64,000 bases of DNA. Origin: Christiangramia sediminis. Lineage in GTDB: Bacteria > Bacteroidota > Bacteroidia > Flavobacteriales > Flavobacteriaceae. Where the stretch lies: assembly GCF_020552705.1 (NCBI RefSeq), contig NZ_JAJBZG010000005.1:186001-250000 (forward strand). Reading direction: 5' to 3'. Position 1 is the stretch's first letter. Every line of letters starts with the position of its first letter. A program made the translations under genes and the position numbers. Below, piece after piece: positions 1 through 64,000 of this stretch. The notes under the pieces were generated by a model. That model ran no database searches, was not told where the DNA came from, and saw only the letters and a list, made by a program, of their open reading frames with translations.

Positions 1-823
1 CTTTTTTTAGGTTAACACCTAAAACTTCTACTACTTCTCCTCCCCCATCAATGTTCAAATTCGGAAGATTATTATAGTGATTACCTAATTGACCAACCTG
101 ATCCTTTAGTTCCCTACTCAGGTGTTTATAAGTAAGTTCAAAGTAATCATCCAATTCTTTCATTTTAGATGAGAATCCAGATATACTATTCCGAAGAGAA
201 AAAAGGTATTTTATGTATTCGGGGTCTCTTTCATATAGCGGCTGGTACTCATCATCCAGAAGCTTATCACTTCCTTCCTGAAATCCTGCTAAATCGAATT
301 TATTTGCGGAAGTAAAGAAAAGAGTTGACGGAGACGTTCCTCCGATAATGTTTAGAGGTTCCGGACCTCTGGTATAGTTGATTAAATAGAGTTTCTCCAG
401 GGAATCAAAATTATAAGTCTGGGCATCTTGCTCTAAGTATAACCTTAAGCTCTCACCCAGGAGTTTATGTTGTGGATTAGGAGAATTAATCAATTGATCA
501 AGATCTGTCCTTCTATCCCAGCTTATAATTTCTATTTGATCCTTATATTTATCTGCATTGAAAAAGATCTGACCAATATCCAAGGCATCAGAAACCATTT
601 TATGAAAGGTTGTATTTCCTTCCGGCCCTAAATTGGCAACTTCCTTAAATGCAGTCTTAACCAGGTCAATTCTTGCATAAGGACTAGGAATGGAAGTTAT
701 TTCTCTACTGGAGTGAGCTCCATTTGGATCTTCAATTGCGTTTATGGCAACCGAATTCAAGGGATTAGAATCTTCCCATCCTTTTAAATTTTTTCCACTA
801 TGAAATCTAAAAACGTATGCCAT
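1..823 (-). CDS. Conserved protein of the tubulin-like operon, partial (C-terminus off the window)
   Basis: The frame is open from an ATG at 823 to the left edge, about 274 codons beginning MAYVFRFHSG, so the C-terminus is missing. I recognise no catalytic motif. Residues near 43-61 (SIPSPYARIDLVKTAFKEV) look strongly constrained, and the N-terminus resembles uncharacterised Bacteroidota proteins that I recall beside tubulin-like genes. There is no signal peptide or membrane segment, so it should be cytoplasmic. Its start lies 2 bp after the stop of the tubulin-like gene, so the two are probably co-translated and act together. The function is unknown. Confidence 0.8.
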   Translation of the reverse strand, partial: MAYVFRFHSGKNLKGWEDSNPLNSVAINAIEDPNGAHSSREITSIPSPYARIDLVKTAFKEVANLGPEGNTTFHKMVSDALDIGQIFFNADKYKDQIEIISWDRRTDLDQLINSPNPQHKLLGESLRLYLEQDAQTYNFDSLEKLYLINYTRGPEPLNIIGGTSPSTLFFTSANKFDLAGFQEGSDKLLDDEYQPLYERDPEYIKYLFSLRNSISGFSSKMKELDDYFELTYKHLSRELKDQVGQLGNHYNNLPNLNIDGGGEVVEVLGVNLKK

Positions 824-825
824 AA

Positions 826-2223
826 TTATAATTTGTATTTGTCAGCCATTAACTTATCAGTTGTCTCGTAAAAGACTTCCAGGAACCTATTTTCGATGCT
901 ATCAGAAGTATTCATTTTCTTTGCTTCTTTATTTAAAAAAGCAGTTATACGCTCATAATCTTTCGTTTTTTCCAAAAAACCTTTGTGAGCCTTAAATCCT
1001 TTTATTCCATCAAAAATATCCTGACCTGTAGACATCGTGTAAGGTGCAAATCCTCTTTGATTATTACTCATTTGCTGAAGCCAATTCCAGTAGTAATCAT
1101 TGAATTTGGATAGTTTTCTATAAAAATCTTCGTTGAGGAATGGTTCCTTAATTTTAAGTGTTTTAGCGAAATCTGCACTCAGATTAGACCTAAGTTGATT
1201 CTTTAGATATAGGTGGAAAAAGTAATATTTGCTTAGCGGTTTTACTAAATCCATCTTAGTCTCATCCCCTAAATCATTAAATGTTATACTAGGTGTCTCA
1301 TTTTCAACTCCAAATTCCTTGACCTTATTGGATGAAACATCGGTATCATTAGCAAAATCTAAAATAGCAAGAGCAGATGCCAATTCAATAAAATGAGCAT
1401 CATTCTGCTGAGACACACTTCCTTCATTATTTTCATAATCCTTAACCAGTTTATCTCCGAGATAATACATGGAGTTTACTGAATCATTCACTCCATATTC
1501 ATAATACCTAAGAGCTGCCTTTGTTTTAGAAATAAAAGTAGATTTCTCTATCTCGCTTTCATCATCTTTTTTAACTCCAAAATAAGGTAGAACCGATACT
1601 GCTCCTACAGGTGCAGTTTGTAATAGAGAATGATTATTGAGGTTTGGACTGGCAGATCTTATATTTTTAAGAAGTAGGGGAAAGCCTGCTGCTCCGGTTC
1701 CCCCAAAAATTGATGAGATAATAAATATTCTATCTCCTTGTGAAAAGCTACTTGCAAAATTTTCGAAATCCTCAGAAGTATTGAATTGGTTCAAAACAAC
1801 ACTCCCCATATTGGGATTACCCTTAAACCCAACTTCAAGATCGGCATCCAGATTCTTCTTACTAAACAGTAATGAAATAAGAGCCTTATTTTTTTTATCC
1901 AGGCCCTGGTAATCAATAAACTCTTTAAATTTTTTCTTTGAGTCCTGGATATTGATCCTGCAATTCTTGCTTAAAGGTTCTATTGGGGTCTTAAAAAATT
2001 CATTAGAGGTTTCTCCATCAAAAGATAATTTTTCCCTGACACTCTTATATCGCTGAAGAATATCTACTGTTTTATTAACATCTCCATTTGCAGCATCGGG
2101 ATCAATTAGCATTGGAATTACTGATGAACTATTGCATCTAACACCTGCTGCTAATAAAAATGAAAGTGACTTTAATACCCTGGCACCAGTTCCTCCAATA
2201 CCAAAAACATATAATTTAGACAT
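826..2223 (-). CDS. Tubulin/FtsZ-superfamily GTPase-like protein
   Basis: This 465-residue cytoplasmic protein opens with a Rossmann-type strand and glycine loop (YVFGIGGTGA, residues 5-14), matching the start of FtsZ. It then carries IIS-SIF-GGTGAAG (residues 168-180), the counterpart of the tubulin/FtsZ signature GGGTGTG that binds GTP phosphates. The segment LIDPDAANGD (39-48) sits where FtsZ has its second nucleotide loop. It is too diverged to be FtsZ and lacks the FtsZ C-terminal tail peptide. It looks like the tubulin-like families proposed for membrane remodelling (FtsZl families of Makarova and Koonin). It lies 11 bp after a small membrane protein gene and 2 bp before the next gene. 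GTP binding and polymerisation are inferred. Confidence 0.75.
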   Translation of the reverse strand: MSKLYVFGIGGTGARVLKSLSFLLAAGVRCNSSSVIPMLIDPDAANGDVNKTVDILQRYKSVREKLSFDGETSNEFFKTPIEPLSKNCRINIQDSKKKFKEFIDYQGLDKKNKALISLLFSKKNLDADLEVGFKGNPNMGSVVLNQFNTSEDFENFASSFSQGDRIFIISSIFGGTGAAGFPLLLKNIRSASPNLNNHSLLQTAPVGAVSVLPYFGVKKDDESEIEKSTFISKTKAALRYYEYGVNDSVNSMYYLGDKLVKDYENNEGSVSQQNDAHFIELASALAILDFANDTDVSSNKVKEFGVENETPSITFNDLGDETKMDLVKPLSKYYFFHLYLKNQLRSNLSADFAKTLKIKEPFLNEDFYRKLSKFNDYYWNWLQQMSNNQRGFAPYTMSTGQDIFDGIKGFKAHKGFLEKTKDYERITAFLNKEAKKMNTSDSIENRFLEVFYETTDKLMADKYKL

Positions 2224-2234
2224 AGGTTATTTTA

Positions 2235-2657
2235 TTAAAATGGAACATAAGATGAGTGAGAACTTTTCCATTTAAATAACATGGAAAATAAAAACATTAA
2301 AAGTACAGTCCACATGGAATTTATGATTGAAAATACCATCATATCTGAAGTAAAAGAGGCCGGAACTGCAGACCCAACGGAAGCAAAAATTTCGGTCAAA
2401 TCATTATTGGCCGAAACAAAAGCTATGATAAAGTTAATTATAGCTCCAACCAGCAAGTTTAAAGACCATATACTAAGCTTCGCTGTTCCAGGTCGATCTA
2501 CAACATAATAATATGCGATAGTTAAAATCAGTGCTACAATAATGGAGTAAAGAGCTACAGAAAAATATAAATCATTATTATACATCTGTTCTGAAAAGTC
2601 ACCTAAATAAGCTCCTCCCCATAGTTCATAGAAATTTGCGATAAAATCTTTTAGCAT
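2235..2657 (-). CDS. Small multi-pass membrane protein of the tubulin-like operon
   Basis: This 140-residue protein has three clear hydrophobic spans (about residues 32-52, 63-83 and 104-127), a soluble N-terminal stretch rich in aromatic residues, and a short basic C-terminal tail. I do not recognise the family. It sits 11 bp after the lipoprotein gene and 11 bp before the tubulin-like gene, so it is a natural membrane anchor linking the cytoplasmic GTPase-like protein to the envelope lipoprotein. That role is inferred from position only. Confidence 0.75.
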   Translation of the reverse strand: MLKDFIANFYELWGGAYLGDFSEQMYNNDLYFSVALYSIIVALILTIAYYYVVDRPGTAKLSIWSLNLLVGAIINFIIAFVSANNDLTEIFASVGSAVPASFTSDMMVFSIINSMWTVLLMFLFSMLFKWKSSHSSYVPF

Positions 2658-2668
2658 TTTTTGGTTGT

Positions 2669-4003
2669 TTAATTTTGAATTACTGGTATGGTGATATTAA
2701 AATATTTATTGCTTCCACTTTGCTGTTCATAAGCCTCAGATATTCCTGAAACAAGATGACCAAAACTGAAAGTTTTAGTTTGTTCAAGTGAGTCGGACTT
2801 AATCTCGCGGTCATCATCACTATTAGCTTTTTCAACCCAATGCGGAATTCTTTTCTGTAATGAAAAATTGAGATTTTCCGATACAAGGCCATCAGCAGAA
2901 AACTTAATAGCATGTGTGTACTTTTCTCCTTTTATATCTACTAATGTTGAAGGATCCATTTTTACAACACCAGATTTCGAAAATTTTATATTCTTCCCCT
3001 TTACAACTCCTACTTCATTTATGCCGAATTCTGGATTAGAAAGTTTATAATTTTCCCCGTCCAAAATATAACTTTGACTCACAGGCAATTTTTCCATATT
3101 CACTAAAGCTATGAATTCAAGGTTTCCAGTTCTGGGGTAACTCATCACTTCCAGATCCCCTCCTCTCGTTTTAATTCGGCCGTTTACTCCGGAAGTTATT
3201 ACTTTTACTGGTAGTGAATTATAATTAGAACCAGTAAATAACGCTTCATTTTCGAAGCCTGAATTGTCTTTAAGTTGTGAAGCAATCTCTGAGTTAAAAA
3301 GACTCATCAAATTTCTGGGGCCGATGACTATATAATAAAATGGCCGTTGATCTATATTTGTGATTTTTCTATTGTTATAATCGTAATAAATACCATTAAA
3401 ATCACTAGCAAATCGATAAATTCTGGTATCGAGATCCTGATTTTTCCCAGCTTTCAAAAAAGCATCCTGAGTATATGTTTTAAGCTTATCTAAAGCTGAA
3501 GGAACATTTGATTCTCCCTCAGGGGAATAAATAAAGTCTGCCATTATTACTGATAAAGCATCACCTTCCTGGTTCTCAAGAATTTTATCCAGTATTTCTT
3601 CAAAATCACTATTTCCTTTATTTCCTTTTCCAGCTGTATTTTGTGGGGTAAGTTCTTCAGAAATCTTAGTATTATCAACTCCAAAATCAGTATGAGTTAA
3701 CTTATCGTTTATAAGAAAAAACTCAGTATTAAAGTCAATTTCATCTTCATTTTCAACGGCTACTAATAAATCACGAAATACATTTTTAAAACCAGTATTT
3801 CCATTTATGTAGCCATCCATACTAAGTGTATTTTCAAAATAAATTTTGACAGTGGCATCAACTGGAGTGTCGGAAGTAACAGCAGGGGTTACATTAGTTG
3901 GAGGAGTCTGTGGTGTTTTATTACCTCCCCCTCTACCTCCTTCACAGGAACTAAGAGTCGATAAAAATGCGCAAAGAAAAATTGCAGCAAAGAATTGCTT
4001 CAT
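2669..4003 (-). CDS. Lipoprotein with degenerate vWA-like domain
   Basis: This 444-residue protein has a signal peptide and lipobox (STLSSC, Cys20), then a Gly/Pro/Thr-rich linker. The main domain begins VKIYFENTLSMDGY (about 52-65), where a von Willebrand A domain would carry its DxSxS metal site, followed by a helix and later ALSVIMADFIYSP (about 153-165), in the place of the second MIDAS strand. The metal-binding residues are not canonical, so I call it vWA-like and degenerate. It is the first gene of the four-gene operon; 295 bp of AT-rich DNA separates it from the next upstream gene. It would be exposed in the periplasm or at the outer membrane. Confidence 0.7.
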   Translation of the reverse strand: MKQFFAAIFLCAFLSTLSSCEGGRGGGNKTPQTPPTNVTPAVTSDTPVDATVKIYFENTLSMDGYINGNTGFKNVFRDLLVAVENEDEIDFNTEFFLINDKLTHTDFGVDNTKISEELTPQNTAGKGNKGNSDFEEILDKILENQEGDALSVIMADFIYSPEGESNVPSALDKLKTYTQDAFLKAGKNQDLDTRIYRFASDFNGIYYDYNNRKITNIDQRPFYYIVIGPRNLMSLFNSEIASQLKDNSGFENEALFTGSNYNSLPVKVITSGVNGRIKTRGGDLEVMSYPRTGNLEFIALVNMEKLPVSQSYILDGENYKLSNPEFGINEVGVVKGKNIKFSKSGVVKMDPSTLVDIKGEKYTHAIKFSADGLVSENLNFSLQKRIPHWVEKANSDDDREIKSDSLEQTKTFSFGHLVSGISEAYEQQSGSNKYFNITIPVIQN

Positions 4004-4298
4004 TCTGATTGTAGGTTAGTTAGTAATCGGTGTAGGGATAGCATAATTAATCTTTTTTTATGACTCTTCCAAAATTTATGTTAATATGCAATCATCATTT
4101 AAGTAATTTTCCAAAGAATTTAATTTTATAAAGATTCTAAAATCTTTTTTATTTCATTAAATATCTGACAATTAAATCTCCTCATGGATTCTGGTTATTA
4201 TAAGCTTTTTTACAGATGTTAAATTTTTTCTTAATTACTATCTGTGAATTATTAAGTGCTTGTTTACATTAAAATAATCTTGATTTTACATTCTTTAA

Positions 4299-4502
4299 TT
4301 AAACTCCTCCCGCCATAGTCATTAGTATATTCAGGACTAAACCTATTCCAAAACCCCATAAGGCAGCATGACAGGCAGACCTTGCGCTATTCGGTTGGGT
4401 ATCCTTTTTTGAGAAATACACAACAGCACCAGCCAGAGGTATACAGAAGGATAAAATTGTTAATCCGGTTCCAAGTTCATCTCTATGGTTATTATTGGAC
4501 AT
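4299..4502 (-). CDS. Small two-TM membrane protein
   Basis: A 67-residue protein with two hydrophobic segments (about 12-29 and 46-64) separated by a polar loop containing KKDTQPNSAR. It starts 10 bp downstream of the DUF2085 gene on the same strand and is probably co-transcribed. The layout resembles small CCC-motif or DUF4190-like membrane proteins of Bacteroidota, but I cannot name the family. The function is unknown. Confidence 0.65.
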   Translation of the reverse strand: MSNNNHRDELGTGLTILSFCIPLAGAVVYFSKKDTQPNSARSACHAALWGFGIGLVLNILMTMAGGV

Positions 4503-4512
4503 ATATAATAAT

Positions 4513-4854
4513 TTAGGTTAGTGATAATATTAAATTTCCAATTTGTTTTCCCCAGATGGATATTAGAGACATACAGCCGATACCAGCGGCTAACCCAGTT
4601 ATAAACCTTACCACATTTGTACTTTCCCAATTAGAAAATGCCTGGGTTAAACCATCAATTATCGTTGGAAGCATAATAAGTAAACTTAACCATAGGCTAA
4701 GAGTAAAATAACTGAACAAAAAAATCGGAAAGCTTAAATAGCCGATATGGATACCCGTGCATCTCGCACAAACCGGGAATTGTTTACCCTTAAAGCAAAA
4801 AGACCTTTCAGGTAATTGATGGCAAAAAGAAAACTCCAGTTTTTTACTAAACAT
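4513..4854 (-). CDS. DUF2085 family membrane protein
   Basis: This 113-residue protein carries the DUF2085 hallmark: an N-terminal [10 protein letters not shown] (about 10-19), then G[16 protein letters not shown] (about 26-39), with Cys and His residues that look like a metal or redox site, followed by three hydrophobic spans. The family is widespread and of unknown function. It is the first gene of a two-gene minus-strand unit with the small membrane protein downstream. Confidence 0.8.
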
Positions 4855-4946
4855 TTGATCTGTTCAATATCCAGTTGTAAAACTAAGGCCAACTAAAAAG
4901 AAGATCATACGGTTTCCCGTAAAATGAGAAATTAATCAAGTAAAAT

Positions 4947-5597
4947 TTAGTTCTTGACGTATTTATCAATCATATATTTTGTAATTGGTTTTAAGGTTTT
5001 TCCACTTACAGGATGTTTTCCTGGAGATGAGAAATACTCCAATTCACCATTACTTTTATAGTACCAAATTCGAACTTCACCATTTTTAAAAAAAGTTGTG
5101 GTCTCAGAAACTTCAACTTTTTTGAGGTTATTATAGGTATTTGGAATAAACTTTTGTTCTTCACTGCGTCCGCTGCATTCAGTTTTGATATAATGATCAT
5201 TATTCCAGATCATACATTCTTCCTTCCCTGATATGTAACCCAAATATGATGAAGTAGCTACCACCATAAGAAAGCTTAAAGCAACTATTAATTTCTTATT
5301 GGAAAATAGATGAATCTTCTTTTTTTCTTCAAGTTCGTCCATTTGGTTGGAAGTAGAATTCCATTGTATATAGATATCATAACTCTCATAGCCTAAATAC
5401 TGAGCTAAATAATCTTTTACTTTTTGATTTGGAGATGACTCACCTTTATAATATCGGGTTAGGGATTTTGTGGAAATCGAATATCTGAACTTTTCAAAGA
5501 TATATTCTGATAAAAATTCTGCATTTGCATTGATTGAGTCCTTTTCTGTTTCACTTTCTGCCTTTTTAAAAGCCGCATTAATTATTTGGTGGGTCAT
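4947..5597 (-). CDS. Membrane-anchored protein with helical N-terminal domain
   Basis: A 216-residue protein with a soluble helical N-terminal region (about 1-80). Its motif SISTKSLTRYYKG resembles the recognition part of a small helix-turn-helix found in uncharacterised Bacteroidota proteins. One TM segment follows (about 103-123, VALSFLMVVATSSYLGY), then a C-terminal extracytoplasmic domain with a Cys pair and a YFSSPGKHP segment. The layout (putative DNA- or protein-binding domain, one TM, outer sensor) suggests a one-component signalling role, which is inference. It is divergent from the peptide/TPR-kinase cassette, and the TGTCTA repeats lie just upstream of its start. Confidence 0.65.
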   Translation of the reverse strand: MTHQIINAAFKKAESETEKDSINANAEFLSEYIFEKFRYSISTKSLTRYYKGESSPNQKVKDYLAQYLGYESYDIYIQWNSTSNQMDELEEKKKIHLFSNKKLIVALSFLMVVATSSYLGYISGKEECMIWNNDHYIKTECSGRSEEQKFIPNTYNNLKKVEVSETTTFFKNGEVRIWYYKSNGELEYFSSPGKHPVSGKTLKPITKYMIDKYVKN

Positions 5598-5658
5598 TAC
5601 TTAGAAATTCAGCTATGTAAAACTAAGAAATCTATTGGACATTCTGCCTGGACAAAAA

Positions 5659-5686
5659 TGTCTAAAGTTTGTCTAGATCTTGTCTA
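5659..5686 (+). promoter_or_regulatory. Three TGTCTA direct repeats at 11-bp spacing (putative operator)
   Basis: TGTCTA occurs at 5659-5664, 5670-5675 and 5681-5686, exactly 11 bp apart (about one helical turn), so all three would face the same side of the DNA. Two further TGGACA sequences lie at 5636-5641 and 5649-5654. A weak promoter-like pair follows (TTG at 5690-5692, TTACTTTG at 5709-5716). The site lies between the divergent gene at 4947-5597 and the signalling cassette starting at 5871. The likely binder is the LuxR-type regulator at 8030-8695; that is inference. Confidence 0.5.
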
Positions 5687-5870
5687 TCCTTGACCATACT
5701 ACCCTTATTTACTTTGCCCTATGATTGATAAATCAGTAAAACTTACAGGGAAGTAAAGTACTTCTGGTTTATCAACTCATGACTTCCCAGTAGCTCATTT
5801 CTGAGCTTAAAATCGAGAAATCCACATAAGTCGGGTTAACAATCTAATGTCAATTTTCAAAATCTAAGTC

Positions 5871-6041
5871 ATGAAAAGAATCAGTCTATTACTATTATTT
5901 CTTATTTCAAATTTATCTATTATTTCTTGCACTGAACAAAGTTTAGCCGATGCTACTAACGCACCTCAAAAGGAATATGCTACTGAAGGTGAAGAGGATC
6001 CCAATGACCCCTCTCATGAACCACCTGGTGATGGTAATTAA
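5871..6041 (+). CDS. Small lipoprotein (56 aa), candidate signalling peptide precursor
   Basis: The ORF encodes 56 residues. It starts MKRISLLLLF and has a hydrophobic signal sequence ending IISC (Cys20), a good lipobox. The mature 37 residues are highly acidic and end DPNDPSHEPPGDGN. It is followed at once by an intrinsic terminator and then the TPR sensor kinase, all on the same strand. A tiny secreted product ahead of a kinase with a periplasmic TPR sensor suggests a ligand or accessory subunit. It is too short for a family call. Confidence 0.6.
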   Translation: MKRISLLLLFLISNLSIISCTEQSLADATNAPQKEYATEGEEDPNDPSHEPPGDGN

Positions 6042-6055
6042 CCTTGGATAATAAA

Positions 6056-6080
6056 GGCCGCTTTTTTAGCGGCTTTTTTT
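6056..6080 (+). terminator. Intrinsic terminator between small lipoprotein and kinase
   Basis: GCCGC (6057-6061) pairs with GCGGC (6069-6073) across a T-rich loop, and seven or more T residues follow. The kinase ATG is at 6096, only about 16 bases after the T-run, so kinase transcription must either read through this hairpin or start inside or beyond it. Confidence 0.75.
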
Positions 6081-6095
6081 ATTTATTTTCGCTTT

Positions 6096-8021
6096 ATGAA
6101 TTCGCGCTCCTTTTTTCACACGCTACTATTTATTGGTTTACTTACATTTAATTCCTGCACAACAAATAATGATTCGATTAATCATTTCGAATCTGAAAAC
6201 AAAGAGTCTTATAAATATTTTGAAAAAGGTAAGGTTGAAAAAAATGTCAGAGAAAAAATCTCATATTTTAATAAGGCTCTTCAAACACTGAGAGACAAAA
6301 CAGATACTCTTATCCCTGACATTCTTGATTATAAAATATATTATCACGTTACCTTGAAGGAATATGACAGTACGCTTTATTTCTCAGACTCCCTTATTAA
6401 CGTAGCGAAGGCACAAAAGGACTCTGGCTATATTGCAAAAGGTTTCTATCGAAAATCTACAACATTTAGAGCCCTGAATCAAAATGAAAAACAATTTGAA
6501 AACGCTTATGCTGCACGTGAAATTTATTTAAAAATTGGTGATACTGCCAATGCCGGCCGCAGAACTGTTGAAATGGCTATCGCCCAGAGTCAAATGACCG
6601 ACTATACCGGAGCACAGCAAACAGCTACCGAAGCCCTGGAATATCTGGAAGAAGATGATTCCGAATATTTAAGCAGCATCTACAATACCATTGCAACCTC
6701 CTACAGGAGTCAGGGTTTATACAATGATGCAACAAACGAATGGAGAAATGCTCTTAAATACGCTTCCACTACGCGAGACAGCCTAAGTAATTTGAATAAT
6801 ATTGCACTTGCTCTTCAAGACGGAAAAACATACGGTGAAGCAATAAAAATTTTTGAAAATATTGTTGAAACATCTAATCGCACAGATGTAAAGTCAAGGG
6901 CTAGATTTATAGATAATCTGGCCTATACAAAATGGCTGCAGGATTCTTCAGCACTTGTCCGTGATGAGTTGTTGATGGCAAAGGAAATCAGGAGAAAGGA
7001 GAATGATGAGAATGGTCTTTTAGCCAGTTATGACCATCTTTCAGATTATTTTAGATATAAGAATACAAACCTTTCAAAAATATACGCAGATAGTCTACTA
7101 ATAACTGCAATTAATACCGGCAGTAAGACTGCCCAGCTAAACGCAATACAGAAACTGATACAACTTTCTCCAGCTAAGAAATTAAAAGATCTTTCAAATA
7201 GATATATACAATTAAATGATAGTATCAGGTCTGAAAATATCCGGGCGAAGAATTTCTTTGCCAAGATCAGGTATGATGAGGAACAAAAACAAAGAGAGAT
7301 TAATGATCTGGAGGCACAATCTGCCTTACAAAAATTGGAGACTAAACAAATACAAAATCAAATGATCATCCTCTCTCTCGGTGGATTACTGGTTTTAGTA
7401 AGTGGAGGATTCGGATTTTATTATTTGAGACAGAAGCATAAAAAGGAAAAGATAAGGGAAGCCCACCATACAGAATCCAGAATTTCCAAGAAGATCCATG
7501 ATGAGCTGGCCAATGACGTTTATAACGTGATGAGTAGTATGCAAACCATTGTTCCAAGTGACATGATGGACAAACTGGAACATATTTATAATCGCACCCG
7601 GAATATCTCCAGGGAAAATAGCAGTATCCCTACCGGAACATATTACCTGCCTCATTTACTCTCCACGCTAAGCTCTACAGTGCCAGACGAGGCTCGATTG
7701 ATCCTTCGGGGTGAAAACAGCATCAACTGGAGCAGCTTGGCTCCTGAAAAAAAGATCATTCTTTACAGGGTGCTTCAGGAGATCATGATCAACATGAAAA
7801 AGCATAGCAACGCGAGTCTAGTAGCGGTGATCTTTTCCGAAGAAAAAAATTACCTGAATATCAATTATTCCGATAATGGAATGGGTGCATCTATGAAAAG
7901 CCTGAAAACCGGAAATGGGATACTGAATATGGAAAACCGTATTCTTTCTATCAATGGAAAACTTAATTTTGAAACCGAACAGGGTAAAGGATTGAAGATT
8001 TTGATCCAGGTTCCATTATAA
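6096..8021 (+). CDS. TPR-domain sensor histidine kinase (HisKA_3 type)
   Basis: This 641-residue protein begins with a lipoprotein-like signal (LTFNSC, Cys21). A long helical region with TPR-type repeats (about 35-390) follows and should lie in the periplasm. There is a short coiled coil, one TM span (about 423-444), and a cytoplasmic kinase. The phosphoacceptor is His468 in KKIHDELANDVYN, the HisKA_3 pattern, and the HATPase end contains NMKKHSN, DNGMG and TGNGILNM. The response regulator starts 8 bp after its stop, so they form a two-component pair. The TPR sensor probably binds a peptide or protein, perhaps the small lipoprotein encoded just upstream (inference). Confidence 0.88.
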   Translation: MNSRSFFHTLLFIGLLTFNSCTTNNDSINHFESENKESYKYFEKGKVEKNVREKISYFNKALQTLRDKTDTLIPDILDYKIYYHVTLKEYDSTLYFSDSLINVAKAQKDSGYIAKGFYRKSTTFRALNQNEKQFENAYAAREIYLKIGDTANAGRRTVEMAIAQSQMTDYTGAQQTATEALEYLEEDDSEYLSSIYNTIATSYRSQGLYNDATNEWRNALKYASTTRDSLSNLNNIALALQDGKTYGEAIKIFENIVETSNRTDVKSRARFIDNLAYTKWLQDSSALVRDELLMAKEIRRKENDENGLLASYDHLSDYFRYKNTNLSKIYADSLLITAINTGSKTAQLNAIQKLIQLSPAKKLKDLSNRYIQLNDSIRSENIRAKNFFAKIRYDEEQKQREINDLEAQSALQKLETKQIQNQMIILSLGGLLVLVSGGFGFYYLRQKHKKEKIREAHHTESRISKKIHDELANDVYNVMSSMQTIVPSDMMDKLEHIYNRTRNISRENSSIPTGTYYLPHLLSTLSSTVPDEARLILRGENSINWSSLAPEKKIILYRVLQEIMINMKKHSNASLVAVIFSEEKNYLNINYSDNGMGASMKSLKTGNGILNMENRILSINGKLNFETEQGKGLKILIQVPL

Positions 8022-8029
8022 TTTTTGTT

Positions 8030-8695
8030 ATGTTTAGAAAAGTTCTGGTTGCCGAAGATATGGACAGCATCAATCAGGCGGTGGCTGTAGTACTCAAAGA
8101 TCTTGGTATTGCGGAAGTGGCACATTCCCAGTATTGTGATCAGGCCTGGCTGATGGCAAAAAAGGCCATCCAGGAAAACGAAGCTTTCGACCTGCTTATC
8201 TGTGACCTTTCGTTTAAACAGGATCACCGGGATGAAAAGATAAGCTCAGGCCAGGAACTTATAGCCCTCCTTAAAAAAGAAGATCCCAAGCTAAGGATCA
8301 TTGTGAATTCTATTGAAGACCATCCGCAAACGGTAAAGGATTTATGGAATTCTGGAAATATCGATGCGTATGTATGCAAAGATCGCCATGGACTCAAAGA
8401 ATTAAAGGAAGCAATTCTACATTTGAATAATGGTGAATCCTATAATTCCCCTTCCATCGAAAAAATTCTAAATCAAAATAATATCCTGACATTAAATGAT
8501 TTTGAAATCAATATTGTAAAGTATCTCGCCAATGGCTTCACCCAGGATCAGATTCAACAGGAATTAAAAAATAAAAACATTAAACCCAGTAGTAAAAGTG
8601 CTATCGAAAAACGTTTAAAAGAGCTACGGGAAGAATTCAGCGCCAATACCAATCCGCATCTTATCGGGATTATGAAAGATTTGAAGTTAATATAA
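8030..8695 (+). CDS. Response regulator, REC plus LuxR-type HTH
   Basis: A 221-residue protein. The receiver domain has the acidic pair AED (residues 8-10), phosphoacceptor Asp59 in LLICDL, and the conserved Lys in YVCKDRHG. The C-terminal part (about 150-221) has the shape of a GerE/LuxR helix-turn-helix (FEINIVKYLANGFTQDQI, then SAIEKRLKELRE). It is the partner of the TPR kinase 8 bp upstream. A diverged copy of its last 25 codons lies 850 bp downstream. Its target may include the TGTCTA repeats at 5659-5686. Confidence 0.88.
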   Translation: MFRKVLVAEDMDSINQAVAVVLKDLGIAEVAHSQYCDQAWLMAKKAIQENEAFDLLICDLSFKQDHRDEKISSGQELIALLKKEDPKLRIIVNSIEDHPQTVKDLWNSGNIDAYVCKDRHGLKELKEAILHLNNGESYNSPSIEKILNQNNILTLNDFEINIVKYLANGFTQDQIQQELKNKNIKPSSKSAIEKRLKELREEFSANTNPHLIGIMKDLKLI

Positions 8696-8758
8696 GCAAG
8701 TGCCAGTTATAAGTTTCAATTATCCGATTTATTCGAAGATAAACTGTACACCTGGATA

Positions 8759-9226
8759 TTATTCATTCATAAATATTTCTTCAAAATTTTCTTCAAGTAT
8801 ATTTATTTCCTGATCCCCTAATTCCTCAAAATGCTTTTCCTTTTTCTTCTTAGATAATTTTCCGCCATTCTGATCCAGAAATTTAATCAGCAAATCAACC
8901 TTTGTATCAGGCAAACTAGTATACTCATTGATAAACTGGGTCATTCGATCATATTTTTCAAGATAGTCTAATTCAGCAGGTATAATTTTTTCAATAGTAT
9001 CTTCTACACAGTCATATAAAAATTCAGCTTGTTTGGTTAAGTCATAATACCGGTAGATATCTATAGTATCATTTAATATTTCCACATTATGATCTGGAGT
9101 AGCTTTCCAGTCAATTAAATCCACCCTTGGGCTGGAATAATGCTCCAATGTATCCTGATATTCGTCGATGCGCTCTAAAATTGCCGAAGAAACCGGAAAG
9201 ATCATCCCCCGTTTAGTGTATCCCAT
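8759..9226 (-). pseudogene. C-terminal remnant of a Fic-family protein
   Basis: The 155-residue frame matches the C-terminal third of Fic-domain adenylyltransferases: GYTKRGMIFPVSSAIL, LNDTIDIYRYYD, AEFLYDCVEDTI, then PDTKVDLLIKFLDQNGGKLS. The catalytic HPFxxGNGR core and the N-terminal domain are absent. Fic-like coding continues upstream of the Met for about ten codons (RYILDR before MGYTKRG) and then meets a stop near 9255, which marks the breakpoint. It cannot be an active AMP-transferase. It lies in a scar between an intact regulator, a decayed regulator copy and a recombinase. Family placement is from memory of the family pattern. Confidence 0.75.
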
Positions 9227-9445
9227 TCTGTCAAGGATATAGCGTGAAAAACATTAACTACCCATGAAAAACAAGTACTTTTAGATATCTTACATGAAAA
9301 ATGATTTTTTAATTTGGATAAAACATCGTACAAACTGGCTCTATAACTTCCTTTATTTTTGAAAAATCCCTGCCTTTCTAACAATTTCTATGGCTTATTT
9401 GCCAGAATGAAAAACATTTAATTTTATAGAGGTATCCACCCAATA

Positions 9446-9468
9446 GTTCTCGACTGCGCTCAACTGAC
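9446..9468. repeat. Short intergenic repeat fragment (TTCTCGACTGCGCTCAA type)
   Basis: A short stretch with the TCGACTGCGCTCAACTGAC motif, related to the TTCGAC...GCTCAG elements at 31851-31910 and 38595-38693. It abuts the decayed regulator fragment directly, which suggests that repeats took part in the rearrangement. The rest of the gap between the Fic fragment and this point (9256-9445) holds nothing I recognise. Confidence 0.4.
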
Positions 9469-9545
9469 AAAGAGCTACGGGAAGAATTTCCCGCCAATCC
9501 CAATCCGCATCTTATTAGCATTATAAAGATTTAAAGCTGATCTAA
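9469..9545 (+). pseudogene. Decayed 3' end of a paralogous response-regulator gene
   Basis: About 75 bp match the 3' end of the regulator gene at 8618-8693, with the first 20 bp identical and roughly 80-85 percent identity overall. It reads KELREEFPANPNPHLISI, compared with KELREEFSANTNPHLIGI in the intact gene. A single-base deletion then shifts the frame; restoring one base gives the same ending, IMKDLKLI and stop. It is therefore a former coding end, not a random match, and could be the displaced 3' end from an integration event or the last trace of a tandem paralogue. Confidence 0.7.
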
Positions 9546-9566
9546 AAATCTAAATACAAACGTGGA

Positions 9567-10820
9567 TTAAGATTCTTTCTTTCTTAAAAGTTGCTTTTCT
9601 AAAGCTTCCATATCCCTCCCCACTTTCTCATCGAGCACCTTTGCGTAAATCTGCGTAGTTTTTAAAGATTTATGCCCAAGCATCTTCCCAACCGATTCAA
9701 TTGGGACACCCTTAGAAAGGGTTACCGTGGTCGCAAAGGTGTGGCGGGCTAAATGAGTGGTTAAATTCTTTTTAATGCCGCACACGTCAGCTATTTCCTT
9801 TAAATAGGCATTAGACTTTTGGTTGGTAAGAACAGGCAAGATTATATTCTTAATTTTCACTTGGGGATGATCTTTATACTTCTCAATTATAGAAGCTGGA
9901 ACGTCCAGCAAAGGAATACTACTCAAAGATTTTGTTTTCTGCCGCTTCGTTTTGATCCATTTTTTACCATTCATCCCCAAAACAATATCATCTTCAGACA
10001 GCTTTTTTACATCAGCAAAGGCTAAACCGGTATAACAACAAAATAGAAAGATATCCCGTACTAAATCCAAACGCGGCATATCAAATTCAGCCTCCACCAT
10101 TTTCTGCAGTTCCAGGTCAGTTAAATATTCACGCTCCGCAGATTTCCAGGTGCTTTTCCAGTGGAAGAAAGGATCCTTGTCTATCCATTGATTAGCATAA
10201 GCGATTCGAATAATCTTTTTAAAGTTTACGATATATTTTAGTGCCGTGTTGTGAGCACAGTCTTTCTGTGATTTTAAGTAATGATCAAAACCAGTGATAA
10301 ACTTATGATCGACATCCTGAACAGGAATATCTTTCTTCTTATAAGAAAACAACAGATAGTTCTCAATATGATTTTTACAGGCATTATAGCGTTGCATAGT
10401 GCCTTTGGTGAAACCCTTACCAATTAGGTTTTCCATTTGGTCATTATGCTCCTGAAAAATATCCAAAAGCATTCTTTCCTGCTCATCCCCTTTGCCAAAA
10501 TAAATATCCCTGATAATCTTGGCGGAAACTGGTTGGTTATCTCTCATTAACCTATCGTGGATATCATACAGCTTGGAACGGATAGAATCAAGATATCTAT
10601 TAATAGCCCTGGATTCATCGGAAGTACCTTTAGCTATACTTCCTTGTTTATTCCATTTTCGGACCTCAATTTGCCTGCCAGTGCTAAATTCAGATCGCTT
10701 TCCATTAATAGTAATCCGGGTGTAAATTACTGAAACTCCATCTGCTGTTGATCTTCCACGTTTAAGGTAAAAAAGAATGTTTAGTAAAGTTGCCATAGGT
10801 GCGTCTTTTAAATTGCTCAC
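9567..10820 (-). CDS. Tyrosine-type site-specific recombinase (integrase)
   Basis: A 417-residue protein with the Bacteroidota layout: an N-terminal arm-binding region (NILFYLKRGRSTADGVSVIY), a SAM-like core-binding domain (about 110-215), and a catalytic domain with FCCYTGLAFADV, HLARHTFATT (His-x-x-Arg), LGHKSLKTTQIYAKV (His and nucleophilic Tyr). The position usually held by the first catalytic Arg (TGLR) is Ala, as I recall for CTnDOT-type integrases. The start is uncertain: Met9 (10796) gives the usual MATLLN beginning, and the GGTGCGTCTTTT repeat lies in codons 4-8 of the longer form. Its 3' end faces the decayed regulator fragment 21 bp away. Confidence 0.88.
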   Translation of the reverse strand: MSNLKDAPMATLLNILFYLKRGRSTADGVSVIYTRITINGKRSEFSTGRQIEVRKWNKQGSIAKGTSDESRAINRYLDSIRSKLYDIHDRLMRDNQPVSAKIIRDIYFGKGDEQERMLLDIFQEHNDQMENLIGKGFTKGTMQRYNACKNHIENYLLFSYKKKDIPVQDVDHKFITGFDHYLKSQKDCAHNTALKYIVNFKKIIRIAYANQWIDKDPFFHWKSTWKSAEREYLTDLELQKMVEAEFDMPRLDLVRDIFLFCCYTGLAFADVKKLSEDDIVLGMNGKKWIKTKRQKTKSLSSIPLLDVPASIIEKYKDHPQVKIKNIILPVLTNQKSNAYLKEIADVCGIKKNLTTHLARHTFATTVTLSKGVPIESVGKMLGHKSLKTTQIYAKVLDEKVGRDMEALEKQLLRKKES

Positions 10821-10935
10821 CAGAAAGGTACAAAATGAAGGGATGTGAAAGTGTTAAAGAAAACGCGCAAATCTTTTATTAACAGTACGTTAGGAGCTTC
10901 GAGGTGCGTCTTTTTGAAGTGAAAAAAGACGCACC
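10798..10935. repeat. GGTGCGTCTTTT repeats with a perfect 13-bp inverted pair
   Basis: GGTGCGTCTTTT occurs at 10798-10809 in the recombinase start region, again at 10903-10915 extended to GGTGCGTCTTTTT, and in inverted form at 10923-10935. The last two make a perfect 13-bp stem with a loop of seven bases. The three copies sit immediately upstream of the recombinase gene, where core or arm binding sites, an attachment site, or a regulatory hairpin for the recombinase would be expected. Which of these it is cannot be decided here. Confidence 0.6.
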
Positions 10936-10992
10936 GAATTGAGCACCAATTACTTATACTTATTTGCTATTATATGACATCAAATAAAAAGA

Positions 10993-11025
10993 AAAAGCCT
11001 CTAAATCGTTGATTTAGAGGCTTTT
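10993..11025 (-). terminator. Bidirectional terminator after tRNA-Asp
   Basis: AAAAGCCTCTAAATC (10993-11007) and GATTTAGAGGCTTTT (11011-11025) form a perfect 15-bp stem with a three-base loop, with T-rich tails on both strands. It closes the tRNA-Asp transcript on the minus strand. Confidence 0.85.
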
Positions 11026-11049
11026 AGTGTTACTTTGAGTTTCAATAAG

Positions 11050-11123
11050 CGGTCTGGACGAGACTCGAACTCGCGACCCCCTGCGTGACAGGCAGGTATT
11101 CTAACCAACTGAACTACCAGACC
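11050..11123 (-). tRNA. tRNA-Asp (anticodon GTC)
   Basis: On the minus strand the cloverleaf is complete: acceptor GGTCTGG (from 11123) pairs with CCAGACC, the D arm contains AGTTCAGTTGGTTAGA, the anticodon stem CCTGC/GCAGG holds loop CTGTCAC with anticodon GTC, and the T arm contains GTTCGAGTC. The discriminator base is G at 11050. CCA is not encoded. tRNA genes are common insertion targets and the recombinase lies just downstream, but I see no duplicated tRNA 3' end. Confidence 0.95.
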
Positions 11124-11209
11124 GTTGCGTTATTGCGAGGGCAAATATACGCCCCTTTTTAGATTCACCAAACCTTTTTTGAAAATATTTCAAACTAAAA
11201 ATTCGCCTC

Positions 11210-12148
11210 CTATCCAAACTTTTGTTTTTCAAGTAAATAAGCGGTCATAATATTGTCAAAATTTTTATTGATGTCTGCCTCGACATACTTTATACGGTAC
11301 TTCGCACATTGCATTTTAAGATCGGCCAAGTATTTTTCTACCGCTTTTTTATAATTCTCCCTGATATTATCTGAATAAAGATCTACTTCAGCTCCCGTTT
11401 CCACATCGGTAAATCTTCGCGGGGTATTCTCAAAACTGAAATTAAGCTCTCTTTTCTCATCTATTACATGAAAAAGGATCACTTCATGCCGGTTATATTT
11501 TAAATGTCTTAAAGCTTCAAATAATCTTTCCTCGTCGGCATCTGCCTGGAACATATCGGTAAAAAGAAAGATCAGCGATCTGCGCTTTAATTTTTCGGCG
11601 ATCTGGTGCAAATAAGTATAGGTATCTGTATTCTTCCTTTTGGCTGAACCAGTTAAGATCTCGTTCAGCTTATTCAAAAGCATATGATGATGCCGCTCAC
11701 TGGACTTCTCTGGCGAGTAGAATTCAAATTCATCGCTATATATACTTACACCCACAGCGTCTCTCTGGCGCTTTAAGACCTCCATTAGACAGGCCGAGGC
11801 CAGAACCGAAAATCCTATTTTATTCAGCGAATCAAGGTTCTGCTCTTTTACCGCCGGATAATGCATCGAAGCAGAGTTATCTAAAATCAAATGGCATCTT
11901 AGATTCGTCTCTTCCTCATAACGTCTTGTATACAACTTATCGGTCTTGGCAAAAAGCTTCCAGTCGATATGCCGCGTACTTTCCCCGTTATTATAGATCT
12001 TATGTTCGGCGAATTCCGCAGAAAAGCCATGAAACGGACTCTTATGTATCCCTGAAATATAACCTTCCACTACCTGTTTCGCCAGAAGGTCGAGGTTGAG
12101 AAATCCGCCGGTTTTATGAAGTTCCTTTTCTATATTCATAGCAGGCAT
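11210..12148 (-). CDS. DUF58 domain protein (vWA-like)
   Basis: This 312-residue protein has the DUF58 motif RHIDWKLFAKTDKLYTRRYE (about 59-78), followed by a vWA-type strand LILDNSASMHYP (Asp90, Ser92, Ser94) and IFLFTDMF, so the metal site is intact. DUF58 proteins usually sit beside MoxR ATPases and Bat proteins, but neither is next to this copy; it lies after thioredoxin with a terminator between. It may start at Met1 or Met4. It is likely a chaperone-like or regulatory protein acting with a MoxR partner encoded elsewhere (inference). Confidence 0.85.
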   Translation of the reverse strand: MPAMNIEKELHKTGGFLNLDLLAKQVVEGYISGIHKSPFHGFSAEFAEHKIYNNGESTRHIDWKLFAKTDKLYTRRYEEETNLRCHLILDNSASMHYPAVKEQNLDSLNKIGFSVLASACLMEVLKRQRDAVGVSIYSDEFEFYSPEKSSERHHHMLLNKLNEILTGSAKRKNTDTYTYLHQIAEKLKRRSLIFLFTDMFQADADEERLFEALRHLKYNRHEVILFHVIDEKRELNFSFENTPRRFTDVETGAEVDLYSDNIRENYKKAVEKYLADLKMQCAKYRIKYVEADINKNFDNIMTAYLLEKQKFG

Positions 12149-12175
12149 TAAATTACCTATACTTTATGAATAAAA

Positions 12176-12200
12176 AAAGCCCCGCAAATTGCGAGGCTTT
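12176..12200 (-). terminator. Terminator downstream of trxA
   Basis: AAAGCC-C-GCAA and TTGC-GA-GGCTTT form a hairpin, with a run of T residues on the minus strand. It ends the thioredoxin transcript before the DUF58 gene. Confidence 0.7.
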
Positions 12201-12221
12201 ATATTTTGATAAGATCAGTTA

Positions 12222-12539
12222 TTACAACAACTGATCAATTGCATCAGCATAGGTTTGTTTTGGAGCTACTCCAACCTGACGTCCTACTACTTCTCCATTT
12301 TGAAATACAAGAACCGTAGGAATGTTTCTCACACCATATTTAGCAGCAAATTCCTGGTTTGCATCAACGTCTAGTTTACCAACAACAGCCTTTCCGTCAT
12401 ATTCAGTACTAATTTCGTCGATGATTGGTCCAACCATTCTACAAGGTCCGCACCATGCAGCCCAAAAATCTACCATTACAGGCTTATCACTTTTAAGCAC
12501 CTGTTCTTCAAAATTCGCGTCAGTTATTTCAACAGCCAT
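12222..12539 (-). CDS. trxA: Thioredoxin
   Basis: A 105-residue cytoplasmic thioredoxin with the classic active site WCGPC (Trp29, Cys30, Cys33), the cis-proline segment RNIPTVLVF, and no signal peptide. It reduces protein disulfides using NADPH through thioredoxin reductase. Length and motifs match the standard family. It stands alone, with a terminator immediately downstream. Confidence 0.97.
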   Translation of the reverse strand: MAVEITDANFEEQVLKSDKPVMVDFWAAWCGPCRMVGPIIDEISTEYDGKAVVGKLDVDANQEFAAKYGVRNIPTVLVFQNGEVVGRQVGVAPKQTYADAIDQLL

Positions 12540-12647
12540 AATATGTTATTTTTTATGTTTTTAATTTGATTCGTAAAAGTAGTCAATAAAATAAATATTC
12601 CTTACACCACCCATATTGCATTTGACTATGAGCATATTGGTTCGTTT

Positions 12648-12735
12648 TATTTGGGGGCCTCCACTCGCACAGGCTCGGGGTCGGGCTTTCGGCGCTACAC
12701 GGTAGCTCGCCTCAATCCCTGGCCCAAGCCCTCAC
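12648..12735. repeat. GC-rich intergenic repeat-like element
   Basis: An unusually GC-rich stretch in AT-rich surroundings, containing GGGTCGGGCTTTCGGC and CTCAATCCC blocks like dispersed intergenic elements I recall from other Flavobacteria. A short frame on the plus strand through it (12651-12833) is low-complexity and not credible as a gene. Confidence 0.45.
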
Positions 12736-12747
12736 ATTTAAAGACCC

Positions 12748-12816
12748 GTCAAACTGAACTTGTTTCAGCTTCTTTAACTCCTTCCCCTTCTGGGGGAAGG
12801 CCGGGATGGGGGCTTA
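12748..12816. repeat. REP-like palindrome and terminator-like hairpin after dnaE
   Basis: AACTGAACTTGTTTCAGCT is an imperfect palindrome of the same family as 19371, 22296 and 25201. It is followed by CCTTCCCC...GGGGAAGG, a second GC-rich hairpin next to the dnaE stop, which may act as its terminator. Confidence 0.55.
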
Positions 12817-15800
12817 GTTCAACTTATACATAAACTGTTCCTTTTCCAGCATCTCGATTAGTTCCTGAGAGATCCTGATCTTATGTTTCCTGCTTGGCAT
12901 TCGCAGTTTTACCTGCTCTTCCATTTCATAAACCACAAAGTTCAAATGGCAATCTCCTTTATGAGACATAAAAGTATCCTTTAACCACTCTATCTTCTCA
13001 TTTTTAAGATCATTGATGTTTAACTGTATGGTAAGCTTTTTAGCATTCTTATCCATTACGTCATGCAAAAGACCAATTTCTCTGAACTGTATTCTAGGCT
13101 CCCCTTTCTTACCTGTATCTTTATTGGTCCAGCCTTCCTTCACAAATATTTTCATGTGAATAAAGTTATTCGGAACAAAGAAATGTTTCATTCTTAAATA
13201 CTCTTCACCAAAGATCTTGAACTCATAAGATTCATCGTAATCTTCAACGGTGAAGATCGCCCAACCTTTTCCATTCTTAGAAACCCGATGCTGCACATCA
13301 ACCACTACACAACCCATGGTCAACTCTCTATTGACGACCGATTCCAGATCCCGGCAATCTGATAATTTTCCATTACAGAAATAGCTCATCTCGATCTTAA
13401 AATCATCCAGCGGATGACCCGAAATATAAATTCCAACCACCTCTTTTTCCCTACGTAGTTTTTCCATGGTTCCCCATTCCTCACAACCCGGGACTTCCGG
13501 CTCGGGGATTTGAACATCGCTGGCTTCCCCAAACAGGCTTACCTGCGAAGAATTCTCATTTTCCTGAAATTTCTGGGCATACTTCACCACCTTTTCCAGA
13601 AAGCTCATTCCGCTGCCATCATCATGGAAATATTGTGCCCGGTGGGTAGTTCCAAAGCCATCAAAACCTCCGGCCAGGGCAAGATTTTCAAAAGCTTTTT
13701 TATTGGCAGATCTGAGGTCTATTCTTTTGGCCATATCAAAAATTGATCGATACGGACCTTCTTTAGTTTTTCTATTCTCTACAATGGTAGCTACCGCTCC
13801 GGAACCTACTCCTTTGATAGCTCCCATTCCAAACCTAACAGCATTATCTTTATTAACGGAAAATTTATAATAAGATTCGTTCACATCTGGCCCAAGTACA
13901 TTCAGCTTCATGCGCTTACATTCTTCCATAAAGAACGTAACCTGCTTGATGTCATTCATATTATTGGAAAGTACCGCGGCCATATATTCTGCGGGATAAT
14001 GTGCTTTTAAATATGCGGTCTGGTAAGCGATCCAGGCATAACAGGTAGAGTGTGACTTATTAAAGGCATAAGAAGCAAAAGCTTCCCAGTCTTTCCATAT
14101 CTTTTCCAGAACTTCTGTTGGATGTCCTTTTTCTTCACCACCCCCAATAAATTTCGGTTTTAATTCTGCCAGTAAGGAAGCGATCTTTTTACCCATCGCC
14201 TTACGCAGCATATCGGCTTCACCCTTAGTAAATCCTGCCAGCTTCTGAGAAAGCAACATCACCTGCTCCTGGTAGACCGTAATTCCGTAGGTTTCTTCCA
14301 GGTATTCCTCCATTTCCGGAAGGTCATAAGAGATCTCTTCATCCCCATGCTTACGGGCAATGAAACTTGGAATATACTCCATCGGCCCCGGACGGTACAA
14401 TGCGTTCATGGCAATAAGGTCATCAAAAACTGTTGGTTTTAATGCCTGCATATGCTTCTGCATTCCGGGAGATTCATACTGGAAGATCCCGATTGTTTCT
14501 CCTCTCTGGAACAGCTTATAAGTTTCTTCATCATCCAGCGGAAAACTATCCGGATCCAGGTCTATATCATGTCTTCCTTTTACGATTTTTACGGTATCCT
14601 TAATTAAGGTTAGGGTTTTAAGACCCAGGAAGTCCATTTTTAGCAGTCCTGCACTTTCCACCACCGAGTTATCGAACTGGGTCACATACAAATCGGAGTC
14701 TTTCGCTACGGAAACCGGCACATAATTGGTAATATCCCCGGGAGTAATGATCACCCCGCAAGCATGAATACCTGTATTTCTTACTGACCCCTCCAGAATT
14801 CGAGCCTGGTTAACCGTTTGGGCTTCCAGATCATCTCCTTCAGAAATATTAAAGAGTTCATTTATTTTCTCAATTTCATCCCCACGGAACTTAGACTTGA
14901 TCGTCTTATCATCCATGGCGAATAACTTCCCAAGCTTGGTGTTCGGAATAAGCTTCGCGATCCTATCGGCCTCCATTAAGGGAAGATCCAGCACCCTTGC
15001 CGTATCGCGGATAGAAGATTTTGCAGCCATGGTACCATACGTAATGATCTGCGCCACCTGATTTGCACCATATTTCTCGATCACGTAATCCATAACCCGA
15101 CTTCTCCCTTCATCATCAAAGTCGATATCAATATCGGGCATACTCACACGATCCGGATTCAGGAATCTTTCAAAAAGCAGGTCATACTTAATAGGATCTA
15201 TATTGGTGATCCAGAGACAGTACGCTACCACAGATCCGGCAGCAGAACCCCGTCCAGGCCCTACCGAAACTCCCATTTCCCTGGCTGCGCGAATAAAATC
15301 TTCAACGATCAGGAAATAACCGGGATAACCAGTGTTTTCAATTACCGATAATTCGAAATTTAGGCGTTCCTCTATTTCCGGAGTAATTTCAGGATAACGT
15401 TTTTTCGCCCCTTCAAAAGTAATATGCTTTAAATAGGCATTTTCACCTCTTTTACCTCCATCAGTCTTATCTTCTTCACTTAAGAACTCTTCAGGGATCT
15501 CAAAGGCCGGAAGCAATACATCCCGTGCAAGTTCAAAAGGCTCGATTTTATCTATAATTTCCTGAATATTTGCAATGGCATCGGGCAGATCTTTAAAGAG
15601 CTTCTTCATCTGGCTACCAGACTTGAAGTAATACTCTTCATTAGGCAATCCATAACGATAACCACGACCACGACCTATTGGCGTTGCCTGTTTTTCGCCA
15701 TCTTTTACACACAATAAAATATCATGGGCATTTGCATCTTCCTGTTTCCAGTAATAAGTGTTATTGGTTGCAATTAATTTTACCTCATGCTTTTTGGAAA

Positions 15801-17199
15801 ATTCTACTAAAACCGGATTCACCCTGTTCTCATCTTCCTGGTCATGACGCATCATTTCAATATAAAGATCGTCACCAAATTCTGCTTTCCACCACAGCAA
15901 AGATTCTTCAGCCTGTTTTTCACCAAGATTTAGAATTTTACTAGGGACTTCTCCGTAGAGATTTCCGGTAAGGACGATAATATCCTCTTTATATTGCCTG
16001 ATGACTTCCTTATCTATACGTGGTACATAGTAGAATCCATCGGTATAGGCTTTAGAAGACATCTTTGCCAGATTATGATAACCCTTTTTATTTTTGGCCA
16101 GTAGTACTACCTGGTATCCGTTATCCTTTCGGCTTTTATCTAAATGGTTTTCACAAACAAAAAACTCGCAACCTACGATCGCCTTTAAAGGTTTCTTTAG
16201 ATCCTCGCCATTTTCTTCGGCGGTTGCGTTATGCTCTTTTATACTCTTATTATAAGTTCCCACTTCTTTTACAAAGTGAAAAGCACCCATCATATTCGCA
16301 TGATCTGTAAGCGCCACGGCATTCATATCCTCTTCTGCGGCAGCAGCCACCAGATCTGGAATACTTATGGTAGACTGTAATACCGAAAATTGTGAGTGAT
16401 TATGTAAATGCGCAAACGGAACTTCATCAAGTTTTTCCAGGTTCTCCTGGATCTCTTCATGGCTTATATCATCTGAAGGCTGTTGTTTTTCCAGCCTTTT
16501 TCTAATCTTATCTGACGCCTTTTTAAGATTGATATGCTTCAGGCCGATCAGCTCTATTCGCTGTGGATTCTCTTCTGAAAAATTTTCGAAATAATTTACA
16601 GGAACATCTAGTTCCTCTATGGTATATATCCTTTGGCGAATAAGCTCGAGAAAACAACGGGTAGTTGCTTCCACATCGGCAGTTGCGTTATGGGCCTCGG
16701 CAAAAGCTTCCTCAAAAAGAAATTCGTGTAATTCGGTAAGCGTTGGTAATTTGAACTTTCCACCACGCCCCCCGGGAATCTTACAAAGCTCGGCGGTCTT
16801 TTCGGTACAGGTATCCAGAACAGGCATTTCCTGTAGGCTATTATCAAAATCTCTCCTAATGAATTCGGCCCCCATAATATTAAGGTCGAAACCAACATTC
16901 TGGCCCACTACAAATTTCGATTTCTTAAGGGCAGTATGAAACTTTTCTAAAACTTCATCCAGTGGAATTCCCTGCTCCTTCGCAAGATCTGTGGAGATAC
17001 CGTGAATACGCTCAGAATCATAAGGAATATCAAATCCATCGGGCTTGATCAGGTAATCATGATTCTCAACCAGATTTCCCATCTCATCATGTACCTGCCA
17101 GGCGATCTGTATACATCTGGGCCAGTTATCAGAATCGGTTAAAGGGGCGTCCCATCGCTTGGGAAGGCCGGTGGTTTCGGTATCAAAAATGAGGTACAT
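12814..17199 (-). CDS. dnaE: DNA polymerase III alpha subunit fused to a DnaQ-like exonuclease
   Basis: This 1461-residue protein is about 300 longer than E. coli DnaE because of an N-terminal 3'-5' exonuclease domain (about 1-190) with a complete DEDDh set: Asp6, Glu8, Asp105, His170 and Asp175. The PHP domain starts near 262 (FAHLHNHSQFSV). The polymerase catalytic motif MPDIDIDFD starts at residue 687, and the helix-hairpin-helix and OB regions follow. It replicates the chromosome, with proofreading probably supplied in cis rather than by a separate DnaQ subunit. It is a single gene on the minus strand. The dnaE identification is firm; proofreading by the fused domain is inferred from the intact residues. 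Confidence 0.96.
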   Translation of the reverse strand: MYLIFDTETTGLPKRWDAPLTDSDNWPRCIQIAWQVHDEMGNLVENHDYLIKPDGFDIPYDSERIHGISTDLAKEQGIPLDEVLEKFHTALKKSKFVVGQNVGFDLNIMGAEFIRRDFDNSLQEMPVLDTCTEKTAELCKIPGGRGGKFKLPTLTELHEFLFEEAFAEAHNATADVEATTRCFLELIRQRIYTIEELDVPVNYFENFSEENPQRIELIGLKHINLKKASDKIRKRLEKQQPSDDISHEEIQENLEKLDEVPFAHLHNHSQFSVLQSTISIPDLVAAAAEEDMNAVALTDHANMMGAFHFVKEVGTYNKSIKEHNATAEENGEDLKKPLKAIVGCEFFVCENHLDKSRKDNGYQVVLLAKNKKGYHNLAKMSSKAYTDGFYYVPRIDKEVIRQYKEDIIVLTGNLYGEVPSKILNLGEKQAEESLLWWKAEFGDDLYIEMMRHDQEDENRVNPVLVEFSKKHEVKLIATNNTYYWKQEDANAHDILLCVKDGEKQATPIGRGRGYRYGLPNEEYYFKSGSQMKKLFKDLPDAIANIQEIIDKIEPFELARDVLLPAFEIPEEFLSEEDKTDGGKRGENAYLKHITFEGAKKRYPEITPEIEERLNFELSVIENTGYPGYFLIVEDFIRAAREMGVSVGPGRGSAAGSVVAYCLWITNIDPIKYDLLFERFLNPDRVSMPDIDIDFDDEGRSRVMDYVIEKYGANQVAQIITYGTMAAKSSIRDTARVLDLPLMEADRIAKLIPNTKLGKLFAMDDKTIKSKFRGDEIEKINELFNISEGDDLEAQTVNQARILEGSVRNTGIHACGVIITPGDITNYVPVSVAKDSDLYVTQFDNSVVESAGLLKMDFLGLKTLTLIKDTVKIVKGRHDIDLDPDSFPLDDEETYKLFQRGETIGIFQYESPGMQKHMQALKPTVFDDLIAMNALYRPGPMEYIPSFIARKHGDEEISYDLPEMEEYLEETYGITVYQEQVMLLSQKLAGFTKGEADMLRKAMGKKIASLLAELKPKFIGGGEEKGHPTEVLEKIWKDWEAFASYAFNKSHSTCYAWIAYQTAYLKAHYPAEYMAAVLSNNMNDIKQVTFFMEECKRMKLNVLGPDVNESYYKFSVNKDNAVRFGMGAIKGVGSGAVATIVENRKTKEGPYRSIFDMAKRIDLRSANKKAFENLALAGGFDGFGTTHRAQYFHDDGSGMSFLEKVVKYAQKFQENENSSQVSLFGEASDVQIPEPEVPGCEEWGTMEKLRREKEVVGIYISGHPLDDFKIEMSYFCNGKLSDCRDLESVVNRELTMGCVVVDVQHRVSKNGKGWAIFTVEDYDESYEFKIFGEEYLRMKHFFVPNNFIHMKIFVKEGWTNKDTGKKGEPRIQFREIGLLHDVMDKNAKKLTIQLNINDLKNEKIEWLKDTFMSHKGDCHLNFVVYEMEEQVKLRMPSRKHKIRISQELIEMLEKEQFMYKLN

Positions 17200-17320
17200 T
17201 CCTTAGTATTTTATGCCTGAATGAAGAATAATAGTGGTTCACAAAATTAAACCATCCGGGCTAAAATAAGGAACTTTGTGGCTGAAATAAAACTTTGTTT
17301 TCAGGAATTATCAACCATAA

Positions 17321-17364
17321 AAAAAGCCTCACAAAAACCTGAAAATTCAGATGATTTGTGAGGC
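17321..17364 (-). terminator. Terminator downstream of the DUF2383 gene
   Basis: GCCTCACAAA (17326-17335) pairs with TTTGTGAGGC (17355-17364). On the minus strand the stem is followed by a run of T residues, so it ends the transcript of the gene at 17484-17930. Confidence 0.75.
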
Positions 17365-17483
17365 CTGATACGAACACTAAAAACTACTACTACTTCAATC
17401 AAACATTGTTCGCATCTTATTTATAAAACTTCAGTAATTCATTTATATGGAAATTTACCGAAGCCTTTACTTGTAGTAAGATC

Positions 17484-17930
17484 CTAGGCTAAATTTTCCA
17501 GAGACTTTACTTCATTTAATGAAGCTACGATCGCATTTTTTTGTTTCATCAAGATATTCCCTGTAGATGCAGGAATTTCTGACTCTTTCAAGATATCCTC
17601 GTATTCTTCAACGGCTGCCTTTTCTCCACGAATCGCTTCCTCCAAAACTGATTCATCTTTATCACTGGAAAGACTGGCTTTCAGATTCATCCAGGTTCTG
17701 TGGGCATCTCCGGCCAAACTCGAACCTTTTTCAGGATTCTCTCCAAAATTTCTAATTTCAGACTTTAATTCATGTCCAAAATCATATCTTTCTTGTGCAC
17801 GTTCAGAGAAAAAACTCTTTAAACGCTCATTCTTTACCTTTTCTGCCGCCAACTTGTATCCTTTCTCGGCATCATAATTCTTTTCCAGTAACTCATTTAG
17901 TTTTTTGGAAATTTCATTTGAATAACTCAT
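17484..17930 (-). CDS. DUF2383 / PA2169-family four-helix-bundle protein
   Basis: A 148-residue, highly charged, all-helical protein with the ferritin-like DUF2383 pattern: YDAEKGYKLAAEKV, RAQERYDFGHELKSEI, AHRTWMNLKASL, then RGEKAAVEEYEDIL. The glutamate and histidine pattern could hold metal. The family is often linked to stress responses; its function is not established. It is a single gene with its own promoter-like sequence and terminator. Confidence 0.88.
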   Translation of the reverse strand: MSYSNEISKKLNELLEKNYDAEKGYKLAAEKVKNERLKSFFSERAQERYDFGHELKSEIRNFGENPEKGSSLAGDAHRTWMNLKASLSSDKDESVLEEAIRGEKAAVEEYEDILKESEIPASTGNILMKQKNAIVASLNEVKSLENLA

Positions 17931-17958
17931 AGCTTTAATTTTTCGATTTTTATTTGAG

Positions 17959-17986
17959 TAAATATAAGATCAGAAAACCGCCCCAA
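17959..17986 (-). promoter_or_regulatory. Promoter-like sequence for the DUF2383 gene
   Basis: On the minus strand TTG (17986-17984) and TATATTTA (17966-17959) are 17 bp apart, close to the Bacteroidota vegetative promoter, and lie 29 bp upstream of the start codon. Confidence 0.45.
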
Positions 17987-18148
17987 CAACCTATTTAACA
18001 GGGTTTAGCACTAATTAACCTCTTTTAACAACAGGCTGTATTTTTAACCAAAAATCTTCCTAATTCTTATTAAACCGGAGGATGAAGTCAATTTAAATCT
18101 CCTCTTATAAATTAAAGAGTGAAAAACTATAAAATAATAAAAATGTCG

Positions 18149-18156
18149 TATCTTTG
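18149..18156 (+). promoter_or_regulatory. Promoter -7 element of rpsP-rimM
   Basis: TATCTTTG is an exact TAnnTTTG match, placing the transcript start near 18163. An ATG-like start upstream of it (18119) would be outside the transcript, which fixes the rpsP start at 18203. The 40-base leader holds a small hairpin, GGGGT (18174-18178) with ACCCC (18184-18188). I see no clear TTG at the expected distance. Confidence 0.6.
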
Positions 18157-18202
18157 CCCACTTATTAATAACCGGGGTCGAGAACCCCAAAATTTAATTT
18201 TT

Positions 18203-18799
18203 ATGCCAGTAAAAATAAGATTACAAAGACACGGTAAAAAAGGAAAACCTTTTTTCTGGATCGTAGCTGCGGATACCCGCGCTAAAAGAGACGGTAAATT
18301 TTTGGACAAATTGGGAATCTACAACCCTAACACGAATCCTGCTACTATCGAACTTGATGTAGATGGAGCTGTTAAGTGGTTGCAAAATGGTGCTCAACCC
18401 ACAGATACCGCTCGTGCTATCCTTTCTTATAAAGGAGCTCTTCTTAAGAAACACCTTGCTGTAGGTGTGAAAAAAGGAGCTTTGACTGAAGAACAGGCTG
18501 AAGAGAAATTCAAGGCCTGGATGGAAGAAAAAGAAGGAAAGATCGGAGCTAAAAAAGATTCTTTAAGCAAAGCTCAGGAAGCTGAAAAAGCTAAAGCTCT
18601 AGAGGCTGAGAAAGAAGCTAACGCTAAGCGTGAAGCTGAATCAAAAGAAGCTGAAGAAGCTGAAGCGAAAGCTGCTGCTGAGGCTGAAGCTGCTGCAACT
18701 GCAGAAGCTACAGACGAGGCTACAGTAGAAGCTGCTGAAGAAGAAGTGGAAGCTGCAACTGCAGAAGAAGCTAAAACTGAAGACAAAAAAGACGCTTAA
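18203..18799 (+). CDS. rpsP: 30S ribosomal protein S16
   Basis: Residues 1-85 are a standard S16 (MPVKIRLQRHGKKGKPFFWI, ADTRAKRDGKFLDKLGIYNP). The remaining 110 residues form a charged tail: first Lys/Glu-rich helix, then a long Ala/Glu-rich repeat. S16 is usually about 80-90 residues, so this 198-residue form is more than double; long tails of this kind are known in Flavobacteria. The start at 18203 is chosen because an 84-base upstream extension overlaps the promoter. rimM follows 14 bp later. Confidence 0.95.
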   Translation: MPVKIRLQRHGKKGKPFFWIVAADTRAKRDGKFLDKLGIYNPNTNPATIELDVDGAVKWLQNGAQPTDTARAILSYKGALLKKHLAVGVKKGALTEEQAEEKFKAWMEEKEGKIGAKKDSLSKAQEAEKAKALEAEKEANAKREAESKEAEEAEAKAAAEAEAAATAEATDEATVEAAEEEVEAATAEEAKTEDKKDA

Positions 18800-18813
18800 A
18801 ACAGCAAGTTACG

Positions 18814-19341
18814 ATGACTAAGGAAGAATGCTTCTATCTTGGAAGAATCGTAGCAAAATTTAGCTTTAAAGGCGAGGTGCTCATTAAACTGGACACCGAT
18901 GAACCTGAAACTTACACAGAAATGGAATCAGTTTTCGTTGAATACAACAATAATCTGGTTCCATTTTTTATTGAAAGATCTTACCTGCACAAAAGTACAC
19001 TCCTTCGTGCGAAATTTGAAGATATAGATACTGAAGATGATGCCGAAGATATGATTGGCACCGATGTATATCTCCCCCTGAGCGTGCTCCCCAAACTTCC
19101 CGAGGATAAATTCTACTTCCACGAGATCATTGGTTTTGATGTGGTAGACGCCACACATGGAAATATTGGACATATAGTTTCCATCAATGATTCTACTGCC
19201 CAGGCCCTATTCGAAATTGAAAAAGACGGCAAACAGATCCTTATTCCCATGAACGATGAATTCATCGAAAAAGTGGACAAGAAGAACAAGACAATTAAAG
19301 TGAAAACGCCGGAAGGACTTGTGGATCTTTACTTAGGCTAA
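18814..19341 (+). CDS. rimM: Ribosome maturation factor RimM
   Basis: A 175-residue protein with the two-domain RimM pattern: an N-terminal barrel (YLGRIVAKFSFKGEVLIKLDTDEP) and a C-terminal PRC-barrel (FYFHEIIGFDVV, GHIVSINDSTAQALFEI, LIPMNDEFIEKVD). It binds S19 and helps 30S head maturation. It is co-transcribed with rpsP, the usual partner. Confidence 0.96.
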   Translation: MTKEECFYLGRIVAKFSFKGEVLIKLDTDEPETYTEMESVFVEYNNNLVPFFIERSYLHKSTLLRAKFEDIDTEDDAEDMIGTDVYLPLSVLPKLPEDKFYFHEIIGFDVVDATHGNIGHIVSINDSTAQALFEIEKDGKQILIPMNDEFIEKVDKKNKTIKVKTPEGLVDLYLG

Positions 19342-19370
19342 TCTCTCCTTACTATCTCTAACAACTAAAA

Positions 19371-19395
19371 GATGCTGAAACAAGTTCAGCATGTC
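19371..19395. repeat. REP-like palindrome
   Basis: TGCTGAAACAAGTTCAGCA is an imperfect palindrome of the same family as the elements at 12748, 22296 and 25201, lying between the convergent rimM and leuS genes. Confidence 0.55.
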
Positions 19396-19404
19396 CTAAT
19401 TATA

Positions 19405-19433
19405 TAAAAAAACCGCTCCCTTTTGAAAGCGGT
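19405..19433 (-). terminator. Terminator of leuS
   Basis: ACCGCT (from 19412) pairs with AGCGGT (19428-19433), and the minus strand continues with a T-run. It lies between the convergent rimM and leuS genes. Confidence 0.75.
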
Positions 19434-19457
19434 CTGCAGTATTTTTCTATCCCAATA

Positions 19458-22271
19458 TTAGCCTACGATATTCACAATTTTTCCGGGTACAACGATCACT
19501 TTTTTAGGAGTACGCCCTTCAAGCTGTTTCTGGGTACGCTCATCCCCTAATACCGTCTTTTCTATTTCATCTTTCGCCATATCCAGTGGAAGCTCCATGG
19601 TGAACCTCATTTTCCCGTTAAAAGAAACCGGATAGTTCTTTTTGCTTTCCACCAGGTATTTTTCTTCAAAAACAGGATAGGTAGCCGTAGTAATAGATTC
19701 GGAATGACCTACTTTTTCCCACAATTCCTCAGCAATATGCGGAGCATAAGGAGCGATTAAAATTGCCAGAGGCTCAAGAATTTCTCTGCTATTACATTTT
19801 TGAGCAGTCAGCTCATTTACGCAGATCATAAATGTTGAAACAGAAGTATTAAAGCTGAAATTCTCAATATCTTCCGTCACCTTTTTAATCGTCTTGTGCA
19901 AGGTCTTCAATGAATCTGCGGAAGCTTTATCATCTGAAATTGAGAATTCCTCTCCATTATGGTATAGCTTCCATAGCTTCTTCAGGAAATTATGTACTCC
20001 GGTGATTCCGGCAGTATTCCAGGGTTTCGCCTGCTCCAGCGGCCCGAGGAACATTTCATACATTCTTAAGGTATCTGCCCCGTAATCATTACAAATCTCA
20101 TCTGGATTTACAACGTTATATTTAGACTTGGACATTTTCTCCACTTCTCTTCCAACAACATATTTCCCGTCTTCAGTCAGGAATTTCGCATCAGCGAATT
20201 CCGGGCGCCATTTCTTAAAACCTTCAATATCCAGTTCATCGGAAGCATTCACCAAAGAAACATCTGCATGAATTGGCTGCACATTATTACCCTTGATCTG
20301 ATTCTTGGAAACAAAAACATTTTCTCCCTCCAGCCTGTACACAAAAGCACTGGTTCCAAGGATCATTCCCTGGTTGATCAGCTTTTTAAAAGGCTCTTCC
20401 ACTGTTAGCCAGCCTCGATCATGTAAAAACTTCGTCCAGAATCTTGAGTATAACAAGTGACCGGTAGCATGCTCACTACCTCCAATATACAGGTCTACAT
20501 TCTCCCAGTATTTCTGAGCTTCTTCTGAAACAAATCGATCCGGATTTCCGGAATCCATATATCTGAATAGGTACCAGCTGCTTCCTGCCCATCCCGGCAT
20601 AGTATTCAATTCTAAAGAAAAAACAGTATTGTCATCGATCTTATCGTTCGACACTATTTCGTTTTTCTCTGTATCCCAGGCCCAATCCGTTGCATTTCCT
20701 AATGGCGGTTCGCCGGTTTCAGTTGGAAGATATTTTTCCACTTCAGGCAACCTTAAAGGAAGATGCTCCAGGTCTATCATTTTCGGCAGGCCATTCACAT
20801 AATAAACCGGGAAAGGCTCTCCCCAGTATCGTTGGCGACTAAAAACTGCATCTCTTAGCCTGTAGTTTGTCTTTCCGTAACCCTGATCTGTTTTTTCCAG
20901 TTCGAGAATTACTTTATTAAGCGCTTCTTTATATTCAAGTCCGCTAAGGAAATCTGAATTTGCGATCACCGTGCCTTCTTTCCCCGCATAAGCCTCTTGC
21001 GAAACGTCAACATCTTTAAAAATATTGGTAATAGGTAGATCAAAATACCTGGCGAAATCATGGTCCCGCTGGTCGCCACAGGGAACGGCCATCACGGCTC
21101 CAGTCCCATAACCTGCTAAAACATAATCCCCGATCCAGATAGGAATAGATTCCCCGGTAAAAGGATGTTCTGCATAAGCACCGGTAAATACACCACTAAT
21201 ACTCTTTACATCGGCCATACGCTCACGCTCACTTCTCTTGGCTGTGGCAGTAATATAAGCTTCAACTTCTTCTTTTTGAGCATCGGTAGTGATCTTTTCA
21301 ACCAGATCATGTTCTGGCGCCAGCGTCATGAACGTAACTCCAAAAATGGTATCGGGACGGGTGGTAAAAACTCCTACTTTATGATCTGTATCTTTAATTC
21401 TGAAATCGACATGTGCACCTACCGATTTTCCGATCCAGTTACGCTGACTTTCCTTCAAACTTTCGGTCCAGTCAATTTTATTAAGATCCTGGAGCAATCT
21501 TTCAGCGAATGCCGAAATCCTCATGCTCCATTGGGTCATTTTCTTTCGTACCACAGGATACCCTCCACGCTCAGAAACCCCGTTCACGATCTCATCGTTC
21601 GCCAGTACCGTTCCAAGTTGCGGACACCAGTTTACTTCTGCTTCCGCCAGGTAAGTAAGGCGATATTTTAGAAGGATTTGTTCTTTTTCATCAGCCGAAT
21701 ACGCTTTCCACGCTTCCGCAGAAAACTCTTCTATTTCTTCATCACAAGCGGCATTTAGCCTGGAATTACCTTCCGAAGAAAAAATTTCCTCAAGCTCAGT
21801 GATTGACCGGGATTTTTCAGCTTCATGGTCATACCAGCTTTCAAACAGCTGGATAAAGATCCACTGCGTCCACTTATAATAGTCTGGCTCGCTGGTTCTC
21901 ACCTCACGACTCCAGTCGAATGAAAATCCGATCTTATCCAATTGCTCACGATAACGGGCAATATTATTTTCGGTAGTTAGCGCAGGATGCTGACCAGTTT
22001 GAATGGCGTATTGTTCTGCCGGAAGACCGAAACTGTCATATCCCTGCGGATGCAATACATTAAAACCTTTATGTCTTTTGAAGCGCGCATAAATATCACT
22101 GGCGATATACCCCAGCGGATGCCCTACATGCAGCCCCGCTCCCGAAGGATAAGGGAACATATCCAATACGTAATATTTTGGTTTATCAGAATCGTTTTCA
22201 GCTTTGAAAGTCTGGTTCTCTGCCCAGTATTTCTGCCATTTTTCCTCGATCTTATTAAAGTGGTAACTCAT
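19458..22271 (-). CDS. leuS: Leucyl-tRNA synthetase
   Basis: A 937-residue class I synthetase. It has the HIGH-type motif HVGH (48-51), a long CP1 editing domain with TTRPDTIFGVTF, and KMSKS near residue 712. It charges tRNA-Leu. I start it at 22271 (MSYHFNKIEEKW); a frame extension to 22301 adds ten residues without family similarity and runs into the REP-like repeat. It has a terminator downstream. Confidence 0.97.
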   Translation of the reverse strand: MSYHFNKIEEKWQKYWAENQTFKAENDSDKPKYYVLDMFPYPSGAGLHVGHPLGYIASDIYARFKRHKGFNVLHPQGYDSFGLPAEQYAIQTGQHPALTTENNIARYREQLDKIGFSFDWSREVRTSEPDYYKWTQWIFIQLFESWYDHEAEKSRSITELEEIFSSEGNSRLNAACDEEIEEFSAEAWKAYSADEKEQILLKYRLTYLAEAEVNWCPQLGTVLANDEIVNGVSERGGYPVVRKKMTQWSMRISAFAERLLQDLNKIDWTESLKESQRNWIGKSVGAHVDFRIKDTDHKVGVFTTRPDTIFGVTFMTLAPEHDLVEKITTDAQKEEVEAYITATAKRSERERMADVKSISGVFTGAYAEHPFTGESIPIWIGDYVLAGYGTGAVMAVPCGDQRDHDFARYFDLPITNIFKDVDVSQEAYAGKEGTVIANSDFLSGLEYKEALNKVILELEKTDQGYGKTNYRLRDAVFSRQRYWGEPFPVYYVNGLPKMIDLEHLPLRLPEVEKYLPTETGEPPLGNATDWAWDTEKNEIVSNDKIDDNTVFSLELNTMPGWAGSSWYLFRYMDSGNPDRFVSEEAQKYWENVDLYIGGSEHATGHLLYSRFWTKFLHDRGWLTVEEPFKKLINQGMILGTSAFVYRLEGENVFVSKNQIKGNNVQPIHADVSLVNASDELDIEGFKKWRPEFADAKFLTEDGKYVVGREVEKMSKSKYNVVNPDEICNDYGADTLRMYEMFLGPLEQAKPWNTAGITGVHNFLKKLWKLYHNGEEFSISDDKASADSLKTLHKTIKKVTEDIENFSFNTSVSTFMICVNELTAQKCNSREILEPLAILIAPYAPHIAEELWEKVGHSESITTATYPVFEEKYLVESKKNYPVSFNGKMRFTMELPLDMAKDEIEKTVLGDERTQKQLEGRTPKKVIVVPGKIVNIVG

Positions 22272-22295
22272 CTTCTGTCGCTTTCTTTTACATTT

Positions 22296-22355
22296 CGTCA
22301 AGCTGAACTTGATTCAGCTTCTAAAATAATACCCTGAATCAAGTTCAGGGTGACG
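22296..22355. repeat. Paired REP-like palindromes
   Basis: Two palindromes flank a short AT spacer: AGCTGAACTTGATTCAGCT (22301-22319) and CCCTGAATCAAGTTCAGGG (22332-22350), bordered by CGTCA and TGACG. The whole unit is an imperfect inverted repeat between panE and leuS. The same unit, in another arrangement, is at 25201-25258. Confidence 0.7.
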
Positions 22356-22418
22356 TTTTTTAACCTGCCTGCAAAAATACAATTTTAAAGGACTTATGGG
22401 GAGGAATTGAAAGTTCTA

Positions 22419-23348
22419 TTATTTCGATTTTCGGGCGGCTTCTTCCATAGGTTTCAGACACTCATAAATATACCGGTTCACCGGAGTTTCAATACCTAGC
22501 TTCTTCCCTTCTTTTACTATAAATCCATTGAAATTTTCTAATTCTGAAGGCTTGCCATTCATAATATCGCGCTGCGTGGAAGCCGTAGTGCCCTTTGGTT
22601 GAGAATTGATGATCTCGAATACCATTTCCAGGTGCTTTTCGTTAAGCGGAATGCCCCTGGCTTTACCAACTTCGATGATCTCCCTGGCCGAATTTCTCAT
22701 CATCTCGTAAAGAAATTTATTCTCCCTGATCTTATCTACAGGAACACGAGTTAATCCACCGATACCACTCACTGTACAGATAAAGAGGAACTTTTTCCAG
22801 ATCTCCAGCTGAATGTTTTCCGGAATATCATTTTCAATTCCTGCCTCATCCAGGGTTTCGTGAATTTTCATCACTCGATCTGATCTCGAATTATCACTTT
22901 CCCCGAAAACGATCTTTGGCTCATAAGCCGCATGTTTAATTTTACCAGGTTTTTCGATAAAACTTACCACAAAACAAAGACCGGCAAGCACATTCTCTTT
23001 CGGTAAAACTTCTATTAATTTTTCATAATTATCGGCTCCATTCTGAAGGGGCAAGACGATAGTATTTTTCTTTAAGATGGGTTTTAATTCCGAAGCGATC
23101 ATAGGAATTTGCCAGGATTTAATTCCGAGAATGATAAGATCTGGTTTAGGAACTTTGGAAATATCAGAAGTGGCAACTTTTGGTTTCACTTTAAAATTCC
23201 CGTTGATGCTTTCAACTTCAAGCCCGTATTTCTGAATCTGCTTAAGATGCTCTCCCCTGGCGATCATACTTACATTTAGCCCTGCATTTGCGAGCTTTCC
23301 GCCAAAATATCCGCCAACGCCGCCAATCCCATAAACCAGTATTTCCAT
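22419..23348 (-). CDS. 2-dehydropantoate 2-reductase family protein
   Basis: A 309-residue ketopantoate reductase-like protein. The Rossmann motif is YGIGGVGGYFGG (6-17), the middle has LIILGIKSWQ and PLQNGADNYE, and the catalytic Lys region is EIWKKFLFICTVSG. The C-terminal ApbA domain contains PSELENFNGFIV. PanE reduces ketopantoate with NADPH in pantothenate synthesis, but many family members act on other substrates and no pan genes are nearby, so I do not give the symbol. Confidence 0.85.
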   Translation of the reverse strand: MEILVYGIGGVGGYFGGKLANAGLNVSMIARGEHLKQIQKYGLEVESINGNFKVKPKVATSDISKVPKPDLIILGIKSWQIPMIASELKPILKKNTIVLPLQNGADNYEKLIEVLPKENVLAGLCFVVSFIEKPGKIKHAAYEPKIVFGESDNSRSDRVMKIHETLDEAGIENDIPENIQLEIWKKFLFICTVSGIGGLTRVPVDKIRENKFLYEMMRNSAREIIEVGKARGIPLNEKHLEMVFEIINSQPKGTTASTQRDIMNGKPSELENFNGFIVKEGKKLGIETPVNRYIYECLKPMEEAARKSK

Positions 23349-23613
23349 AGTTAGTTCGATTTATATCAAATTTAGGGAAGATTAAAATAACCATCCCCGC
23401 ATTGAACAGCAAAATAAAAATCGGAAAGCATTGATAAATCTTTCATTTCATGCGCCTATCTGCATTTTTTACAGCCATTTAAATCGATAAATGACTTTTT
23501 CTGGATGTAATGATGTTGAGAAAATCAGTTATCGAAGTAGGGAGATTTTAATACCTGATTAAATGCGAAAGATTTTTTTCGTATCTTAATAGTTCTAACC
23601 AAAAACCAAAATT

Positions 23614-23847
23614 ATGAAAGGCTCTTCCGGTAAACGCAGGTTGGTCAAGAAATATGTGTCTGATTTTATCTTCTCTGAAAAGACAAAATTTGTTCTTGAC
23701 GGTACAAATTATCAGTTTTCAAATAATGAACCTGGTGGAAAATTTATAAAATTCAGATTAGAAAGAAGTCCGGGAAGTAAGAAACGCAAATTCGTATTTA
23801 AAGTTATCTATAAAATGATGAAGAACTTTCAGTCTTCATTGAATTAA
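23614..23847 (+). CDS. Small basic protein of unknown function
   Basis: A 77-residue, very basic protein (many Lys and Arg, start MKGSSGKRRLVKKYV) with no signal peptide or membrane span. It is flanked by AT-rich intergenic DNA upstream (23349-23613, nothing recognised) and a strong terminator immediately downstream, which supports a real transcript. I do not recognise a family; the basic charge would allow nucleic-acid binding. Confidence 0.5.
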   Translation: MKGSSGKRRLVKKYVSDFIFSEKTKFVLDGTNYQFSNNEPGGKFIKFRLERSPGSKKRKFVFKVIYKMMKNFQSSLN

Positions 23848-23889
23848 AAAATAAAGCTCTTTCAAATATTTGAAAGAGCTTTATTTTTT
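23846..23889. terminator. Bidirectional terminator, 22-bp perfect palindrome
   Basis: A 44-bp perfect palindrome centred at 23867/23868 (core GCTCTTTCAAAT/ATTTGAAAGAGC, A- and T-runs outside). It separates the convergent genes at 23614-23847 and 23911-24396. Confidence 0.85.
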
Positions 23890-23910
23890 ATAGAAACTTT
23901 ATCCAGCTAA

Positions 23911-24396
23911 TTAATTGGTAGCGGTGGTATCATTTTCTTTATCGGTAATATTCATCACCTGTAGCTTCCAGTCATTATTCATTTTTTTCCAGATAAAAGT
24001 ATAGGAACCCTGATAGGAAGCATTAGTACTGTCATTTTTTATACCATGCATATAGGTGCCGGCTTCATAAGCAACCTCATCACCTGAATATTCAACTTCT
24101 GGAGTAGTTTTGAGGTCTTTCATCATGGGCGCCGCATTTTTATACCAGGAACGAATACTGTCTGCACTCATACTTTGACCCTGCATATAAAGAACCGCAT
24201 CTTTAGACGTAAGCGTGTCCAGCTCCTGTGGATTATTTCTATTCCAGGCAGCTATCCATTGCTTATTGGCTTCGGAAGGATCACGTAAATCGGCCTGCTC
24301 AGCCATGTCATCCATATCGTCAGTTTCTTTCTTTTCTTCATCACAACTGCTGAATAAAAGCAGGGCGAAAATGGGTAACAATTTGAATACTTTCAT
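23911..24396 (-). CDS. Lipoprotein with SnoaL/NTF2-like domain
   Basis: A 161-residue protein with a signal peptide and lipobox (LLFSSC), an acidic linker, and a domain of the SnoaL/DUF4440 type (NKQWIAAWNRNNPQELDTL, DAVLYMQGQSMSADSIRSWYKN, SYTFIWKKMNNDWKLQVMN). Such cone-shaped folds bind small ligands or act as minor enzymes. No partner gene is obvious. The fold assignment is moderately sure, the function unknown. Confidence 0.75.
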   Translation of the reverse strand: MKVFKLLPIFALLLFSSCDEEKKETDDMDDMAEQADLRDPSEANKQWIAAWNRNNPQELDTLTSKDAVLYMQGQSMSADSIRSWYKNAAPMMKDLKTTPEVEYSGDEVAYEAGTYMHGIKNDSTNASYQGSYTFIWKKMNNDWKLQVMNITDKENDTTATN

Positions 24397-24549
24397 ATAA
24401 TTGGGTTTTGGTTAGACTTCAATTTACTCAAAAACAGGGAATTGAATTGATTCGGTCTTAATTTTTGGATCAAAGGAAAGTATTCAGCGTCAACTGGTTA
24501 GTTGACTGATAATCAATTTTTAAGTAAATTTAGGTAGAACATTATAGAT

Positions 24550-25173
24550 ATGGACTTAAGAATAATCATTTTCGGGATTTCACTCTTACTCTTTTCATGT
24601 GCCAGGTCGCAACAGCAACTAGCACCCATACTTGTGGGCGGACCTTGTGAGGGTTGTGAAGCTGTGCTGGAATATGGAAAACGTGATTTGAATGCGGTGG
24701 ACACCCTTCCGGAATTCGCTTCTGCAGAAAATAAACTGAAGATCACCGGAACTATTTATGAAGCTGATGGCAGTACCCCTGCTGAAGATATTGTGCTTTA
24801 TATTCATCATACCAATGCAGACGGTGTTTATCCTACCAAAGGGGATGAAAAAGACTGGGCTAAAAGACACGGCTACCTTAGAGGCTGGATTAAGACCGGG
24901 AAGGACGGGGAGTTTACTTTTTATACTCAAGTGCCGGCAGGTTATCCAGACCGTAGAACCCCGGCGCATATACATCCCTATATTCTGGAGCCTGACGGAA
25001 GCTATTATTATCTCTCAGCCTATTTCTTCGAAGATGATCCCCGCTTCACTAAAGATCATATGGAAGATCCTCCCCGGGGCAGTAAGGGTGTGGTTCAATT
25101 AACAAAGACAGGAAAAATGGCACTTATAGAAAGAGATTTTGTGCTGGGTCAGGGTATACCGGGTTATAAATAG
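24550..25173 (+). CDS. Secreted intradiol ring-cleavage dioxygenase-like lipoprotein
   Basis: A 207-residue protein with a signal peptide and Cys near 17 (LLFSCA), followed by GGPCEGCEAV and an intradiol-dioxygenase-like beta sandwich: IYEADGSTPAEDIVLYIHHTNADGVYP, GEFTFYTQVPAGYPD, RTPAHIHPYI. The Tyr and the His-x-His pattern match the iron ligands of catechol dioxygenases. Family members in soluble catabolism are cytoplasmic, so export to the envelope is notable. No aromatic-degradation genes are nearby. The substrate is unknown. Confidence 0.8.
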   Translation: MDLRIIIFGISLLLFSCARSQQQLAPILVGGPCEGCEAVLEYGKRDLNAVDTLPEFASAENKLKITGTIYEADGSTPAEDIVLYIHHTNADGVYPTKGDEKDWAKRHGYLRGWIKTGKDGEFTFYTQVPAGYPDRRTPAHIHPYILEPDGSYYYLSAYFFEDDPRFTKDHMEDPPRGSKGVVQLTKTGKMALIERDFVLGQGIPGYK

Positions 25174-25200
25174 AAAGGCCCGTCTGAAATTTTAATTATC

Positions 25201-25258
25201 CTCATCCTGAACTTGATTCAGGATCTCTAGAGAAGCTGAGTCAAGTTCAGCTTGACGG
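25201..25258. repeat. Paired REP-like palindromes
   Basis: TCCTGAACTTGATTCAGGA and AGCTGAGTCAAGTTCAGCT lie 13 bp apart with TGACG at the right end, the same unit as 22296-22355. It lies between convergent genes. Confidence 0.7.
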
Positions 25259-25297
25259 CTAAAATTCCAGAAAGGCTTTCTGCTATTTCTAAAAACT

Positions 25298-27094
25298 TTA
25301 TTTCGCTTCTGCGATCCAGTTATCTATTTTATTTTCCAGTAACTGCAATGGTACACATCCGGTCTCCAATACTTCCTTGTGATATTCCCTGATATCGAAA
25401 TTATCGCCTAATTCAGATTTTGCACGCTCTCTTAGCTCCTGGATCTTTAACTGACCTATTTTATAAGACAAGGCCTGTCCTGGATTGGCCATATATCTTT
25501 CAATTTCTGAAATTACACTGGCTTTTGGTTCCGCTTCATTATCCAGAGAATACTGGATTGCCTCCTCTCGGGTCCATCCTTTACTATGTAAACCTGTATC
25601 AACCACCAGGCGTACCGCACGATGCATTTCTGCACCCAACGTACCGAAATACTGGTAAGGGTCTGTATACAGTCCTAACTCTTTTCCTAAAGATTCTGAA
25701 TATAAGGCCCAGCCTTCACCATAACCGCTATACCAGAGGGTCTTTCTGAAATCTGGTAAATCTTCATTTTCCTGGGTTAAAGAAACCTGGTAGTGATGTC
25801 CCGGGATGGCTTCATGCAGAAATAAGGATTCATCGCTATATACATTATAAGTTGCAGCATCGGGAATTGGCACATAAAAAATTCCTGGTCTTGTTCCATC
25901 AAGGGAGCCGGGGTTATATTCTGCGCTCGCCGAATTTTCACGAAATGCTTCCGTTCTTCTAACTTCAAATTCTGTTCTTGGAGTAACACTAAAAAGTTTA
26001 TCGATGTTTGGCTTCATAGTTTCATGGATCTCCTCAAAATTTGCGATCACTTCTTCCGGTTTTGTAAAAGGCATCAATTCTTTGTTTTCACGCACATGAT
26101 TGAAAAAGGATTTTAGATCTCCCTCATATCCAACTTCTTTTTTCACTTTCTCCATTTCCTTTGAGATCCTCGCCACTTCATCCAGACCGAGCTGATGAAT
26201 TTCTTCCGCAGTCATATTGGTAGTGGTATAAAGCTTTATCTGGTGTTTGTAGTAGGCTTCTCCTTCAGGAATATCTGCTATTCCACTTGATTTTCGTCCC
26301 TTTGGCAAATAATCCTGCTTTAAAAAAGAATACATTTTTTTATATTGCGGAATCACTTTTTCGGTGATCATGGTTTTATATTCTTCCGTAATTCTCTGCT
26401 TTTCTTCTTCTGAAAAACTATCCGGAAAATTATTCACCGGTCCATAGAACAAATGCTCTTCGACATTAGAACCAGTCATAGACTCCATTTGCGGGATTAC
26501 TTTCTGAATTAAGGATGCCGGTAACACATAGCCTTTCTCCATACCTTCACGCATATTCTTTTCGGCTGAATCCATCCAGGTTAAAAAACCATCTACGCGT
26601 TCTAGCCAGTTTTCATAATCTTCTACAGTTTTGAAGGGTTGTGCACCTACCCCACTGGCCAATTGTCCCATAAAAAGATTTACAGACCACATTTGGTCTA
26701 CAGGAATGTATTTGGATTTTTTAAATTCCATAGAAGCAAGATTGATATCGCACTCCCAAAGCAGGATATCCTTACTCATTTTTTCGGTATCACTAAGATC
26801 TTCGTCATTTATAGAATTAACCTCGTCTCTGTACTTCGTATAGTAATTTCTCAAACTGTCTTGATATTCTGAAGAAAGGAAATCTGGAAACTTATAATTA
26901 TAGCGCATATCTCCAGAGGTGGTGGCTGAAATAGGATTGAGTTTCAACCCATCTTCATAATAATTGTTCAGAATAGAGTCGAACTTTGCACTCACCTGAG
27001 CGGCCTCTTTTTCTGCGGAAGCTTTAGAATCTTCATTTTTACAGCCAACGAAGCAAACAACCAACAGAATAGCAAAAATTAATTTCTTGTACAT
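25298..27094 (-). CDS. DUF885 family lipoprotein, probable metallopeptidase
   Basis: A 598-residue protein with a lipoprotein signal (CFVGC) and the full DUF885 domain. Its zinc-site-like motif HEAIPGHH starts at His427, followed by SGYGEGWALYSESLGKELG with the downstream Glu, and PGQALSYKIGQLKI near the C-terminus. The family is related to M3/M2-type zinc peptidases and some members are peptidases. It should act in the periplasm. Activity is inferred from the motif. Confidence 0.88.
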   Translation of the reverse strand: MYKKLIFAILLVVCFVGCKNEDSKASAEKEAAQVSAKFDSILNNYYEDGLKLNPISATTSGDMRYNYKFPDFLSSEYQDSLRNYYTKYRDEVNSINDEDLSDTEKMSKDILLWECDINLASMEFKKSKYIPVDQMWSVNLFMGQLASGVGAQPFKTVEDYENWLERVDGFLTWMDSAEKNMREGMEKGYVLPASLIQKVIPQMESMTGSNVEEHLFYGPVNNFPDSFSEEEKQRITEEYKTMITEKVIPQYKKMYSFLKQDYLPKGRKSSGIADIPEGEAYYKHQIKLYTTTNMTAEEIHQLGLDEVARISKEMEKVKKEVGYEGDLKSFFNHVRENKELMPFTKPEEVIANFEEIHETMKPNIDKLFSVTPRTEFEVRRTEAFRENSASAEYNPGSLDGTRPGIFYVPIPDAATYNVYSDESLFLHEAIPGHHYQVSLTQENEDLPDFRKTLWYSGYGEGWALYSESLGKELGLYTDPYQYFGTLGAEMHRAVRLVVDTGLHSKGWTREEAIQYSLDNEAEPKASVISEIERYMANPGQALSYKIGQLKIQELRERAKSELGDNFDIREYHKEVLETGCVPLQLLENKIDNWIAEAK

Positions 27095-27300
27095 ATTAAA
27101 ATTTTTATAGTAATGTTCTAAGGTAGATAAAATCCCATTGTAGTTTTTATTAAGAATTTTTTGAAGTGTACTAAAAAAATAACTGTTAGGTGTAAAACCA
27201 ATTGCTTTTTAATATAAATTCGTCTTCCGAAAATTAAAAATTTTTAATAGGGCTCAACTGAAGAGCCTTATTAACAGGGATATAACACATTAAAAATGAA

Positions 27301-27681
27301 ATGAAAAAATTATTCTTTTTACTGCTTATCGGGCTTGTAAGTTGTAGCCCGAAAATCAAATCTAATTTTACTAACACACAACCGAAATTATCAATTGACC
27401 AGGAGGTGGCTTTGCTGGATATTGATCATCATCTTCCCGAAAATATCTTAAAAATTGGTAATCTCAAATTCCAGGATTCAGGATTCTCAACTGATTGTAG
27501 TTTTAATAGTATTATGAATCAGGCCAGAAAAACTGCTAGAGAGAATGGTGCCAACATTGTAAAAGTAGTTGGAAAAAAGAAACCTGATATCTGGAGCAGC
27601 TGTTATCGTCTTGATATCGAGCTATACAAATTTGAAGGCGATGTGTCGAGCTTGCCTCAATACGAACTAACTCTCGACTAA
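27301..27681 (+). CDS. Small lipoprotein, RcsF/DUF4156-like
   Basis: A 126-residue lipoprotein (lipobox GLVSC). The mature part ends with a compact domain that has an alanine- and asparagine-rich helix (MNQARKTARENGANIVKVV) and two Cys residues, a pattern reminiscent of RcsF or DUF4156 proteins; that likeness is tentative. It is followed 19 bp later by a PEGA lipoprotein and they probably form an operon. Confidence 0.65.
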   Translation: MKKLFFLLLIGLVSCSPKIKSNFTNTQPKLSIDQEVALLDIDHHLPENILKIGNLKFQDSGFSTDCSFNSIMNQARKTARENGANIVKVVGKKKPDIWSSCYRLDIELYKFEGDVSSLPQYELTLD

Positions 27682-27700
27682 CCTAATTTTGAACTTATAA

Positions 27701-28177
27701 ATGAAAAATCTAATTAAAATTTTACCTCTGGTTAGCTTTTTATTGCTACAAAGCTGCGCTACGATTGTATCGGGTTCCAGACAAACCGTTAAGTTTAACT
27801 CTATTCCGGCTGCGGCTACAGTTTTTATCAACGAAGTTGAAGTTGGTAAAACTCCTGTAGAAAAAGATCTTAAGAGAAATCAGGAATATCAGGTTCTTAT
27901 AAAAATGGATGGTTATAAATCCTATAAGACCACGCTTTCTAAAAAATTCAATGAGTGGTATATAGGGAATATAGTATTTGGAGGTCTTATTGGTCTTGTG
28001 GTAGATCCTATTACAGGAGCGATGTATAAACTAACTCCTAATGAATTAACTGCCAGATTAGAAAATGATAATTCTGATGTAGTATTCAAAGATGGAGGAA
28101 AAGATATACATATTAGCGTAAGCCTTAATATTGATCCTACATGGGAAAAGGTAGGACAACTTGAAAAAGCTGAATAA
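27701..28177 (+). CDS. PEGA-domain lipoprotein
   Basis: A 158-residue lipoprotein (LLLQSC) with a PEGA repeat: VKFNSIPAAATVFINEVEVGKTPVEKDL, then QEYQVLIKMDGYKSY. A hydrophobic stretch NIVFGGLIGLVVDPITGAMY (about 87-106) follows, as in other Bacteroidota PEGA lipoproteins. It likely sits in the outer membrane facing the surface or periplasm. Confidence 0.8.
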   Translation: MKNLIKILPLVSFLLLQSCATIVSGSRQTVKFNSIPAAATVFINEVEVGKTPVEKDLKRNQEYQVLIKMDGYKSYKTTLSKKFNEWYIGNIVFGGLIGLVVDPITGAMYKLTPNELTARLENDNSDVVFKDGGKDIHISVSLNIDPTWEKVGQLEKAE

Positions 28178-28198
28178 AATATTACTGATTATTCAAAT

Positions 28199-28226
28199 AA
28201 AAGCCTCGCAATTTGCGAGGCTTTTT
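28199..28226. terminator. Bidirectional terminator
   Basis: AAAGCCTCGCAA and TTGCGAGGCTTT form a near-perfect stem with A/T runs on both sides, between convergent genes. The same core is used at 29023-29052 and 12176-12200. Confidence 0.85.
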
Positions 28227-28245
28227 ACTATGAAAAGAAGTTTTT

Positions 28246-28803
28246 TTAGTTACCTATTCCAAAAGTAGAAACAATGGTACTTTTTTCATCTAAGGAATTC
28301 GGGTTCCTTACGATAATTCCGTATTCACCATCTTCAATTTCCGGTACAGTAATGATATAAGAAGATTCTCCAAATTTTCGACCCTGAAACATTATGTAGT
28401 CAAGATTATTATTTGATCCTCCTGAAAATGTTCCGGTAGAAGATAATTCTGCTTTTCTAACTTTTCTGTTATTATCAAATCTGAACAAACTAATAATAGA
28501 AAGCGGATCTGTCTGGTTATCTACAGATCTTACAACGATATCCAGGCTTTTGTTAGTAGCAGTTCTTGTATTGGAGCAACAACCATCAACTTCTATTTTT
28601 GATTTTACCTTACCTATCCCAACGATATAAACACTGGCTCCGGCTTTAGTTTTAATTTTTACAGTTTCTTTTTCTAAGGGGAGGCTAGTAGAATCTGATT
28701 TAAGAATAAAAGCTTCTCCAATAAAGTCAGGCTCTTTTAAGTTTTGAGCCCCGGCTATGCTGCAGCTTAAAAAAACCGCAACTAGTAATACAAAATTTTT
28801 CAT
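28246..28803 (-). CDS. Secreted protein of unknown function
   Basis: A 185-residue protein with a clear signal peptide (LLVAVFLSCSIAGA) followed by a beta-rich mature domain that includes VYIVGIGKVKSKIEVDGCC and ends EYGIIVRNPNSLDEKSTIVSTFGIGN. I recognise no catalytic motif. The sequence between its start and the ahcY terminator (28804-29020) holds nothing I recognise. Confidence 0.65.
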   Translation of the reverse strand: MKNFVLLVAVFLSCSIAGAQNLKEPDFIGEAFILKSDSTSLPLEKETVKIKTKAGASVYIVGIGKVKSKIEVDGCCSNTRTATNKSLDIVVRSVDNQTDPLSIISLFRFDNNRKVRKAELSSTGTFSGGSNNNLDYIMFQGRKFGESSYIITVPEIEDGEYGIIVRNPNSLDEKSTIVSTFGIGN

Positions 28804-29022
28804 GAAATTGGTTTAAGAATGTGCCTACTCTTATAGGTTTTCGGCTTCCCCTGTTTTAAAAATTTTAATTACGAGATCAAATTAATTCTCCAATCGTAAT
28901 CCACCTTCAAAACAGTATAGGGCTGTTAATCCTCAACACAGATCAGTAATATTCAAAGGGTTAAAATAATATTTTTTTTTAAATTTCAACTGTTTGGTCT
29001 AAAAATTATCAATGATAAATAA

Positions 29023-29052
29023 AAAAAGCCACGCAATTTGCGAGGCTTTTTT
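29023..29052 (-). terminator. Terminator of ahcY
   Basis: AAAGCCACGCAA and TTGCGAGGCTTT form a stem with a T-run on both sides; on the minus strand it lies 37 bp after the ahcY stop. Confidence 0.75.
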
Positions 29053-29088
29053 TGTCTAATTTCTTAGATCTTAAGTCTAAGATCTATT

Positions 29089-30405
29089 CTAATATCTGTA
29101 ATATTCCGGTTTGTAAGGTCCTTCAACCGTTACACCGATGTAATCAGCCTGATCTTGTTTAAGCTCGGTAAGCTCAACACCAATTCTTTCCAGGTGAAGT
29201 TTAGCTACCTTTTCATCCAAATGCTTAGGAAGCATATAAACTTCATTTTTATATTGATCGGTATTTTTCCAAAGTTCGATCTGAGCCAAAGTCTGGTTTG
29301 TAAATGAATTACTCATTACAAAACTTGGATGTCCTGTAGCGCAACCAAGGTTCACTAAACGACCTTCAGCAAGAAGGATGATATCTTTTCCGTTGATCGT
29401 ATACTTGTCAACCTGTGGCTTGATCTCTACTTTAGAATCTCCATGATTGTTATTCAACCAGGCTACCGCGATCTCATTATCGAAATGGCCAATATTGGCA
29501 ACGATGGTCTTGTCTTTCATCGCTTCAAAATGCTCCGGACGAACGATATCTTTATTTCCGGTAGTAGTGATTACGATATCTGCCTTTGGAAGTACGGTTT
29601 CAAGTTTTTTCACTTCAAAACCATCCATTGCCGCCTGAAGTGCACATATTGGATCAATTTCAGTAACAGTTACTATAGAACCTGCTCCTTTAAAAGACTG
29701 AGCAGTTCCTTTACCAACATCACCGTATCCACAAACAACTACACGCTTACCGGCAAGCATTACATCTGTAGCACGACGAATCGCATCTACTGCACTCTCA
29801 CGACATCCATATTTATTGTCAAATTTTGATTTTGTTACCGAGTCGTTTACATTGATCGCAGGCATAGGAAGTGTTCCTTTCTTCATACGCTCATACAGTC
29901 TGTGAACTCCGGTAGTAGTTTCTTCAGAAAGTCCTTTGATTCCTTTCCCAAGTTCAGGATATTCATCGAGAACCATATTGGTAAGATCTCCTCCATCATC
30001 AAGAATCATGTTCAAAGGTTTGCGATCTTCTCCAAAGAAAAGAGTTTGTTCGATACACCAGTTAAATTCTTCTTCCGTCATTCCTTTCCAGGCGTAAACC
30101 GGAATTCCAGCAGCGGCGATAGCAGCGGCAGCATGATCCTGGGTAGAGAAAATATTACATGAACTCCAGGTAACCTCAGCTCCAAGTTCTACAAGAGTTT
30201 CAATAAGAACTGCCGTTTGTATGGTCATATGTAAACATCCCGCAATTCTTGCTCCTTTTAAAGGCTTAGATTCTCCATATTCTGCACGAAGCGCCATAAG
30301 ACCTGGCATTTCAGCTTCAGCAAGTTCTATTTCACGACGTCCATATTCTGCAAGCTCAATATCTTTTACTTTATAGGCCGTATACGGTACTGTTTTAGTT
30401 GACAT
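29089..30405 (-). CDS. ahcY: Adenosylhomocysteinase
   Basis: A 438-residue enzyme that splits S-adenosylhomocysteine to adenosine and homocysteine, regenerating the methyl cycle. It has [13 protein letters not shown], the NAD-binding motif [18 protein letters not shown] and the C-terminal [23 protein letters not shown] and PYKPEYYRY end. I use the ATG at 30405 ([13 protein letters not shown]) because the thirteen residues upstream in frame overlap the divergent promoter region and lack family similarity. Confidence 0.97.
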
Positions 30406-30410
30406 ATTAT

Positions 30411-30449
30411 TATATTTGAATATTAGCAATTTTTGTGCTTGCAAAAATA
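30411..30449. promoter_or_regulatory. Divergent -7 elements for ahcY and the phosphopantetheinyl transferase
   Basis: In the 64-bp gap, TATATTTG (30411-30418, plus) and TATTTTTG on the minus strand (30449-30442) both fit TAnnTTTG exactly. They point away from each other and overlap in range, so the two genes may compete for polymerase. No clear TTG partner is seen at either. Confidence 0.5.
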
Positions 30450-30469
30450 AGGAAAAGCTTAGAAATTTT

Positions 30470-31117
30470 ATGCCTCTTTATAAAACAATAACAGTTGATG
30501 AACATACTAAAGTCTTCATTTGGAAGGTGGAAGAATCTTTGGAATGGCTGTCTCATGGAATAGAATTAACCGAACATTGCCGTAAAAGAGTGGACGGTAT
30601 GAAATCTGAAATTCATCGGCGTGGTTTTATGAGCATCAGGCATTTGCTTGCCGAAGCCGGTTATATAGATCATGATCTTTATTATGACAAGCTGGGAAAA
30701 CCCCATCTTAAGGATGATAAATATATTTCCATAACCCATTCCTTTAATTTTACCGCAATCATCATTAGCAACAAAGATGTAGGGATAGATATTGAAAAGC
30801 AACGAAACAAGATCCTGAAAATTGCCAGTAAATTCACTCCTTTGGATGAATACCATACCCTCGCCAACGAGGAGGCCTTAATTCGAAAACTCACTATTGT
30901 CTGGGGAGCTAAGGAATCGGTTTATAAAATGCTGGCTCAACCTGGAATTGGGTTTTTACAACATATCAATGTAACAGATTTTGATTTTGATGATGCTGAA
31001 ACCACTACTCATGTAAGATATAATGGGATCGATGCCTGGTTTGATATCAGTTTTCTGGAATTTGAGAATTTTACCTGCGTGCATGCGATGTCCTCCAGTT
31101 CTAATTCGAAAGCCTAA
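30470..31117 (+). CDS. 4'-phosphopantetheinyl transferase superfamily protein
   Basis: A 215-residue Sfp/AcpT-type transferase with the two signature motifs VGIDIEKQR and WGAKESVYK, which hold the Mg and CoA ligands. It moves the phosphopantetheine arm of CoA onto carrier proteins. I start it at ATG 30470 (MPLYKTITV); the in-frame extension to 30416 lies over the promoter. Its stop overlaps the start of the next gene (TAATG), implying translational coupling with the PcrB homologue. Confidence 0.9.
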
Positions 31118-31833
31118 TGGTCGAGGTGCAATCTTATCTGGAAGAAATTCAGCAGGCAGCCTTTGAAAATAGGAAATTGCTCGCGGCACTTATAGATCCT
31201 GATAAATTTGATGAATCAAAAGTTTCTGAATTTGTTCAGAAATTGCCAAAAGATGCGACTCATATCTTTATTGGCGGAAGTACGGTAGAAAAAGATAGAA
31301 CCTGTGCTGTGGTTAAAACTATTAAAAATGTTTCGAAATTACCTCTAATCCTGTTTCCGGGAGATCATAGCCAAATTTCTTCTCATGCAGATGCTTTACT
31401 TTTCTTAAGTCTTATTTCCGGAAGAAATCCCGAGTTCCTCATTGAACAACAGGTACGTTCTGTAGAAAAGATAAAAAATACCAATCTTGAGATTATTCCC
31501 ACCGGTTATATTTTGATCGACGGAGGGAGAGAAACTTCAGTTGAAAGGGTGAGTAAAACCATTCCTTTATCCCAAAATGACATTCAGCAAATTGTAAATA
31601 CGGCACTGGCCGGGCAATATTCGGGAAAAAAACTGATCTACCTGGAAGCAGGTAGCGGAGCAAAATTCCCTGTTTCTTCAGCAATAATTCAGGCAGTAAA
31701 AGCGGCATTAGATATTCCAATTATTGTGGGTGGCGGCATCCGCAGCACACAACAACTTCAGTTATCTTATGATGCCGGAGCAGATCTGGTGGTGATCGGG
31801 ACTGCTTTTGAAAATGATTCTTTTCAGGCGTAA
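31117..31833 (+). CDS. Geranylgeranylglyceryl/heptaprenylglyceryl phosphate synthase family (PcrB-like)
   Basis: A 238-residue TIM-barrel protein. It has LLAALIDPDKF at the start, FIGGSTVEKD, LILFPGDHSQISSHADALLFLSLISGRNPEFLI, PTGYILIDGG, IYLEAGSGA and VGGGIRSTQQL, all hallmarks of the GGGP synthase family. The enzyme joins a polyprenyl diphosphate to glycerol-1-phosphate. Bacteroidota carry members of this family whose product is not well settled. It is coupled to the transferase gene by a TAATG overlap. Confidence 0.92.
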   Translation: MVEVQSYLEEIQQAAFENRKLLAALIDPDKFDESKVSEFVQKLPKDATHIFIGGSTVEKDRTCAVVKTIKNVSKLPLILFPGDHSQISSHADALLFLSLISGRNPEFLIEQQVRSVEKIKNTNLEIIPTGYILIDGGRETSVERVSKTIPLSQNDIQQIVNTALAGQYSGKKLIYLEAGSGAKFPVSSAIIQAVKAALDIPIIVGGGIRSTQQLQLSYDAGADLVVIGTAFENDSFQA

Positions 31834-31850
31834 TCAATATTTGAAGTCAG

Positions 31851-31910
31851 TTCGACCGTACTTCGACAGGCTCAGTGCTACAAATATTCAAATGTCATTT
31901 CGACTGCATG
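31851..31910. repeat. TTCGAC...GCTCAG intergenic repeat
   Basis: This element shares TTCGACAGGCTCAGTGCTAC with TTCGACAAGCTCAGTTCTAC at 38595-38693, and both continue into ACAAAT and a GTCAT-CTCGA or GTCATTTCGAC end. It lies in the gap between the PcrB-like gene and the VOC gene. Confidence 0.6.
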
Positions 31911-32036
31911 TAAAAATCTCTAATAAGTAGTTTCCAAAATAAATGCAGGTTGTACTAATTTTTAAGTCAGAGGACTTATCTAGAATTCAGCAATTAATTT
32001 TAAATTTAATGGTATTTAACCTTAAATCAATTAGTT

Positions 32037-32423
32037 ATGAATATCGAAAATCCTGTAGTCTGGTTTGAGATTTACGTAAACGACTTAAGCCGTGCTAAAT
32101 CTTTCTACGAACAAGTTTTTAAAACAGAATTATCTGAATTAGGAGATCCATCCAATGATGAATTAAAAATGATGGCGTTCCCGGGCAATATGGAATCTAA
32201 AGGTAAAACCACTGGAGCTTTAGTCCAGGTTAAAGGCATGGAAGCTGGATGTAATAGTACTATTGTTTATTTTGGAAGTAAAGATTGCAGTATTGAAGAA
32301 TCCCGGGTTAAAGACGCCGGCGGGGAACTTGTAAGACCGAAAATGTCTATTGGCGAATATGGATTTATAAGTCTGGCTAAAGATACCGAAGGCAATATGA
32401 TCGGGATTCACTCCATGGAATAG
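32037..32423 (+). CDS. VOC family (glyoxalase-like) protein
   Basis: A 128-residue vicinal-oxygen-chelate protein: NPVVWFEIYVNDLSRAKSFYEQVF at the start, VYFGSKDCSIEESRVKDAGGELVRPK in the middle, and GFISLAKDTEGNMIGIHS at the end, with a terminal Gly-x-His-like site. The family includes glyoxalases and fosfomycin-type enzymes; this short form has no known substrate. It stands alone, with a 224-bp gap before ftsX that holds only the ftsX promoter. Confidence 0.88.
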   Translation: MNIENPVVWFEIYVNDLSRAKSFYEQVFKTELSELGDPSNDELKMMAFPGNMESKGKTTGALVQVKGMEAGCNSTIVYFGSKDCSIEESRVKDAGGELVRPKMSIGEYGFISLAKDTEGNMIGIHSME

Positions 32424-32598
32424 CTTGATTTCAGCATTTCGCCGAGTTTAGGATTACAGGTTTTCAAAAGATACTGAACATTCACATTCTTAATCATTTT
32501 TTAGGTAACAATGCAAATGAGAAAGTTTACTAAAAGCCTATGTATAAAAGAAAAAACTTGGATTCCCAATATTTTTAAAAGTTTAAACGTTTTAAAGA

Positions 32599-32626
32599 TT
32601 GAGAAAGCCGAACTTTCTTATTTTTA
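32599..32626 (+). promoter_or_regulatory. Promoter of the ftsX operon
   Basis: TTG (32599-32601) and TATTTTTA (32619-32626) are 17 bp apart, the same spacing as at 17959-17986. The predicted transcript start is about 15 bases before the ftsX ATG at 32648. Confidence 0.55.
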
Positions 32627-32647
32627 CAAAAAATCTGAAGTCACTCT

Positions 32648-33526
32648 ATGACCACATCTTTTGAAAGGTATCAGAAACGCCGACTCATATCTTCCTATTT
32701 TTCAGTAGTTATCAGTATTTCACTGGTGCTTTTCCTATTAGGAATGCTAGGTCTTTTGGTATTGAACACCAAAAAAGTAGCCGATCATTTTAAAGAACAG
32801 ATCGCCCTTACGGTTTACCTGAAAGACACTGCGAAGGAAGTTGAGATCGAGCAATTGAAGAAAAGCCTTGCAATGGCCGATTATACCAAATCAACCACTT
32901 ACGTTTCCAAGGAGGAAGCAGCAGCAGCTCATAGTGAAGAAATTGGCGAAGATTTCATGGAATTCCTGGGCTACAATCCACTGCAGAATTCTATCGATGT
33001 TTATATGAATGCCGATTTTGTTTCTTCTGAACAGGTAGACAAGATCGCTGAAGATCTTACCTCAAAGAATTTTGTAGACGAAGTAGTTTATGATAAACCT
33101 CTTATTGCCCTACTCAACGATAATGTAAAAAAGATTAGTTTCTGGGTTTTAGTAGCCAGTTCCGTATTTACATTTATCGCTGTTCTATTGATCAACAGCA
33201 GTATCAGACTTGCCGTATATTCCAAAAGATTTATCATTAAAACCATGCAAATGGTTGGTGCGACTAAAGGTTTTATAAGAAGACCATTTATCTGGCAAAG
33301 TGTAAAATTAGGCTTAATCGGTGCTATTTTGGCCTTGATAGGAATGGCCGCCGTACTTTACTATCTAAACAACAGTTTCACAGAACTTAATCTTCTGGGA
33401 GATATAAAAATGCTGGTAATTCTCTTCTCCGGGATTTTCCTGATGGGAATTGTAATTACATGGATAAGTACGTATTTTGCAACCTCGCGTTTTCTTAATT
33501 TGAAAACGGACGAACTTTATTATTAG
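32648..33526 (+). CDS. ftsX: Cell division protein FtsX
   Basis: A 292-residue protein with one N-terminal TM (about 18-38), an extracytoplasmic domain (about 45-165), and three C-terminal TMs ending in the FtsX/MacB permease region (KTMQMVGATKGFIRRPFIWQSVKLGLIG). With FtsE it forms the ABC complex that controls septal wall hydrolases. FtsE is not in this window. It is the first gene of a plus-strand operon running to 37894. Confidence 0.95.
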   Translation: MTTSFERYQKRRLISSYFSVVISISLVLFLLGMLGLLVLNTKKVADHFKEQIALTVYLKDTAKEVEIEQLKKSLAMADYTKSTTYVSKEEAAAAHSEEIGEDFMEFLGYNPLQNSIDVYMNADFVSSEQVDKIAEDLTSKNFVDEVVYDKPLIALLNDNVKKISFWVLVASSVFTFIAVLLINSSIRLAVYSKRFIIKTMQMVGATKGFIRRPFIWQSVKLGLIGAILALIGMAAVLYYLNNSFTELNLLGDIKMLVILFSGIFLMGIVITWISTYFATSRFLNLKTDELYY

Positions 33527-33529
33527 AAG

Positions 33530-33793
33530 ATGAAAAAGGATAAAGAAATACATAATGGAGGAAGCTTTAACACCGGTTTTGTATTCGGAAAGAAGAACTA
33601 CACCTTCATGTTTATAGGGATGGCTGTCATCGCCTTAGGCTTTATATTAATGTCTGGCGGTGGTAGCGAAGACCCAAATGAGTTCAATGACGCCATTTAT
33701 AATTTTCAAAGAATTCGACTTGCTCCAGCCATGGTGCTGATTGGCTTTGCCATCGAGGTTTACGCCATTTTGTTGAATCCCCATAAAAAATAA
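33530..33793 (+). CDS. DUF3098 membrane protein
   Basis: An 87-residue protein with FGKKNYTFMFIGMAVIALGFILMSGG and a second hydrophobic span near the C-terminus. DUF3098 is a Bacteroidota family of unknown function usually found between ftsX and uppP, as here. It starts 3 bp after ftsX, so a division or envelope role is a reasonable inference. Confidence 0.9.
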   Translation: MKKDKEIHNGGSFNTGFVFGKKNYTFMFIGMAVIALGFILMSGGGSEDPNEFNDAIYNFQRIRLAPAMVLIGFAIEVYAILLNPHKK

Positions 33794-33798
33794 GCAGT

Positions 33799-34593
33799 TT
33801 GGACATATTAGATGCTTTGATCCTTGGAATAATTCAGGGTCTTACCGAATTTTTACCCGTTTCTTCCAGCGGACATTTAGAATTGGGGAAAGCTATTCTA
33901 GGAGACACCAGTGTTCCTGAAGAATCCCTGTTATTCACCGTAGTACTTCACTTTGCAACAGCCTTGAGTACTTTGGTAGTGTTCAGAAAAGATGTTCTTG
34001 AGATCATTGGTGGTTTACTTAGTTTCAAATGGAATGAAGAAACCCAATTCTCCTTGAAGATCATCGTTTCCATGCTTCCTGCAGTAATCGTAGGGCTTTT
34101 ATTCGAGGAACAATTAGAAGCTTTATTTGGTGGAAATATTCTTTTTGTAGGATTTATGCTTTTAATAACTGCACTTCTATTATGGTTGGCCGATAAAGCC
34201 AAAAATACCGGAAAGAAAGTAAGCTACAGCAATGCATTTGTAATAGGAGTTTCTCAGGCTATCGCCATGTTACCGGGAATTTCCCGAAGCGGGGCTACCA
34301 TCTCAACTTCAGTATTATTGGGGAATGACAAAACTAAGGCTGCAAGGTTTTCATTTTTAATGGTCGTTCCATTAATCTTCGGAAAGATCGCTAAAGATCT
34401 TTTGAGTGGAGAATTAATGGCTAGTTCCACCGATTTTTCAATTTTAGCAGTTGGTTTTATAGCAGCATTCCTGGCGGGTCTTGTAGCCTGTACCTGGATG
34501 ATCTCCCTGGTTAAAAAGAGTAAGCTATCATGGTTTGCTATCTATTGTTTTGTAGTGGGACTCGCGGCGATTACTTTTGCATATGCACAATAA
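33799..34593 (+). CDS. uppP: Undecaprenyl-diphosphate phosphatase
   Basis: A 264-residue membrane protein with GIIQGLTEFLPVSSSGHL (about 10-27), LPGISRSGATIS and many TM spans, which recycles the undecaprenyl carrier for cell wall synthesis and gives bacitracin tolerance. The frame begins with TTG at 33799 (TTG-GAC-ATA), 5 bp after the previous stop; no in-frame ATG is nearby, so TTG is the likely start. Its last codons overlap truB. Confidence 0.95.
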   Translation: MDILDALILGIIQGLTEFLPVSSSGHLELGKAILGDTSVPEESLLFTVVLHFATALSTLVVFRKDVLEIIGGLLSFKWNEETQFSLKIIVSMLPAVIVGLLFEEQLEALFGGNILFVGFMLLITALLLWLADKAKNTGKKVSYSNAFVIGVSQAIAMLPGISRSGATISTSVLLGNDKTKAARFSFLMVVPLIFGKIAKDLLSGELMASSTDFSILAVGFIAAFLAGLVACTWMISLVKKSKLSWFAIYCFVVGLAAITFAYAQ

Positions 34594-35299
34594 GGAATTT
34601 ACTCCCGAAGAATTCAAGACCGGACAGGTGTTACTTTTTGACAAACCTTTGAACTGGACCTCATTTCAGGTTGTAAATAAGGTTAGATGGCTTATTAGAA
34701 AAAGCTGCAATATCAAAAAGATAAAAGTTGGTCACGCAGGAACATTAGATCCGCTGGCAACGGGGTTACTCATTATCTGCACAGGTAAATTCACCAAGAC
34801 GATTCCTGACCTTCAGGGGCAGATCAAAGAATACACAGGAACTTTTACTTTAGGAGCCACTACTCCATCTTTTGACCTGGAAACCGAAATTGATCAGGAT
34901 TTCCCCACAAAACATATATCTGAAAAATTTCTACAGGATACTTCCAAAAAATTCATTGGCGAAATTGAGCAAACTCCGCCGGTATTCTCTGCTTTAAAAA
35001 AAGACGGAAAAAGACTTTATGAATATGCCCGGGAAGGCAAGGAAGTTGAAGTAAAGTCAAGAAAGGTAGAAATTTCGGAATTTGAGATAGACTCAAGTAA
35101 CTTTCCGCAGATAGGTTTCAGAGTGGTTTGCAGCAAGGGAACTTACATTAGAAGTCTCGCCCACGAATTTGGTCAGGCTTTAGATAGCGGTGCGCATCTT
35201 TCAGAATTAAGAAGAACTGCAATTGGTGATTATTCTGTAGAAGAAGCGATGGATATAGAATCTTTCGAAAAATTGCTACCTTCACGAGAGAATAATTAA
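34583..35299 (+). CDS. truB: tRNA pseudouridine(55) synthase
   Basis: A 238-residue TruB: LLFDKPLNWTSFQVVNKVRWLIR, the catalytic motif GHAGTLDPLATGLL with its Asp, and CSKGTYIRSLAHEFGQ. It makes pseudouridine 55 in the T loop. I use the ATG at 34583 (MHNKEF), which overlaps the uppP stop; a TTG two codons upstream is less likely. Confidence 0.95.
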   Translation: MHNKEFTPEEFKTGQVLLFDKPLNWTSFQVVNKVRWLIRKSCNIKKIKVGHAGTLDPLATGLLIICTGKFTKTIPDLQGQIKEYTGTFTLGATTPSFDLETEIDQDFPTKHISEKFLQDTSKKFIGEIEQTPPVFSALKKDGKRLYEYAREGKEVEVKSRKVEISEFEIDSSNFPQIGFRVVCSKGTYIRSLAHEFGQALDSGAHLSELRRTAIGDYSVEEAMDIESFEKLLPSRENN

Positions 35300-35321
35300 G
35301 TCGACTGACTGTTAATTAGAT

Positions 35322-36050
35322 ATGGAATTTTTCGAGAACTTTTTCGACAAGCATAAGGCGCTTATCATAACTTCGCTTCTGTTTGCTATCCTGATGCTGG
35401 CATTATATAATTTTAATCTTGCCAATAGTAATCAGCAAACTGCAGAGATGTTGGTGGATCTTGAACAATTCAAAGTTGAGGAAGAGGAAAAAGCAGAACC
35501 TGAAAAGCAGGAAGAAACTCCAAAAAGAAATCCGCGGGATGTTCAAACCCACCAGGCCTATAATCAGGACAAAGAAACCCGGGAAGCAGATTTTAAAAAT
35601 CAACTGGATAAGATATTCGAAAAAAATAGTGCCGAGCAGGAACAGGCAGAAAATGAGGATACTGAAGGTTCTAGCGGTAATTATTCGGTAAACAGGAAAA
35701 ATTCTGAAGAGCAGAAAAAACGTTCAGACGGAGATGATTCTGCAGAAGAAACTTCTCAGAGCTCTGCCGCATACGATTATAGTTCTATTTCATTTTCATT
35801 AAAAGGGAGACGGGCAGTAAAAATCCCAAATCCGGTGTACACCTGTGATACAGCAGGAAAAGTTGTAATAAATATTACCGTGGACGCCAATGGATATGTT
35901 ATAGATTCATCAGTAAACAAAGGGAGTTCAACTACTTCTAACGAATGTTTAACAGATCGTGCCCTGGAATATTCTGCCGGAGCAAGATTTAGCAAACTGG
36001 CAGGTAGGAATTCTCAACCCGGTACCATCACTTATCACTTTAGATCTTAA
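35322..36050 (+). CDS. TonB-like envelope protein
   Basis: A 242-residue protein with one N-terminal TM (about 15-33), a long polar linker rich in Glu, Lys and Gln, and a C-terminal beta domain (about 160-242) with GKVVINITVDANGYVIDSSV, the TonB C-terminal pattern. It likely links the inner membrane to outer-membrane receptors. It lies in the operon between truB and tag, a common position for this protein in Flavobacteria. Confidence 0.75.
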   Translation: MEFFENFFDKHKALIITSLLFAILMLALYNFNLANSNQQTAEMLVDLEQFKVEEEEKAEPEKQEETPKRNPRDVQTHQAYNQDKETREADFKNQLDKIFEKNSAEQEQAENEDTEGSSGNYSVNRKNSEEQKKRSDGDDSAEETSQSSAAYDYSSISFSLKGRRAVKIPNPVYTCDTAGKVVINITVDANGYVIDSSVNKGSSTTSNECLTDRALEYSAGARFSKLAGRNSQPGTITYHFRS

Positions 36051-36052
36051 TT

Positions 36053-36646
36053 ATGGCAGAATTAAAACGTTGTGGCTGGTGTGAAGGCGATCCTTTGTAT
36101 GAAGCCTATCACGATCACGAATGGGGCATCCCCGTACTTGACGATGATACCCTGTTTGAATTTCTTACCCTGGAAACCTTTCAGGCGGGATTGAGCTGGA
36201 TCACTATTTTACGGAAACGGAATAACTTTAGAGAAGCTTTTGATAATTTCGATTATCGAAAAATTGCACAATATAAAGATGCGAAGGTGACCGAGCTAAT
36301 GCAGGATGCCGGTATCATCAGGAATCAAATGAAGATTCGGGCGGCCGTTACCAATGCTCAAAGATTTATGATGATCCAGGATGAATTTGGCAGCTTTTCC
36401 AAATATATCTGGGAATTTGTAGAAGGAGAACCTATTCAGAACGAAGTAGAAGATTACAAAAAAGCACCGGCAACCACAGAAATTAGCGATAAACTAAGTA
36501 AAGATCTCAAAAAAAGAGGATTCAAGTTTGTTGGCTCAACAGTGATCTATGCACATATGCAGGCTACCGGAATGGTGAACGATCACCAGGTAGATTGTTT
36601 CAGATATAAGCCCGTAAAAGAATTAGGTAAAAAAGTTAACCTGTAA
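36053..36646 (+). CDS. tag: DNA-3-methyladenine glycosylase I
   Basis: A 197-residue Tag enzyme: RCGWCEGDPLYEAYHDHEWG (zinc-binding Cys and His, then the family hallmark), FEFLTLETFQAGLSWITIL, and the C-terminal VNDHQVDCFRY that completes the zinc site. It removes 3-methyladenine from DNA. It starts 2 bp after the TonB-like gene, and its stop overlaps the next start (TAATG). Confidence 0.96.
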   Translation: MAELKRCGWCEGDPLYEAYHDHEWGIPVLDDDTLFEFLTLETFQAGLSWITILRKRNNFREAFDNFDYRKIAQYKDAKVTELMQDAGIIRNQMKIRAAVTNAQRFMMIQDEFGSFSKYIWEFVEGEPIQNEVEDYKKAPATTEISDKLSKDLKKRGFKFVGSTVIYAHMQATGMVNDHQVDCFRYKPVKELGKKVNL

Positions 36647-37227
36647 TGAAACATTTGTTACTTCTATTCATTTATATTCTGCCGATTTTTGCTCTTGCTC
36701 AGGACAATAAGATCGAAAAGGAAGATCGCATAAAGCTGGAAGAAATGCCGGAAAGTGTTTCATTATTTCTGAAGGAGAACCTTCCGGAAAATATAAAGAA
36801 AGTCCGCTATTATTATGAAACAGATGGACAAAAAAAAAGCTATGAAGCCAAATTCAAATATGAACGGTACAACTTCAGTGTAGAATTTAATAAGGATGGA
36901 AATCTTGAAGATGTTGAAATTACTGCGAAAAAAAACGAACTAATCAAACTGGTTTATGACAATATAGAAGCCCACCTCGAACAAAATCACGAGCGATTCC
37001 GAATTGAAAAAATTCAGGCTCAATATTTATCAAAAGATGGGGATGCTAAGAATACGTTTTACCGCAGTATTAATTTTCGAAAACTTCAACCAGATAATTA
37101 TGAATTAATAGTGGCAACAAAAGATAAGGGAAAGCTTGAAAAATTCGAAATGCTCTTTGATGAAATGGGAATTTTTGAAGAACAACGAAAAATTATAAGG
37201 AATTCCTATGACTATCTTCTCTTCTAA
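36646..37227 (+). CDS. Secreted PepSY-like protein
   Basis: A 193-residue protein with a signal peptide (LLLLFIYILPIFALAQ). The mature part has the PepSY-like pattern EEMPESVSLFLKENLPEN, then VRYYYETDGQKKSYEAKF and VEFNKDGNLEDVEI. Its stop lies inside the next gene (20-bp overlap). The function is unknown; PepSY-like domains often restrain or sense proteases or ligands. Confidence 0.65.
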   Translation: MKHLLLLFIYILPIFALAQDNKIEKEDRIKLEEMPESVSLFLKENLPENIKKVRYYYETDGQKKSYEAKFKYERYNFSVEFNKDGNLEDVEITAKKNELIKLVYDNIEAHLEQNHERFRIEKIQAQYLSKDGDAKNTFYRSINFRKLQPDNYELIVATKDKGKLEKFEMLFDEMGIFEEQRKIIRNSYDYLLF

Positions 37228-37894
37228 AAAATTCCTCCTTCTTCCATTTTTACTACTTTCCGGATTATTGTTTTCTCAAGAGGATTTCTCTGTATATGCA
37301 GAACCTGAATTCTCTCTTAATATTGAAAGTGATAGCAGATGGTCTTATAATTTTGGAGTTGGGAACAGAAATCTGATTTTACAGAACGAAACAGATCAAC
37401 TCAGAGTACAACATCTCGAACTCAGCCAGTTTACGAGTTATGAGGTTGGTTTTTACAGCAAGCTTAGTTTGGGGCTAAGATATAGATTCAGGGAAGTTTT
37501 TGAGGACAGCCGGGAAGATGAAATTCGAATAACCCAGCAATATGGCCGCAGCCGGAAATTCAATCGGGTGAAAATTGCCCACAGAATTAGATTTGAAGAG
37601 CGTTTTCGTGAACAGACCAGTTTTAGAAGTCGTTATGAATTTTCAGTAGAATTTCCTTTAAGTGGAGACAGAGTAGATGAGAAAGAGTTTTTTATGGTTA
37701 CCAATACTGAAGCATTATGGAGTATGGGAAAACAACAAAAACCATCTTTTGAGCATCGTTTCGGGATTTCTGTAGGTAACGAACTATTTAGGAATACAAA
37801 GCTTGATATTGGCCTGGAATATCGTCTTGATGATTATACACAAGCTACCACCCACGAATTGTTTATTCTTACGGGAATTAACCTCTCTATTTGA
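37208..37894 (+). CDS. DUF2490 outer-membrane beta-barrel protein
   Basis: A 228-residue protein with a signal peptide (FLLLPFLLLSGLLFSQ) and alternating beta strands rich in aromatic and charged residues (LSLGLRYRFREVFED, RIRFEERFREQTSFRSRYEF, LDIGLEYRLDDY), the DUF2490 pattern. It is the last gene of the ftsX operon and overlaps the PepSY-like gene by 20 bp; its end overlaps the convergent aat gene by 8 bp. Confidence 0.8.
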   Translation: MTIFSSKKFLLLPFLLLSGLLFSQEDFSVYAEPEFSLNIESDSRWSYNFGVGNRNLILQNETDQLRVQHLELSQFTSYEVGFYSKLSLGLRYRFREVFEDSREDEIRITQQYGRSRKFNRVKIAHRIRFEERFREQTSFRSRYEFSVEFPLSGDRVDEKEFFMVTNTEALWSMGKQQKPSFEHRFGISVGNELFRNTKLDIGLEYRLDDYTQATTHELFILTGINLSI

Positions 37895-38525
37895 GGAATT
37901 TCAAAAACTCCTCTCTCGGAATTTCCTCTGCACCCAGACTTTCCAGATGACTGGTATAGATCTGGCAATCTATAAGTTTTACTCCTTCATTTTTCAGTTT
38001 TTGAACCAGTTTAATAAAACCAAATTTTGAAGCATTGCTGGCTTTTGCGAACATGCTTTCGCCACAGAAGACATGTTTATCTTTTAGATAGATTCCATAG
38101 AGTCCACCAACCAAGTTATCTTTATCCCACACCTCAACAGACTGAGCTAAACCTTGTTGATATAGCTGAAGATAATTCTCTTTGATCTCGGGGGTGATCC
38201 AGGTCCCATCCTGCCCTTTTCTATCAACCTGTCCACAATTCTCGATCACTTTTTCGAAATTCTTATTGAAAGTCACCTGAAATTTATCCTGATTCAGGAA
38301 AGGCCGCATGCTTTTGGCAATTTTCAGATTCTCCGGATAAAGAACCATTCTTGGATCTGGTGACCACCATAGCACCGGCTGCCCTTTATTATACCAGGGA
38401 AAGATACCTTTATAATAAGCCTCTTCTAACCTTTCAGGGCTTATATCCCTGCTCACTGCAAGCAAACCCTCGCTGTCTGCGAATGTTACCGGTGGCAATT
38501 CCTGATTTGGATAGATAAAGTACAA
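37887..38525 (-). CDS. aat: Leucyl/phenylalanyl-tRNA--protein transferase
   Basis: A 212-residue Aat: YYKGIFPWYNKGQPVLWWSPDPRMVL near the start, then GQDGTWITPEIKENY and VGGLYGIYLKDKHVFCGESMF. It adds Leu or Phe to N-terminal Lys or Arg as part of the N-degron pathway with ClpAP. It overlaps the DUF2490 gene tail to tail. Confidence 0.95.
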   Translation of the reverse strand: MYFIYPNQELPPVTFADSEGLLAVSRDISPERLEEAYYKGIFPWYNKGQPVLWWSPDPRMVLYPENLKIAKSMRPFLNQDKFQVTFNKNFEKVIENCGQVDRKGQDGTWITPEIKENYLQLYQQGLAQSVEVWDKDNLVGGLYGIYLKDKHVFCGESMFAKASNASKFGFIKLVQKLKNEGVKLIDCQIYTSHLESLGAEEIPREEFLKFLK

Positions 38526-38554
38526 TTGCTTTTCTTTTTAAGGCTGAAAATAAA

Positions 38555-38584
38555 AAAGTCCGGTGATTTATTCAACCGGACTTT
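38555..38584 (-). terminator. Terminator downstream of the DUF3127 gene
   Basis: AAAGTCCGGT (38555-38564) pairs with ACCGGACTTT (38575-38584), followed on the minus strand by a T-run. It separates the flavin reductase-DUF3127 unit from aat. Confidence 0.8.
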
Positions 38585-38594
38585 AGTTTAAATA

Positions 38595-38693
38595 GGTCGA
38601 ACTTCGACAAGCTCAGTTCTACAAATGATATTTAATGTGTCATCTCGAACGAAGTGAGAGATCTCAATAGATTTCTCCCGTTGGTCGAAATGA
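38595..38693. repeat. TTCGAC...GCTCAG intergenic repeat, long form
   Basis: The left half shares the TTCGACAAGCTCAGTTCTAC core with 31851-31910. The right half adds TCTCGAACGAAGTGAGAGA, a palindrome, and ends GGTCGAAATGAC, close to an inverse of the left end. Confidence 0.6.
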
Positions 38694-38709
38694 CTAAATC
38701 AAATTATTT

Positions 38710-39084
38710 TTAGAAAGGAAGATCATCATAATCCTCTTCATTCAAATCACTAGCCGGCTCAAACTGGTCTGGTGGTGGTACATTAGAACCTCCAGACGGC
38801 TGCTGTGCCGCAAGATTTTCAATTCTCCAACCCTGGATAGAATTGAAATATTTTGTTTCTCCCTGAGGGCTTACCCACTCACGTCCTCTTAGGTTAACCC
38901 CAACTTTTACAGGCTGACCTACCTGGAACGCATCCAAAAGGCTGCATTTGTCCTGAACAAATTCTATCATGATATGTTGAGGGTACTGCTCCTCTGTGGT
39001 TACAACCATCTCTCTTTTCTGAAATCCGTTGCTACCAAATGTTTTTATGTCGCCAATAAGCTTAATTTTTCCCTGTACTTCCAT
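38710..39084 (-). CDS. DUF3127 protein with SSB-like acidic tail
   Basis: A 124-residue protein with a small OB-like domain (about 1-95: GKIKLIGDIKTFGSNGFQKREMVVTT, KCSLLDAFQVGQPVKVGVNLRGREWV) and a disordered Pro/Gly tail ending NEEDYDDLPF. The last residues copy the SSB C-terminal tip (acidic residues, then Pro-Phe) that recruits repair and replication proteins. DUF3127 is a Bacteroidota family of unknown function. It lies 8 bp after the flavin reductase gene. Confidence 0.85.
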   Translation of the reverse strand: MEVQGKIKLIGDIKTFGSNGFQKREMVVTTEEQYPQHIMIEFVQDKCSLLDAFQVGQPVKVGVNLRGREWVSPQGETKYFNSIQGWRIENLAAQQPSGGSNVPPPDQFEPASDLNEEDYDDLPF

Positions 39085-39092
39085 TGTCTCGT

Positions 39093-39965
39093 TTATTTTG
39101 CTAATAATATTTTCCAGGCATCTTCCGGTTTACCTTTTTCAAGATACAACTGCGCCTGCGTATGAATTTTTACTTTATCACCACTTTTTACAAGTTCGGC
39201 TTCTTGTGTATTCGATCTAAGAAATTCTTCAATTTCAGCATTTTCAGGGAAAGCTTCCACATTCCCTAATTTCCCCAGGTCGTTCCCGGTAAGAACATTA
39301 CTTTTTCTAATCTCTTCAGGCATGGCATCTACTCCAATTCCAAGAGTGGAAAGTGGTTTAGGAACTTCGAACATTCCATCTTTTGCCCTGGTATACCAGT
39401 TACCACCCATCCGGGCTACCTGGTCTATCTTATGCTGGTCTATAAACCCATCTGCATCAAGAATTTCTTCTTTTATATGCATTTTAACCACATGACAGAT
39501 CACAAGGTTTCCTGCTCCACCTTCGGTGCCGGTTTCAATAACTTCCTTGATCTTGCATTCAAACTGAACCGGAGACTCGGCAACTCTGAAAGGTTTTACC
39601 AGATCAGATTTCAGCATGGTTAAACCCGCTTTTTCAAATTCATTGATTCCTTCGGCATATTCGGTGCTGGAAAGTGACATTTGTTGAACAATATCATAAT
39701 TCACAATATTGATAACTACCTCATCTACTTTTTTAGCATTTTCAAACGTATGTTTTGTGGTATTATCTCTTCCCCTTCTTGCAGGTGAAAAAATCAAAAC
39801 CGGCGGATTCGCGCCAAAAACATTAAAAAAACTAAAAGGGGAAAGATTAGGATTTCCGTCCTCATCAATTGTACTTGCAAAAGCAATAGGTCTTGGACCT
39901 ACAGCTCCCAATAGGTATTGGTGCAATTTTCCTACACTTACATCCTTAGGTTCTATACTGAACAT
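39093..39965 (-). CDS. Flavin reductase family protein
   Basis: A 290-residue protein with the flavin-binding barrel: LHQYLLGAVGPRPIAFAST, GNPNLSPFSFFNVFGANPPVL, then RDNTTKHTFENAKK. Its C-terminal extension beyond about residue 210 is found in the DIM6/NTAB-like subgroup. Frame extension to 40019 adds eighteen residues without similarity, so I start at ATG 39965 (MFSIEPKDVSV). It is the first gene of a pair with the DUF3127 gene. Confidence 0.85.
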   Translation of the reverse strand: MFSIEPKDVSVGKLHQYLLGAVGPRPIAFASTIDEDGNPNLSPFSFFNVFGANPPVLIFSPARRGRDNTTKHTFENAKKVDEVVINIVNYDIVQQMSLSSTEYAEGINEFEKAGLTMLKSDLVKPFRVAESPVQFECKIKEVIETGTEGGAGNLVICHVVKMHIKEEILDADGFIDQHKIDQVARMGGNWYTRAKDGMFEVPKPLSTLGIGVDAMPEEIRKSNVLTGNDLGKLGNVEAFPENAEIEEFLRSNTQEAELVKSGDKVKIHTQAQLYLEKGKPEDAWKILLAK

Positions 39966-40079
39966 AGATTGATTTTTGCCAAAGATAAAGAATCGAACAG
40001 GGAATGAAAAGCAATGCATTACAATAAAAATAGTTTTAAAACGCTTATATTTATTTTGGATTAAAAGCCGGAAGCATAC

Positions 40080-41228
40080 ATGAATCTACCCGACGAACGC
40101 AGCTTTAATCGCTGGTTTATCATTATTTCCTGCCTTGTGGTCACCAGCCTGGTGCTCTGGAATACAAGTATATTTTTTCAGCGGCTTAAAGAAGACGAAC
40201 GGGCTAAAATGAATATCTGGGCTAAGGCTCAGGAAGAGCTAAGCAATGCTCCTGAAGATGCAGACCTAAGCCTTATTCTGGAAATCCTGAACAATAACAC
40301 CACTATTCCAATTATTCATACTGATGAAAATGGAGAAATAGCCTACACCACTAATTTAGATCCTTCCATTATTGAAGATACTGAAAAAACTCAGGAATAT
40401 CTGGAAGATCTTAAAGACGAGAATGAACCTATAATTATAGATCTGGGTGAAGGTCAGGTTCAATATCTATACTATGGCAACTCTCCCGCTCTTAATAAAT
40501 TGAAATATTACCCGATTGGCCTCACTCTTATAGGATTTTTATTTATTGGGGTGGTCTATTTCTTTTACACTACCACAAAATCGAGTGAGCAGAATAAGCT
40601 TTGGGCAGGGATGGCCAAAGAAACCGCACATCAAATCGGAACCCCTCTAAGTTCGCTTATTGGCTGGACCGAAATTCTGAAAACAGAAAATATAGACCCC
40701 TCTTATGTGGAAGAGATGGAAAAGGATATTGACCGTTTGAGAACCATCACAGAACGATTTTCAAAAATAGGATCTTTACCTAATTTAAAGCAGACTGATA
40801 TTGTAGCCTCTACCAAGGAGAGTTACGAATATTTAAAAACCCGAAGTTCCAACCTTATACATTTTAGCATTAGAGCGCCAAGACAGCCTATCAACGTGAT
40901 GCTGAATGAACAGCTTTACAGCTGGACCATTGAGAACCTGGTGAAAAACGCCATCGATGCCATGCGCGGAAAAGGAGAACTTCAAATAGAGATCAAACAG
41001 GATCTGAAACAGGCATATATTTACATTACAGATACCGGGAAAGGTATAGATAAGAATAAATACAGATCGATTTTCGAACCTGGACAAACCACAAAAAAAC
41101 GGGGTTGGGGACTCGGACTTTCTTTAGCAAGAAGAATAATCGAAGAATATCACAAGGGAAAGATCAAAGTTGCCAGAAGTGAGATTGGTAAAGGAACTAC
41201 ATTTCAGATTAGTCTGAAAAAAGTTTAA
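40080..41228 (+). CDS. Sensor histidine kinase, two TM
   Basis: A 382-residue kinase with TMs at about 12-33 and 143-163 framing an extracytoplasmic sensor (about 34-142). The H-box is KETAHQIGTPLSSLIGW with phosphoacceptor His184, then the N-box (ENLVKNAIDAMRGKGE) and DTGKGI and GWGLGLSLARRI. No response regulator is adjacent, so its partner is unlinked. Its stop overlaps the convergent thioesterase gene by 4 bp. Confidence 0.9.
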   Translation: MNLPDERSFNRWFIIISCLVVTSLVLWNTSIFFQRLKEDERAKMNIWAKAQEELSNAPEDADLSLILEILNNNTTIPIIHTDENGEIAYTTNLDPSIIEDTEKTQEYLEDLKDENEPIIIDLGEGQVQYLYYGNSPALNKLKYYPIGLTLIGFLFIGVVYFFYTTTKSSEQNKLWAGMAKETAHQIGTPLSSLIGWTEILKTENIDPSYVEEMEKDIDRLRTITERFSKIGSLPNLKQTDIVASTKESYEYLKTRSSNLIHFSIRAPRQPINVMLNEQLYSWTIENLVKNAIDAMRGKGELQIEIKQDLKQAYIYITDTGKGIDKNKYRSIFEPGQTTKKRGWGLGLSLARRIIEEYHKGKIKVARSEIGKGTTFQISLKKV

Positions 41229-41638
41229 AATTCAGAGATCTTATTTCTCATCCAGTCGGGAACAGCAAAAGTTTCTTTCTTCTTAAAATCGAAACAAACC
41301 ACAACATCATCCCCTTCCGCACAAATTTCATCCTTTTCATTAAGAATAATATGCTTTAGACCGAAGCTTGTATTCCCAATAAAATCAAGTTTGGTTTTCA
41401 CAATGGCATTCCCGGGATAAAATAATGCTTTTTTGAAATCACATTTGGTGGAAACCAGCATGGTGCCCTGGTTAGAAGACCTGTAAAATTCATGGATCCC
41501 GGAAGCTTCCCAAAAATTGACCCTTCCGCTTTGAAGATATCTCATATAGGAAACATTGTTCACATGCTCATACATATCGAGATCGCTCCAGTCTATTCTA
41601 ATTTCCAGGCTTAATTTGAAATCAGGGAAATCGCTCAC
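41225..41638 (-). CDS. Acyl-CoA thioesterase, hotdog fold (4HBT/YbgC-like)
   Basis: A 137-residue hotdog protein with RIDWSDLDMYEHVNNVSYMRYLQ, the 4HBT active-site helix with its Asp, and the strand TKLDFIGNTSFGLKHIIL. It hydrolyses acyl-CoA or acyl-ACP thioesters; substrate unknown. It overlaps the HIT gene by 4 bp (ATGA) and is the last gene of greA-HIT-thioesterase. Confidence 0.88.
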   Translation of the reverse strand: MSDFPDFKLSLEIRIDWSDLDMYEHVNNVSYMRYLQSGRVNFWEASGIHEFYRSSNQGTMLVSTKCDFKKALFYPGNAIVKTKLDFIGNTSFGLKHIILNEKDEICAEGDDVVVCFDFKKKETFAVPDWMRNKISEF

Positions 41639-42030
41639 AGTTCAATATTGGAATTTATAGCTGCAGCCAGGTCCTTAAACTCCTGCTCGCTCATTTCAAC
41701 ATTATTGGAAAAATCCATATCCTTCATACTATTCAGGGGAATTAAATGTACATGACAGTGAGGTACCTCCAGTCCCACCACAGCCATTCCCACTCGTTTG
41801 CAGGAGATTGTTTTTTCAAGCGCGATCGAGACCCTTCTGGTAAAACGCATCAATTCCTGATACATTTCTTCTTCCAGATCCCAGATCTTATCGATCTCCT
41901 TTTTAGGGATACACAATACGTGTCCCTTAGCATTTGGCCTGACATCTAAAAAAGCTAAAAACTGACTATTTTCAGCAACTTTATAAGATGGAACTTCTCC
42001 TTTTACGATTTTTGTAAATAGTGTAGACAT
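41635..42030 (-). CDS. HIT family protein (nucleotide hydrolase)
   Basis: A 131-residue protein with LFTKIVKGEVPSYKV, LDVRPNAKGHVLCIPKKE and the histidine triad PHCHVHLIP. HINT-type proteins cleave nucleoside phosphoramidates or dinucleotide polyphosphates. It overlaps the thioesterase start and lies 97 bp after greA. Confidence 0.92.
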   Translation of the reverse strand: MSTLFTKIVKGEVPSYKVAENSQFLAFLDVRPNAKGHVLCIPKKEIDKIWDLEEEMYQELMRFTRRVSIALEKTISCKRVGMAVVGLEVPHCHVHLIPLNSMKDMDFSNNVEMSEQEFKDLAAAINSNIEL

Positions 42031-42127
42031 ACTTGGGTTGGTTTTTAATAAAATTAAAGAATCCTTTTCTCAAATCCGAAATTACAGATGAAAGAAAAGG
42101 ATTTAATTTTAACTGAAATGAGACGAA

Positions 42128-42604
42128 TTATTCCCTCCAGATCTCGATCACTTCAAATTTTACGGTTCCATTTGGAACTTCTATTTCTGCAGTATCACCC
42201 ACCTGTTTTCCTAAAAGCCCTTTTCCTATAGGAGAATCAACTGAAATTTTACCGGATTTAAGATCGGCTTCGCTCTGGGCAACCAGCATATAAGTCATCT
42301 CAGCACCATTAGTTTGATTCTTAATTTTCACATGAGAATGAACCAGTACTTTGGAAGTATCTAATTGCGATTCATCAATAACTCTTGCATTGGCAAAAAC
42401 TTCTTCCAGTTTGGATATCTTCATCTCTAAAAGCCCCTGAGCTTCTTTTGCCGCATCATACTCGGCATTCTCACTCAAGTCTCCTTTATCTCTGGCCTCT
42501 CCAATCGCCTGAGACGCTTTTGGTCTCTCAACGTCTTTAAGATGATTAAGTTCATCTCTAAGCTTTTTCAACCCTTCCGGGGTGTAATAAGATACTTTAC
42601 TCAT
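42128..42604 (-). CDS. greA: Transcription elongation factor GreA
   Basis: A 158-residue GreA with an N-terminal coiled coil (YYTPEGLKKLRDELNHLKDVERP, then GDLSENAEYDAAKEAQG with its acidic tip) and the C-terminal FKBP-like domain (SPIGKGLLGKQVGDTAEIEVPNG). It rescues backtracked RNA polymerase. The 250-bp region upstream holds several hairpins. Confidence 0.96.
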   Translation of the reverse strand: MSKVSYYTPEGLKKLRDELNHLKDVERPKASQAIGEARDKGDLSENAEYDAAKEAQGLLEMKISKLEEVFANARVIDESQLDTSKVLVHSHVKIKNQTNGAEMTYMLVAQSEADLKSGKISVDSPIGKGLLGKQVGDTAEIEVPNGTVKFEVIEIWRE

Positions 42605-42633
42605 AACTTTATCGTTTTAATATTTCGCAGTCA

Positions 42634-42792
42634 GGGGGGACAAACCCTCCCGAACCGGAAAAAATACCTTATAATGATTTTATTAATAATTGAATCCCTG
42701 GATGCGGGATTGCCCGGATCTATAAAGTTTTAGCTCTCCGGGTTTAAACTATTGCATCATTAACTAAAAAAATCCCATTTCTCGCGGGATTT
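42634..42792 (-). promoter_or_regulatory. Hairpin-rich region upstream of greA
   Basis: GC-rich stems in an AT-rich gap: GGGGGG (42634-42639) with CCCTCC; AATCCC (42693-42698) with GGGATT (42706-42711); CCCGGA (42713-42718) with TCCGGG (42737-42742); and AAATCCC (42770-42776) with GGGATTT (42786-42792), the last followed on the minus strand by a T-run. It could be a structured greA leader, or the last hairpin could block antisense transcription from the right. Confidence 0.4.
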
Positions 42793-42861
42793 CTTTAAAC
42801 AAATGTAAGAAATTTAATCTTTCGGAACAATTATATTATTTTCGTTGCAACTAAACATTAT

Positions 42862-43290
42862 ATGAAAAAGATCTTCAGTTTAATAGTAGTATTTATAATG
42901 GTCACGGCCTGTTCCGGCTCTGATGATGAAGTGAGGAATAACCCAAATCTCCCCGATCTTAATTTCAGGTTTCAGCTTGATCTAAGTTTCCCCGAATACA
43001 ATGATCTAAGTTTTCCCGGAAACTCTTTTGCTACCTATAATTATGGGGTGCGCGGGATAGTAATCTATAACATTAATAATTCTCAGTACGCAGCTTTTGA
43101 GCTAAGTGATCCTAATCATCCACCAAACAGTTGTTCTGCTATGACGGTAAATGGGGTGATCGCTACCTGTGGTTGCGAGGGCAACCAATATAACGTGATT
43201 ACCGGCGAAATAGTAGAAGGGGATGGTCAATATACCATGAAGCCTTACCGTGTTCAGAGATCTGGGAACAGACTGGAAGTTTTTAATTAA
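42862..43290 (+). CDS. Rieske-like lipoprotein lacking the Fe-S ligands
   Basis: A 142-residue lipoprotein (MVTACS). The C-terminal half has the Rieske layout CxxM...CGCEGNQYN-x-x-TGEIVEGDG-x-Y-x-MKPYRV-x-R-x-GNRLEVF, comparable to the CPxHGSxF...G-GPA...PLxxYxV of true Rieske proteins. The two His ligands are absent (CSA instead of CxH, and Glu where CxxH has His). It is probably a fold relative without a cluster. Its role is unknown. Confidence 0.7.
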   Translation: MKKIFSLIVVFIMVTACSGSDDEVRNNPNLPDLNFRFQLDLSFPEYNDLSFPGNSFATYNYGVRGIVIYNINNSQYAAFELSDPNHPPNSCSAMTVNGVIATCGCEGNQYNVITGEIVEGDGQYTMKPYRVQRSGNRLEVFN

Positions 43291-43293
43291 AAA

Positions 43294-43330
43294 ACCTCCC
43301 TTTCAAAACCCTACATTTTGAAAAGGAGGC
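43294..43330 (-). terminator. Terminator of the TonB receptor gene
   Basis: CCTCC...TTTCAAAA pairs with TTTTGAAA...GGAGG; the minus strand continues with a T-run. It sits between the convergent Rieske-like gene and the receptor. Confidence 0.75.
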
Positions 43331-43349
43331 AGCTAAACCCTTGAAATCT

Positions 43350-45731
43350 TTAGAACTTCAAGGTTAATCCCAATAAAAAGTTAGTAGTGGCTTGTGGGTA
43401 ATACCCTGCTCCATCTAAAGTTTGCACTCCCGAGGGAACATCTTCATTGGGAATATCAAAAGTGTAGTAATATCCATTAGATACATTTTTCTCATTGAGA
43501 ATATTATTGACCAAAGCTGTAAGCACAATCTCTCTGAAAACCCAGGGCTGATCCCAGCTATACTGAACATTAATATCGTTCACAAAATAACTGTCCAGCT
43601 TAGAGTTTTCGGCTTCTATGTTGCTCATATACTGCTCCCCTACATATTTGGAAAGCAACCTAAGCTCTAAACCGTCAACCGGCTCATAATTGATGATATT
43701 ACCGGCAACGATCGCAGGAGAATAGGATATATCTGTATCCCCGTATTCTACCAGGCCTCCGTTGAATGTGGAAACAAAATCAATATTCTTATTTCGGCTC
43801 AAAGCAATATTTGGCCTTATGGTAAATTTATCTGAAAGTCTAACTGTTGCATCTACCTCCAGTCCTAATCTATAACTGTTTCCGCTATTCTGACGGATAA
43901 AAGCGCCCACGTCATCAATTCCACCGGTAAGCACCAGTTGATTTTGATAGCCCATATAATATAAATTGGTATTTACCTGAAAAGACCTGGTATTATGTCT
44001 CCATCCCAATTCAAAATCATTCAATTCTTCAGGCTCAGGATCCCCATTTTCATAATCATTCCTGCTTGGTTCCCTGTTCGCTCGCGCATATGATAAATAA
44101 AGCTGATTAAACGGATTGATCTCATAGGTTAAACCAGCTTTAGGATTGAAAAAATTGAAATTATCTTCATTATCAAACCTTGATTGATCATCAAGCAAAC
44201 CCTCTGTCTCATAATTCACAGTTCTTAGCTGAAGATCGGCATAACCGGAAAGTTTCTCCGTGATCGCGAAATTAGCCTTAGCATACATATTGAAATCTGT
44301 CTTATCTGCCTGGTTAAAATAATATGGCTCATAAGGATCATTATTTCTGGCAAATCTGGTATAAACCACTTCTCCAAAATGATCTCCTTCATATTTATTC
44401 CATCCACCACCAAAGGTTACATCCCAGTTGGTATTTTGATAATTTAAACTGAAAACCGTTCCGTAGAAATGATTATCCAGCCATTTGGTTCCAACTATAT
44501 CGGAAGTATTCACTTCTTCCCCTTCTGAAACAAACGAAGGCAAACCAAATTCTACAAGATCTGCATCTTCATTATATTCTTCATAATATCCTCTCCCATA
44601 CGTATAATGCAGTGCGATATTTGAAGACCAGTTGCTGTTATAATCCTGGTTCCAAAGAAGCTGATAATGATCCTGTTTATAATTATCGGTTTGATTATCG
44701 TAGAACTTTGTATTGCCATTTTCATCTGTATAGATTCCGGCAGGATTAAAAGTGCGGTCATTTTCTAGCGTTTCTTTATCTATCCCGTACCAGGCCTGGT
44801 AGGTTCTTTCACTTCCACCGAAGGTAAGCGCTTTTATCAAGGTATTATCATCTACAAAAGTTCCCTGCAGAAAGTATGATTTCAAATCACTACTCGCACG
44901 ATCTATATAACCATCACTTCTAATTTTTGAAGCTCTACCTGCAAAAGACCAGTGATCATTGATAAGCCCGGTACTGAATTTTACCGTATGCTTAAAAGTA
45001 TTATAAGACCCTATACTATTGGCAATTTCACCCTGGGCTTCTTCCTTATAGGAATCTGTCAAAATATTAAGGCTAGCCCCAAAAGCCCCGGCGCCATTAG
45101 TAGAAGTCCCAACACCTCTTTGTAACTGAAGATTTTCTACGGAAGAAGCAAAATCTCCCAGATTTACCCAGAAAGTTCCCTGACTCTCGGCATCGTTATA
45201 GGGAATCCCGTTAATGGTTACATTAACCCTAGTTGCATCACTACCACGAACACGAATTCCGGTATATCCCACCCCCGCGCCAGCATCTGAAGTTGTAACC
45301 ACATTGGGCATATAATTCATCAAAACGGGGATATCCTGCCCAAGATTACGATCTTCTATCTCTTCATTGCTTAAATTACTGTAAGTGATCGGTGATTTTT
45401 CGGTCACTCGTACTGCAGAAAGAAAAACCTCGTCCAGAGATTCCTCAGCACCTGAAAGATCCAGATTTAGAACCTGGTCTGAATTTAATACGACTCTTCT
45501 GCTTTTTTGATTTCCAAAGACAAAAACAAGGGTATAGGTTCCTTTTTCAAGATTGAGGCTGTAGTTTCCCTGCTCATCGGTAAGTGTTCCTTTTCCCGAG
45601 CTTTTAACATAGACCGAAGCCTCATTTAAAGGTATTCCATTCTCGGTGACGGTTCCTGAAATTTCGAATTCCTGCGCGTAGGTTTGTATGGAAAGTGCCA
45701 AAAGACCTACAAAAAATAATACATTTTTCAT
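43350..45731 (-). CDS. TonB-dependent receptor, probable thiamine receptor
   Basis: A 793-residue outer-membrane receptor: signal peptide (FVGLLALSIQTYAQ), CarboxypepD_reg-like domain (ISGTVTENGIPLNEASVYV), plug with NVVTTSDAGAGVGYTGIRVRGS, and a beta barrel ending ATTNFLLGLTLKF. A TPP riboswitch lies directly upstream on the same strand, so it should be repressed when thiamine pyrophosphate is plentiful. That identifies the cargo as thiamine or a thiamine precursor more strongly than the protein itself does. It has a terminator downstream. Confidence 0.93.
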   Translation of the reverse strand: MKNVLFFVGLLALSIQTYAQEFEISGTVTENGIPLNEASVYVKSSGKGTLTDEQGNYSLNLEKGTYTLVFVFGNQKSRRVVLNSDQVLNLDLSGAEESLDEVFLSAVRVTEKSPITYSNLSNEEIEDRNLGQDIPVLMNYMPNVVTTSDAGAGVGYTGIRVRGSDATRVNVTINGIPYNDAESQGTFWVNLGDFASSVENLQLQRGVGTSTNGAGAFGASLNILTDSYKEEAQGEIANSIGSYNTFKHTVKFSTGLINDHWSFAGRASKIRSDGYIDRASSDLKSYFLQGTFVDDNTLIKALTFGGSERTYQAWYGIDKETLENDRTFNPAGIYTDENGNTKFYDNQTDNYKQDHYQLLWNQDYNSNWSSNIALHYTYGRGYYEEYNEDADLVEFGLPSFVSEGEEVNTSDIVGTKWLDNHFYGTVFSLNYQNTNWDVTFGGGWNKYEGDHFGEVVYTRFARNNDPYEPYYFNQADKTDFNMYAKANFAITEKLSGYADLQLRTVNYETEGLLDDQSRFDNEDNFNFFNPKAGLTYEINPFNQLYLSYARANREPSRNDYENGDPEPEELNDFELGWRHNTRSFQVNTNLYYMGYQNQLVLTGGIDDVGAFIRQNSGNSYRLGLEVDATVRLSDKFTIRPNIALSRNKNIDFVSTFNGGLVEYGDTDISYSPAIVAGNIINYEPVDGLELRLLSKYVGEQYMSNIEAENSKLDSYFVNDINVQYSWDQPWVFREIVLTALVNNILNEKNVSNGYYYTFDIPNEDVPSGVQTLDGAGYYPQATTNFLLGLTLKF

Positions 45732-45791
45732 TCGTAATAAATGTTACGAATAAAAGGGGCGATTACTCTTTCAGTTTTAAGTTTATAAATA

Positions 45792-45826
45792 AAAAAATCC
45801 TGAGACTGCCATTTGGCAACATCAGG
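45792..45826 (-). terminator. Expression-platform terminator of the TPP riboswitch
   Basis: On the minus strand TCCTGA...TTGCC and GGCA...TCAGGA form a long hairpin followed by seven T residues, placed between the TPP aptamer and the receptor start. This is the off-state terminator. Confidence 0.8.
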
Positions 45827-45850
45827 AGTACATACACTGCGCTTTCGCGC

Positions 45851-45922
45851 AATTCCCTTGGCAGCATTACCTGCCCAGGTTCATTGGGTATGATCTCAGC
45901 CCATGCGGGCACCCCTTATGAG
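45851..45922 (-). promoter_or_regulatory. TPP riboswitch (THI element)
   Basis: Reading the minus strand, the conserved blocks appear in order: GGGGTGCC, GGCTGAGATCATACCC, GAACCTGGGCAGGTAATG and CCAAGGGA. These are the P1-P3 and pyrophosphate-sensor sequences of the THI box. An intrinsic terminator follows, so it is a transcriptional off switch for the TonB receptor. Confidence 0.95.
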
Positions 45923-46015
45923 ATTATGCCGCAAATGTAATATGCTTTTTTAGAAATACAATACATTTGGAGAGAATTAGCATATTTGGCTTAATTTTAG
46001 ATTAAAATCTTATTA

Positions 46016-48457
46016 ATGTTTAGTGCAAAACGCTCCATCACCGCAAAAGTAGTTACAGGATACGTAATTGTGGCCATTCTAGCCGGTCTCGCAGTTTGGT
46101 ATGTTTACAATCAGGTGATCGATTATTCTGAAATTGCACAATCAAACACAGAAAACAATCAGCAGCTTATATTGGTAAGCGAGATTAGCACTAACCTTAA
46201 CGAATCTGAGAATACCAGCCGCCGACTTATTCAAACCGGGGATCAAGATGAATTAAAACTCTATAATTCTCAAATAGATACCATCAAATCCAAACTCAAT
46301 AAGCTAGAACAGACTTATCAAAATATTGACCTGGAAAATGAGGCGGACAGCATCACCAAACTTCTGGATCAAAAAACCGAAAATTTAAAGGAACTGGTCG
46401 CTTTAAGGGATACTGACAGAAACACCAATTATTACTCAAAAGCCTTAAGTGAGCTTAGAAATATCGATGCCTCGTTCAAGGATTATAATTATGAGAACAG
46501 GTTTAGAAATCTTAGGCCATATCAAAAAGATGTCCTTGTAAAATGGCTTGAATATTCCCGAGAAGATAATGCAGAGCGAATAACTACCCAGCGATTGGAT
46601 TCCCTGGTGAAATCTGTAAAACGAGTGCTTACAGATCTCGAATTCGCTAACAGGCAGTTCCAGAATGAAGTGATTCAAAAGGAAAATGAATTGCTGAATA
46701 ATGATCTTATTTTAAACCAGCAGCTTCAAAGTCTTTTGTCTGAACTTGAATTAAAAGAAAGAGAAAATTCAGTTGAAAGAGCTGAAGTTTTTCAGAATAT
46801 GCTGAATAAAACCTCCAATATTATCATTCTGGGAGGCTGTATAATCCTGCTGATCATACTTTATTTTATCATCAATATTATTGGAGATATTACCCGAAGC
46901 CAGCGTTATAGGATACAACTGGAAGAAGCCAAAGAGTTTGCAGAGTCCCTGCTAGCCAGCCGGGAGCAATTTATGGCGGCAATTACACATGATCTTAGGA
47001 GTCCGCTAACTACGGTGATGGGCTATACAGATCTTATTCAGAAAACAGATCTCAATGAAAAGCAAAAACACTATTTAACCCAGATCAAAAAGTCTTCGGA
47101 ATTTATTCTAAGACTTGTAAATGATCTTTTAGATCTATCCAAGCTTGAAGCCGGGAAAATGTTAGTGGAAAAACTCTCATTCAATCCAAAAACACTTATA
47201 AAGGATACTGTAAATAATATAATTCCCGCAGTAAAGAAAAAAGAGGTGAATATTGAAATTAAGGTGTCGGAAAAAGCAAATGTTCAGATACAGAGTGACC
47301 CCTTCAGGATCAAGCAAATTTTAGCCAATCTTATCTCTAATGCCTGGAAATTTACTGAGAAAGGAAGTATCATTATCTCCGCCGAACTAAGGGAAATTTC
47401 TGCTGAAAATCATTTACTGGAAATCAGGGTCAAAGATTCAGGTATTGGGATCTCCAAAGAAATGCAAGCCAGCATTTTTGAAGAATTCTCCCAGGAAAAC
47501 AGCAGTATCGAAAAACGATTTGGCGGTTCGGGGCTTGGTCTTGCCATTACTAAAAGACTTACCGAATTACTGGAAGGAGAAATAATTGTTAAAAGTGAGC
47601 AGGGTAAAGGAAGCGAATTTATATTCAGCATTCCAGTGGTAAAACTTTCGGAAACCAGGGAAGAGCCGGAAAGAGAAGAAAAAGCCGAAGTTCCTATTGA
47701 CGAAAAGAATTTAATGACCTCCGGTATGAGAGCCCTGATCGTTGACGATGAACCGGGACAGTTATCGCTTACCGAAGAAGTAGCACGTTCTATGGGTTTT
47801 GAGATTGAAACCGCAGAAAATGGAAAAGAAGCCATTGAGAAATTGAAAACTATCGATTTTGATATCGTTTTGACTGACATCCAAATGCCTATTCTAGACG
47901 GATTTCAGCTTATAAAGGAAATCCGTAATAATGAGGCACATAAAGATATTCCTGTAATTGCGCTCTCAGGTAGAACCGATATCAAAAAAAGTGTTTATAC
48001 CCAACTCGGCTTCAACAATAAGCTGCTCAAGCCTTATAAACCAAATGACCTAAAACAAAATATAGCCCAGATTCTTGATTTGAAATATAAAGAAACTGAA
48101 GCTGCGGAAGATGTTCCAAATGATAAATTAAAATCTGAAAATTATGATCTCAGCGATATCTATGAATTTTCCGGTCATGATGAAGAGGCTATGCAAACCA
48201 TTATCCAGGCATTTTTAAAAGGAGCAGACAGCAGCATGAAGGAACTTGAAGTTGCTTATAAGGAGAAAGATATTGACAAAATGGGGAAACTGGCTCACAG
48301 AATGCTCCCTATGCTTCGACAAATGAAGGCGAATGAAGTAATAGCTGTTCTGGTTAAGATGGAAACCAGGGATGAGGTGAGCAAGCCAGAATTTGCCTAT
48401 TTTCAAAGAAAAATAAATGAGTTAATGTCCAGCCTTGAGACAGATATTACAGTTTAA
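46016..48457 (+). CDS. Hybrid sensor histidine kinase (HisKA, HATPase, REC, HPt)
   Basis: An 813-residue protein with TMs at about 13-32 and 270-292 around a helical extracytoplasmic sensor. His325 is in AAITHDLRSPLTTVMGY, and the ATPase has NLISNAWKFTEKG, DSGIGISKEM and GSGLGLAI. The receiver has phosphoacceptor Asp621 (VLTDIQMP) and an HPt domain His761 (KLAHRMLPML). It makes a full phosphorelay in one chain and needs an external response regulator. It ends tail to tail with the sigma-54 regulator gene (11-bp overlap), a plausible partner. Confidence 0.95.
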   Translation: MFSAKRSITAKVVTGYVIVAILAGLAVWYVYNQVIDYSEIAQSNTENNQQLILVSEISTNLNESENTSRRLIQTGDQDELKLYNSQIDTIKSKLNKLEQTYQNIDLENEADSITKLLDQKTENLKELVALRDTDRNTNYYSKALSELRNIDASFKDYNYENRFRNLRPYQKDVLVKWLEYSREDNAERITTQRLDSLVKSVKRVLTDLEFANRQFQNEVIQKENELLNNDLILNQQLQSLLSELELKERENSVERAEVFQNMLNKTSNIIILGGCIILLIILYFIINIIGDITRSQRYRIQLEEAKEFAESLLASREQFMAAITHDLRSPLTTVMGYTDLIQKTDLNEKQKHYLTQIKKSSEFILRLVNDLLDLSKLEAGKMLVEKLSFNPKTLIKDTVNNIIPAVKKKEVNIEIKVSEKANVQIQSDPFRIKQILANLISNAWKFTEKGSIIISAELREISAENHLLEIRVKDSGIGISKEMQASIFEEFSQENSSIEKRFGGSGLGLAITKRLTELLEGEIIVKSEQGKGSEFIFSIPVVKLSETREEPEREEKAEVPIDEKNLMTSGMRALIVDDEPGQLSLTEEVARSMGFEIETAENGKEAIEKLKTIDFDIVLTDIQMPILDGFQLIKEIRNNEAHKDIPVIALSGRTDIKKSVYTQLGFNNKLLKPYKPNDLKQNIAQILDLKYKETEAAEDVPNDKLKSENYDLSDIYEFSGHDEEAMQTIIQAFLKGADSSMKELEVAYKEKDIDKMGKLAHRMLPMLRQMKANEVIAVLVKMETRDEVSKPEFAYFQRKINELMSSLETDITV

Positions 48458-49799
48458 TACCGTATTGTTTAAGTTTATTGTAAAGCGTTTTTCTGTCTAT
48501 AGAAAGCATTCTTGCGGCCTTACTCTTGTTCCCTCCAGTCTTTTCCAAAGCATCCAGAATTAACTGTTCTTCATTCTTGTTTTTGAACAAGCCATAATCA
48601 TTGTCATTCGTGCGTGTGGACGTGGCTATTTCATGTGGCAATACTTTAAGAGGAATAAGCTCATCCTGAGTTAAAAGCACGGCTCGCTTCACCATATTTT
48701 TAAGTTCCCTAAGGTTCCCCGGCCAGTTATAGTTTCTAAAAGCATGAATAGCCTCATCTGTAAATCCAAGAATATTCTTTTCAAGATCGGTATTTGCTTC
48801 ATCTAAAAACTGGTTCGCAAACAACATTAGATCTTCCTTTCTTTCTCTTAAAGCCGGCACTTTAATGGAAAATTCGTTTAACCTGTGATAAAGATCTTCT
48901 CTAAAATCACCTTCTTTTACCGCTTCGCCAAGATCTTCATTAGTAGCCGTTACTACCCTGATATCAACTTCTATTTCATTATTGCTCCCCACAGGCTTAA
49001 TTCTTCGTTCCTGCAAAGCTCTTAATAACTGTACCTGCAATTCATAGGTAAGATTCCCAATTTCATCCAGAAATAAAGTACCTCCGTTCGCGGCTTCGAA
49101 ATGTCCGGTTTTGTCGTTTATGGCTCCAGTAAAGGATCCTTTTAAATGCCCGAAAAACTCACTGGAAGCGATCTCTTTTGGAATAGCACCACAGTCTACA
49201 GCAATAAACGGTGCATGATGCCTTTTGCTTTGTAAATGTATACTCTTAGCGATCTGTTCCTTTCCTGTACCGCTTTCTCCGGTTATTAGAACAGACATAT
49301 TTGTTGGAGCCACTAATTCAACATAGTCACTTAACCTTCTGGATGGCTCGCTAACTCCTTTTACAAGATCCAGATTCTCAGTTAAGGGACCTGCACTCTT
49401 TTTTGGAGGTTTTGATTTTGCCACTACAGGAGTAACTTCATTGGTGTGTAATGCATTCTCAATTGTCTGGAGTATGGACTCCGGCCTGAAAGGTTTGGAA
49501 ACATAATCAAATGCTCCTTCTTTCATGGCATTTACGGCCATACTTATTTCCGCATAACTGGTCATTACAATAACCTGAGTAGACGGATTTTCCAGTTTTA
49601 CATTTTTCAGAATTTCCAAACCATCATTATCGGGAAGTCTTACATCAGTAAGGACAAGATCGAATTTATCTGACGATATTTTTTTGAAGGCTTCAGAAGC
49701 TGAATAAACAAGCGTCACCTTATACTCTCTTTTCTCAAGAAAGGTTTTTAACATGGTACCAAATGCTACATCGTCTTCAACGACCAAAACTTTAGACAT
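48447..49799 (-). CDS. Sigma-54-dependent response regulator (NtrC family)
   Basis: A 450-residue protein with a receiver (Asp52 in VLTDVRLP), an AAA+ domain with Walker A GESGTGKEQ, the sigma-54 contact loop GSFTGA (a Ser for the usual Ala), GGTLFLDEIGNL, and the R-fingers region. It ends with a Fis-type HTH (NKSKAARMLSIDRKTLYNKL). It activates RpoN-dependent promoters when phosphorylated. It overlaps the hybrid kinase gene at the 3' end. Confidence 0.95.
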   Translation of the reverse strand: MSKVLVVEDDVAFGTMLKTFLEKREYKVTLVYSASEAFKKISSDKFDLVLTDVRLPDNDGLEILKNVKLENPSTQVIVMTSYAEISMAVNAMKEGAFDYVSKPFRPESILQTIENALHTNEVTPVVAKSKPPKKSAGPLTENLDLVKGVSEPSRRLSDYVELVAPTNMSVLITGESGTGKEQIAKSIHLQSKRHHAPFIAVDCGAIPKEIASSEFFGHLKGSFTGAINDKTGHFEAANGGTLFLDEIGNLTYELQVQLLRALQERRIKPVGSNNEIEVDIRVVTATNEDLGEAVKEGDFREDLYHRLNEFSIKVPALRERKEDLMLFANQFLDEANTDLEKNILGFTDEAIHAFRNYNWPGNLRELKNMVKRAVLLTQDELIPLKVLPHEIATSTRTNDNDYGLFKNKNEEQLILDALEKTGGNKSKAARMLSIDRKTLYNKLKQYGIKL

Positions 49800-50132
49800 A
49801 GATAAATTTTAAAAAGCTCAACAAAGGTAATAATCTTTAAATCATTAGGTTTTAAAAGATAGCATAAAAAAAGAGAGGTTGTATATCAACCTCTCTTTTC
49901 TGACAATTTGTGGTTATATAAATTGTCTAAACTAATTCCCATTTAACAGATTGTACATTCTCTAAAGATAAACGAGCAAAAAAGTGAAATTTATAGTGTT
50001 AGTTTTCTGGTTGTTAGTAATCAGGATAAATCCTGAAAACAATCACTTTTTTGCAAGCTTACCGGGGTAGATTTACTACTTTCTTTTCATTGATCTGTTG
50101 TCCCGGAGTTGGTCTCTCCAATAAATGGACTT
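49800..50132. other. Intergenic region with one terminator
   Basis: This 333-bp gap contains the start-side region of the sigma-54 regulator gene and, at 49869-49898, a terminator stem (AGAGAGGTTG with CAACCTCTCT) that ends the minus-strand transcript of the gene at 50133-50477. I see no other feature. Confidence 0.7.
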
Positions 50133-50477
50133 TTACTCTTCCGTTTCTTCTGTATCTTCTTTTTCAAGCCATTTACCATCCTGATCGATATAAACTTTTT
50201 CAGTTTCACCTTTCACGTCCAGTTTTAGCTTATAGATTTTCTTATCCCCTTTGTTTTTTACCCAGGCTTCAGAAGCTACAGCTCCATTATAATCTGTCAT
50301 CAAAGCATCTTTGACTGCTTGTGGCAATTCCATTACGTCCACAGAGGCAAATTCTTCCTGCTCCACTTCAACTTCAGTCTCTATTTCTTCTTCAATTTCC
50401 TCAACCTGAGCCTGAACATTTTGAGTAGCAAAAAACATAGCTCCCATGGTCATCATACTTAATACAAACTTTTTCAT
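50133..50477 (-). CDS. Secreted acidic PepSY-like protein
   Basis: A 114-residue protein with a signal peptide (MKKFVLSMMTMGAMFFATQNVQAQ), then a highly acidic stretch (many Glu), and a PepSY-like domain: ELPQAVKDALMTDY, EAWVKNKGDKKIYKLKL, VYIDQDGKWLEKE. It resembles DUF2874-type proteins of Bacteroidota. The function is unknown. Confidence 0.75.
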   Translation of the reverse strand: MKKFVLSMMTMGAMFFATQNVQAQVEEIEEEIETEVEVEQEEFASVDVMELPQAVKDALMTDYNGAVASEAWVKNKGDKKIYKLKLDVKGETEKVYIDQDGKWLEKEDTEETEE

Positions 50478-50988
50478 AATCGTGGTTTTATTGATCTTAT
50501 TGGTTATTTGATCATTGTTTACCCTATTTATAATAGAATAATTATGCCATTATGAATAAAAATGTCTAAACACCATATAAACAGAGGGGTATTTAAAATA
50601 ACAATATTTTTTTCACAAAATATTATGTAGAAAATTGAGGAATCCTCATTAGGATTTGGGGAATTTAAACCTCACTATTGCCATATTTTTTCGATAAAAA
50701 AATGTTCGCCACTTATAGAAAATAGAAAAGGCTCCGAGTGGAGCCTTTTCAATCCGAAAATCTAAATTATAAAACAGAATAAATTAGTTAGTTGATAATT
50801 TATTCCATTCCCAATACTAACCTACTTTATTCATTGTAAAAATCATACCACTCACAATAAGACTCATAAAAACCACCATTAGTATTGATAAACAGGCCTT
50901 TAATTTTTTTTAACCTTATTTGAATTAAAATAATTCCCCAGTAAATATGTGGAAACTATATCGCAATTGGGGAGAATTTCTACAGATT
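50478..50988. other. Long intergenic region with an orphan terminator
   Basis: A 511-bp gap between two minus-strand genes. AAAAGGCTCC and GGAGCCTTTT (50727-50750) make a perfect terminator 240 bp downstream of arfB. A 20-codon hydrophobic frame (50817-50879, minus, MVVFMSLIVS...) lies between and could be a very short membrane peptide, but support is weak. Nothing else is recognised. Confidence 0.6.
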
Positions 50989-51390
50989 TTATTTTAAAGG
51001 GTCTTTTCTATTCGCCTTTATCTCCGACTTTTTCTTTTTAGCCTTCAACCTTCTTATTTTTGAAGCTTTGGTAGGTTTTGTCTTTTTTCGAGGTTTAGGT
51101 TTTTTAAGTGCTTCTTTAATTTCAAAGAGAAAATTCCCGGTTACAATATCTTTATTAGTATGCTGACTCCTAGAATCTTCACTGCTCATTTTTAAAATTC
51201 CTTCTTTGTTAATGCGTCCGGAAAGTTTTTTGTGAATTCGCTCTTTCTGCTGATCAGATAATGCTTCAGAATTTGACACATCAAAACTGAGCTCCACCTT
51301 AGTAGCCGTTTTATTTGCATGCTGGCCACCCGGACCAGAGCTTCGCACTGCTTTGTAATCCAGTTCAGTTAGAATGAGTTCTTCATTCAT
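50989..51390 (-). CDS. arfB: Ribosome rescue peptidyl-tRNA hydrolase ArfB
   Basis: A 133-residue protein with the release-factor motif SSGPGGQHANKTATKVEL (GGQ) and a very basic C-terminal tail (KPRKKTKPTKASKIRRLKAK) that enters the empty mRNA channel of a stalled ribosome. It frees non-stop ribosomes. It starts 1 bp after the DUF4301 stop and is the last gene of a five-gene operon. Confidence 0.93.
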   Translation of the reverse strand: MNEELILTELDYKAVRSSGPGGQHANKTATKVELSFDVSNSEALSDQQKERIHKKLSGRINKEGILKMSSEDSRSQHTNKDIVTGNFLFEIKEALKKPKPRKKTKPTKASKIRRLKAKKKKSEIKANRKDPLK

Positions 51391-51391
51391 A

Positions 51392-52930
51392 TTATCGCGG
51401 CTGGTGGGATTCTTTCAGAAGATCGGAAACTGTTTTTACAGGATTAAAGGTTTCTACCGGCACCTCTACAAATACCGTGTTCCATTTAGCCATACCTCCA
51501 TTCCATAATCCCGGACGTTCCAGGGCCTTTAACGGCTTTCCATCTTTGGTCTTATCAGCAATAAAGCTCATATCTTCATCTACATACTCATTTAGATCAT
51601 AAGCTTCGCCCTTGTGGTCTCTCAGGCTGCAAACAATATCTACGGGATTAAAGTGGGTAGCTTCCCGGGCGGTTTTTGCCTGTTCGGGGTTATCATTGTC
51701 TATTTGTGCGCCCTCAATAATTTGCAGTGAAATCTCCCCATTTTTATCTTTGACCAGAAACGGACCTCCACCGGGTTCACCTTCATTTTTAACCATCCCG
51801 CAAACTCTTAGAGGACGATGTAATTTTTCCATTAGATTCTCAACAAATAGATCCTGACTAGATGAGCCTTTGATAAAAAGTTCTTTATTTAAAAAATCCT
51901 GAATTTCATCAAGCTTTTCAGAAGGGACATTCCCCTTTTCCAGAATTTCTAAATACTTAAAAATCTTTTGCTGAACCTTAAAAAGTTTACCTCCAAGCAT
52001 TTTTTTATAGTTCACTACATTCTGAACTTTGTCTTCAGTGACCACATTATCTATATTCTTTACAAAGACAACTTCTTCATCAAGCTGATTCATATTTTCG
52101 ATCAGCGCCCCATGTCCTCCCGGTCTAAAGAATAGATCACCTTCCTCTGTTCTGAATGGTTCAAATTCATCATCAACAGCAATAGTGTCTGTTTTGGGAT
52201 CCTGATAAGAATATTCAATTTCAAACCTGACGCCGGTCTTCTCCCCTATTCTCTCCTGAATTTCTTTCCACTCACCCTGAAATTTATCCTTATCTCCATG
52301 GGCTACCGTAAAATGAAGCCGGGCTACGCCATTAACCTCGGTATATTTAGCAGCTTCAAGTAAATGCTCTTCAAAAGCTGTCGCTACATGAGTACCGTAT
52401 TTATGAAAAGGCACCAGGCCTTTAGGCAAGTTGCTGAGATATAAGCCGTCAGCGTTCAGAATGGTCTGTACCAGGATCTTATGCTGGGCATCGTGAGAAA
52501 GCTCCTCGTAATCTGAATGATTTTTCCTGGCCTTTTTTAAGGTATGCTCATAAAAAGGAAGCTTTTCAAAATGATTGAAGAATTTACGAAGATCAGCATC
52601 TCCCGATGCATCCAGATATTCGCGCAATTCATGTTTTTCTGGAACAAACTTATCAGCAAAACTATGTAATGCCTTGAACATCCTGGAAGCTGCCCCAGAA
52701 GCCGGGACAAATTTTAGAATACTATGTTTATCTTTTTCAGCATCATAAAATTCTATGAGCTCTCTTTTTTCTGCTGAATCTACTTCACTAATACCATTGC
52801 CTGTAGTAGCCGCTTCAATTATATTAACTTTAATATTTCCTCTTTTAAAAATCTCTATCTGCTCTTCTACTTCTTTGGTAGAAAGTCCTTTCTCTTCAAT
52901 TTGAAGTATATCCTTTTCACTAAAATTCAC
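51392..52930 (-). CDS. DUF4301 family protein
   Basis: A 512-residue soluble protein that fits DUF4301, a Bacteroidota family: KFVPASGAASRMFKALHSF near 78, FHKYGTHVATAFEEHL, and the late FNPVDIVCSLRDHKGEAY. Motifs such as PASGAASRM suggest a nucleotide- or phosphate-binding pocket like that of nucleotidyltransferases, which is speculative. It overlaps the NadR-like gene by 11 bp, so it shares its operon. Confidence 0.85.
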   Translation of the reverse strand: MNFSEKDILQIEEKGLSTKEVEEQIEIFKRGNIKVNIIEAATTGNGISEVDSAEKRELIEFYDAEKDKHSILKFVPASGAASRMFKALHSFADKFVPEKHELREYLDASGDADLRKFFNHFEKLPFYEHTLKKARKNHSDYEELSHDAQHKILVQTILNADGLYLSNLPKGLVPFHKYGTHVATAFEEHLLEAAKYTEVNGVARLHFTVAHGDKDKFQGEWKEIQERIGEKTGVRFEIEYSYQDPKTDTIAVDDEFEPFRTEEGDLFFRPGGHGALIENMNQLDEEVVFVKNIDNVVTEDKVQNVVNYKKMLGGKLFKVQQKIFKYLEILEKGNVPSEKLDEIQDFLNKELFIKGSSSQDLFVENLMEKLHRPLRVCGMVKNEGEPGGGPFLVKDKNGEISLQIIEGAQIDNDNPEQAKTAREATHFNPVDIVCSLRDHKGEAYDLNEYVDEDMSFIADKTKDGKPLKALERPGLWNGGMAKWNTVFVEVPVETFNPVKTVSDLLKESHQPR

Positions 52931-53498
52931 AATTCTTGTTTTTTATTAGTTGGTCTATCTTTTTTACCGCATTTTTAAAACGCACTTCCCTGTTTCCTTT
53001 TAAAATAAAATAAGGTTTTTGATGTTGTTCCAGGGTATCTTGAAATCTTTGGAACATCCCTTCACGGTCGTGGGGTTTATCCCTCAAATCATCCGGGGTC
53101 CAGGGAACATCAATATACGTTAAAAAGTAGAGATGATAGTGGTTGTTTAACGCATGTTTAAGAAGTTGGGGGTCGCAATAACCATCGTAATAAGCTTCAG
53201 AATAAACCTTTAACTCCAAAAGATCTGTATCACAAATAAGCAGATGATCTGCTTCTTTTGAAAGTCTGTTTTCAGCGGCCATCTGACCTTCAGCAATGGG
53301 AATAATATCCTGAGGTTCACAGATGCGTTTTTCAGCATCCCAAACCTGCTGAAGATATTCCCGCATATATTCTTTTACCATCGGTTCCTGATAGTATCTG
53401 GCAAGATCTTCAGAAAGAGTGGTCTTTCCGGTAGATTCAGGTCCAAAAAGGACAATTTTTATGCAGGTCGCAGGTCGTTGCGCAAGTTTTTCTTCCAT
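52920..53498 (-). CDS. NadR-like nucleoside kinase (probable nicotinamide riboside kinase)
   Basis: A 192-residue P-loop kinase with Walker A GPESTGKTTLSEDLA, then VKEYMREYL and LLICDTDLLELKVYSEAYYG-like CDTD (Walker B region). This is the AAA_28/NadR kinase domain, without the adenylyltransferase domain of full NadR. It phosphorylates nicotinamide riboside to NMN. Its start lies 40 bp inside the pnuC gene end, a tight coupling typical of transporter-kinase pairs. A thiamine-related role is possible because of the gene upstream. Confidence 0.85.
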   Translation of the reverse strand: MEEKLAQRPATCIKIVLFGPESTGKTTLSEDLARYYQEPMVKEYMREYLQQVWDAEKRICEPQDIIPIAEGQMAAENRLSKEADHLLICDTDLLELKVYSEAYYDGYCDPQLLKHALNNHYHLYFLTYIDVPWTPDDLRDKPHDREGMFQRFQDTLEQHQKPYFILKGNREVRFKNAVKKIDQLIKNKNCEF

Positions 53499-54091
53499 GC
53501 TTTATAACCATATATAGCAATGATGGTAAATACTAAATATTGCAGACTCGTAAAGGTAAGACCTTTGTAAAAATAGAGCGGTACAGATATAATATCACCA
53601 ATAATCCAGTAAATCCAGTTTTCAATTTTACGTTTTGCCATTAACCACATGCCCACAAAGAAAATTGCGGTGGTTACCGTATCTACATAGGCTGTCCAGT
53701 TATTCCATTTTTCAAAATATTCATAGACCGCAAAAACAAAAAGAAGTGTTCCCAAGAAAATAAAAACAGACTGAATTTGTTCTTTTTTAGTGGTAGACGT
53801 GATGGGGGTATAATGTTCAGGATCTACTTTCCGGGTCCAGATATACCACCCGTATATACTCATAGAAAAGTAATAAGCGTTGATCATCATATCTCCCAAT
53901 AACTGCCATTGCCAGAGCAGATATACAAAGATGATGGTACTTACAATTCCGGTGGGATATACCAGAATATTATTCTGCTTGGAATACCATACAGATAAGA
54001 ACCCAAAGATCACCGCGATGATCTCAAGAATTATAAAAAGAGTTGGATATCCGGAATACTGATCAAAGAAAAAATCAAAAATCGGCTGCAT
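53459..54091 (-). CDS. pnuC: PnuC-family vitamin transporter
   Basis: A 210-residue protein with about seven membrane spans and the PnuC pattern: AVIFGFLSVWYSKQNNILVYPTG, the repeat NAYYFSMSIYGWYIW, and NWIYWIIGDIISVPLYFYKGL. PnuC moves nicotinamide riboside by facilitated diffusion driven by kinase trapping. Relatives called PnuT carry thiamine. Its downstream kinase favours nicotinamide riboside, but its upstream neighbour is a thiamine-binding family. It overlaps both neighbours. Confidence 0.9.
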   Translation of the reverse strand: MQPIFDFFFDQYSGYPTLFIILEIIAVIFGFLSVWYSKQNNILVYPTGIVSTIIFVYLLWQWQLLGDMMINAYYFSMSIYGWYIWTRKVDPEHYTPITSTTKKEQIQSVFIFLGTLLFVFAVYEYFEKWNNWTAYVDTVTTAIFFVGMWLMAKRKIENWIYWIIGDIISVPLYFYKGLTFTSLQYLVFTIIAIYGYKAWKKNLRNDLRPA

Positions 54092-54335
54092 ACTCGCTAC
54101 GGTCAGATTTTACAATCTTCACATACATGAGTCCGCGATCTATGGCCTCGAATGCATTTTTAATCTCTTTATTCAATAATCCCATCACCTCATCATAATC
54201 TCCATAAACCTGAGTACTCAAAGGGTTTTCCTTTACGGTAAGTCCGGATTCCCGCATTTTTTTAATGAAATTGATGATCGCCGGTTCGTAATCGTCCTGA
54301 ATGGGTGTAAGCGTAAGTTCTACTGAAATATTCAT
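54075..54335 (-). CDS. Thiamine-binding DUF77 / MTH1187-YkoF family protein
   Basis: An 86-residue ferredoxin-like protein with the DUF77 pattern: ISVELTLTPIQDDYEPAIINFI, LTVKENPLSTQVYGDYDEVMGLL, then IDRGLMYVKIVKSDRS. Several members bind thiamine. I start it at ATG 54335 (MNISVEL); a seven-residue extension to 54356 has no family support. It overlaps pnuC by 17 bp and heads the operon. I see no second TPP riboswitch upstream. Confidence 0.85.
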   Translation of the reverse strand: MNISVELTLTPIQDDYEPAIINFIKKMRESGLTVKENPLSTQVYGDYDEVMGLLNKEIKNAFEAIDRGLMYVKIVKSDRSEYAADF

Positions 54336-54517
54336 TGCCTTCTGTTTTCCACCCAAAGTTAGCTAAACTTAACTGAAATTTTGAATTTAGAACCAGGAAG
54401 GCATAACTTGAATCATTTTATTGAAATATTCCTGATTTTAGTTTTAGAATGCCACCCTATCTATGAAAAGATTTCTACCTCTTTTTCTACTTCAACCTTA
54501 CAGGTTGATCCAGAATA

Positions 54518-56077
54518 TCAATGCAAATCATATTTTTTCGCAATCGCATCTACACAGTTAATTCCATCTATCGCTGCTGAAATAATCCCGCCGGCATAAC
54601 CTGCGCCTTCTCCACAGGGATAGAGTCCTTTAATCTCTATGTGCTCTAAGGTTCCTGAATCACGCGGAATTAAAACCGGGGAAGAAGTTCTGCTTTCCGG
54701 AGCATGTAAAACCGCATCATTGGTATAATACCCTTTCAGTTTTTTACCAAATTGTACAAAAGCTTTGCGCAATCTTCGGGCAATAAGATCTGGCAGTACT
54801 TTATTAAGATCTACACTCACTATACCCGGCTGATAAGAGGTCTTTGGAAAGTCTTTGGATATCTTACCATCTACAAAATCTTCCATCCGCTGAGCCGGAA
54901 CCTGTTGAGTTTTTCCGGCAGCCTCCCAGCAACTTTTTTCAACTAACTTCTGAAAATCAAGGCAAACAAAAGGATCCTCCGGTTTAAAATCTGGAAGATC
55001 TGAAGGTTCTATGCCCACTACAATCCCGGAATTAGCATAGGGATTATTACGCTTACTGGGGCTCCATCCATTCGTCACCACTTCCTCCTGTTCTGTAGCA
55101 CAAGGAGCGATAATTCCGCCGGGACACATACAAAAGGAATAAACCCCCATCCCTTCAACCTGTTCTACTAAACTGTAAGAAGCAGGAGGTAAATAAGGAT
55201 TTTCATCATCACCATGATATTGTATATGATCTATTAATTTTTGCTGATGTTCAATGCGAACACCCAATGCAAATGGTTTGGCTTCAATTTTAATATTCTT
55301 ATTATGCAAAAGATAGAAAATATCTCTAGCCGAATGTCCCGTTGCCAGAATTACATCATTGAAAGAATGCCAATTTTCTGCATTGATCTCTATGGCTTCA
55401 ATATGACTTTCTTTTAACTTAAGATCGGTAAGTTTTGAATTAAAGTGTACCTGACCGCCGGCTTCAATTACAGCTTCGCGCATGGCGGTAATGATCTTCG
55501 GTAATTTATTAGTTCCAATATGTGGATGCGCATCTACCAGAATATCTGGATCCGCGCCAAATTCAACAAACCATTCCAATGCTTTTAAAACATTCCCCCG
55601 CTTTTTAGAGCGGGTATATAATTTCCCATCGGAATAAGTTCCTGCGCCTCCTTCCCCAAAACAATAATTTGATTCGGGATTCACTATTTGTTCCTTATTA
55701 ATCTTAGCCAGATCAAATCGTCTGGACCTCACATCTTTTCCGCGTTCAAAAACAATTGGTTTTAAACCTGCTTCAATAGCACGTAATGCAGCATATAATC
55801 CTGCCGGGCCAGCACCAATAATCGCAATTTCCCGAGCATTGGAAACATCTTGAGGTACATAAGGCGGAATTGAAATTTTTTCTTCGCCTATCTTCCATAT
55901 TTCTATTTGCAGATTGAGGCGTACCGGCTTCTTACGGGCATCTATAGAACGCTTTCTAATTCGCCAGTCTCCGATATCATCTTTTCGAATATTTGATTTT
56001 CGAATTGCCCTGTTCAACAAAAGATGATGGTCTTCCTGTTCGCTGGGCAAAGCCGTAATCTGTACCAGTGTGCTCAT
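54518..56077 (-). CDS. FAD-dependent dehydrogenase (COG2509-like)
   Basis: A 519-residue flavoprotein with an FAD-binding motif AIIGAGPAGLYAALRAIEAG (about 90-109), RSRRFDLAKINKEQIVNPESNYCFGEGGAGTYSDGKLYTR-type core (split here as ESNYCFGEGGAGTYSDG), and a C-terminal GAGYAGGIISAAIDG. It is the uncharacterised COG2509 family found in many bacteria, with an N-terminal extra domain (about 1-85). It lies 182 bp upstream of the DUF77 operon on the same strand and may be a separate unit. Confidence 0.88.
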   Translation of the reverse strand: MSTLVQITALPSEQEDHHLLLNRAIRKSNIRKDDIGDWRIRKRSIDARKKPVRLNLQIEIWKIGEEKISIPPYVPQDVSNAREIAIIGAGPAGLYAALRAIEAGLKPIVFERGKDVRSRRFDLAKINKEQIVNPESNYCFGEGGAGTYSDGKLYTRSKKRGNVLKALEWFVEFGADPDILVDAHPHIGTNKLPKIITAMREAVIEAGGQVHFNSKLTDLKLKESHIEAIEINAENWHSFNDVILATGHSARDIFYLLHNKNIKIEAKPFALGVRIEHQQKLIDHIQYHGDDENPYLPPASYSLVEQVEGMGVYSFCMCPGGIIAPCATEQEEVVTNGWSPSKRNNPYANSGIVVGIEPSDLPDFKPEDPFVCLDFQKLVEKSCWEAAGKTQQVPAQRMEDFVDGKISKDFPKTSYQPGIVSVDLNKVLPDLIARRLRKAFVQFGKKLKGYYTNDAVLHAPESRTSSPVLIPRDSGTLEHIEIKGLYPCGEGAGYAGGIISAAIDGINCVDAIAKKYDLH

Positions 56078-56256
56078 AGGCGCAAAGATAATATAGATTT
56101 TTCCATAAAATAAATTAGCTTTCTTACAAAATAGATATCCTCAACACATCGGATTAAAAGCTATTTAGTCCCACAACCATGATTATTTTTCTATACTAAA
56201 ATTAATCGCGAGCAGAGAAATCAAAAGATTTAATTTTCAAACTTTCTTTAAAATAA

Positions 56257-56285
56257 AAAAGCAGCGCCTCAAGTGCGCTGCTTTT
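56257..56285. terminator. Bidirectional terminator
   Basis: AAAAGCAGCGC (56257-56267) pairs with GCGCTGCTTTT (56275-56285) with A/T runs on both sides. It lies after the lipoprotein gene at 56308-57135. Confidence 0.8.
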
Positions 56286-56307
56286 ATCTTTTTTTTAATC
56301 GAAAAAA

Positions 56308-57135
56308 TTATCTAGTGACCGTCAAAGTTAATTCAACGGAGTCGGAACAGGTTTCACCGTTAATTTCATTTGTTACTGTATATACAGTTTTGAAATCTTG
56401 ATATTTACTATCAAAATAATAAGATAATACAATTTCGTGAATTGTAGGTTCAAATGACCCTTCTCTGCTAACACCTTCTTCTAATAAATTTTTGTAAACA
56501 TTCTCAAGATCTTCCTCAGTATCTACAATATCATCTATTTCTCGCCTAGTATAAGTAATACTATTATTATCACCAGCATAAGCCTCACAGACAGGCTCAT
56601 ACTGTGGCTCACAAATAGTATAATATAATAATTTACTACCTTTTCTACCAATAATTACATCACCCACCCAAACTGAAAATTTTTGGAGAGACTCATTTGT
56701 TAACTCAACTTTCGCTACTACTGCCAGTTCATGGATATCTTCGTTATAATTATCTAGGGCGATAGTTTCTCCATAATAATTAGTTCCAGAAGAAAACTTC
56801 TTTTTATTATTAAGTTGTCCAACAATAATTCCACCATTATTAATTGGTAATTCATTTTCATTAGAAGCAACTTGCCAAATTATTTCAGTAATTAAAAATC
56901 CAGAAGGAGCTGAAAAGTTTAAATACAAATTATCTTCATCATTCGTAACTACAAAATTACCAACAATACTGTTTGTACTATTTAATAATTCATAATTTAC
57001 AGATTCACATCCATCAACTTCCAGAACTGAATTTGCAATTAAAAGTTGATTGTCATTTACAATAGTTTCGTCATTATCTACGGAGCACCCCATCAATAAT
57101 AACCCTACCATTATGGTATTAAAAAAATTTCTCAT
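56308..57135 (-). CDS. Lipoprotein of unknown function
   Basis: A 275-residue lipoprotein (LLMGCS) with Asn-rich, beta-type mature sequence, including ELAVVAKVELTNESLQKFSVWVGD and a C-terminal domain with ETCSDSVELTLTVTR. No family recognised. The very high Asn/Ile/Thr content and low G+C differ from the neighbours and may point to recent gain. The 5' gap (57136-57405) holds nothing recognised. Confidence 0.65.
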   Translation of the reverse strand: MRNFFNTIMVGLLLMGCSVDNDETIVNDNQLLIANSVLEVDGCESVNYELLNSTNSIVGNFVVTNDEDNLYLNFSAPSGFLITEIIWQVASNENELPINNGGIIVGQLNNKKKFSSGTNYYGETIALDNYNEDIHELAVVAKVELTNESLQKFSVWVGDVIIGRKGSKLLYYTICEPQYEPVCEAYAGDNNSITYTRREIDDIVDTEEDLENVYKNLLEEGVSREGSFEPTIHEIVLSYYFDSKYQDFKTVYTVTNEINGETCSDSVELTLTVTR

Positions 57136-57405
57136 AATACATTGGTTATTAACGTTTTTCAGGATAAATGTAATAAGAAGAATTAGTAGAAAATTATGAT
57201 CAAAATATTATTCGATATCTTTATAATTAATTCAGACTAACAACTTATTTGTCTATTTATCAATAATTTAACTTGTAGGAATAGATCGAATTTTCTTACT
57301 TTAAAATTCTTAATTCTTTCAAAAGATTAAATCAAAATATCCTTTTAACCTTTGGGGATAAAAATTCAATATAAAAGGTTCAGTAAACCTTCCGTCTTAA
57401 AATTT

Positions 57406-57413
57406 TATATTTG
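57406..57413 (+). promoter_or_regulatory. Promoter -7 element just upstream of the retropepsin-like gene
   Basis: TATATTTG fits TAnnTTTG exactly. The ATG at 57423 is only 9 bp downstream, so the transcript probably starts at or next to the start codon and the mRNA may be leaderless. No TTG partner is clear. Confidence 0.5.
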
Positions 57414-57422
57414 CATCAAAAA

Positions 57423-57857
57423 ATGTCTTTAAAAAAGCTATTAGAAGAAAAAGGATTTCATCGTATTAAATTAAAGTATACTAAAACCAATCATTTAGAA
57501 TTGGTTGCTAAAATAAATGATATTGAAGGAAACTTTATTCTGGATACCGGTGCCTCAAGTACCTGTGTAGGTGTAGATGCTGTCGAACATTTTGACCTGC
57601 TTTCAGAAGACAGTGATATAAAAGCTGCAGGGGCAGGAGCTACCAATATGCTCACTCAGATCTCTCAAAAGAATCGTATCGAAATCAATAGCTGGAAAAA
57701 GAAAAAAATCGACCTGGTACTTTTTGATCTGAAACATGTGAATGAAGCACTCGTTAATCACAAAGCGGAAAAAGTACATGGAATTATTGGTGCCGATATC
57801 CTCAAAAAAGGGAAAGCCGTAATTGATTACAAGAACAAGGCTTTATATTTGAAATAA
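57423..57857 (+). CDS. Retropepsin-like aspartic protease family protein
   Basis: A 144-residue protein with the clan AA active site FILDTGASSTCVG (Asp41-Thr-Gly) and the late HGIIGADILKKGKAVIDYKNKALYL, matching the second hydrophobic-Gly-x-Asp motif of retropepsin-like folds. It would act as a dimer. It has no signal peptide, so it is cytoplasmic. The promoter overlaps an upstream TTG in frame (57411), so I use the ATG. Substrate unknown. Confidence 0.82.
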   Translation: MSLKKLLEEKGFHRIKLKYTKTNHLELVAKINDIEGNFILDTGASSTCVGVDAVEHFDLLSEDSDIKAAGAGATNMLTQISQKNRIEINSWKKKKIDLVLFDLKHVNEALVNHKAEKVHGIIGADILKKGKAVIDYKNKALYLK

Positions 57858-57876
57858 AAGGGAAAAATCCCCTTTT
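57856..57876 (+). terminator. Terminator of the retropepsin-like gene
   Basis: AAAAGGG (57856-57862) pairs with CCCTTTT (57870-57876), directly at the end of the gene. The stem is short. Confidence 0.5.
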
Positions 57877-58043
57877 ACTTAAATTACTTAAAAAGTAAAT
57901 TTGAGTGGTTTAAAATTTAAAACGTATCAAAACAAAAGTATCCACTCAGCTTATCTTTTTTATCCTGGCCATTTTAGTCGTGGGGGTCTTAGCCTTGAAC
58001 GTTTTTCGTTTGTTAGTTTTGTTTTAATTTTTGTTAGAGACAA

Positions 58044-58070
58044 AAAAAGGTCCGCAATGCGGACCTTTTT
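58044..58070. terminator. Bidirectional terminator beside sucB
   Basis: AAAAAGGTCCGC (58044-58055) pairs with GCGGACCTTTTT (58059-58070) around a three-base loop, with T-runs on both strands. It ends the sucAB transcript. Confidence 0.9.
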
Positions 58071-58095
58071 TTTTATTAAGATTTAAACTCTTTAA

Positions 58096-59385
58096 TTAAA
58101 GTTCAAGAGCTCTTTTTACATCATTATCCATTAGTAATTCTTCCGGATTTTCTAAAGCTTCTTTAATAGCCACAAGAAAACCAACAGATTCTTTACCATC
58201 AATGATCCTGTGATCGTAAGATAAAGCAACATACATGATCGGTCTTATCTCTACATGACCATCAATTGCCACTGGTCTCTCCACGATATTGTGCATTCCT
58301 AGGATAGCACTCTGAGGAGGATTGATAATTGGTGTTGAAAGCATAGATCCAAATACACCGCCATTAGTAATTGTAAATGTACCACCGGTCATTTCATCTA
58401 CCGTGATCTTTCCATCACGTGCTCTTAAAGCAAGGCGTTTTACTTCAGATTCAACTCCGCGGAAGCTTAAATTCTCAGCATTTCTAATTACAGGAACGGT
58501 GAGACCTTTTGGTCCCGAAACTGCAATACTTATATCCTTATAATCGTAGCTTACCTGGTAATCTCCATCTATCATAGAATTTACGGCAGGATACTCGTCT
58601 AAAGCACGAATAACAGCTAACGTGAAGAAAGACATAAATCCAAGGCTAACCCCATGTTTGTCTTTAAATTCCTCTTTATATTTCTTTCTTAATTCGAAGA
58701 TTGGAGACATGTCTACTTCGTTAAAAGTAGTAAGCATTGCTGTATCGTTCTTAGCACTTACCAAACGTTCTGCCAGTTTACGACGGAACATAGACATTTT
58801 CTTCTTCTCTTCACCTCTTGTTCCAGTTCCAGGAGTTCCCATAGAAGCTTTAGCCTCTACCGCATCCTCCTTAGTCACACGTCCATCACGTCCTGTTCCT
58901 TTTACATCTTTAGAAGCTATCCCTTTTTCATCAAGAATTTTCTTGGCTGCCGGGGATGGACTTCCTGTAGCATACGTATCCTGTTCCTGACTTGGAGTAC
59001 TGGATTTAGAAGGAGTTTCAGTTTTAGCTTCTGCTTTATCACTGTCCTTTTTATCTTCTTTCTTTTCCTGGCGTTCTTTTTCTTCCTCTTCAGCCGGCTT
59101 ATCGTCAGAGCTTTTTTCATCATCACCGTCACCACCGCCTGGTTTTTTTGCTTCCGTATCAATAAGACAAACCACTTCTCCAACTTCTACCACATCGCCT
59201 TCTTCAGCCTTCAAGGTGATAATACCACTTGCTTCCGCAGGAAGTTCAAGGGTAGCTTTATCGCTATCAACTTCGGCAACTGCCTGATCTTTTTCAACGT
59301 AATCTCCGTCTTCTACCAGCCACTGAGCTATTTCAACTTCAGTGATGGATTCCCCGGGTGATGGAACTTTCATTTCTAAGGCCAT
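58096..59385 (-). CDS. sucB: 2-oxoglutarate dehydrogenase E2 (dihydrolipoyl succinyltransferase)
   Basis: A 429-residue E2 with a lipoyl domain (lysine Lys43 in [10 protein letters not shown]), a Lys/Glu/Ser-rich linker, a peripheral subunit-binding domain ([13 protein letters not shown]), and the catalytic acyltransferase domain ending [17 protein letters not shown] with the His-Asp pair. It transfers succinyl groups to CoA in the TCA cycle. It lies 43 bp after sucA; the E3 gene is elsewhere. Confidence 0.96.
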
Positions 59386-59428
59386 GATTATTATCTATTT
59401 TGGTTCCTGAAATTCAGGAAACTGATTC

Positions 59429-62209
59429 TTAATTATTTTCTTCTTCGTTTAAATTCTTATCAAAAACACTGTTGATCACTCGTTCGTGACGCTTTTTGAA
59501 ACGCACCGAACTACCTGCTGCAGGTGATCCGTAAAATTTACGGCTGCATACCCTGAATTTCCGGGCTTCTTCAAAATGTAGTAATAAATGTGCATAAGCC
59601 CCCATATTACGAGGTTCTTCCTGTGCCCATACCACATCATCAGCATTCTTATATTTCTCCATTATCTCTTTCATTCTTGAAATTGGTAACGGAAATAATT
59701 GTTCTATCCGGACAAATGCAATATCATCTCTTTCACTCTCTTCCCTGTGTTTCAGAAGATCATAGTAGAATTTACCGGTACAGAATACAAGTGTTTTAAT
59801 CTTTTCCACCTCAGCTTCGTTATCATCTAATACCGACTGAAAACTTCCGGTAGCAAACTCCTCTTTAGTAGAGATCACTTTTGGATGACGCAGTAAACTT
59901 TTAGGGGTAAAGATGATCAGAGGTTTTCTGAATTTAGCCTTCATCTGCCTTCTAAGAATATGGAACATATTAGCAGGAGTTGTAACATCTGCCACATACA
60001 TATTATCCTTAGCACAAAGCTGAAGAAAACGCTCCATTCTTCCTGAAGAGTGTTCTGCTCCCTGACCTTCATATCCGTGAGGCAATAACATCACCAACCC
60101 ATTCTGAAGTTTCCATTTATCTTCTGCTGCAGAGATGTACTGATCTATCATAATCTGCGCACCGTTCACAAAATCTCCGAACTGGGCTTCCCATATTGCA
60201 AGTGTAGTTGGGCTGGCCATGGCATAACCATAATCAAAACCTACTACCCCGTATTCTGAAAGCAGAGAGTTATAAATAAAGAAGTCTCCGTCTCTTTCTT
60301 TTATATTATTATGAAGAATGATCTCTTCTTCACTGTCTTCAACCTTTACCACGGCATGACGGTGCGAGAAAGTTCCTCGTTCACTGTCCTGACCGCTAAT
60401 TCTGATATTATAGCCTTCTACCATCAAAGATCCGTAAGCAAGATGTTCGGCCATAGACCAATCCAGCTTATTATCTTCGAAATACATTGTCTTTCTTCCG
60501 TCTATTATCTTATTGATCTTTCTCATGAATTTTTTACCCTCGGGTAATTGAGAAACGGCTTCCGCAACTCTATCTAATTTATCGAGATCGAATGTGGTAT
60601 CCACATTCTCCATCATTTCATCTTCCTGAACGTTTTCAAAACCGTCCCATTCATCCTCCATGAAAGGTGTGATCCTGGTAGTTTCTTCTTTTCGGGAATC
60701 CTCCAGCTTTTCCTCAAGGGCAGCTTTATAGGTTTCCTCCAGGTTTTTTAGATATTCATCATCTGCAACACCTTCTTTCTTCAGCTTTTCAAAGTAAATA
60801 TCACGCGTATTTTCGTGCTTGGAAATTGCTTTGTAAAGTTTAGGCTGAGTAAATCTAGGTTCATCACCTTCATTATGTCCATATTTTCTATAGCCAAGAA
60901 GATCAATAAATACGTCTCTCTTAAATTTCATTCTGAAATCCAGTGCGAAAAGAATGGCATGAACAACAGCTTCAGCATCATCAGCATTTACATGGAGTAT
61001 TGGTGAAAGCGTTACTTTCCCAACATCTGTACAGTAAGTGGAGCTTCTTGCGTCTAAATAGTTTGTGGTAAAACCTATCTGGTTATTCACAACAATATGA
61101 ATGGTTCCGCCGGTTTCATAACCCTCTAGCTGGGCCATTTGAACTAATTCGTACACCAACCCCTGTCCTGCAATAGCTGCATCACCATGTACAAGGATAG
61201 GAAGAACTTTAGAATTATCGCCTTCATAGCGACGATCCTGTTTTGCCCGGGTTATACCTTCCACCACGGCACCTACAGTTTCAAGGTGCGAAGGGTTTGG
61301 GGCTATATTTATATTTATTTCGTTTCCGTTATCGGTAGTGCGGCAGGAAGTCCATCCAAGGTGATATTTAACGTCTCCATCAAAAATATCCTGCTCATAA
61401 TCTTTCCCGTCAAATTCACTAAAAATGTCTTTAGCACTTTTTCCGAAGATATTGGTAAGAGTGTTCAACCTTCCACGATGGGCCATTCCCATTACAAATT
61501 CTTTCACTCCTAATTCAGCAGCTTTTTCTATAAGCGCGTCAAGTGCAGGAATCAAACTTTCTCCACCCTCAAGTGAAAAACGTTTTTGCCCAACATATTT
61601 AGTATGAAGAAAAGATTCAAATGAAACTGCTTCGTTGAGTTTCTTTAAAATTTGCTTCTTCTGAGCTTCATCAAATTGAGGATGATTCTCATTGATATTC
61701 AATTTTTTCTGGATCCACTCTATTTCCTCCGGTTTACGGATATACATATATTCTATCCCGATAGATTCGCAATAGATATTTTCGAGATGTTGTATGATCT
61801 CTTTTAGAGAAGTGGGACCAATCCCAAGAATATCTCCGGCATTGAAAGTCGTATTAAGATCACTTTCTTCAAGACCAAAATTTGAAATATCAAGAGTAGG
61901 AGAATATTTTCTACGTTCTCTTACCGGGTTTGTTTTGGTAAACAAATGCCCTCTGGTTCTGTAACCGTCAATTAAGCGTATTACCTGAAATTCTTTAATT
62001 ACGTGTGCCGGTATCTCTCCTTCAGTAAAATCTACAGGGGCCTCTCCCAATACTTCTTCTGAAACGCCATTTTGTTGCATTCCAAAGTCAAATCCTTGAA
62101 AAAAAGCCCTCCAACTGGGCTCCACACTATCAGGATGTTTTAAATATTGATCGTAAAGTTCTGCGAAATATGCAGTATGAGCAGCATTTAGAAATGAAAA
62201 TCTATCCAT
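59429..62209 (-). CDS. sucA: 2-oxoglutarate dehydrogenase E1
   Basis: A 926-residue thiamine-diphosphate enzyme that decarboxylates 2-oxoglutarate. It has the N-terminal motif FLNAAHTAYFAELYDQYLKHPDSVEPSWRAFF (split, E1 start), GMAHRGRLNTLTNIFGKS, GDAAIAGQGLVYE with the metal site, and DLLGYRKYGHNEGDEP. Its product feeds sucB directly downstream. It needs thiamine pyrophosphate, the vitamin whose receptor is in this window. Confidence 0.97.
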   Translation of the reverse strand: MDRFSFLNAAHTAYFAELYDQYLKHPDSVEPSWRAFFQGFDFGMQQNGVSEEVLGEAPVDFTEGEIPAHVIKEFQVIRLIDGYRTRGHLFTKTNPVRERRKYSPTLDISNFGLEESDLNTTFNAGDILGIGPTSLKEIIQHLENIYCESIGIEYMYIRKPEEIEWIQKKLNINENHPQFDEAQKKQILKKLNEAVSFESFLHTKYVGQKRFSLEGGESLIPALDALIEKAAELGVKEFVMGMAHRGRLNTLTNIFGKSAKDIFSEFDGKDYEQDIFDGDVKYHLGWTSCRTTDNGNEININIAPNPSHLETVGAVVEGITRAKQDRRYEGDNSKVLPILVHGDAAIAGQGLVYELVQMAQLEGYETGGTIHIVVNNQIGFTTNYLDARSSTYCTDVGKVTLSPILHVNADDAEAVVHAILFALDFRMKFKRDVFIDLLGYRKYGHNEGDEPRFTQPKLYKAISKHENTRDIYFEKLKKEGVADDEYLKNLEETYKAALEEKLEDSRKEETTRITPFMEDEWDGFENVQEDEMMENVDTTFDLDKLDRVAEAVSQLPEGKKFMRKINKIIDGRKTMYFEDNKLDWSMAEHLAYGSLMVEGYNIRISGQDSERGTFSHRHAVVKVEDSEEEIILHNNIKERDGDFFIYNSLLSEYGVVGFDYGYAMASPTTLAIWEAQFGDFVNGAQIMIDQYISAAEDKWKLQNGLVMLLPHGYEGQGAEHSSGRMERFLQLCAKDNMYVADVTTPANMFHILRRQMKAKFRKPLIIFTPKSLLRHPKVISTKEEFATGSFQSVLDDNEAEVEKIKTLVFCTGKFYYDLLKHREESERDDIAFVRIEQLFPLPISRMKEIMEKYKNADDVVWAQEEPRNMGAYAHLLLHFEEARKFRVCSRKFYGSPAAGSSVRFKKRHERVINSVFDKNLNEEENN

Positions 62210-62248
62210 AAAATTGAAACAAATGTTCCTTTTGTTTTAAAAACATAA

Positions 62249-62256
62249 CAAAAATA
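62249..62256 (-). promoter_or_regulatory. Promoter -7 element of sucAB
   Basis: On the minus strand TATTTTTG (62256-62249) fits TAnnTTTG and lies 40 bp before the sucA start. A CTG near 62275 could be the -33 partner. Confidence 0.45.
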
Positions 62257-62375
62257 CAATTTTTAAAAAAAACAGCTTGCAGGCATTATGATAATTCTCT
62301 ATTGGATTATAGGAATTTTAACACTGCCTGAAAATGAACAGCTGATCAGCTGATATTTAGAAAAGTATGGAAAAC

Positions 62376-63350
62376 TTAAACCTGACGTTCCATTAGCATT
62401 TCCCCAAATTTGCGTAATGGCTCCTTTTTTTCTTCTGGCAACTGTATTTTATCCAGAATTTTGAAGGCCATATCCGTGTAATTTTCTATTTCTTTTCTGG
62501 TAAGTTCTGCAGCCCCACAAGTTTCAAAAAGTGATTTTACAGCCTCAATTTTTCCAGAATTTTCTATAGGAGAAATACTATATAGATGTTCCAATTGCTG
62601 AGCCTCACTCCTGCCGGCCAGCTCAAGGGTTTTAATATAAAGAAAGGTCTTTTTATTTTCGATAATATCACCCCCGGGCTGTTTACCAAAGGTTTCGGGA
62701 TCTCCAAAAGCATCCAGGTAATCATCCTGAAGCTGAAATGCAATCCCCAGTAATCTGCCATATTGATAGATGGCCTCTTTACATTCCTGCGAGGTTTGCG
62801 CTACTATCGCCCCCATTTGCAGGGAAGCTCCAACCAGCACCGCGGTCTTGTATTCGATCATTAAAAGATAATCTTCGATACCTACATTATCACGGGTCTC
62901 AAAATCTATATCGTATTGCTGACCTTCACAAACCTGGATGGCAGTTTTTGTAAAAAGCTTTGAGAGCTCTTTAAAAGTATCGCCTTCATAACTTTCAAAA
63001 AGCTGGTAGGCATTAATAAGCATGGCATCCCCGGAAAGTATCCCGGTATTGATATCCCATTTTTCATGCACGGTCTCCATTCCCCTTCTAATAGGTGCAT
63101 CATCCATAATATCATCATGAACCAGGGAGAAATTATGAAAAATTTCTATCGCCAGCGCGGCGTCAAGCGCTTTTTTGTAATTACAATCAAAAATTTCAGT
63201 AGCCATAAGTACCAGTACTGGTCTTAATCTCTTCCCACCCTGTTCAAGAATATAAACCATAGGCTCATATAAGTTTACAGGTTCCTTCACTCTGATCTTT
63301 TCGTGTAGATAGTCGATGATAGCTTCTCTATACTGGGAAATGGCAAGCAT
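62376..63350 (-). CDS. Polyprenyl diphosphate synthase
   Basis: A 324-residue trans-prenyltransferase with the first Asp-rich motif DDIMDD (79-84, in SLVHDDIMDDAPIRRG), the upstream GGKRLRPVLVLMATE, and the second motif FQLQDDYLDAFGDPE. It condenses isopentenyl diphosphate units. Chain length cannot be told; it could supply quinone or PcrB-type substrates. It is a single gene, divergent from the TetR regulator. Confidence 0.92.
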   Translation of the reverse strand: MLAISQYREAIIDYLHEKIRVKEPVNLYEPMVYILEQGGKRLRPVLVLMATEIFDCNYKKALDAALAIEIFHNFSLVHDDIMDDAPIRRGMETVHEKWDINTGILSGDAMLINAYQLFESYEGDTFKELSKLFTKTAIQVCEGQQYDIDFETRDNVGIEDYLLMIEYKTAVLVGASLQMGAIVAQTSQECKEAIYQYGRLLGIAFQLQDDYLDAFGDPETFGKQPGGDIIENKKTFLYIKTLELAGRSEAQQLEHLYSISPIENSGKIEAVKSLFETCGAAELTRKEIENYTDMAFKILDKIQLPEEKKEPLRKFGEMLMERQV

Positions 63351-63440
63351 GAAATAAAAAATTTTCGCTAAAATACCATAATTGACAGTATTTCAAATTC
63401 TATGCTCATGTTAAATAATCGTAAACTTTGGAAACTTTTT

Positions 63441-63471
63441 TTGTGTATAAAGTTTCCTTGATATACTTTTG
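63441..63471 (+). promoter_or_regulatory. Promoter of the TetR regulator gene
   Basis: TTG (63441-63443) and TACTTTTG (63464-63471, TAnnTTTG) are 20 bp apart, giving a start near 63478, 13 bases before the GTG start of the regulator. Confidence 0.55.
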
Positions 63472-63490
63472 CCAAAAATTTGATAAGAAG

Positions 63491-64000
63491 GTGCAGGAGA
63501 AAATATTGAATACCGCTACCGAGATGTTTCTTTACTATGGTTTTAAAAGTGTAACCATGGATGATATTGCCGATAAGCTGGGCATATCTAAAAAGACCAT
63601 CTATGCGCATTATTCTACAAAAAATAAATTGGTACAGGCCACAGGTTCACATTTGCTGCAAACTATTTCTGAAGGAATCGATGAGGTTAGAGCAAAAAAT
63701 CTTAACCCGGTAATTGAAAATTTTGAAATTAAGCGTTTTGTGAATCAGCATTTAAAAGGAGAAAAAACCTCTCCTCATTTCCAGTTGAAAAAATATTACC
63801 CCAAGATTTTCAATAAGCTCATAGAAGAACAATTCAATGTACTGGAGGATTGCGTGGGAGAAAATATCTCACGTGGAATTGAATTGGGATATTACAGGAA
63901 ACAGATTAACGTCCCCTTTGTATGCCGAATTCATTTTGTAGGAATGATGGGCATAAAAGATAAAGAAATGTTTCCCCTGGAGGAATTCAGCGAACAGGAC
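63491..64000 (+). CDS. TetR family regulator (C-terminus off the window)
   Basis: The frame from GTG 63491 reads VQEKILNTATEMFLYYGF, then SVTMDDIADKLGISKKTIYAHY, the TetR helix-turn-helix. It runs open to the window end (170 codons). GTG is the best start because the only upstream in-frame start, TTG 63458, lies in the promoter. It probably represses an unseen target; its ligand is unknown. Confidence 0.88.
   Translation, partial: MQEKILNTATEMFLYYGFKSVTMDDIADKLGISKKTIYAHYSTKNKLVQATGSHLLQTISEGIDEVRAKNLNPVIENFEIKRFVNQHLKGEKTSPHFQLKKYYPKIFNKLIEEQFNVLEDCVGENISRGIELGYYRKQINVPFVCRIHFVGMMGIKDKEMFPLEEFSEQD

What the first reader, a model, noticed from the sequence alone, without database searches (positions are those of the whole stretch)
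1..4003. Four-gene operon around a tubulin-superfamily protein
Four minus-strand genes with gaps of 11, 11 and 2 bp encode a vWA-like lipoprotein, a three-TM protein, a protein with the tubulin/FtsZ GGTGAAG loop, and a conserved cytoplasmic protein. Together they span envelope, membrane and cytoplasm, as a membrane-remodelling or transenvelope machine would. Tubulin-like families with such neighbours have been proposed for membrane remodelling, but I know of no experimental role for this set. It is next to signalling and recombination genes, and could also be a defence-type locus.
Basis: partly seen in the sequence, partly recalled or inferred. Interest (0 to 1): 0.85.

Follow-up and report, generated by a model that had tools for sequence, protein, structure and literature searches.

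The report
Motor–tubulin–actin operon with exported nucleases
A mobile gene island in a bacterium of the Bacteroidota carries a cell-envelope machine that joins a rotary-motor pair, a tubulin-like and an actin-like protein to interchangeable exported proteases and DNA-cutting enzymes, most probably a defence against viruses that still has to be tested.

Summary
The four genes are real, but they are only the front end of a larger operon. Among solved structures the motor pair matches ZorA/ZorB of the Zorya anti-phage system best. Where the sequence reaches far enough, 79 of 79 loci have the ATPase gene behind the tubulin gene, 78 of 79 the lipoprotein and three-TM genes before it, and 59 of 75 both motor genes. 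In 46 of 60 motor loci the next gene is a mostly exported protein of one of three unrelated protease-type folds; in 19 of these 46 a nuclease of one of three unrelated folds follows directly. The operon sits in a 49.9-kb integrase island at tRNA-Asp with 23-bp end repeats (site empty in 10 of 11 congeners), together with Type I restriction and McrBC genes. Best reading: a Zorya-like, envelope-sensing immune system with effectors outside the cytoplasm. Gene content, swapping and mobility are shown; function and mechanism are inferred. Structure prediction was not obtained.

The parts
2669..4003 (-). lipoprotein with vWA/MIDAS-like ExSxS motif, first gene of the operon
   Evidence: alignment of 71 homologues, invariant E57, S61, D156; motif 72 of 81
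2235..2657 (-). three-TM membrane protein
   Evidence: median 3 TM-like stretches in 85 homologues
826..2223 (-). tubulin/FtsZ-superfamily protein (T1 GGTG, T3-like GNPN.G, T4 GGTGAAG)
1..823 (-). N-terminal quarter of a 1,119-aa actin/Hsp70-type ATPase; the whole gene is G000:C1:183464-186823 (L002:10464-13823:-). The operon goes on to the left, outside the window: L002:9147-10448 signal peptide+TM protein; 8707-9144 split MotA TM1; 7376-8689 MotA/ZorA-like; 6732-7376 MotB/ZorB-like; 5977-6735 HtrA-like lipoprotein; 5392-5973 SNase lipoprotein; 5024-5353 TM protein; 2701-5010 and 1670-2671 DnaJ-domain proteins (all minus strand; L002 position = window position + 13000)
9567..10820 (-). tyrosine integrase of the island
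   Evidence: Pfam Arm-DNA-bind_5, Phage_int_SAM_5, Phage_integrase
11049..11123 (-). tRNA-Asp (GTC), integration target
11049..11071 (.). 23-bp attachment repeat, right end of the island; second copy at G000:C1:147182-147204
   Evidence: empty sites in congeners

Best explanation
A mobile, Zorya-like anti-phage (or anti-foreign-DNA) system that works in the cell envelope. Shown by sequence: one operon encodes a lipoprotein, a three-TM protein, a tubulin-superfamily protein, an actin/Hsp70-type ATPase, a bitopic protein, a MotA/MotB-like pair with the motor Asp and an OmpA-type domain, and then a protease and a nuclease with export signals, whose folds are swapped between loci; it lies on an integrase island with restriction genes. 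Inferred: the wall-anchored motor (with the lipoprotein and the bitopic protein) senses a breach of the wall, as is hypothesised for Zorya; the signal reaches the cytoplasm through the MotA tail and triggers, or is gated by, nucleotide-driven assembly of the tubulin-like and actin-like proteins; the assembled machine releases or activates the exported protease, which unleashes the exported nuclease on DNA crossing the envelope. The order of the last steps is a guess.
For: Core linkage 78/79 and 79/79, both motor genes 59/75. MotB profile: best PDB match ZorB type I 8vvn_B, E 1.2e-14, then ZorB 8qyd 3.8e-8, then MotB 7.9e-5; MotA profile: best match ZorA 8vvn_C, E 2.1e-8; PADLOC ZorB 1.1e-11 and ZorA 5e-6 for the window genome's own proteins. 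Motor Asp motif 63/64, OmpA-type S-Y/F-x-R-A/S motif 63/64. Gene behind MotB in 60 loci: HtrA 25, retropepsin-like 16, transglutaminase-like 5, NucA 5, other same strand 5, opposite strand 3, end 1, median gap -4 bp for each of the three protease types. Folds confirmed by Pfam on representatives: SNase 2, EEP 4, NucA 1, retropepsin 2, HtrA 1, transglutaminase all 6. N-terminal export-type signals: HtrA 23/27, Asp 17/18, TGase 5/6, SNase 11/13, EEP 12/13, NucA 9/9, against ATPase 0/85 and tubulin 12/88. The slot's type changes at least 11 times on a quick tubulin tree of 59 loci, the nuclease type 8 times. Patchy: 9/249 family, 3/346 order, 13/395 phylum genomes, the window's own genome included each time. 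Island and empty sites. PADLOC families in flanks 218 against 7 in control stretches. Zorya sensing hypothesis: passages of PMC12904381.
Against: No phage challenge exists; PADLOC hits of the core are weak ZorA/ZorB only, and the NCBIfam Zorya cut-offs are missed by far (22.7 of 700 and 24 of 400 bits). 16 of 75 loci with room lack a recognised MotB and 6 of 75 a recognised MotA. No nuclease of the three kinds was recognised in 41 of 70 loci with 10.5 kb after the tubulin start, no protease of the three kinds in 24 of 70 (sequence often ends there). Behind the 46 proteases the next gene is another gene in 23 (17 same strand, 6 opposite). Restriction genes were recognised beside a minority of loci. 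Two cyanobacterial plasmids carry the tubulin/ATPase core without recognised motor or effectors, so the core can do something without them. The location of the enzymes rests on signal-like N-termini only.
Confidence: 0.55

Rival explanations
1. Membrane-remodelling or vesicle machine: tubulin- and actin-like polymers with a motor reshape the envelope; protease and nuclease are accessories.
For: Tubulin-superfamily protein with vWA-like and OmpA-type partners as in FtsZl1 operons; transenvelope parts; core found without recognised effectors in two cyanobacterial plasmids.
Against: Rare and patchy, here on an integrase island whose site is empty in 10 of 11 congeners; fold-swapping of protease and nuclease is hard to explain by remodelling.
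Confidence: 0.17
2. Barrier mainly against plasmids, conjugative elements or free DNA: the exported nuclease degrades DNA in transit, the motor/polymer part controls when it is active.
For: Nucleases of three folds with export signals in one region of the operon; island setting with restriction genes.
Against: The elaborate motor is better explained by sensing of phage entry; no direct test.
Confidence: 0.13
3. Envelope-stress or interbacterial-antagonism machine: exported protease and nuclease act on damaged envelope material or on neighbours.
For: HtrA-like proteases and DnaJ-domain genes; lipoprotein-type effectors.
Against: No immunity-gene pattern or secretion apparatus was noticed in the maps, though neither was searched for; restriction neighbours fit defence.
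Confidence: 0.1

Closest known systems
Zorya anti-phage system (ZorAB with ZorCD, ZorE or ZorFG)
   Same: MotA/MotB-like pair nearest to ZorA/ZorB among solved structures; OmpA-type domain and conserved Asp in the MotB-like protein, long hydrophilic MotA tail; nuclease effectors; island with defence genes
   Different: No match to ZorC/D/E/F/G models in the ten proteins scanned; effectors carry export signals; adds tubulin-like, actin-like, vWA-like lipoprotein and protease; a TM-like stretch ends the MotA tail in 48 of 60 loci; MotA is split into two genes here
FtsZl1 / Tubulin_2 operons (Makarova and Koonin 2010, PMC2875224)
   Same: Tubulin-superfamily GTPase domain with T1 and T4 loops, vWA-like partner, OmpA-domain partner, membrane proteins; their alignment included a Bacteroides caccae protein
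   Different: The text read (parts 1 and 2 of 5, plus a term search) names no MotAB-type motor, Hsp70-type ATPase or protease/nuclease module; the window protein is below the Tubulin_2 cut-off
DO-GTPase/GAP1-N2 conflict systems with tubulin, vWA or HSP70 (Kaur et al. 2020, PMC7159879)
   Same: Tubulin, vWA and HSP70-type components with variable effectors
   Different: No DO-GTPase or GAP1 named model matched the ten operon proteins; MotA, MotB, TolQ and SNase do not occur in the main text of that paper
Trypsin-NucA systems ('System 3' of PMC7159879)
   Same: Protease paired with NucA endonuclease
   Different: Here the protease may also be retropepsin- or transglutaminase-like and the nuclease SNase- or EEP-type, tied to a motor/polymer core

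Membership tests
Zorya | ZorA and ZorB homologues | tested here: inconclusive
   Homology clear (PADLOC 5e-6 and 1.1e-11; PDB profile 2.1e-8 and 1.2e-14) but NCBIfam equivalog cut-offs missed (22.7 of 700 and 24 of 400 bits)
Zorya | type-specific effector ZorC/ZorD, ZorE or ZorF/ZorG | tested here: not met
   no such model matched any of the ten operon proteins scanned at E<=0.1; the DnaJ-domain proteins at the tail were not scanned with PADLOC
Zorya | conserved Asp in the ZorB TM helix and peptidoglycan-binding domain | tested here: met
   Asp motif 63/64 and S-Y/F-x-R-A/S motif 63/64; alignment; binding itself untested
Zorya | long cytoplasmic ZorA tail | tested here: inconclusive
   a long hydrophilic stretch follows the core TMs, but 48 of 60 MotA proteins have a TM-like stretch near the C-terminus; no coiled-coil program was run
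Zorya | protection against phage | not testable with these tools
   needs plaque assays
FtsZl1 / Tubulin_2 | FtsZ/tubulin GTP-binding loops in order | tested here: met
   T1 87/88, T4 88/88; Pfam Tubulin 78/79 and Tubulin_2 77/79 at E<=0.01; T3-like GNPN.G aligned to FtsZ GANPE.G
FtsZl1 / Tubulin_2 | score above the Pfam cut-off | tested here: not met
   window protein 22.2 of 27 bits; search of six genomes that carry the gene with the Pfam model found none at E<=0.001, while 3 of 14 control genomes rang
FtsZl1 / Tubulin_2 | tubulin fold | tested here: inconclusive
   profile against cell-division FtsZ weak (E 0.16, probability 0.4), best PDB sequence match 3zid E 0.043; the AlphaFold job failed
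FtsZl1 operon | vWA-domain partner | tested here: inconclusive
   ExSxS motif 72/81; Pfam vWA in 1/71; no match to the window's own vWA-motif protein at 11210-12148
DO-GTPase/GAP1 systems | DO-GTPase and GAP1 proteins | tested here: inconclusive
   no DO-GTPase or GAP1 named model in ten operon proteins at E<=0.1; whether the libraries hold such models was not checked
Trypsin-NucA systems | trypsin-like protease plus NucA endonuclease | tested here: not met
   the window genome has HtrA + SNase; HtrA with NucA in 3 of 70 loci

The most novel reading that the evidence does not exclude
An immune system that destroys phage DNA outside the cytoplasm: a wall-anchored ion-driven motor, coupled to both a tubulin-type and an actin-type polymer, fires an exported protease that activates an exported nuclease; the effector slot is a cassette position in which unrelated proteases and nucleases are exchanged.
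Probability: 0.35. Interest if true: 0.93.

Novelty: new variant of a known kind. Interest (0 to 1): 0.8.

Why it matters
It ties the open FtsZl1 question (what are these tubulin relatives for?) to the Zorya question (how does a rotary motor signal phage attack?) in one compact, testable operon, and it points to exported nucleases as effectors, i.e. defence before phage DNA reaches the cytoplasm. Actin-family and tubulin-family proteins as fixed neighbours of a stator-type motor would also interest cytoskeleton evolution. If the reading is right, some hundreds of uncharacterised loci (407 relatives of the tubulin gene in one scan, of which 80 were looked at) gain a likely function.

Tried and rejected
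Membrane remodelling as the main reading: lowered, see rivals. The two-component pair (window 6096-8695) as part of the system: the regulator or the kinase has relatives near 8 loci each (L013 and L089 being one contig; control 0), but the regulator matches 58 of 80 family genomes, many only distantly, far more than carry the operon, so it is not specific. TM145 as a separate component: rejected, it is the detached first TM of the MotA subunit (hhalign probability 97, E 1.1e-10 to the MotA N-terminus; probability 0.7 to the bitopic protein). The transglutaminase profile grew into the retropepsin family (25 hits); only the six proteins labelled best by it were kept, and all six match Pfam Transglut_core. 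In one search the rows p155, McrC, McrB and p359 repeat a previous model because their own was empty; they are disregarded. Carriage by phages: the Bacteroides acidifaciens tubulin-like protein found no match in 50,697 phage records (the window protein was not used). The profile match of the tubulin family to cell-division FtsZ is weak (E 0.16; reversed control 0.54).

Limits: the 80 loci are the best of 407, so chosen for similarity. The 89 loci compared are these 80, eight loci and the window's own; the further relatives (L021, L022, L104-L117) were not added. ORFs were called by a simple greedy script and export signals by a hydropathy rule. Near-copies exist (L013 and L089 are one contig, L057/L060/L068 nearly identical), so k of n are loci, not events. 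Seven of the 80 record titles are not Bacteroidota (Acetatifactor, Oscillibacter, Williamsia, Bacillota, Sulfuricurvum, two Leptospiraceae); some may be mis-binned contigs. Some matches are distant (one of 3, three of 13). The PADLOC comparison took ORFs of 200 aa or more from 15 genomes; of 186 flank ORFs 3 that matched the operon profiles were dropped, and 112 of 183 flank and 110 of 157 control ORFs were scanned; its unit is model families, of which several can hit one protein. The tree is a quick one without bootstraps.
Full report
WHAT IS THERE. The window starts inside the operon: it is G000:C1:186001-250000. Sequence to the left (L002; ORFs) shows that the fourth gene is 1,119 aa long, and that it is followed on the same strand by a 433-aa signal-peptide/TM protein, a 145-aa single-TM protein, a 437-aa MotA-like protein, a 214-aa MotB-like protein, a 252-aa HtrA-like lipoprotein, a 193-aa staphylococcal-nuclease lipoprotein, a 109-aa TM protein and two DnaJ-domain proteins (Pfam).

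IDENTITIES. Tubulin-like: Pfam Tubulin in 78 of 79 and Tubulin_2 in 77 of 79 members at E<=0.01, best 5.1e-7 and 4.5e-8, the window protein itself under both cut-offs; T1 loop in 87 of 88, T4 in 88 of 88; the conserved GFKGNPNxGS lines up with the FtsZ T3 stretch GANPE.G, though that profile match as a whole is weak (E 0.16). ATPase: its profile matches MreB (6.2e-4) and, weakly, Hsp70 (0.017) and FtsA (0.054) around the phosphate-2 loop; D(I/V)GGG in 71 of 74, DFG(T/S)(T/S)N in 54 of 74 and an adenosine-type SGx(G/A)S in 66 of 74; the first half of the protein has no Pfam match. MotB: best solved relative ZorB type I (8vvn_B, 1.2e-14); MotA: best ZorA (8vvn_C, 2.1e-8), followed by unrelated helical proteins. 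The motor Asp and nearly invariant Thr/Ser of the MotA helices are kept, in line with what PMC11890865 describes for ZorAB (abstract, introduction and the first of two parts of the structure section read); that these Thr/Ser are the same ring is inferred. The 145-aa protein is the MotA TM1 on its own gene: its profile aligns to the MotA N-terminus of loci without that gene (probability 97); MotA is 431-464 aa in the 11 loci with it and 487-583 aa in 46 of 49 without. The lipoprotein has a MIDAS-like ExSxS and a later invariant Asp, but a vWA fold is not shown.

ELSEWHERE. A profile scan of 84,980 genomes found 407 relatives, of which the best 80 were fetched, 73 with Bacteroidota titles; with eight loci from the first family search and the window's own this gives 89 loci, 88 with a complete tubulin ORF. 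Core order is constant: of loci with enough sequence, 78 of 79 have the lipoprotein and three-TM genes before the tubulin gene, 79 of 79 the ATPase behind it, 69 of 75 MotA, 59 of 75 MotB, with median gaps of 2.5 to 11 bp. Against this, L019, L020 and several others lack the motor, and L099 has other ORFs between tubulin and ATPase genes.

THE EFFECTOR SLOT. Behind MotB in 60 loci stand HtrA-like 25, retropepsin-like 16, transglutaminase-like 5, NucA 5, another same-strand gene 5, opposite strand 3, end of sequence 1. Behind the 46 proteases follow directly SNase 10, EEP (DNase I-like) 7, NucA 2, EEP on the other strand 1, a further MotB 1, another gene 23, end 2. In 70 loci with 10.5 kb after the tubulin start, the protease classes exclude each other in all but one (HtrA 23, Asp 16, TGase 6, both HtrA and Asp 1, none 24); nucleases anywhere in the locus were SNase 9, EEP 7, NucA 7, EEP on the other strand 3, EEP with SNase 2, SNase on the other strand 1, none 41. 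In 300 kb of control sequence from 15 of the genomes (266 ORFs), the same profiles hit EEP 0, NucA 0, SNase 0, Asp 0, TGase 0, HtrA 2 times. Export-type N-termini: HtrA 23/27, Asp 17/18, TGase 5/6, SNase 11/13, EEP 12/13, NucA 9/9. Catalytic motifs: HtrA GSSGG-type 25/27, Asp DTGA-type 18/18, SNase DGD 12/13 but the R..GID.PE-type motif only 8/13, EEP QE 12/13, GDFN 11/13 and SDH 12/13, NucA RGH 7/9 (some are fragments at locus ends). On a quick tubulin tree of 59 loci the slot label (three proteases or NucA) needs 11 changes (least possible 3; shuffled mean 22.7) and the nuclease label 8 (no shuffles made): swapped repeatedly, though clustered.

MOBILITY. A tRNA-Asp lies at window 11049-11123 beside the integrase. 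A 23-bp piece of its 3' end is repeated at C1:147182, bounding 49,867 bp. In 10 of 11 congeners the left-flank match (62 to 213 bases) and the right-flank match meet in one 23-bp overlap, i.e. the site is empty; in the eleventh, G928, the left match is only 35 bases at one copy and 23 at the other, so it is unclear. The operon itself was not searched in these congeners. The island also holds HsdR, McrC, McrB and a DUF4917 protein and genes that I read as HsdS and HsdM. The system is patchy: 9 of 249, 3 of 346 and 13 of 395 genomes, each count including the window's genome. Integrase genes lie near 9 of 89 loci, often just before the operon, and in 1 of 15 control stretches. Flanking proteins matched 218 PADLOC families at E<=1e-15 against 7 in controls. 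Restriction genes were recognised beside a minority: HsdM in 4 loci, N6_Mtase, Methylase_S and GmrSD_N in 2 of 112 flank proteins each.

WIDER CORE. Six plasmid records carry tubulin relatives. Two cyanobacterial ones were examined (L169; L170, 47.5 kb, mobilisable): they carry vWA-like, TM, tubulin-like and ATPase genes without a recognised motor. L171 (Prevotella) has the core and no recognised motor either. So the tubulin/ATPase core is more general, and the motor plus exported enzymes is a module of the common Bacteroidota form.

KNOWN OR NEW. FtsZl1 (PMC2875224; parts 1 and 2 of 5 read, plus term search) already linked tubulin relatives, vWA and OmpA-domain proteins and included Bacteroides caccae. 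PMC7159879 (passages) describes GTPase-centred conflict systems with tubulin or HSP70, and trypsin-NucA systems; MotA, MotB, TolQ and SNase do not occur in its main text. PMC12505986 (passages) treats ZorAB as a remote branch and does not contain 'tubulin'. PMC12904381 (passages) names Zorya, Kiwa and SNIPE as membrane-embedded nuclease systems; 'tubulin' is there only in a reference and 'periplasm' not at all. Searches pairing Zorya, ZorA, anti-phage or MotA with tubulin, vWA or periplasmic-nuclease terms, and one for Tubulin_2 names, listed no paper whose title or abstract start describes this combination; only open-licence papers are searched and most listed papers were not opened. I therefore call it a new variant of a known kind, with the bolder reading kept as the novel case.

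MECHANISM. Shown: gene content, conservation, swapping, export-type signals, mobility. Inferred: wall sensing by the motor (from the Zorya hypothesis), polymer coupling (from the tubulin and actin superfamilies), proteolytic activation of the nuclease (from the gene pair and from what PMC7159879 proposes for protease-effector systems), and DNA in the envelope as the target. Confidence 0.55 for the defence reading as stated. Structure prediction was attempted but not obtained.

Noticed in passing
window 6096-8695: TPR histidine kinase and response regulator inside the island; relatives of one or both lie near other loci of the system (8 loci each, one contig counted twice), but the regulator is common in the family (58 of 80 genomes) and may mark a favoured insertion neighbourhood.
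   Followed up: partly
L086:18837-20093: An FtsZ-like gene of 418 aa directly behind the operon in Bacteroides acidifaciens, 48-51% identical to the longer (600-750 aa) FtsZ of 12 other genomes; perhaps an extra FtsZ or a decoy, or simply the host gene.
   Followed up: partly
window 4947-5597: 216-aa protein without a Pfam match; relatives lie upstream of the operon in 5 other loci and none in control stretches; possible regulator.
   Followed up: partly
L030:17827-18081; L018 and L015 tails: Small exported Cys-rich proteins with a similar Cys/His pattern recur near the effector slot.
   Followed up: no
L013:13714-15471; also L091, L096, L043, L055, L072: 585-616 aa proteins with hydrophobic stretches at both ends, between or in place of motor genes; unidentified, perhaps a distinct subclass of the system.
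   Followed up: no
L002:1670-5010: Two DnaJ-domain proteins, one with DUF805, end the operon-like run; DnaJ-type genes also follow the slot in L035 and L057.
   Followed up: partly
L118:2851-3528: Sir2-family protein in the flank of one relative locus.
   Followed up: no
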